Origin: Nitrospinota bacterium | GTDB taxonomy: Bacteria; Tectomicrobia; Entotheonellia; J063 | Assembly: GCA_003696125.1 (NCBI GenBank) | Contig: RFHZ01000042.1 | Span: 1 to 12,617, forward strand | DNA: 12,617 nt | Direction: 5' to 3' | Part shown: positions 1 to 12,617 of the stretch, piece by piece | How positions within the stretch are numbered: the stretch's first letter is position 1 | Layout of the letters: each line of letters starts with the position of its first letter | Program-made: the position numbers and the translations under genes | The notes under the pieces: model-generated | Told to the model about the DNA's origin: nothing | The model's database searches: none | Seen by the model: only the letters and a program-made list of their open reading frames with translations

Positions 1-1
1 A

Positions 2-82
2 GAATGGGTGCCTCCCCGGGTCGCCGCTTACATCGCCCAGAGAGGGCTCTATCGAGAAGAGGCCCCTAGGGAGCAAAGGTGA
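2..82 (+). CDS. nadD: C-terminal tail of a probable nicotinate-nucleotide adenylyltransferase
   Basis: This frame enters from the left edge and stays open for 26 codons to TGA at 80-82. The tail contains [17 protein letters not shown], which fits the usual end of bacterial NadD, where a VP..V..YI...LY pattern closes the protein. NadD adenylylates nicotinate mononucleotide in NAD synthesis in the cytoplasm. The nucleotide-binding core lies outside the window, so the name rests on this short tail alone. The gene converges on glyS and the two coding ends overlap by 17 bases (66-82). No hairpin terminator is visible between them. Seen: the open frame, the stop and the tail motif. Inferred: the identity. 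Confidence 0.55.
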
Positions 83-1385
83 CCGGAGGAGGTGTGGTGA
101 GGGCTTTCTGGAGGGTGGGAACCAGATCGTCGATTTTCACCCGGATCTGCTCCATGGAATCGCGTGCCCGCACCGTTACCGTCTCGTTCTGCAGTGTTTC
201 GGAATCGACGGTGATGCCAAAGGGGGTCCCGATTTCGTCCTGCCGGCGATACCGCCGGCCGATCGCTCCCGATTCATCGTAAAAGACGCGGAAGTGGGGG
301 CGGAGTTGCTCCACAATCTTCCGGGCAATCTCTGGCATGCCGTCCCGTTTCACCAGGGGGAAAATCCCCGCTTTAATAGGGGCGATACGGGGGGCCAGAC
401 GGAGGACGACGCGTTCGGCTTCTTCGGTGTAGGCATCGAGCAGACAGGTGAGTACGGTGCGGTCAACACCGGCCGAGGTTTCGATGATGTACGGGACATA
501 GCGCTCTCGCGTCTCCTCGTCAAAATAGGAGAGATCCTTTCCGCTGTACTGGATATGGCGGGAGAGGTCAAAATCGGTCCGGTTGTGAATCCCTTCCAGT
601 TCCCGCCAGCCAAAGGGGAAGAGGTACTCGATATCGAAGGCCTTCTTGGCATAGTGGGCCAGCTCGTCCGGCGTGTGCTCATGAATCCGGAGATGATCCT
701 TGCGGATGCCCAGGGAGAGGTACCAGGCCAGGCGTTCGTTTTTCCAGTGCTCAAGCCATTCCTCATCGGTGCCCGGCTTGACGAAAAACTGCATCTCCAT
801 CTGTTCGAATTCGCGGGAGCGGAAGATGAAATTCCCAGGGGAGATTTCGTTCCGGAACGCTTTCCCGATTTGGGCAATACCGAAGGGGATCTTCTGGCGG
901 GAGACGGTGAGAACGTTCCGGAAGTTGACATAGATCCCCTGAGCGGTTTCCGGGCGAAGGTAAACGATGGCCGCTTCCTCTTCCACCGGCCCCATATAGG
1001 TCTTGAACATGAGGTTAAATTGCCGGGGTTCGGTCAACTCTCCCCCACACTCTGGACAGCGGGTTCCCTCGACCTGATCGGCCCGGAACCGCTGCTTGCA
1101 CACTTTGCAATCGACCAGGGGATCGGTGAAACCTTCTACATGGCCAGAGGCTTCCCAGACCTTGGGGTGCATGAGGATACTGGCATCCAGGCCCTCGATG
1201 TTTTCATGGAGCTGGGTCATGGTCGTCCACCAGTATTGCTTGAGATTGTTCTTCAGCTCTACTCCCAGGGGACCGTAATCCCAGCAGGCATTGATCCCTC
1301 CGTAGATTTCGCTCGATGGGAAGATGAATCCCCGGCGTTTACAGAGAGAGACCAGTTTCCCCATGATATCGTTCTCTGCAGACAT
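66..1385 (-). CDS. glyS: Glycine--tRNA ligase, dimeric (alpha2) class II type
   Basis: Charges tRNA-Gly with glycine in the cytoplasm. The 439-residue product has the full single-chain GlyRS layout. The N-terminal signature is [16 protein letters not shown] (15-30). A Cys4 zinc-type insert uses C93, C96, C110 and C113. LRPETAQG starts at 143, class II motif 2 is FRNE (177-180) with R189 and REFEQ (191-195), and motif 3 is GVDR (306-309). An anticodon-binding domain fills about 336-430. The ATG at 1385 is chosen because GGGAG and GGAGGAG precede it and family proteins begin just before the CKRRGF motif. An ATG at 1466 would add 27 unconserved residues without a ribosome binding site. It lies 81 bases after the cytochrome c gene, probably in one transcript. 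No T-box leader is seen. The 3' end overlaps the convergent nadD-like tail. Confidence 0.97.
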
Positions 1386-1427
1386 GCCCTGCTCCCTTTT
1401 CTCCTCCCGGACAGAAGTTGTATTGTT

Positions 1428-1458
1428 GAGGGAGGAGAGACGTCTCCCCTCTCCTCTC
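1428..1458 (-). repeat. GA/CT-rich inverted repeat between the cytochrome c gene and glyS
   Basis: A purine-rich arm and a pyrimidine-rich arm meet at 1441/1442 (GAGAC then GTCTC). With one mismatch and one G-T pair the match extends to about 12 positions per arm. In the minus-strand transcript it could fold into a hairpin between the cytochrome stop and the glyS ribosome binding site. There is no run of T after it, so it does not look like a simple terminator. It could be an RNA-stability or attenuation element, or chance in purine-rich sequence. Confidence 0.3.
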
Positions 1459-1466
1459 GTGCTCAT

Positions 1467-1838
1467 CTATTGCGCCAGGGTCCGGATATAGGCGATGAGA
1501 TCCCAGATCTGGCTGTCTTTCAGGCTCGCTCCCCATGGGGGCATCACCGGGGAAAGACCGTTGGCGGCCCCACCCTTTTTGATCACATTGAAGAGTCGCT
1601 CATCGCTCTTCTGGGACATCAACTCCTTGTCGGTGAAGTTTCTCGGTTTGGGATTCAGGGCGGCAGCGGCAGGGCCATCCCCTCTTCCACTGGCACCGTG
1701 ACAACTGGCGCAAAATTGCTGGTAGATCTTTTTGCCCGCTTCTGCATTCCCCTCAGCCGCTTCTCCTACCATCGGGGCCAGTATCCCAAGGGCAAAGATT
1801 ACGACTAGGCATAGGGACAGTATCCTTTGCCTGTACAC
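1467..1838 (-). CDS. Exported monoheme class I cytochrome c
   Basis: A small periplasmic electron carrier of 123 residues. A Sec signal peptide covers about residues 1-28: basic start, hydrophobic stretch 6-22, then VGEAAEG with cleavage likely near A27/A28. The heme motif CASCH gives C43, C46 and H47, followed by GASGRGDG. M99 in SPVMPPWG is the likely axial ligand, and the end IWDLIAYIRTLAQ is the usual C-terminal helix. The GTG at 1838 is chosen because AAAGGAGG lies 6 bases upstream. An ATG at 1880 would start almost at the predicted transcript start and would put a charged extension before the signal peptide. It is the first gene after a consensus promoter and is followed by glyS on the same strand. 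The redox partner is not in the window. Confidence 0.93.
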   Translation of the reverse strand: MYRQRILSLCLVVIFALGILAPMVGEAAEGNAEAGKKIYQQFCASCHGASGRGDGPAAAALNPKPRNFTDKELMSQKSDERLFNVIKKGGAANGLSPVMPPWGASLKDSQIWDLIAYIRTLAQ

Positions 1839-1891
1839 CTCATACCTCCTTTCGACACGATTTTTAACTAAAGGGTACAACGAACAGAAGC

Positions 1892-1920
1892 ATTATAGCT
1901 AGTTTCCCCTCCCCTGTCAA
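1892..1920 (-). promoter_or_regulatory. Consensus housekeeping promoter for cytochrome c-glyS
   Basis: Read on the minus strand, TTGACA (1920-1915) and TATAAT (1897-1892) are separated by exactly 17 bases. Both hexamers match the sigma-70 consensus fully. The start of transcription would be near 1885, giving a leader of about 47 bases to the GTG start at 1838 and containing its AAAGGAGG site. No other strong promoter is visible before glyS. Confidence 0.85.
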
Positions 1921-1974
1921 TCCCCTTCCCCCCGCTCCCGCTTTGCCTGGGCTCTGCGTTACTGCTCCTCCCTC

Positions 1975-2005
1975 TTGACAGAGTTGCCTCCTCCCGGTAT
2001 ATAAT
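1975..2005 (+). promoter_or_regulatory. Housekeeping promoter for greA
   Basis: TTGACA at 1975-1980 is followed by TATATAAT at 1998-2005. The -10 can be read as TATATA (17-base spacer) or TATAAT (19-base spacer). It is divergent from the cytochrome c promoter, and the two -35 boxes are 54 bases apart. The leader to the greA start is about 110 bases. It holds CATTCGTTCCGG (2017-2028) and the partly complementary CCGGGAATG (2082-2090), which could pair. Confidence 0.75.
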
Positions 2006-2119
2006 TTACAATACATCATTCGTTCCGGTAGAGAAAGGTTCCCAGGGAGCAAGGGATTAAGAGCACTACAGACCTGTTGTTCCGGGAATGAAGGGATAGA
2101 GGAGCAAGGAGAGGAGTGC

Positions 2120-2593
2120 ATGGAGAAACGACCGATAACGCGGGAGGGGTTTGAGACCCTTCGCAAGGAACTGGAGCATTTAAAGCGTGTGGTGCGGCCC
2201 CAGATTATCGCTGAGTTGAGTCAGGCGCGTGAATATGGTGATCTGAGCGAGAATGCAGAGTACCACGCGGCCAAGGAGAAACAAGGCTTTATTGAATCGA
2301 AGATTCGACACCTGGAGGACAAGCTGGCCCGGGCTCAGATCATCGATACGGCAAAGCTGGAGAGCGATCGGGTCGTCTTCGGAGCCACGGTCGTGGTCGT
2401 AGAGGAGGGATCGACAGAAGAGAAACACTACCGGTTGGTCGGCGAAGACGAAGCCAACTTCCAGGAAGGGAAGATCTCCATCATGTCCCCTCTGGCTCGA
2501 GCCCTGCTAGGAAAAGAAGTGGGTGATGTGGTCCAGGTACAGGCCCCCAAAGGGGTGATCGAGTACGAAATCGTGGATATCTATTTCTCCTGA
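2120..2593 (+). CDS. greA: Transcription elongation factor GreA
   Basis: Rescues backtracked RNA polymerase by stimulating transcript cleavage through the secondary channel. The 157-residue length is typical of the family. The N-terminal coiled coil covers about 1-75, with the tip [13 protein letters not shown]41 and E44 fall at the positions of the catalytic acidic residues of E. coli GreA. The C-terminal FKBP-like domain follows (about 82-157), with [14 protein letters not shown] and the closing EYEIVDIYF. The ATG at 2120 is preceded by AAGGAGAGGAG. It is the first gene after its own promoter, and folE follows 72 bases later on the same strand without a clear terminator between them. Confidence 0.97.
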
Positions 2594-2665
2594 CCGTTCT
2601 CCAGTCCCTCTTTTTTCGTCCCGGGTTCTGGAACTGACGGTTGGTAGCGGGGTGGGTGAAGGGAG

Positions 2666-3250
2666 TTGGTGAGAGTAGAGAGAGGTGGGGTGGTGAATCT
2701 GCATGAGATCGCCGAAGCGGTGAAGACGATTCTGCTGGCTGTAGGGGAAGACCCGGGGCGTGAGGGTCTTCGTGACACGGGCTACCGGGTAGCCCGGATG
2801 TATGGGGAGATCTTCTCGGGACTGGATCAAGACCCGCGTAAGGAGTTAACCACCCTCTTTGATGAACACCACGAGGAGATGGTCCTGGTGAAGGATATCC
2901 CCTTCTTTTCCATGTGTGAACACCATCTCCTCCCCTTCTTCGGTACAGCGCATGTCGCTTACATTCCCAATGGCCATGTCGTTGGCATCAGCAAGCTGGT
3001 CCGGGTAGTGGATATCCTCGCCAAACGCCCTCAGGTCCAGGAACGACTTACCAACCAGATCGCCAATATCATCATGGAGACCTTACACCCGCAGGGGGTC
3101 GCTGTCGTGATGCAGGCAGAACATACCTGCATGACCATGCGGGGCGTGTGTAAACCGGGCACCCAGGTCGTTACGTCGGCTATGCGCGGGCTTTTTTCGA
3201 CCAATGAGGCCACGCGAGCAGAGGTGATGGCGCTCATTCACTCCCCCTGA
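2666..3250 (+). CDS. folE: GTP cyclohydrolase I (FolE type)
   Basis: Converts GTP to dihydroneopterin triphosphate, the first step of folate and pterin synthesis. Numbered from the TTG at 2666 (194 residues), the zinc ligands fall at C84 and H87 in SMCEHH and C155 in EHTCM, equivalent to C110, H113 and C181 of the E. coli enzyme. GEDPGREGL (27-35), ISKLVR (108-113), [10 protein letters not shown] (120-129) and MRG (158-160) are family signatures. The usual DTPxRV reads DTGYRV here, with Gly for Pro. The start is uncertain: TTG 2666, GTG 2669, GTG 2690 and GTG 2693 are in frame. GGGAG at 2661 favours GTG 2669, and AGAGAGGTGG favours GTG 2693. Homologues begin close to NLHEIAEAV, so a shorter N-terminus is likely. 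It probably shares a transcript with greA. Confidence 0.96.
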
Positions 3251-3286
3251 AGGGCGCGGGAAGCACCGGATGAGCAAAACTTTCCG

Positions 3287-3315
3287 TTGACCGGTAACGG
3301 AGAATCTGCTAGGGT
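3287..3315 (+). promoter_or_regulatory. Probable promoter with extended -10 before the kinase-BON gene
   Basis: TTGACC (3287-3292), a 17-base spacer and TAGGGT (3310-3315) preceded by TGC form an extended -10 promoter 23 bases before the ATG. The same layout, TTGACN, 17 bases and TGCTANGGT, recurs at 6371-6399. The -10 core is degenerate, so it may be weak or read by another sigma factor. Confidence 0.5.
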
Positions 3316-3338
3316 GGGAAGAGAGAGGGAGAAAGAGG

Positions 3339-4124
3339 ATGGGGATCATTACGATTTCGCGTGGTTCTATGAGCGGTGGGAAGGCCTTAGCCGAGAGGGT
3401 GGCGGAAAAGCTCGGGTACCGGTGTGTTTCCAGTGAGGTGATCGTTGAGGCAGCCCAGAAATACGGTATCTCTGAACCGGAGTTGAGCCGCATATTCGAC
3501 AGATCCCCGACTTTTTGGGAGATGCTGACCGAGCGCAAGCGCATCTACCTGACCTTTATCCAGGCCGCCATCTTCGAACAGGCCCTGCAGGGAGACATGG
3601 TCTACCACGGTAATGCAGGGCAGGAGCTCTTGCGGGAGGTGCCGCACGTGCTCAAGGTCCGTCTGGTGGCCCCCCTGGAGTTGCGGGTACAATACGCCCA
3701 GGAGCGCCATCCGGGAATGGATCGCAAGACAGCCATAAAGCGCATCCAGGAGGTAGACGAAGAACGCACCCGACGGATGAGCTACTTCTATAACGTCGAC
3801 TGGCGGGATCCTCTCCGTTACGACCTGGTCATCGACCTGGGAAAGCTGAGTATCGAGTCGGCGGCTGATATTGTCGTCGAAGCGGCACAAAGACCGGAGT
3901 TTCGCCCGACAGAAGCCTCGCAGCAAATCTTGCAGGATCTCGCCTTGCGGTATCAAATCTTAGGGGTTTTGGCTTCTCATCCCCAGACCAAACATCTCCG
4001 CTTCGATGTTACGGTGGAAAGAGGCAGGGTGCAGTTGCGGGGAGCGGTACCGGCAGCGGTACGGGCAGAGGCCAGAGCCCTTGTTCAGTCGGTGAGCGGC
4101 GTAAAAGAGGTGGTTGACGAGTAG
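3339..4124 (+). CDS. Cytidylate kinase-like protein with a C-terminal BON domain
   Basis: The 261-residue protein starts with a P-loop nucleotide kinase fold of the cytidylate-kinase-like family. ITISRGSMSGGK puts a GxxxxGK loop at G9-K15, followed by A rather than the usual Ser or Thr. GLY-type core features continue with YHGNAGQELL (about 88-97) and an arginine-rich lid, DEERTRRMSYFYNVDW. The last 43 residues or so (219-261) read as a BON domain: LRFDVTVERGRVQLRG, then a helix and VSGVKEVVD. BON domains usually bind lipids or envelope components, so finding one on a cytoplasmic kinase is notable. There is no signal peptide or membrane segment. The true substrate is unknown and may not be CMP. 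The ATG at 3339 has GGGAG upstream. The ECF sigma gene follows after 102 bases. Confidence 0.88.
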   Translation: MGIITISRGSMSGGKALAERVAEKLGYRCVSSEVIVEAAQKYGISEPELSRIFDRSPTFWEMLTERKRIYLTFIQAAIFEQALQGDMVYHGNAGQELLREVPHVLKVRLVAPLELRVQYAQERHPGMDRKTAIKRIQEVDEERTRRMSYFYNVDWRDPLRYDLVIDLGKLSIESAADIVVEAAQRPEFRPTEASQQILQDLALRYQILGVLASHPQTKHLRFDVTVERGRVQLRGAVPAAVRAEARALVQSVSGVKEVVDE

Positions 4125-4150
4125 GTAGCCCCGGGCCGTTCAGCCGAGAG

Positions 4151-4173
4151 GCGTAGCCCACGAATCCCTACGC
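4151..4173 (+). repeat. Perfect 6-bp inverted repeat before the sigma factor gene
   Basis: GCGTAG (4151-4156) and CTACGC (4168-4173) are perfect complements around an 11-base loop. The run continues with ATTAGCGAAGCGGCAG, giving it the look of a dispersed REP-like element. Only one copy is present in the window. No T run follows, so a terminator is unlikely. Confidence 0.35.
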
Positions 4174-4197
4174 ATTAGCGAAGCGGCAGTAAAGAGA

Positions 4198-4215
4198 TAT
4201 GGCCTGATGGCCGTA
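4198..4215 (+). promoter_or_regulatory. Hairpin just upstream of the sigma factor ribosome binding site
   Basis: TATGGCC (4198-4204) and GGCCGTA (4209-4215) pair over 7 positions, including one G-T pair, around the loop TGAT. It ends right before GGAAAG, the likely ribosome binding site of the gene at 4227, so it may affect translation or mark a processed 5' end. It is short and could be chance. Confidence 0.35.
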
Positions 4216-4226
4216 GGAAAGATGAG

Positions 4227-4784
4227 ATGGGATCTCAGAGTAGACGTGAATTTGAACAGGTGGCTTTGGTGCATCTCGATGCGCTGTACCGGGCAGCCCT
4301 GAGCATGACACACGAGGAGAAAGAGGCAGAGGATCTCGTTCAGGAGACCTATCTAAAAGCTTACCGTTTTTTCCATCAGTTTGAACGGGGGACAAACTGC
4401 AAGGCCTGGCTGTTCAAAATCTTGCGTAATACCTATATCAATAAATACCGCAAGAAGAGCAAAGAGCCGGCCATGGTCGATTTCCAGCAGGTAGAGAATC
4501 TCTACACCGAGGAGAATAGTGACTGGGAACGGAATATCCACACCGATGAAAGTGCGTTGAAGTTCCTGGTCAGTGATGATGTGCAACGCGCCCTCGCTGC
4601 CCTGCCTCCTGAGTTTCGCCTGGTCGTTATCATGGCGGACATGGAAGACTTCTCCTACAAAGAGATCGCCGAGATCCTGTCCTGTCCTATCGGCACGGTC
4701 ATGTCTCGCCTGCATCGCGGACGGCGCCTCCTGCAACGAGAACTGCTCGGGTACGCCAGAAAGTTTGGCTATCTCAAACGCTAA
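4227..4784 (+). CDS. ECF-type sigma-70 family RNA polymerase sigma factor
   Basis: A group 4 sigma factor of 185 residues that would direct RNA polymerase to an alternative promoter set. Sigma region 2 covers about 13-80, with [17 protein letters not shown] and the -10 recognition part [17 protein letters not shown]. Region 3 is missing, as usual for this group. A variable acidic linker spans about 82-115, and region 4 is at about 122-175, with [25 protein letters not shown] as the -35-binding helix-turn-helix. GGAAAG at 4216 lies just before the ATG. ECF factors are usually followed by an anti-sigma gene, but the next gene here is convergent and unrelated. Its regulator is therefore elsewhere, or control is by another route. 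It may be co-transcribed with the kinase-BON gene. The target promoters are unknown. Confidence 0.94.
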
Positions 4785-4808
4785 GGAATGCCACTGAGTG
4801 AAAGCCCC

Positions 4809-5519
4809 TCAGGGCTGCATGCGGGTTTCCAGCCAGCTTTTAGCCTGCTGAAGGGACTGCGGCTCTTTGGACTTCAAGACGATTCGTACCTGATACTCCC
4901 CCTCTGAGGTGGTCGGATAGGAGCCGACCTGTACCGAGGGGAAACGCCGGCTGAGCTCGACTAGGAGATGAGCAAAGGCGGTTTCCTTTTGCGTGGTGTG
5001 TAAGGAGCAGGTCAAAAAAGGCCGGGTACGGAGTCGATCCCGCAACAGGGCAAAGATCCGTTGCATGATGCGTGGTACACCGGGCAGGACGTAGAGATTT
5101 TCCAGGATAAAGCCGGGGAAGAGGAGGTGTGAATCGATCTTTACCAGTGCACCACGCGGCAGATCGGCCATGGCGAGCACGGCGGCGTTGCTCGATCCCT
5201 GAAAGCGCGCCTGCAGCAGAGCCAGGGCATCGGGATGCGGTTCTAGGGGGACCCCGAGAAGGCGGGCTAAAGCGGGTCGGGTCACGTCATCAGGGGTGGG
5301 GCCGACCCCGCCCGAGATGAGCACGTAGTCGTATTCGGTCCTGAGTGGCTGCAGCATGCGGACGATGACGGCGATCTCATCGGGTAAGGTCAGGATTTGA
5401 TGCACCAGGACGCCAAGAGCATAGAGCTCTCTGGCTAACCAGGTGGCATTGGTGTTTTCGACCTCTCCCGAAAGGAGTTCATTGCCGATGGTCACGATGA
5501 TGGCTCTTCTCTCCTCCAT
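4809..5519 (-). CDS. CinA-like molybdopterin-binding (MoCF) domain protein, single domain
   Basis: A 236-residue protein of the competence/damage-inducible CinA N-terminal family (COG1058). IVTIGNELLSGEVENTN occupies about 8-24, and the nucleotide or pterin-binding signature ISGGVGPTPDDVT occupies 68-80. PGVPRIM in the second half is also typical. Full CinA proteins have about 410 residues, with a C-terminal PncC (NMN deamidase) domain that is absent here. Short forms are known and may act as ADP-ribose or FAD pyrophosphatase-type enzymes, so the exact role is open. The ATG at 5519 is chosen because AAAGGAG lies 8 bases upstream and conservation begins at RAIIVTIG. An upstream in-frame ATG at 5561 would add 14 unconserved residues. 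The stop converges with the sigma gene 24 bases away. Confidence 0.92.
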   Translation of the reverse strand: MEERRAIIVTIGNELLSGEVENTNATWLARELYALGVLVHQILTLPDEIAVIVRMLQPLRTEYDYVLISGGVGPTPDDVTRPALARLLGVPLEPHPDALALLQARFQGSSNAAVLAMADLPRGALVKIDSHLLFPGFILENLYVLPGVPRIMQRIFALLRDRLRTRPFLTCSLHTTQKETAFAHLLVELSRRFPSVQVGSYPTTSEGEYQVRIVLKSKEPQSLQQAKSWLETRMQP

Positions 5520-5568
5520 CTCTTCTCTCCTTTGCTGGTTCTCGGTTGCAGGATGGGGCAACGTCTAT

Positions 5569-5596
5569 AGTATACCCCGTTCTGGAGAAAAGTAAA
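5569..5596 (-). promoter_or_regulatory. Probable promoter for the CinA-like gene
   Basis: On the minus strand TTTACT (5596-5591), a 16-base spacer and TATACT (5574-5569) give 4 of 6 and 5 of 6 consensus matches. The leader to the ATG at 5519 would be about 43 bases and includes the AAAGGAG site. The spacer is one base shorter than ideal. Confidence 0.5.
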
Positions 5597-5681
5597 TGCC
5601 GGGGAGACCGAACACAAATCGGCATCCTCGCCTGACTACGCCTTCCAGTAGAAGAGAGGGCGAGGAGAGGGAGCAGAGGTG

Positions 5682-6362
5682 ATGCCCATGCCTCCCTATT
5701 CCGAAGAAGAGTTTACCCGGGCCCGGAAAGAGATGATTCGGGAGCAGTTGATCGCTCGAGGGATCGAAGATCCTCAAGTCCTCCTGGCCATCTCCAAGGT
5801 CCCTCGCCATCGCTTTGTTCCCCTCCGCTATCGGGCCAAAGCTTACCAGGATAGAGCGCTTCCCATCGAAAAAGGGCAGACCATTTCCCAGCCGTACATC
5901 GTGGCCTTCATGACCCAGGCCCTGGGCCTGCGCGGAGGGGAAACCGTATTGGAGGTCGGTACCGGCTCCGGGTACCAGGCGGCTGTGCTGGCCCAGATCG
6001 CCGGGCAGGTTTACTCCATCGAACGCTACCCGGAGCTGGCCGAACAGGCCAGGACGCTCTTGCAGGAACTGGGATATACCAATATTGAGATCAGGGTCGG
6101 GGATGGGAGCCAGGGCTGGCCGGAACAGGCTCCTTACGATGGGATCATCGTTACCGCCGCTGCGCCAGAGGTCCCTGCCCCCCTGGTCGAGCAGCTCAAG
6201 GTGGGAGGACGCCTGGTGATCCCGGTGGGGAGCCGGCAGGAGCAGGTACTGTACCGGCTCCGCAAAACCGAAGACGGGGTCCAGACGGAGCGCATGATCG
6301 GCTGCGTTTTTGTCCCCTTGATCGGAACCTGTGGCTGGCAGGAGGAGGGGGATCCCGAGTGA
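5682..6362 (+). CDS. pcm: Protein-L-isoaspartate O-methyltransferase
   Basis: Methylates isoaspartyl residues in aged proteins using S-adenosylmethionine, starting their repair. Counted from the ATG at 5682 the product has 226 residues. VPRHRFVP (40-47), QTISQPYIVA (66-75), the SAM-binding motif I LEVGTGSGYQAAVLA (90-104), the post-I acidic region SIERYPELAE and GRLVIPVG are all present as in the family. Three starts are in frame (GTG 5679, ATG 5682, ATG 5688). GGGAG at 5669-5673 is 8 bases from ATG 5682, while AGAGG at 5675-5679 would suit ATG 5688. The gene is divergent from the CinA-like gene. I see no strong -35/-10 pair in the 80 bases before it, only an imperfectly placed CCTCGCC/GGCGAGG inverted repeat (5626-5665). 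Confidence 0.96.
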   Translation: MPMPPYSEEEFTRARKEMIREQLIARGIEDPQVLLAISKVPRHRFVPLRYRAKAYQDRALPIEKGQTISQPYIVAFMTQALGLRGGETVLEVGTGSGYQAAVLAQIAGQVYSIERYPELAEQARTLLQELGYTNIEIRVGDGSQGWPEQAPYDGIIVTAAAPEVPAPLVEQLKVGGRLVIPVGSRQEQVLYRLRKTEDGVQTERMIGCVFVPLIGTCGWQEEGDPE

Positions 6363-6370
6363 ATTTTTGC

Positions 6371-6399
6371 TTGACGAAGGAGAGGGACTCTGCTATGGT
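6371..6399 (+). promoter_or_regulatory. Promoter with extended -10 for the lipoprotein gene
   Basis: TTGACG (6371-6376), 17 bases and TATGGT (6394-6399) with the upstream TGC form an extended -10 promoter. It starts 8 bases after the pcm stop, so the lipoprotein can be expressed apart from pcm. The pattern CTGCTANGGTG matches the one before the kinase-BON gene. Confidence 0.65.
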
Positions 6400-6458
6400 G
6401 AAACGGTGGATCGGTAAGGATAAGGCAGGTTAAAAAGTTGAGAGAAGGGGGAGGCGGT

Positions 6459-6917
6459 ATGCAATATCGCGGTGCGTTACACCAGCAAAAGAAGAGCAGG
6501 ATAAAGGTTGGTCGACTCCTGGTCATAGGTCTTCTGGTCTTCCTGGTAGGCTGTGCCACGTCGCAGACCGCGGGGAACAAGCCGGGGGAAACCACGACAG
6601 ACCTGGCAGTGTCTGAGTTCCAGGATATCCCTATCGCACCAGGGTTAAAGAGGGATGAGAGCAAAGCGGTCGAGGTGCAGACCGGGGAGTTCAAGACCGG
6701 TATCGGCCTGTACAAGGGGCGTGTAGAGGCCCGCTCCCTGGCCGATTACTACAAGGGTATCATGCCCACCCGTGGTTGGACCCTGGTAGCCGATTTCTCT
6801 GCCAAGCGCACCATCCAGGTCTATACCAAAGAGAAGCGGATTTGTGTCCTCTTGATTGAGGAGGGGCTCTACTACACCCATTTAGAAATCCGCACCAGTG
6901 AGCTGGTTTCTGGTTAA
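6459..6917 (+). CDS. Putative lipoprotein of unknown function
   Basis: A 152-residue protein with a lipoprotein signal. A basic start (K11, K12, R14, K16, R19) is followed by the hydrophobic stretch 20-30 and the lipobox LVGC, with C32 as the lipidated residue. The mature part of about 120 residues starts with a Thr- and Gly-rich linker. It then has DIPIAPGLKRDE, a segment with GLYKGRVEARSLADYYKGIMP, GWTL and a closing beta-rich region. This alternating pattern looks like one small alpha/beta domain that may occur in other Gram-negative lipoproteins, but I cannot name the family. It is probably anchored to the outer or inner membrane facing the periplasm. GGGGGAGG is 4 bases before the ATG at 6459. 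An upstream in-frame TTG at 6438 is unlikely. Own promoter at 6371-6399. Confidence 0.85.
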   Translation: MQYRGALHQQKKSRIKVGRLLVIGLLVFLVGCATSQTAGNKPGETTTDLAVSEFQDIPIAPGLKRDESKAVEVQTGEFKTGIGLYKGRVEARSLADYYKGIMPTRGWTLVADFSAKRTIQVYTKEKRICVLLIEEGLYYTHLEIRTSELVSG

Positions 6918-6953
6918 AGCTCCCCTTCCCTCCCCATGAGCGGAGAGAGGCTT

Positions 6954-7955
6954 TCAGGGTATGAGTAGAGGCGCAGGAAGATCGATCACGGTCTGAAGAC
7001 CAGGGGGACTCTTGAGCACCACCGGAATGGAGTTGACCACGATGGCCACCGTGGCCTGATCTCCCATGATCCCCCCGGCTAGAGTCATCTGCAGGGGAGG
7101 AACCCCGCTGATCGTTATGACATCGCGGGGATCTTCGGCTCCCACGTACATCTGTAGTTCCAGCTCGATCCTGGCTTCTCCCCCGACAATACCCCGGGCC
7201 GTATGTCTGATCCCGGCCACCGCCCCGGGAGGAACCTCGAGGTAAGGGGTCTGGACATGCCGTTCGGCGATGACCGGTGTGACCGTCTCCTGGATGTCCT
7301 TTAATTCCCACTGCAGACCATGGGCGATCAGGGCGACCGATTCGATAAGCCCGATGTGCCCTATTTTCTCCCGTTGACTTTTGGCCTGAAACTCTTCTGG
7401 GGTAAGGCCTGCTCCGATCTTCCGCTGGAGGGGAAGGCGACGCTGGGCCGCATCCACCACCCGCAGGGCGCGGATATGATCGATATGCTGGCATACGCCG
7501 CTGAGGGTTAATACGAGCCGGTCCATCACAAAGCCCGGATTGACCCCGGTGCCCAGAAGGGTTACCCCCTGCTGGCGGGCGATCTGATCCAGTTCCCTGG
7601 CCAAATCAGGATGCTGGAGGGAGGGAAAGGCGAGTTCCTCGGTGGTCGAGATGACATGCATTCCGGCCTGGAGGATTTCGATCAGTTGGGGATAGACGCG
7701 GGGCAGGAAGGAAGCGGTGGTGTGCAGGACCACATCCGCCTTGACCTGAGCGAAGAGGTCTGGAGGATCGTTGCGCACCACAATCCCCAGTTCTCGGTCC
7801 AGGTCGAGCAACCGGCCCAGATCTTTGCCCACTTTGTCTGGGGCAATATCCACGGCACCAACGATTGTATAGCCGCGCTTTGTTAACAGGTGACGAGCCA
7901 CTCCCATCCCGATGGGACCCAGACCATAACAGATCACCCTGATCGACTGTTCCAT
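6954..7955 (-). CDS. DapB-fold NAD(P)-dependent amine dehydrogenase-like protein
   Basis: A 333-residue oxidoreductase with an N-terminal Rossmann domain. GLGPIGMGVA (11-20) is the dinucleotide loop, and D36 after the second strand suggests NAD preference. VLHTTASFLPRVYPQL, VISTTEELAFP and TLLGTGVNPGFVMDRL follow. This set resembles the dihydrodipicolinate reductase-like group that includes 2,4-diaminopentanoate dehydrogenase of ornithine fermentation, rather than true DapB, which is shorter (about 270 residues). No ornithine-pathway gene is in the window, so the substrate is unknown. GGAGGAG lies 4 bases before the ATG at 7955. It is 119 bases downstream of the DtxR-type gene, and that gap has a repeated CACACCAGA (minus strand) but no clear promoter. 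It converges with the lipoprotein gene 36 bases away. Confidence 0.85.
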   Translation of the reverse strand: MEQSIRVICYGLGPIGMGVARHLLTKRGYTIVGAVDIAPDKVGKDLGRLLDLDRELGIVVRNDPPDLFAQVKADVVLHTTASFLPRVYPQLIEILQAGMHVISTTEELAFPSLQHPDLARELDQIARQQGVTLLGTGVNPGFVMDRLVLTLSGVCQHIDHIRALRVVDAAQRRLPLQRKIGAGLTPEEFQAKSQREKIGHIGLIESVALIAHGLQWELKDIQETVTPVIAERHVQTPYLEVPPGAVAGIRHTARGIVGGEARIELELQMYVGAEDPRDVITISGVPPLQMTLAGGIMGDQATVAIVVNSIPVVLKSPPGLQTVIDLPAPLLIP

Positions 7956-8074
7956 TTGTCTCCTCCTCTGGTGTGATACCGAAGCAACACTACCCTCCTC
8001 GTTTCTGGTGTGGTGAACTCCTCGGCAGGGAAGGCTGTCTTCTTCGGAGAGTGCTTATACAGAAAGAACCGGGG

Positions 8075-8752
8075 TCAGGAAGAAGGGATAACGTACACGC
8101 TCTCTGCTGCTTCTAAACCGATACTGTGCTCGGCTGTGCCGACTTGAATGAGCAAAGGGCCGTTGAAGGGGGCTTTGCCCTTTACCGTGATGTGCACATT
8201 GGGAAAGATGCCTAAACTGGCCAGATAACGCAGCATGTCAGGTTTTTCGTCTTTGACCCATACCACCACCCCTGATTGCCCGACCTCCATGGTGTGGAGA
8301 GGGGTATCGATCCCCTCTTCCAGGATACCTTCCCGGGTAGGGATGGGATGTCCATGCGGGTCAATGGTAGGATAACCCAGGGCCTCATCGATCTTCTCTT
8401 CAAACTCCTCAGAGATCACATGCTCCAGGCGGTCCGCTTCCTCATGAACCTCGTCCCAGCCGAATCCCAGGGCTTCCATCAGGTAGAGCTCTAAAAGGCG
8501 GTGATGGCGAATGACCTCGAGGGCAATCTTCTCTCCCATCGGGGTGAGTTTTACCCCTTGATAGGGCATATGCTCGACCAGCTTTAGTTCGGCCAGTTTT
8601 TTACACATGCCCGTGACCGAAGCGGGAGAGACGCGCAACCGCTCAGCAAGCGCCGCTGTATTGACCTTCCCCAGGGAGCGCTGCAGCATAAAGATCGCCT
8701 TTAGGTAGTCTTCCATGGCTGGGCTGATTACCTGTTTGTCAGGAGGGGACAA
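8075..8752 (-). CDS. DtxR/MntR-family metal-dependent transcriptional regulator, three-domain form
   Basis: A metal-sensing repressor, 225 residues from a TTG at 8752. A winged helix covers about 10-75, with recognition region VSPASVTGMCKKL (41-53). The dimerisation/metal domain is about 76-150, and a C-terminal FeoA/SH3-like domain (about 155-225) ends with the usual GTAEHSIGLEAAESVYV pattern. Aligned to DtxR the ligands are D15 (Met10), H84, E88, H103, D107 (Cys102), E110 and H111. Acidic residues at the Met10 and Cys102 positions resemble MntR D8 and E99, so manganese response is plausible. The start choice matters: the promoter at 8811-8839 would start RNA near 8804, inside the ATG at 8806. 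TTG 8752 has AGGAGAG 6 bases upstream, and GTG 8788 is a weaker option. No metal transporter lies nearby. Confidence 0.92.
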   Translation of the reverse strand: MSPPDKQVISPAMEDYLKAIFMLQRSLGKVNTAALAERLRVSPASVTGMCKKLAELKLVEHMPYQGVKLTPMGEKIALEVIRHHRLLELYLMEALGFGWDEVHEEADRLEHVISEEFEEKIDEALGYPTIDPHGHPIPTREGILEEGIDTPLHTMEVGQSGVVVWVKDEKPDMLRYLASLGIFPNVHITVKGKAPFNGPLLIQVGTAEHSIGLEAAESVYVIPSS

Positions 8753-8810
8753 GGGATTCTCTCCTCTCTCGGGGATAACAGGATCCACTTCTACTCTTCC
8801 CTTCATCTAC

Positions 8811-8839
8811 ATTGTAAGAAAAGGAAAAACGAAAGTCAA
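8811..8839 (-). promoter_or_regulatory. Promoter for the DtxR-family gene
   Basis: On the minus strand TTGACT (8839-8834), 17 bases and TACAAT (8816-8811) match consensus in 5 of 6 positions each. The -35 overlaps the stop codon region of the radical SAM gene (8836-8838). The predicted RNA start near 8804 excludes normal use of the ATG at 8806 and supports an internal start for the regulator. Confidence 0.75.
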
Positions 8840-9813
8840 CGGATCCATCGGTGGTCCAGGCGTCGCAGACCATATTTCTCTGCCAGGCGGAGGGCTTCTT
8901 GATATTCCGAGCGGGTCAGGGGACGATCCAGAGGAGGGTAACGGGAGGCACGAAAACAGGGATAGTACTGGGCCATGATGTTGACATAGGTATTGGGGGA
9001 GATCTCTTCGGCGATGAAACGCAAGACCTCCTCGGTTCCAGCCAGCCCTCCGGGCAGCACCAGGTGCCGGATCAGGAGTCCACGACGGGCAATCCCCTGG
9101 GCATCGATGACCAGATCCCCTACCTGCCGGTGCATCTCTTTGACCGCTCTGCGATTGACCGCGGGGTAGTCGCGTACCGCCGAGTACCTGCGGGCCACAC
9201 TCGCCTCCCCGTACTTCATGTCCGGCATGTAGATATCAATGACCCCATCCAGCAGGGCGAGAGCTTCGAGGCTGTCGTACCCACCGGTGTTGTAGACGAG
9301 GGGGATCTGGAGACCCGCTTGGGCGGCCAGATACACCGCCTCCAGGATCTGGGCCACTACGTGGCTGGGACTGACAAAGTTGATATTGTGACACCCGTGT
9401 TCCTGGAGTTGGAGCATCATCTGGGCGATTTCGGCTGGAGTGACCTCCTCCCCTCGTCCCTTCCAACTGATATCCCAGTTTTGACAGAAGACACAACGGA
9501 GGTTACACCAGGAGAAGAAGATGGTGCCAGACCCCCGCCAGCCTCGCAGGGGGTCCTCTTCGCCATGATGGGGACCAAAGCTATGCACCACCGCCCGCTC
9601 TCCGGTACGACAGACCGCCCCCCGTACCGTCTGCCGCCGGTTGACATGACAATAACGGGCACACAGGTCGCAATCTTCCAGGTGGCGGTACGCCTGTCTC
9701 ACCCGGTCGGCCAGTTCCCCACTGCGGAGCAGGGAACGGTAGGCCGGTTCAGGCGGGATCGATGACCCCTGGTCGAGAGGTGCCCTCTCCTCTGGTACCT
9801 GTCGCATCATCAT
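8836..9813 (-). CDS. Radical SAM protein of the PflX / pyruvate formate-lyase activase-like family
   Basis: A 325-residue radical SAM protein (COG1313-like). The cluster-binding motif CNLRCVFC gives C103, C107 and C110, preceded by GSGTIFFSW and followed by QNWDIS, a hallmark of this group. An additional cysteine set, C48, C51, C55 and C68 (CDLCARYC and GAVC), could hold a second metal centre. INFVSPSH, VYNTGGYDS, YMPDMKYG and VLPGG mark the barrel. The target of the family is not established. ATG 9813 is preferred, with GAGGGAAGG just upstream, and two more ATG codons follow directly. An in-frame GTG at 9858 overlaps the stop of the stress gene as GTGA and would add 15 residues but has no ribosome binding site. 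It is probably co-transcribed with the stress protein gene upstream. Confidence 0.92.
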   Translation of the reverse strand: MMMRQVPEERAPLDQGSSIPPEPAYRSLLRSGELADRVRQAYRHLEDCDLCARYCHVNRRQTVRGAVCRTGERAVVHSFGPHHGEEDPLRGWRGSGTIFFSWCNLRCVFCQNWDISWKGRGEEVTPAEIAQMMLQLQEHGCHNINFVSPSHVVAQILEAVYLAAQAGLQIPLVYNTGGYDSLEALALLDGVIDIYMPDMKYGEASVARRYSAVRDYPAVNRRAVKEMHRQVGDLVIDAQGIARRGLLIRHLVLPGGLAGTEEVLRFIAEEISPNTYVNIMAQYYPCFRASRYPPLDRPLTRSEYQEALRLAEKYGLRRLDHRWIR

Positions 9814-9854
9814 GCCTTCCCTCGTACCATATCCTGCCCGGGAAAGGGAAGAGA

Positions 9855-10352
9855 TCACACACAGGGCTGCGAGGCGGGACGTACCGTCAAGACCGGCACC
9901 GGTGAGTAACGGACCACACGCTCAGCAACACTGCCCATGACCAGATGGGAGAGACCGGTGCGACCGTGGGTCCCCATGATGATCATGTCTACCCCCAGTT
10001 CATAGGCCAGCCGGACGATCTCCATGGAGGGATCCCCGACTCGTACTTCGGTCTGCACCTGATCGTGGAGATTTACCGGAACGAGATCTTTCAACTTCCA
10101 CTGCGTCTCTATCCCGAAATCGCGGCGAACCTCCTGTCCACCTGCTCCCCGATAGATAAGCACATCACCGCTGTGCATGAAGAGTCCCTCTGCTGGAGAG
10201 GTCTCGGTGGCGTAAACTTCGAACGCCTTGGAGAGCACATGTAATAAGACCAGCCTGGCTCCATACCGTTGCTGGAAGAGGAGTGCATACTCCATGGTCG
10301 GTTTGGTGCATTCGGAGAAGTCGATCGGTACCAGAATTTTTTTGATTCCCAT
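9855..10352 (-). CDS. Universal stress protein (UspA family), ATP-binding type
   Basis: A 165-residue single-domain Usp. IKKILVPIDFSECT (3-16) is the typical first strand with D11. LVLLHVL is strand two, and GVDMIIMGTHGRTG leads into the ATP-binding signature G-x2-G-x9-G-S at G127, G130, G140 and S141. The middle part (about 48-90) is longer than in the shortest family members. Usp proteins bind nucleotide and help cells survive energy stress or stasis. The ATG at 10352 has GAGGAG 8 bases upstream. It heads the minus-strand block, with the radical SAM gene next. A -24/-12 type promoter lies 87 bases upstream, which would tie expression to sigma-54 and an activator. Confidence 0.95.
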   Translation of the reverse strand: MGIKKILVPIDFSECTKPTMEYALLFQQRYGARLVLLHVLSKAFEVYATETSPAEGLFMHSGDVLIYRGAGGQEVRRDFGIETQWKLKDLVPVNLHDQVQTEVRVGDPSMEIVRLAYELGVDMIIMGTHGRTGLSHLVMGSVAERVVRYSPVPVLTVRPASQPCV

Positions 10353-10407
10353 CTCTTGATCTCCTCTCGGCTCGGTTGAACGCTATCCTTCATTTTCCTG
10401 AGAACAT

Positions 10408-10417
10408 TGACCGGTCA
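10408..10417. promoter_or_regulatory. Perfect 10-bp palindrome in the stress gene leader
   Basis: TGACCGGTCA is its own reverse complement. It lies about 10-20 bases after the transcription start predicted from the -24/-12 element, a place where a repressor could block. No second copy is seen in the window. Confidence 0.35.
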
Positions 10418-10438
10418 TGATTCCCTACATGAAACAAG

Positions 10439-10454
10439 AGCAAATACCATGCCA
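10439..10454 (-). promoter_or_regulatory. Sigma-54-like -24/-12 promoter for the universal stress gene
   Basis: Read on the minus strand, TGGCATG (10454-10448), GTAT and TTGCT (10443-10439) match the RpoN consensus TGGCACG-N4-TTGCW at all but one position. The key GG (10453-10452) and GC (10441-10440) have the required 12-base phasing, and the base before TGG is T (pyrimidine). RNA would start near 10428, giving a 75-base leader. No good -35/-10 promoter was found for this gene. Confidence 0.6.
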
Positions 10455-10471
10455 AAAAGGAGGGGATGGAG

Positions 10472-10567
10472 ATGTTGAGCGTTGCCCGCTTTACTCCCCG
10501 CGGGCCTTTTCCGGCTTACGGGTCACTGAGACATTTTTGTTTTCCTGGGAAAAGATGTCCCAAGTGA
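10472..10567 (+). CDS. Possible 31-residue small protein
   Basis: AAAAAGGAGG ends 8 bases before the ATG at 10472, a strong ribosome binding site in a gap that otherwise has no gene. The frame runs 31 codons to TGA at 10565-10567. A second in-frame ATG at 10466 is too close to the site. The product starts MLSVARFTPRG and ends CFPGKRCPK, with two cysteines, several basic residues and no membrane segment. I recognise no family. The GC hairpin 10484-10505 lies inside it, so it could be a leader peptide. The ribosome-binding-like stretch also overlaps the upstream side of the sigma-54-like element and may be coincidence. Confidence 0.25.
   Translation: MLSVARFTPRGPFPAYGSLRHFCFPGKRCPK
10484..10510 (+). 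terminator. Terminator-like GC hairpin with a short T run
   Basis: GCCCGC (10484-10489) and GCGGGC (10500-10505) are perfect complements with a 10-base loop, followed by CTTTT (10506-10510). It reads as a weak intrinsic terminator or attenuator on the plus strand. There is no annotated gene just upstream on that strand, only the possible small ORF that contains it. Confidence 0.35.
10540..10553. promoter_or_regulatory. Inverted repeat, candidate upstream activator site
   Basis: TTTTCC and GGAAAA (10540-10545, 10548-10553) form a perfect 6-bp inverted repeat with a 2-base spacer. An outer ACAT (10531-10534) and ATGT (10555-10558) extend it imperfectly. Its centre is about 119 bases upstream of the start predicted for the stress gene, the range where activators of sigma-54 promoters bind. 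It is also some 30-40 bases before the -35 of the DUF58 promoter, so it could serve that operon instead. Confidence 0.35.
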
Positions 10568-10576
10568 AAAATACCG

Positions 10577-10605
10577 CTGTCAGCAGAGAGATTGTATGAT
10601 AAAAT
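10577..10605 (+). promoter_or_regulatory. Possible promoter for the DUF58-BatA operon
   Basis: CTGTCA (10577-10582), 17 bases and TAAAAT (10600-10605) give 4 of 6 and 5 of 6 matches. A second -10-like TATGAT sits at 10595-10600. The leader to the ATG at 10709 would be about 97 bases and shows no clear structured element. Confidence 0.45.
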
Positions 10606-10708
10606 AGAGCAACGAGAAGGAGAACCGTTCCGGTCTGCCTCTCCGGGGAAGGGGCTGGGGAATGGGACCAGATAGAAAGAGAGACTGCACAGGGCGGTAG
10701 GATAAACC

Positions 10709-11590
10709 ATGGGAAGAGTGCTCTTTGATTCCGAGTTCCTGAAAAAACTGGAGGTGCTCCGGCTGGTCTCCAAGCGATTCTATCGGGGACGTGCACGTGG
10801 AGAGCACCATACGGTCAAACGAGGGACCAGCCTCGAATTTTCTGATTACCGACGTTACCATGTGGGGGACGATTTCCGCTACATCGACTGGAATATCTTC
10901 AGCCGGCTGGACCAGCTTTTCCTGAAACTCTTCACCGCGGAAGAGGATCTGGTTGTCCACCTGCTCCTGGATACCAGTGCGTCGATGGGATTTGGTACCC
11001 CACCCAAAATCGACTATGCCAAGAAAGTGGCGGCCGCCCTCGGCTATATTGCCCTGGCCAATCTCGATCGGGTCGGTATTACCGCCTTTACCGATCACCT
11101 GCAGGACGCCCTCCCTCTGGTCCGGGGCAAGGATCAACTCTTTACCATCCTGCACCATTTCGAACGGATGCACCCGCAAGGAGAAACCGCATTCGGCAAG
11201 GCCTTGATGGAATATGCCTTCCGGCATAAACGCACCGGCCTGGCTATTGTTATCAGCGATCTGCTGGATCCAGAGGGAATAGAAAGAGGTCTGGAAGCGT
11301 TGCTCTTTAGCCGGTTTGATGTGGTGGTCCTCCAGATTGTCGATGAGGAAGAGATCGCTCCCCCGTTCGAAGGGGCCATCCGGCTGGTAGACGTGGAAAC
11401 GGGAAAGGAACGGCGCCTGTCCGTAGACGGACGCCTTCTGCAGCGATACCAGGAGCAACTGCGGGAGTATTTCCAGCAGATAGAGGGCTTTTGTGCCAGG
11501 CGACACATCGAATATATCCGTACCAGCACCATCTTGCCCTTTGAAGATCTCATCTTAAAATACCTGAGACAGGGATTACACGTCCGATAG
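10709..11590 (+). CDS. DUF58 domain protein with von Willebrand A-type MIDAS motif
   Basis: A 293-residue cytoplasmic protein of the DUF58 family. The family core is clear: RGTSLEFSDYRRYHVGDDF (38-56), RYIDWNIFSR (57-66), then the metal-ion-dependent adhesion site DTSASM (88-93) with D88, S90 and S92. SDLLDPEG at about 184-191 follows in the same vWA fold. There is no signal peptide or membrane span. Such proteins are usually encoded between a MoxR-type AAA+ ATPase and BatA-like membrane proteins and are thought to work with them in assembly or metal-linked maturation of periplasmic or cytoplasmic clients. The ATG at 10709 has TAGGA 6 bases upstream. The BatA-type gene follows after 11 bases, so the two are one operon. 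No MoxR gene precedes it here. Confidence 0.94.
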   Translation: MGRVLFDSEFLKKLEVLRLVSKRFYRGRARGEHHTVKRGTSLEFSDYRRYHVGDDFRYIDWNIFSRLDQLFLKLFTAEEDLVVHLLLDTSASMGFGTPPKIDYAKKVAAALGYIALANLDRVGITAFTDHLQDALPLVRGKDQLFTILHHFERMHPQGETAFGKALMEYAFRHKRTGLAIVISDLLDPEGIERGLEALLFSRFDVVVLQIVDEEEIAPPFEGAIRLVDVETGKERRLSVDGRLLQRYQEQLREYFQQIEGFCARRHIEYIRTSTILPFEDLILKYLRQGLHVR

Positions 11591-11601
11591 GGAGAGGAGA
11601 G

Positions 11602-12617
11602 ATGTCCTGGGGAAATCCCTGGTTGTTCGGTTTTTTGGCCCTGATCCCTTTGATTTTACTCCTGCATAGTCTCCGTTTCAAGCGGCAGGAGGTGCGTGTC
11701 ACCACCCTCTTCCTCTGGGAGCGGCTCCTGCAGGAACGGAAAGCGACTTTGGGGATCAGCCGTATCGTCAAGAGTCTGACGCTCCTGTTGCAGATCCTGG
11801 TGGTCAGCCTGCTGACCATCGGGTTGGCCCAGCCTTTTCTGAGCCTTCCTGCCACCCGCGAAGGGGATATGGTCCTGATTATCGACACCAGTGCCAGCAT
11901 GCAGGCACAGGGCCCTCAGGGTACCCGCTTTGCCCTGGCCCAGGCCGAGGCCTATCGTCTGATCGACCAGTTGCATGAGAAGAGCCGGATGGCGATCATC
12001 GAGGCGGGTCAGGGACCCGTGCTGAGGACCTTCTTTACCAGGGATAAACGGCGACTGCGGGAGATAGTAGCCCGGATGGAGGCGGGAGACAGTATCGGTA
12101 ACCTGCGTGAATCGGTTCTGCTGGCCCTTTCCCTCCTGCGGGGACAGCGCCAGGATCACATCGTGGTCATCAGCGATGGAACCGAGACCGACTGGCAGGC
12201 CGAGCTGCCGGCTGGAGTCAGGATCACCCCGCTTCAGGTCCAGGCAGGAGAAAAAAATATCGGCATCACCCGGTTTGCCTTTCGTCAGGGCTGGGGGGAA
12301 ACTCCTCGCTACGAGATGCTGGTCACCATACAGAACTTTACCCCTGTCCCGGTCAATGTCCCTCTAAAGGTTACCATCAACCGGCGCCGTCTCCTGCAAG
12401 AAGAGGTCTCGCTGCAGGGCGGGGAGGTACGGACCCTGGTCTATCCCTTTACCCGGGAACTGCACGGGGTGGTAGAGGCCCGTCTCCTCTTCCAGGACGA
12501 TTTTCCCCTGGATAACGTTGCCCGCACCGTCCTGACCCGGGCCCGGTCGTTTTGGGTACTGCTCATCTCTCCGGGGAACTATTTTCTGGAGAACCTCCTG
12601 GCCGCTCACCCTTATGC
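11602..12617 (+). CDS. BatA-type membrane protein with vWA domain, cut by the right edge
   Basis: The frame is open for 338 complete codons from the ATG at 11602 to the edge, with GGAGAGGAGAG just upstream. An N-terminal membrane anchor covers about 3-24 (WGNPWLFGFLALIPLILLLH) and a second membrane segment about 59-77, the layout of the aerotolerance-regulator N-terminal domain. The vWA domain follows: VLIIDTSASM puts the MIDAS residues at D95, S97 and S99. HIVVISDGTETDW (about 187-199) is the second metal-site loop. A beta-rich region that could be periplasmic or CARDB-like begins near residue 210. It works with the DUF58 protein upstream, probably at the inner membrane. The C-terminus and any further operon genes are outside the window. 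Confidence 0.93.
   Translation, partial: MSWGNPWLFGFLALIPLILLLHSLRFKRQEVRVTTLFLWERLLQERKATLGISRIVKSLTLLLQILVVSLLTIGLAQPFLSLPATREGDMVLIIDTSASMQAQGPQGTRFALAQAEAYRLIDQLHEKSRMAIIEAGQGPVLRTFFTRDKRRLREIVARMEAGDSIGNLRESVLLALSLLRGQRQDHIVVISDGTETDWQAELPAGVRITPLQVQAGEKNIGITRFAFRQGWGETPRYEMLVTIQNFTPVPVNVPLKVTINRRRLLQEEVSLQGGEVRTLVYPFTRELHGVVEARLLFQDDFPLDNVARTVLTRARSFWVLLISPGNYFLENLLAAHPY

Follow-up and report, generated by a model that had tools for sequence, protein, structure and literature searches.

Introduction

Among the closest described systems is NmpR of Myxococcus xanthus, an NtrC-type regulator that activates a usp and a CBS-domain gene through paired inverted-repeat operators and sigma-54 promoters; its regulon has been linked to oxygen limitation and respiration (PMC11841059). 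GlrR (QseF) recognizes the site TGTC-N10-GACA (PMC8745638). A survey of sigma-54 regulons also reported sigma-54 promoters for Usp (UspA), GroES and Hsp20 genes across phyla (PMC12316311).

Here we analyzed a usp gene in a 12,617-nucleotide stretch of DNA (the window) from a Nitrospinota bacterium. Taken together, the loci described below resemble the NmpR system in their proposed NtrC-type logic, in paired operators upstream of sigma-54 promoters, and in targets that include usp and CBS-domain genes. The operators differ, however: NmpR uses GCGCA-N5-TGCGC with 14-15 bp between sites, whereas the element found here is GRGACA-N3-TGTCYC with a 20-21 bp period, and paired GCGCA-N5-TGCGC operators are absent from the sequence upstream of usp. 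At strong operators the 21-bp tandem period recreates TGTC-N10-GACA between neighboring sites, as in GlrR. Membership in a GlrR/QseF regulon was nevertheless rejected, since the usp copy lacks this core and the two candidate regulators score far below the curated GlrR cut-off, with AtoC the better fit. As in the survey, usp, groES and hsp20 genes have sigma-54 promoters here too. The survey sorted gene classes by promoter, whereas the operator and candidate regulators described below are lineage-specific as far as compared.

Results

Sigma-54 promoter upstream of usp

The features of the locus are as follows.

8075 to 8806, minus strand: DtxR/MntR-type metal-dependent repressor with a FeoA domain, from profile matches
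8836 to 9858, minus strand: radical SAM protein, 340 aa from the listed GTG, frame overlapping the end of usp (Pfam PF04055, 3.1e-13)
9855 to 10352, minus strand: usp, universal stress protein, 165 aa (Pfam PF00582, 1.6e-31)
10408 to 10417, no strand: palindrome TGACCGGTCA, just past the predicted start, without support as a regulatory site
10428, minus strand: predicted transcription start, placed about 12 nt past the GC by the usual sigma-54 promoter spacing
10439 to 10454, minus strand: very probable sigma-54 promoter, -24/-12 element TGGCATG-GTAT-TTGCT, one mismatch to consensus, backed by genome counts
10528 to 10542, minus strand: degenerate partner site AAACAAAAATGTCTC, offset 19, 2.4 bits, in which TGTCTC (10533-10528) is the one good half
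10540 to 10553, no strand: inverted repeat TTTTCC-TG-GGAAAA, overlapping the operator and common by chance
10547 to 10561, minus strand: probable activator operator GGGACATCTTTTCCC, centered at about -126, one mismatch to GRGACA-N3-TGTCYC, 13.8 bits

The element TGGCATGGTATTTGCT, read from 10454 to 10439 on the minus strand, is the sole exact match in the window and was found in none of 200 shuffles. It differs at one position from the consensus TGGCACG-N4-TTGCW, has GG and GC at -24 and -12 with the fixed spacing, and is separated from the usp ATG by 86 nt. Across the 4.18 Mb genome, the pattern TGGCAYN5TTGCW occurs 36 times, compared with once for the reversed control pattern. Several of these sites are inside genes, and many are close ahead of a reading frame that has a plausible ribosome-binding site; the 16-mer of the usp promoter is itself repeated ahead of other frames. 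When up to three mismatches were allowed, the window alone gave no excess, with 14 matches found and 13.8 expected, so the evidence consists of the near-perfect match together with the whole-genome counts. The RpoN-type element that the sequence-only reading placed facing the stress gene is therefore present as stated. Its companion claim, that usp lacks a good housekeeping promoter, agrees with a scan of the window using one simple consensus, which returned no sigma-70-like match facing the gene.

The genome sample comprises 4.18 Mb in 990 contigs and is 94.8% complete and 8% contaminated; C-numbers below denote contigs of this genome (G000), the source of the window. The presence of RpoN and of enhancer-binding proteins, which had been proposed as a check on the promoter, was confirmed: rpoN is encoded on C633 (PF04552, 1.4e-64), and there are 22 matches to the sigma-54 activator domain PF00158, about 20 of them strong. 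Near-consensus sigma-54 promoters also precede groES and three hsp20 genes (L129, L133, L137 and L141 on C252, C456, C616 and C692), which suggests that chaperones may be under RpoN control in the source organism. At another locus (L156, C777), two sigma-54 promoters at 1822 and 7444 on the minus strand, one of which shares the usp 16-mer, have repeated TGCAC/GTGCA elements upstream that look like sites of a different activator.

An operator family at sigma-54 promoters

Side-by-side reading of the regions upstream of all 36 sigma-54 sites revealed that one element, GRGACA-N3-TGTCYC, recurs in tandem with a period of 20-21 bp. A fixed-spacing tandem search of the genome found eight places, compared with none for the control. 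The places on C556, C831, C461, C509, C692 and C749 have no more than one mismatch, and each but C461, a contig-end copy of C509, has a sigma-54 promoter at a distance of up to about 215 bp. Single sites with one mismatch allowed show only a modest genome-wide excess (55 versus 35), so the strength of the motif lies in its tandem form and its pairing with sigma-54 promoters.

The genes that follow an operator and a sigma-54 promoter include an NtrC-type response regulator gene (C831), a second usp (C692), two radical SAM genes (C556 and C49) and a sigma-70-family factor (C509). On C749 they are a gene for a sensor kinase with CxxCH motifs and, after it, one for an NtrC-type regulator; these two sit between cytochrome and iron-sulfur oxidoreductase genes. 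The strongest operator pair precedes the C831 regulator gene, whose promoter is a single base away from the usp promoter, a pattern expected if the activator regulates its own gene. At L177:2183-2217 (C549), another strong operator, whose partner is half-degenerate as at usp, precedes 2-oxoacid:ferredoxin oxidoreductase-like genes, with no evident sigma-54 promoter at the locus.

The sigma-70-family factor gene on C509 (L176:42-1758; contig-end copy on C461, L175) encodes 451 aa and lies behind tandem operators and a sigma-54 promoter. Borrelia has an RpoN-RpoS cascade. The gene on C509 is similar in having a sigma-54 promoter, together with putative activator operators, but its product falls below both the RpoS and the RpoD model cut-offs. 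From this arrangement, a cascade from sigma-54 to a sigma-70-family factor is possible in this organism.

In a limited literature search judged by title and abstract, no description of a GRGACA-N3-TGTCYC operator was found, and a text search of a D. vulgaris sigma-54 regulome paper for GACA/TGTC returned nothing. No intergenic DNA similar to this was found in plasmids.

The candidate operator of usp

With a matrix built without usp and scored on selected contigs of the genome, GGGACATCTTTTCCC (GGGACA-N3-TTTCCC) has the best operator score in the window. It makes usp a likely member of the family, for which one criterion is a site in the 220 bp or so ahead of the promoter with no more than one mismatch, and the other a second site 20-21 bp away. 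Random sequence contains 10 matches per Mb as good as this one, giving p ~0.002 per 220 bp, a value that is somewhat favorable because the motif was recognized by eye before scoring. The best partner, at an offset of 19, scores 2.4 bits and has one good half-site. The usp operator, a good site whose partner is poor, is thus weaker than those of the other members; its position matches that at the other member promoters. Control of usp through this candidate GRGACA site is probable on the sequence evidence.

The sequence-only reading had instead assigned the activator to the inverted repeat TTTTCC/GGAAAA. Of random 146-bp stretches taken from the window, 13% contain a perfect 6+6 repeat with a spacer of 0-3, and 34% contain one with a spacer of 0-10. 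The TTTTCC/GGAAAA repeat was not seen as a shared element at other sigma-54 promoters; it overlaps GGGACA-N3-TTTCCC and is probably not itself the enhancer. The palindrome reported just past the start is indeed there, at 10408-10417, but a regulatory role for it was rejected, as 10-bp palindromes occur in about 10% of 80-bp stretches. Both elements are frequent by chance and carry no weight here.

The promoter could also be real and served by another of the approximately 20 activators, or by one acting independently of a site, with the GGGACA match arising by chance. The number of activators encoded, the weakness of the usp operator and its degenerate partner leave room for this, and TTTTCC/GGAAAA itself could then be the site, as first proposed. 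The low chance expectation for an operator in such a position, its agreement in position with the other members, and the frequency of the TTTTCC/GGAAAA repeat in random stretches argue against it, and we regard it as rather unlikely. The GRGACA operator remains our preferred assignment. Since its family is common to other sigma-54 genes, usp is a likely member of one stress/redox regulon.

Comparison with same-phylum genomes

Five genomes of the phylum were compared, the source (G000) and G001-G004. Sigma-54 sites exceed the control in G003 (37 versus 1) and G004 (36 versus 3), and weakly in G001 and G002. The operator recurs, more weakly, in two of the four other genomes, where it is over-represented upstream of sigma-54 promoters. 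Of 81 sigma-54-like promoters from the four, five have a site of at least 14 bits, compared with 0-1 in shuffles; these five represent three distinct operators, two of which are common to divergent promoters. In G004, divergent sigma-54 promoters flank one tandem operator, and CBS-Usp-Usp lies behind one of these promoters. Elsewhere in that genome a sigma-54 promoter precedes Usp-Usp and then a gene for a NirK-like copper protein fused to a cytochrome (L256 and L257; C187 and C98 of G004).

No syntenic orthologue of the window's usp was found in the other four genomes. The radical SAM protein has an orthologue in G003, which is without a usp neighbor and without a good sigma-54 site. Alignment of regions upstream of usp homologues had been suggested as a way to trace conservation of the promoter. 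Among distant homologues, 89 loci gave no excess of sigma-54 promoters, with antisense and shuffled sequences scoring equally high, and a promoter conserved ahead of usp homologues generally was rejected.

The presence of rpoN and about 20 activators, the 36 sites to one in the genome and the same excess in relatives make a strong case, and the element upstream of usp is very probably a real sigma-54 promoter. Activator-dependent expression, as originally proposed, is well supported by the same genes, the near-consensus promoter and the strong over-representation of such promoters. A chance match, with usp transcribed from a sigma-70-type or other promoter, could draw on a start at 10428 that is predicted, a sigma-70 scan with one consensus and the genome matches within genes, but it is very improbable given the genome counts, an intergenic site at the right distance and on the right strand, the same 16-mer ahead of other reading frames, and no sigma-70-like match facing usp.

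Genes downstream of usp

The overlap of their frames makes a joint usp-radical SAM transcript plausible. The true start of the radical SAM gene may be further in than the listed GTG, and the protein reached no NCBIfam cut-off. After a 29-bp gap, the DtxR/MntR-type gene is possibly part of the same transcript; a sigma-70-like match lies ahead of it at 8839-8811. On the other side of usp, the plus strand at 10577-10605 carries a sigma-70-like match, CTGTCA-17-TAAAAT, whose -10 is extended and which faces a divergent DUF58 gene at 10709.

Discussion

We propose a sigma-54 stress/redox regulon, under an NtrC-type response regulator, that takes in usp together with the radical SAM gene downstream of it. 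To this reading, drawn from sequence comparison, we give a probability of roughly 0.7. RpoN-RNA polymerase would bind TGGCATG-N4-TTGCT as a closed complex. In response to a presumed signal, an NtrC-type response regulator would bind approximately 100-130 bp upstream, at GGGACATCTTTTCCC and the weak half-site, and would reach the promoter by DNA looping, as is general for the class. ATP hydrolysis by the regulator would then open the complex, and the predicted transcript would carry usp, probably with the overlapping radical SAM gene.

The candidate activators are a regulator of the C831/C545 type and that of C749. C545 encodes a close homologue of the C831 regulator with AAA+ and Fis-type DNA-binding domains. 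C545 resembled the missing half of the C831 gene, but the overlapping ends differ in DNA, so that it is a close homologue or a second strain rather than demonstrably the same gene. The two copies (L152 on C831, L188 on C545) are near-identical and end at contig borders; their synonymous differences point to two strains, or else to close paralogues, in the bin.

The arrangement is of a known and ordinary type, found here in a bacterial lineage that has been little studied. Its analysis shows that a small repeat close to a promoter may point to the wrong site, and that comparing promoters of the same genome finds a likelier one. Tentatively, this little-known lineage might have a general sigma-54 stress/redox response in which one NtrC-type family acts on tandem GRGACA-N3-TGTCYC operators, an operator undescribed before, with Usp, radical SAM proteins, a kinase operon by respiratory genes and a sigma-70-family cascade as its targets. 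What began as a guess about one promoter is now a regulon that can be put to the test, with its operator defined and with candidate regulators and targets, in a lineage of which little is known. The work also adds evidence that, besides RpoS- or RpoH-type factors, sigma-54 controls stress proteins in bacteria other than the models.
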